5,857 bases of DNA, from the NCBI GenBank assembly GCA_902803365.1, contig CADCPU010000432.1, positions 1-5,857 of the forward strand, read 5' to 3'. The stretch comes from Oscillospiraceae bacterium. GTDB lineage: Bacteria; Bacillota_A; Clostridia; Saccharofermentanales; Saccharofermentanaceae. The notes beneath the pieces are model-generated. The model ran no database searches. It was not told the DNA's origin and was given only the letters and a program-made list of their open reading frames with translations. This document shows, one piece after another, positions 1 to 5,857 of this stretch. Numbering within the stretch: the first letter of the stretch is position 1; each line of letters starts with the position of its first letter. The position numbers were made by a program, and so were the translations under genes.

Positions 1-549
1 AAGCTTCCGGGCGTCGAGATCGCTCTCGTCATCGCATCAAACGACAAGGCATATGCTCTCGAGAGAGCATCAAAGCACAATATCCCTGCAACGGTAATGT
101 CCGTTAAATCCTACGCTTCACGCGAAGAGTGGGACGACGCGGTATTGGCCAAGCTTCAGTCAGTCGGCACGGAGCTCATCGTTCTTGCAGGATATCTTTC
201 GTTGTTGGGCGCGAAAACAGTCGCAGCCTTTAACAACAGGATCATTAACATCCATCCGGCACTTATCCCTGCCTTCTGCGGCAAGGGAATGTACGGCATC
301 CGTCCGCACGAGGCTGCTCTGGCGCGCGGCGTCAAGGTCTCCGGAGCAACGGTCCACATCGTTAACGAGAATTACGACGAGGGCCCGATCCTCCTTCAAA
401 AGTGCGTAGACGTTTTGCCTGATGACACGCCGGAGGTCCTTCAGAAGCGCATCATGAAAGAATGCGAGCAGGTGATCTTACCTGAGGCGATAAGGCTTTT
501 CGCTGAAGGCAAGATAAAGATCGTCAACAATAGAGTTGAATATATATAA
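1..549 (+). CDS. purN: Phosphoribosylglycinamide formyltransferase PurN (5' end missing)
   Basis: GAR transformylase, a cytosolic enzyme of de novo purine synthesis (step 3), transfers a formyl group from 10-formyltetrahydrofolate to glycinamide ribonucleotide. The frame is open from base 1 and gives 182 residues before TAA. The family's catalytic triad can be read: Asn (codon 83) and His (codon 85) in NIHPALIP, and Asp (codon 126) in YDEGPILLQ. These correspond to N106, H108 and D144 of the E. coli enzyme. An FCGKGMYG segment after the NIHP motif matches the slightly longer loop I associate with Gram-positive PurN. By alignment to E. coli about 23 N-terminal residues, including the phosphate-binding GNGSN region, lie outside the window. 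The internal ATG at 97 is therefore not the true start. The gene ends 17 bases before purO and is probably co-transcribed with it. Identification is secure; partial status is due to the window edge. Confidence 0.95.
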   Translation, partial: KLPGVEIALVIASNDKAYALERASKHNIPATVMSVKSYASREEWDDAVLAKLQSVGTELIVLAGYLSLLGAKTVAAFNNRIINIHPALIPAFCGKGMYGIRPHEAALARGVKVSGATVHIVNENYDEGPILLQKCVDVLPDDTPEVLQKRIMKECEQVILPEAIRLFAEGKIKIVNNRVEYI

Positions 550-554
550 ACAGA

Positions 555-561
555 GGGGTGA
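555..561 (+). promoter_or_regulatory. Ribosome binding site of purO
   Basis: GGGGTGA, whose GGTGA is complementary to the 3' end of 16S rRNA, lies five bases before the ATG at 567. It overlaps an in-frame GTG at 558, so that GTG cannot be the start, and the ATG at 567 is chosen. Confidence 0.75.
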
Positions 562-566
562 CATCT

Positions 567-1283
567 ATGAAAACTTATGACATCGCTGAACTTCTCAAGG
601 GTAATGACTATCCGGGAAGAGGAATCGTTATCGGAAAGTCCAAGGACGGAAAGAGCGCAGTAACTGCTTACTTCATCATGGGCAGAAGCGTTAACTCCAG
701 AAACAGAGTATTTACGGCAACTGAAGACGGCATCAAGACGGAGGCTTTCGATCCTTCGCTCCTTACGGATCCGCACCTTATCATCTATTCACCGGTACGT
801 GTTCTCGGCAACAAGACGATCGTAACGAACGGTGACCAGACAGACACTATCTACGAGCTCATGGATAAGCAGCAGACATTCGAGCAGGCTTTGAGAACTC
901 GTGAGTTCGAGGACGACGCTCCTAACTATACCCCTCGTATCTCCGGCATCATGCATGTCGAGAACGGTACATACAACTATGCAATGTCCATCCTCAAGTC
1001 AGCTGACGGTGATCCGTCATCCTGCCAGAGATTCACATTCACATACACAAACCCTCTCGCAGGCGAAGGCCGCTTCATCCACACATACATGGGCGACGGC
1101 AATCCGCTCCCGAGCTTTGAGGGCGAGCCTGAGAAGGTTACTATCGACGGCGACATCGATACATTCACAAATCTCTTGTGGAACAGCCTCAACGAGGATA
1201 ACAAGGTATCCCTTTTCGTGCGCTACATCGATATCGCAACAGGCAAGGCTGATACAAGGATCGTAAACAAGAACGTAAAGTGA
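567..1283 (+). CDS. purO: IMP cyclohydrolase, PurO family
   Basis: Predicted to close the purine ring by converting FAICAR to IMP, the last step of de novo purine synthesis, in the cytosol. The 238-residue protein resembles the archaeal-type PurO family (IMP_cyclohyd), not the cyclohydrolase domain of bacterial PurH. The N-terminus carries the family pattern: YPGRGIVIG (residues 15-23), then Tyr35 and the GRSVNSRNR block (residues 39-47), comparable to the GR...Y...RSxxNR pattern of archaeal PurO. It is somewhat longer than archaeal PurO, which is about 200 residues. No signal peptide or membrane segment is visible. The start at ATG 567 is set by the ribosome binding site just upstream. It sits between purN and a stand-alone AICAR formyltransferase whose product is its substrate, which strongly supports the assignment. 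The next gene starts 21 bases after its stop. What is seen is the N-terminal motif and the context; the reaction is inferred from family. Confidence 0.88.
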   Translation: MKTYDIAELLKGNDYPGRGIVIGKSKDGKSAVTAYFIMGRSVNSRNRVFTATEDGIKTEAFDPSLLTDPHLIIYSPVRVLGNKTIVTNGDQTDTIYELMDKQQTFEQALRTREFEDDAPNYTPRISGIMHVENGTYNYAMSILKSADGDPSSCQRFTFTYTNPLAGEGRFIHTYMGDGNPLPSFEGEPEKVTIDGDIDTFTNLLWNSLNEDNKVSLFVRYIDIATGKADTRIVNKNVK

Positions 1284-1288
1284 TATTT

Positions 1289-1294
1289 GGAGGT
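1289..1294 (+). promoter_or_regulatory. Ribosome binding site of the AICAR formyltransferase gene
   Basis: GGAGGT lies ten bases before the ATG at 1305. An in-frame TTG at 1287 overlaps this site and so cannot be the start. Confidence 0.75.
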
Positions 1295-1304
1295 ATATAT
1301 CAAA

Positions 1305-2486
1305 ATGTCAAACGAAATGCAGCTTAAGTATGGTTGTAACCCAAATCAGAAGCCATCCAGGATCTTTATGGCTGACGGTAAGGACCTTCCGATCGAGGTA
1401 TTGAACGGCAAGCCGGGCTATATCAATCTCCTCGACGCTTTCAACGGATGGCAGCTCGTTAAGGAGCTCAAGAAGGCAACAGGTCTTCCTTCCGCTACAT
1501 CTTTTAAGCACGTATCTCCTGCAGGCGCTGCAGTAGGTAAGCCGCTCTCTGAGACAGAGGCAAAGATCTACTTCGTAGATGATCTCGGCGAGCTTTCTCC
1601 TATCGCTTGCGCATACGCTCGTGCCCGCGGCGCAGACAGAATGTCTTCCTACGGTGACTTCGTAGCATTGTCCGACACATGTGACGCCATCACAGCTACA
1701 ATGCTCGCAAGAGAAGTATCCGACGGTATCATCGCTCCGGGCTACACAGACGAGGCTCTCGAGATCCTCAAGACAAAGCGTAAGGGCACATATAACGTTA
1801 TCAAGATCGATGAGAACTACGTTCCTGCTCCTATCGAGACAAAGCAGGTTTACGGCGTAACATTCGAGCAGGGAAGAAACGAGCTCGACATCAACAAGGA
1901 TCTCCTCAACGAGATCGTTACTGATAACAAGGTAATCCCTGAGGACAAGAAGATCGACCTTCTTATCTCTCTCATCACATTGAAGTACACACAGAGTAAC
2001 TCAGTTTGCTACGTTAAGGACGGCCAGGCTATCGGTATCGGTGCAGGCCAGCAGTCCCGTATCCACTGCACACGTCTTGCAGGTAACAAGGCAGACAACT
2101 GGTGGCTCCGTCAGCATCCTAAGGTCATGGGCCTTCAGTTCGTAGACAACATCCGTCGTCCTGATCGTGACAATACGATCGACGTATACATCTCCGACGA
2201 GTACGAGGATGTCCTCGCAGAAGGCAGATGGCAGGAACTCTTCAAGGTTAAGCCTGAGGTCTTGACTGTTGAGGAGAAGAAAGAGTGGCTCAAGAAGAAC
2301 TTCGACGTATGTCTCGGTTCTGACGCATTCTTCCCATTCGGCGACAACATCGAGCGCGCTAAGAAGAGCGGCGTTAAGTACATCGCTGAGCCGGGCGGAT
2401 CCATCCGTGACGATCATGTCATCATGACATGCAACAAGTACGACATGGCTATGGCATTCACGGGCATCCGTCTTTTCCACCACTGA
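1305..2486 (+). CDS. purH: AICAR formyltransferase, stand-alone (PurH C-terminal domain only)
   Basis: Transfers a formyl group from 10-formyltetrahydrofolate to AICAR, giving FAICAR (step 9 of purine synthesis). The 393-residue protein is all transformylase: it begins QLKYGCNPNQ and has no MGS-like cyclohydrolase domain in front. Visible motifs are SFKHVSPAGAAVG with the catalytic Lys68-His69 pair, RARGADRMSSYGDF, SDGIIAPGY, QSNSVCY with Asn232, GAGQQSRIHCTRLAG, and the C-terminal GGSIRDD...FTGIRLFHH. Length, motifs and the RLFHH end match the C-terminal half of eukaryotic ATIC (human K266-H267, N431, 592 residues) better than the shorter E. coli-type domain, which has KHANPCG at the active site. 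The missing cyclohydrolase is supplied by purO just upstream. The name purV has also been used for stand-alone forms. Codon use is unusually biased (15 of 19 Thr codons are ACA), suggesting high expression. A terminator follows 22 bases after the stop. Confidence 0.95.
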   Translation: MSNEMQLKYGCNPNQKPSRIFMADGKDLPIEVLNGKPGYINLLDAFNGWQLVKELKKATGLPSATSFKHVSPAGAAVGKPLSETEAKIYFVDDLGELSPIACAYARARGADRMSSYGDFVALSDTCDAITATMLAREVSDGIIAPGYTDEALEILKTKRKGTYNVIKIDENYVPAPIETKQVYGVTFEQGRNELDINKDLLNEIVTDNKVIPEDKKIDLLISLITLKYTQSNSVCYVKDGQAIGIGAGQQSRIHCTRLAGNKADNWWLRQHPKVMGLQFVDNIRRPDRDNTIDVYISDEYEDVLAEGRWQELFKVKPEVLTVEEKKEWLKKNFDVCLGSDAFFPFGDNIERAKKSGVKYIAEPGGSIRDDHVIMTCNKYDMAMAFTGIRLFHH

Positions 2487-2507
2487 TATTTGTTTCAAGC
2501 GCACTTC

Positions 2508-2534
2508 AAGGCCGCCTTCACGGGCGGCCTTTTT
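2508..2534 (+). terminator. Rho-independent terminator of the purine operon
   Basis: A perfect 9-bp stem, AAGGCCGCC (2508-2516) with GGCGGCCTT (2523-2531), has a six-base loop (TTCACG) and a run of five T (2530-2534). It lies 22 bases after the AICAR formyltransferase stop and separates the purine operon from the corA-tsaD unit. No convergent gene is present, so it serves the + strand. Confidence 0.93.
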
Positions 2535-2549
2535 CGCGCCCTGAATTTC

Positions 2550-2568
2550 TGTATCCAAAACGGATACA
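2550..2568. promoter_or_regulatory. Palindrome 1 of the array (possible operator or backup terminator)
   Basis: TGTATCC, spacer AAAAC, GGATACA: perfect 7-bp arms, but a less symmetric centre than copies 2 and 3. Six T (2572-2577) follow closely, so on the + strand it could also act as a weak second terminator behind the GC-rich one. Confidence 0.6.
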
Positions 2569-2591
2569 AAATTTTTTCGACCTGAAAATTT

Positions 2592-2608
2592 GTATCCAAG
2601 TTGGATAC
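2592..2608. promoter_or_regulatory. Palindrome 2 of the array (possible operator)
   Basis: GTATCCAA-G-TTGGATAC is a perfect inverted repeat with 8-bp arms around a single central base at 2600, the most symmetric of the three copies. The symmetry is what a homodimeric helix-turn-helix regulator would bind. No such regulator is encoded in the window. Confidence 0.65.
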
Positions 2609-2632
2609 TTTTGCGAAAAGACAACGGAAATC

Positions 2633-2651
2633 TGTATCCGAGTTGGATACA
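2633..2651. promoter_or_regulatory. Palindrome 3 of the array (possible operator closest to the corA promoter)
   Basis: TGTATCC, spacer GAGTT, GGATACA: perfect 7-bp arms centred at 2642. It ends 18 bases before the proposed -35 element. If transcription starts near 2705, the centre is at about -63, close to the classical position of an upstream activator rather than a repressor covering the promoter. Confidence 0.65.
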
Positions 2652-2669
2652 TTGGCGAGAAAGTAAGAG

Positions 2670-2698
2670 TAGATAAATCGTGCCGTGAATGGTACAAT
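2670..2698 (+). promoter_or_regulatory. Probable sigma-A-type promoter of the corA-tsaD-smpB unit
   Basis: An extended -10 element, TGG-TACAAT (-10 hexamer 2693-2698, TG at 2690-2691), is preceded at 17 bases by TAGATA (2670-2675), which matches four of six bases of TTGACA. Transcription would start near 2705, leaving a leader of about 40 bases before the corA ATG. This is a motif match only; the weak -35 fits a promoter helped by an activator. Confidence 0.55.
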
Positions 2699-2730
2699 TA
2701 TGGTTGCTTTCAAAGGCTATTTTTCCGTAA

Positions 2731-2738
2731 AAGGAGGT
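2731..2738 (+). promoter_or_regulatory. Ribosome binding site of corA
   Basis: AAGGAGGT, a full match to the anti-Shine-Dalgarno sequence, lies six bases before the ATG at 2745. It fixes that start over an in-frame GTG at 2685, which has no such site and overlaps the promoter. Confidence 0.9.
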
Positions 2739-2744
2739 AAGCTT

Positions 2745-3728
2745 ATGCTTGAAATCTACAAATCCAAGGACGTAGCGCTTACAGCCTCAAAACATGTCAA
2801 CAAGACTGAACGCATTGAGAATATCAGTGAAGATTCATGGATCAACTTATATGCCCCTACGGAAGAAGAGATCGCCAAGGTTGAGAATGAACTCAACATC
2901 CCGCAGGAGTTTCTGAGATATCCTTTGGACGAAGAAGAGAGACCTCGTATCGACTTTGATGATGATACGGGTGATGTTCTCGTCATCGTTGACATCCCGT
3001 ACCCGAGACACGAGAACAACGTCGTCAAGTACGAGACGGCTCCTTTGGGAATCATCATATCCAAAAAGCACATCCTGACAGTATCCCTCCGCAAGGTGCC
3101 GATACTCGATCAGTTTATCGATAATCGCGTCAGAGACTGCATCGTGGCTTACAGAACGAGATTCACGATCCAGATCCTTTTCGCGATCGCCAAAGACTAC
3201 TTGAGACTCTTGCGCTTCATGGACAAGAGCCTTGAGGAGGCCGAGAAGGGCCTCGCGAAGTCGATCAGCAACAGTGACCTCTACAAGATGCTTGAATGGG
3301 GTAAGTCATTGATCTACTTCTCGACATCCTTGAAGTCTAACGAAGCCGTGCTCGAAAAACTCATGCGCGGTCGTCTCGTAAAGCAGTACGAGGAAGACGA
3401 AGACCTTCTCGAGGACGTTATCATCGAGTACAAGCAGGCTCATGAGATGGCGGACATCTATGCGTCGATCGTTAACGGAACGATGGATGCTTATGCGTCT
3501 ATCATCAACAACAACATGAACGTTATCATGAAGATCCTGGCAGCAGCTACGATCGTTTTGACCGTTCCGAACCTCTTTACGAGCTTCTTCGGACAGAATA
3601 TCCCGTTCCCATGGGACCCGAATGCGGATTTTGCGAGCAATCCGTGGCCTTTCTGCATCCTTACGGGCCTTTGCATCGTAAGTATGGTGATCTCGTTCAT
3701 TATCATGAAGAAAAAGGATTTCCTCTGA
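2745..3728 (+). CDS. corA: CorA-family divalent metal ion transporter with GQN in place of GMN
   Basis: A 327-residue protein of the CorA Mg2+/Co2+ channel family, which forms homopentamers in the cytoplasmic membrane. The N-terminal part (about residues 1-135) is the acidic cytosolic domain. A long helical region (about 140-260) corresponds to the stalk helix, leading into TM1 (about 260-282, MNVIMKILAAATIVLTVPNL). A short outside loop and TM2 (about 302-321) follow, with the basic tail KKKDFL. This layout and the C-terminal placement of both membrane helices are typical of CorA. The signature GMN at the pore mouth is replaced by Gly283-Gln284-Asn285 in SFFGQNIPFP. The short loop contains Asp291 and Asp295. 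It is the first gene of its unit, with a perfect ribosome binding site and a palindrome array upstream. The family is clear; the ion carried is not, since natural GMN variants may differ in substrate. No M-box or other riboswitch fits in its short leader. Confidence 0.88.
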   Translation: MLEIYKSKDVALTASKHVNKTERIENISEDSWINLYAPTEEEIAKVENELNIPQEFLRYPLDEEERPRIDFDDDTGDVLVIVDIPYPRHENNVVKYETAPLGIIISKKHILTVSLRKVPILDQFIDNRVRDCIVAYRTRFTIQILFAIAKDYLRLLRFMDKSLEEAEKGLAKSISNSDLYKMLEWGKSLIYFSTSLKSNEAVLEKLMRGRLVKQYEEDEDLLEDVIIEYKQAHEMADIYASIVNGTMDAYASIINNNMNVIMKILAAATIVLTVPNLFTSFFGQNIPFPWDPNADFASNPWPFCILTGLCIVSMVISFIIMKKKDFL

Positions 3729-3729
3729 T

Positions 3730-4749
3730 ATGGCAGATTTCTTATACAAAGAAAAAGGGCAGTCGAGACCGCTTGGTAAGCTTGTCATGAGGCTTGCGCT
3801 CGTTCTGAGTATCATTGCCGCGATCGGTATCTTCTTTATCGTACTCACGGTCTATTCATCCAATAAGCTCATGAGCGTCGAAAGCGAGAGCATATCCAAC
3901 ATTCCTTCGAATGTCCTGCCGTCCTATTCGACCTGTTCGTTCGAGTCTTTCGACGAGCAGACGAACCTGTCCGGCTGGCTCTTCAAATGCGACGACCCGA
4001 TAAGTACGATAATCGTTGTCCATAACACAGGTTCCAACAGATTGCCGTTCGGTGTCGACATGGTCGACCTTGTTGAACTCTGGCTCGATAACCACTATAA
4101 TGTCTTTCTCTTCGATCTTCGTAATTCGGGCGAATCAGAGGGCGATATCTCAGGATACGGATATCTCGAATGGCAGGATGTTATAGGCGCGATCGCTCAG
4201 GTAAGGATGATCTCCGTTACGACTGATGTTATCCTTTACGGTATCGGTTCGGGCTGTACATCGTGCTGTATGGCATATTCCAAGCTTCCGGATGCAAACC
4301 TTACGGAGTCCGAGAGGGAGAGATTGTCTGACAAGTATCTGCAGCTCGGCTTTGACAGAAGTTATATATCCGGTATGATATTTGACTCGCCGGCCAATAC
4401 CAGCGATGATTATATCGAGCCTATCGTTGAGCAGAACGAATTCTTGGGTAAGATCACGAAGAACTTCGTACCTTACGCTATCAGGTTTTCGGCAGGTGAA
4501 GATACATCTTACAATATCGCGGCTGAGGTATCTCGTATGCCGATCCCGATCTGCATCCTCTACGGCGGACACGACGTCTTCGTCGGTGCGGATAAGATCA
4601 GCAGGCTTGTAGACAACAGAAACAGGCTCAACAGCAACATCACTGAATCGCTGATGATCCCGGGTGCAGGCTACCTTGAGGCCTTCGAGACGGATACGAC
4701 CGCGTACTGTGATGAGATAATGACATTTTTGCATACTTATTTCGGGTGA
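3730..4749 (+). CDS. Membrane-anchored alpha/beta-hydrolase-fold protein, probably catalytically inactive
   Basis: A 339-residue protein starting one base after the corA stop; a weak AAGGA (3714-3718) and translational coupling probably serve its start. A basic N-terminus (K7, K9, R13, K17, R21) is followed by one membrane helix (about 22-42), so the rest should face outside. The fold of alpha/beta hydrolases (S33/YqkD-like) is recognisable: LSGWLFKC (80-87), IIVVHNTGSNR ending at R104, FDLRNSGESEG (from F128), the nucleophile elbow LYGIGSG (G171-G175), and LYGGHDVFV with the presumed acid Asp282. The catalytic positions are unusual. The elbow Gly-X-Ser-X-Gly reads G-I-G-S-G, with Gly173 where serine belongs, and the usual GAGH motif near the end reads GAGY, with Tyr315 in place of histidine. 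Cysteines at 176, 179 and 180 follow the elbow. I infer a pseudo-enzyme or a binding, scaffold or sensor role. Ser174 acting in a shifted elbow cannot be excluded. The specific function is unknown. Confidence 0.8.
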   Translation: MADFLYKEKGQSRPLGKLVMRLALVLSIIAAIGIFFIVLTVYSSNKLMSVESESISNIPSNVLPSYSTCSFESFDEQTNLSGWLFKCDDPISTIIVVHNTGSNRLPFGVDMVDLVELWLDNHYNVFLFDLRNSGESEGDISGYGYLEWQDVIGAIAQVRMISVTTDVILYGIGSGCTSCCMAYSKLPDANLTESERERLSDKYLQLGFDRSYISGMIFDSPANTSDDYIEPIVEQNEFLGKITKNFVPYAIRFSAGEDTSYNIAAEVSRMPIPICILYGGHDVFVGADKISRLVDNRNRLNSNITESLMIPGAGYLEAFETDTTAYCDEIMTFLHTYFG

Positions 4750-4750
4750 T
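4745..4750 (+). promoter_or_regulatory. Ribosome binding site of tsaD, overlapping the upstream stop codon
   Basis: GGTGAT is complementary to the 16S rRNA 3' end and contains the TGA of the preceding gene. It lies three bases from the ATG at 4754. The close spacing suggests translational coupling between the two genes. Confidence 0.5.
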
Positions 4751-4753
4751 GAT

Positions 4754-5770
4754 ATGGAACAGAAGAAAGACGTAATCATACTTGGCATCGAATCCTCATG
4801 TGACGAGACCGCTTGCGCTGTCGTAAAGAACGGCCGCGAGATCATGAGCAACGTTATCGCGTCCCAGGCCGATTTCCACGAGAAGTACGGCGGAGTCGTG
4901 CCGGAGCTTGCGTCCAGAATGCATGTCGATGCGATAAGCCCGACTATTGCAGAGGCTCTTAAAGTCGCAGACGTTACTGTAAAAGATCTCGATGCAATCG
5001 CGGTCACATACGGTCCGGGCCTCGTCGGAGCGCTCCTCGTAGGCGTTTCAGCAGCCAAGGGAATGGCTTTTGCATCCGGTAAGCCTCTTGTCGGCGTTAA
5101 CCACATGCACGGCCACATCGCGGCAAACTATATCTGTCACAAAGATCTCGAGCCTCCGTTCCTCTGTCTTTCCGTCAGCGGCGGTCACAGCGAGATCGTT
5201 CTCGTCCGCGACTATTGCGACATGGAGATCCTCGGCTGCACCCGTGACGATGCGGCAGGTGAGGCGATCGACAAGATCGCGCGTGTAATAGGACTCGGAT
5301 ATCCGGGCGGACCTAAGATGGATAAAGCCGGCCGCGGCGGAGATGTTAACGCATATTCGTTTTCGAAAACACATATGAAGGACACCTTGGACTTTTCGTT
5401 CAGCGGCATCAAAACGAGCGCCCTGAATCAATTGAACGAACTTCGTATGCGCGGCGCGGAACTTGATCTTGCAGGCTTCTGCGCATCCTATCAGCAGCAT
5501 ATCAGCAACGAACTTGTAGGTAACACGATACTCGCGGTCAAGCAGACGGGTATCAAGAAAGTCTGCCTCGCAGGCGGTGTAAGCGCGAACTCATTCCTGC
5601 GCGCGACGATCGACCAGGCAGCTCAGCGCCACAAGTTCCGGGTTTTCTATCCGAGACTCGACCTGTGCACGGATAATGGTGCAATGATCGCGTCAGCGGG
5701 GTATTATGATTATATGGAAGGAGTAAGACACGGTCTCGACCTCAATGCGGTCCCGTCGTTGTCTTTATGA
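4754..5770 (+). CDS. tsaD: tRNA N6-adenosine threonylcarbamoyltransferase TsaD
   Basis: TsaD (Gcp/YgjD/Kae1 family) transfers the threonylcarbamoyl group from threonylcarbamoyl-AMP to A37 of tRNAs that read ANN codons, forming t6A, together with TsaB and TsaE in bacteria. The 338-residue length matches E. coli TsaD (337). The ASKHA-type fold is shown by ILGIESSCDETA near the N-terminus, YGPGLVGALLVG, VSGGHSE and LAGGVSANSFLR. Metal-binding His117 and His121 lie in NHMHGHIAA, and the third ligand Asp307 in TDNGAMIA, equivalent to H111, H115 and D300 of E. coli. All key residues are present, so it should be active. It is cytosolic, with no signal peptide. It starts four bases after the hydrolase-like gene and ends four bases before smpB, so it is inside an operon. 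TsaB and TsaE are not in this window. Confidence 0.97.
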   Translation: MEQKKDVIILGIESSCDETACAVVKNGREIMSNVIASQADFHEKYGGVVPELASRMHVDAISPTIAEALKVADVTVKDLDAIAVTYGPGLVGALLVGVSAAKGMAFASGKPLVGVNHMHGHIAANYICHKDLEPPFLCLSVSGGHSEIVLVRDYCDMEILGCTRDDAAGEAIDKIARVIGLGYPGGPKMDKAGRGGDVNAYSFSKTHMKDTLDFSFSGIKTSALNQLNELRMRGAELDLAGFCASYQQHISNELVGNTILAVKQTGIKKVCLAGGVSANSFLRATIDQAAQRHKFRVFYPRLDLCTDNGAMIASAGYYDYMEGVRHGLDLNAVPSLSL

Positions 5771-5774
5771 CTAT

Positions 5775-5857
5775 ATGGCAATTGTTAAAGGAATAAAGGT
5801 AGTCGCAGACAACCGCAAGGCTTTCCACGACTATTTCATAGAAGAAAAATTCGAGTG
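5775..5857 (+). CDS. smpB: SsrA-binding protein SmpB (3' end missing)
   Basis: SmpB binds tmRNA (SsrA) and brings it to stalled ribosomes for trans-translation. Only 27 residues are in the window, starting MAIVKGIKVVADNRKA and continuing HDYFIEEKFE. They match the conserved SmpB N-terminus, with VxxNRKAxHDYFIEExxE as in Bacillus SmpB (QNKKANHDYFIEETYE). The start at ATG 5775 is four bases after the tsaD stop. No GGAGG-like sequence precedes it, so translation probably depends on coupling with tsaD. An overlapping ATGA at 5767-5770 is in another frame that soon stops. The rest of the gene, and any downstream ssrA, lie beyond the window. Identification is good despite the short length. Confidence 0.88.
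   Translation, partial: MAIVKGIKVVADNRKAFHDYFIEEKFE

Follow-up and report, generated by a model that had tools for sequence, protein, structure and literature searches.

The window, by which we mean the whole 5,857-nucleotide stretch of DNA analyzed here, carries an array of three GTATCC-N5-GGATAC palindromes between a purH-like gene and a cluster that begins with corA. The features of the locus are as follows, with no strand assigned to the array or the palindromes.

1308..2486, + strand: purH-like AICARFT gene (Pfam AICARFT_IMPCHas), upstream of the array
2508..2534, + strand: probable purH terminator, a GC-rich hairpin and T run just 5' of the array (fold of 2487-2744 and reading of the sequence)
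2543..2663: full array including diverged flanking similarity (repeat comparison; edges approximate, the right edge being where the resemblance between units 2 and 3 ends)
2551..2567: palindrome 1, GTATCC-AAAAC-GGATAC, exact match, center 2559
2592..2608: palindrome 2, GTATCC-AAGTT-GGATAC, exact match, center 2600
2634..2650: palindrome 3, GTATCC-GAGTT-GGATAC, exact match, center 2642
2670..2698, + strand: predicted core promoter of corA, TAGATA-17-TACAAT plus a TG ahead of the -10 (promoter scan and alignment with 14 relatives)
2745..3728, + strand: corA, CorA-like Mg2+ transporter, the first gene 3' of the array (Pfam CorA, 2.6e-52)
3730..4749, + strand: alpha/beta-hydrolase-like gene (no Pfam match, fold assigned by eye; adjoins corA in relatives)
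4754..5770, + strand: tsaD (Pfam TsaD, 1.6e-92)
5775..5857, + strand: start of a gene that we take to be smpB, truncated at the end of the window (identified by eye; 27 residues, no Pfam match)

Five window genes were tested with Pfam, and neither a regulator nor a transposase was found among them. The hairpin at 2508-2534 was not listed by the terminator scan, probably because its T run is partly paired in the stem. The predicted corA promoter has 9 of 12 consensus matches, and 0.6 promoter-like sites are expected in shuffled sequence. On the minus strand, the palindromes also lie within an open frame of 261 codons that is antisense to purH.

The initial annotation described three palindromes about four helical turns apart, and all three are exact, with center-to-center steps of 41 and 42 bases. 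Each unit consists of a 17-bp palindrome and a 24- to 25-bp spacer, and the GC content of the array is 0.36. The contrast that it drew between invariant arms and diverged surroundings is likewise borne out. The arms are identical at 12/12 positions in each of the three unit pairs, whereas non-arm identity is 28% for units 1 and 2, 21% for units 1 and 3, and 55% for units 2 and 3 (41-base frame from the palindrome start); in a 42-base frame placed 8 bases further left, units 2 and 3 agree at 32/42 positions and differ at 10. The probability that all differences would miss the arms is 0.0003 for units 1 and 2 and, depending on the frame, 0.003 to 0.02 for units 2 and 3, in frames that were picked post hoc with the data already seen.

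The array did not arise by chance: among 400 first-order Markov resamples of the window, none had even two palindromes with the same 6-base arms and the same loop length (3 to 9) within 130 bases. What stands out is the cluster of three exact copies and not loose matches; with up to three mismatches allowed, the window has five matches where shuffled sequences average 1.91, and five were reached in 9 of 200 shuffles. In layout, the array corresponds to a general tandem palindromic intergenic repeat, with head-to-tail palindromic units at a near-constant step between purH and corA. Similarity extends into the flanks (10/16 positions to the left of units 1 and 2 and 12/24 to the right of units 2 and 3), which suggests an ancient tandem duplication of the units. 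If so, the regular spacing is not independent evidence for selection on helical phase. Tandem Repeats Finder, with scores down to 30, did not report the array, indicating that the units are too diverged for an ordinary tandem repeat, and an Rfam scan of the window gave no match at the gathering score.

As the initial annotation had it, the array lies upstream of a transcript carrying tsaD and smpB, just 5' of the predicted promoter of corA, the hydrolase-like gene, and tsaD, with the gene named smpB by eye coming next. Palindrome 3 ends 19 bases before the -35 element. Relative to a start predicted near 2705 from the position of the -10, the centers would lie at about -63, -105, and -146. This is outside the core promoter, so any operator role would be upstream activation, looping, or silencing rather than the blocking of polymerase. 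An operator array, in which each site is occupied by a dimeric regulator and the three dimers bind cooperatively along one face of the DNA, was what the annotation proposed to be under selection, and we regard it as possible, while leaning against it. The perfect arms beside diverged spacers of near-chance identity, the 41- and 42-base steps, and the position just upstream of a conserved corA promoter all speak for it, but no regulator was found among the five window genes tested, and placing a lineage-new regulator over a housekeeping promoter is a costly assumption. Its fuller form, in which an undescribed, lineage-new dimeric regulator binds three cooperative sites at four helical turns as an upstream activator or silencer of a transcript for Mg2+ transport, tRNA modification (tsaD), and ribosome rescue (smpB), is rather unlikely. 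If the array is an operator, an as yet unnamed regulator would tie Mg2+ uptake to tsaD and smpB.

The units might instead act as RNA, forming hairpins in a transcript that reads past the purH terminator and thereby lowering read-through from purH to corA. The region from 2487 to 2744 folds well (z of -6.9), and the terminator scan listed two units as terminator-like, unit 1 in the + orientation and unit 3 in the - orientation. However, part of the fold score comes from the GC-rich terminator of purH and from the pairing of one unit with another. Units 1 and 3 each have a 7-pair stem with 3 G-C pairs, and unit 2 was not listed. The invariant arms also offer no compensatory change in favor of RNA pairing, and there are three units only. 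We consider such an insulator improbable.

A CorA match was found in 158 of 391 genomes of a class sample and then in 38 of the 85 genomes in the genus of the best match, G330. Among at least 120 CorA matches, the named ones include records from Saccharofermentans, Clostridia, Oscillospiraceae, and Ruminococcaceae, which suggests a Saccharofermentans-like host. We examined the corA loci of 30 of these 38 genomes (the other 8 were not fetched, and 47 of the 85 had no CorA match), and as loci from metagenome-assembled genomes, some may be cut short. The array is absent from all 30, including the five closest (L052 to L055 and L015, with CorA identities of 87 to 91%, or 86 to 90% in our tblastn comparison), and none has a palindrome with fewer than two arm mismatches. 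The absence extends well beyond corA: the pattern of one full site and, at the expected distance after it, a half site matches 0/115 genomes of the family, and a pair of sites whose arms are one base shorter matches 0/188 genomes of the order. Conservation of the array and its spacing upstream of corA orthologs, which the initial annotation had put forward as a check, is thus not seen in these relatives, none of which has purH upstream of corA, and this counts against the operator.

The genes 3' of the array keep their order, since corA, the hydrolase-like gene, and tsaD are together in 29 of the 30 genus loci and the remaining one, L052, ends before tsaD. In two corA loci from outside the genus (L021 and L022), tsaD is not beside corA in the available DNA. 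The genes purN, purO, and purH are adjacent in all five purH loci, and purH lies upstream of corA in 0 of 32 corA loci. The purH-corA junction of the window was found in none of the 37 loci compared, so this neighborhood is particular to the window in this set, and the array sits at the join. In L052, which stands for the close loci, the gene upstream of corA is a DUF3656 gene, read as a U32-type peptidase; in L016, a dUTPase precedes corA and is itself preceded by a gene resembling that of L052. Other upstream genes were named by eye. On the 3' side of purH, relatives have a purD-like start (L076 and L080, by eye) or a C39-peptidase-like gene (L079 by Pfam, L077 and L078 by eye).

The corA promoter is recognizable in all 14 relatives aligned, which represent 14 of the 30 genus loci and lack the array; it has a GTRG-like -35, a TAnAAT -10, and, in 13 of the 14, TG before the -10. 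This suggests that the array is dispensable for corA expression across the genus, and it would then have been added to a promoter that functions in other genomes in its absence. In the relatives read, the gene upstream of corA stops near the -35, which leaves no space for an array.

A junction that is unique among the loci compared, with the array exactly at it, could also mark an assembly chimera or artifact in which two operons of one species were joined via a repeat. Against this, coding GC (0.48 to 0.54) and GC3 (0.61 to 0.66) are alike on both sides of the array, and PurN, PurO, and the corA cluster share their nearest relatives (G462, G465, and G419), although PurH itself is closest to G242. 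We consider a chimera very improbable, and the palindromes would be real either way. For the window PurH (1308-2486), identity to the G242 protein is 97%, while CorA reaches only 72% in the same comparison. Among the relatives closest by CorA, PurH identity is 93 to 94% in G465, G419, and G462 and 74% in G330, and G436 has no match. This uneven kinship of PurH and CorA suggests gene exchange.

Single copies of the site are more frequent than in a reversed control, with 27 exact sites in 20 of 85 genus genomes against 12 and, in the five closest genomes, 70 near-sites (one base longer, two mismatches at most) against 22. These excesses favor the operator and, as far as they go, count against a repeat, but part of them is probably to be expected because the reversed control contains TAG, a triplet avoided in coding DNA. 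Where the initial annotation looked to sites clustered at a gene set or a regulator gene, the exact single sites inspected show no intergenic regulon. All 25 (24 of the 27 genus sites and one from outside the genus) lie inside open frames of at least 121 codons, and so do 14 of the 15 near-sites inspected among the 70, in frames of at least 131 codons; the other is a terminator-like hairpin. This open-frame test is imperfect, as the window's own array sites also fall in a 261-codon open frame. Hence the sites, their arm conservation, their spacing, and their position stand as first described, while the checks on relatives and single sites gave the proposed regulator no support. To our knowledge, GTATCC-N5-GGATAC matches no described operator. 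A literature search on the letters of the motif gave no paper on such an operator among the matches listed, nor did the listed matches describe such arrays in Saccharofermentans.

The exact tandem pattern was found in ten stretches among species-representative contigs, none of them named as belonging to the clade of the window and six of them from Paenibacillus taihuensis. In that species, exact sites number 23, and the reversed control gives 1. With two arm mismatches allowed, the six stretches (L001 to L004, L009, and L010) form a dispersed series of arrays with 3 to 8 units each at steps of 51 bases (one of 52). As in the window, these are tandem units with GTATCC/GGATAC arms, a constant step, and drifted spacers; mean non-arm identity is 46 to 84%, with single pairs down to 31%, and the identity of the arms is biased upward because the arrays were selected by an exact-arm pattern. 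They differ from the window array in that the core mostly prolongs the palindrome (CCTCAGG-like), the step is 51 rather than 41 to 42, and the loci are many, and three of the six arrays overlap open frames of at least 120 codons. The likeness in sequence to the window array is probably due to chance. The palindrome also recurs at 33-bp steps in L005, L006, and L008 (genome scan) and in three of four contigs from a viral scan (L011 to L013), where L012 has the same sequence as L005 in the repeat region. We rejected these repeats as unrelated to the window array; in L005, L006, and L011 to L013 the repeat appears by eye to be coding. Half sites that are GTATAC-like or GTATCC-like lie between the palindromes of these five, three of which are viral contigs, and the repeats could be iterons in a replication gene.

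Within 2.33 Mb from parts of nine genus genomes, a scan for same-arm palindromes found no array with the arms of the window or with a step of 41 to 42. Pairs with any arm sequence numbered 11 against 2 in a Markov control, and they include three period-72 arrays on one contig of G459; the places in this genome are L246 11895-12090, L252 13435-13702, and L241 about 270-395. A covariance model (R1) was built from six 72-bp units and matches 14/85 genus genomes at E <= 0.001, three of these by one match only, in a scan with strict filters that scored part of the candidates. G459 has 55 matches with both strands counted, and the family is found in 13 further genus genomes (L255 to L267, L269 to L277, L279, and L280). 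L241 was assigned to the family by eye, as R1 has no match there. The units have double, nested stems and occur in tandem at dispersed places, with 1 to 4 units per place and a period of 72, or 73 in G445 and 60 at one place in G444. Across the matched unit, 19 of the 27 loci retrieved have no open frame of at least 120 codons and 8 do, with some overlap among the loci; some arrays lie directly 3' of terminators, by eye.

The stems of this family covary: two-sided changes number 180, compared with 61.8 after shuffling, and the paired fraction of cells is 89.6%, where shuffling gives 78.8% and sliding no more than 54.7%. These numbers favor the model because both strands of near-palindromes are counted and the alignment was fitted to R1. 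Within two 72-bp arrays, stem identity is 87 to 89%, against 62 to 68% for the rest. L246 and L252 have no Rfam match at the gathering score except a tRNA. The family resembles the window array in its tandem palindromic units, which are mostly outside long open frames and sometimes follow a terminator, and in being present in part of the genus only; it differs in having two nested covarying stems and a period of 72. With filters off, the best R1 score in the window is 5.9 bits and is not in the array, and no match to the family was reported in the five closest relatives. The 72-bp family therefore provides a precedent and not a membership. It may deserve more attention than the window array itself. 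At three places (L246 11895-12090, L270 1429-1552, and L272 1501-1552), 3, 2, and 1 units, respectively, lie 5' of what is apparently the same small gene (start MPH-EIKCYPGR by eye); the stem sequences differ among these places, and the arms seem to change jointly within a place.

Published intergenic repeats offer partial parallels. The STAR elements of Staphylococcus are short conserved motifs in direct intergenic repeats with recurring spacers of at least 40 bp, their copy number and presence vary by lineage, and no function is given for them there (PMC3532100). As characterized there, they have a 14-bp GC-rich consensus at many staphylococcal loci, whereas the window has a 17-bp palindrome of unrelated sequence, 24- to 25-bp spacers, and one known locus; compared by eye, the array does not follow the consensus T(G/A/T)TGTTG(G/T)GGCCC(C/A) (PMC3532100). 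REP and BIME elements, which are associated with RAYT transposases, are extragenic hairpin-capable palindromes in regularly spaced clusters, as is the array, but by eye the latter lacks the 5'-GT(A/G)G head and subsequent GC-rich palindrome of such elements, its arms are not GC-rich (array GC, 0.36), and no transposase was found among the window genes tested (PMC2817692). On the operator side, a study of IclR-family regulators reports tandem sites three to four DNA turns apart as overrepresented, though less so than sites two turns apart (PMC8222616). The IclR-type operators described there share with the window palindromic sites, whole-turn spacing, and a position upstream of the promoter (PMC8222616), but for the array no regulator was found, no regulon appeared in the relatives searched, and the motif is unmatched. 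The operator of a conserved regulator would be kept upstream of orthologs, and the site was found in 0/30 corA loci and the tandem pattern in 0/115 family genomes.

We favor, with slightly less than even confidence, a reading of the array as a short tandem palindromic intergenic repeat restricted to its lineage rather than as a new operator array. The repeat would have come to lie at the join of two gene clusters that are apart in the compared relatives, between the purH terminator and the corA promoter, and its unit of palindrome and spacer probably multiplied through tandem duplication. The arms may have stayed fixed while the spacers drifted because they are read by a dimeric or hairpin-recognizing protein, either repeat handling or nucleoid associated; alternatively, units may have been copied from other family members. 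Such a repeat would not serve as a dedicated switch for corA. Further copies in the same genome, a mode of spread, and a binding protein are presumed parts of this model.

This repeat reading draws on the absence of the array from the 30 genus corA loci and of the tandem patterns from the family and order genomes, on the lack of any stretch named as the window's clade among the ten from species-representative contigs, on the junction that is new among the loci compared, and on a corA core promoter that is recognizable without the array. The 72-bp arrays of the same genus and the 51-bp arrays of P. taihuensis carry a similar signature, although in the latter the arm identity is partly built in and half of the arrays overlap open frames. 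Other observations weigh against a repeat. One array copy is known, the 2.33 Mb from nine genus genomes contains neither these arms nor the 41- to 42-base step, and the array fails the 72-bp model in period and stem design, that family having no reported match in the five closest relatives. The window spacers (21 to 55% identity) are more diverged than those of most comparison arrays, yet the arms are perfect, a combination that fits binding sites, and the last palindrome, 19 bases before the -35, is in a place open to a regulator array. If the array is a repeat, perfect arms, drifted spacers, and whole-turn spacing in one sequence do not alone indicate an operator.

BLAST searches with the array gave candidates that we rejected. 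Among the genus genomes, 46 of 85 have matches at E <= 1, with a best per-genome E value of 0.012, and the 12 loci inspected have no exact palindrome; plasmid and phage searches returned short pieces only (10 to 12% of the query, E of 0.2 to 0.8). Weak matches to spacer 2 of the array lie in a palindromic element found at L103 1470-1570 (G447) and L109 1460-1580 (G399). This element is outside long open frames and has inner arms resembling AAAAGTTGACTTTT..AAAAGTCAACTTTT, and the copy in L103 has additional outer arms, GCGGCCA..TGGCCGC.
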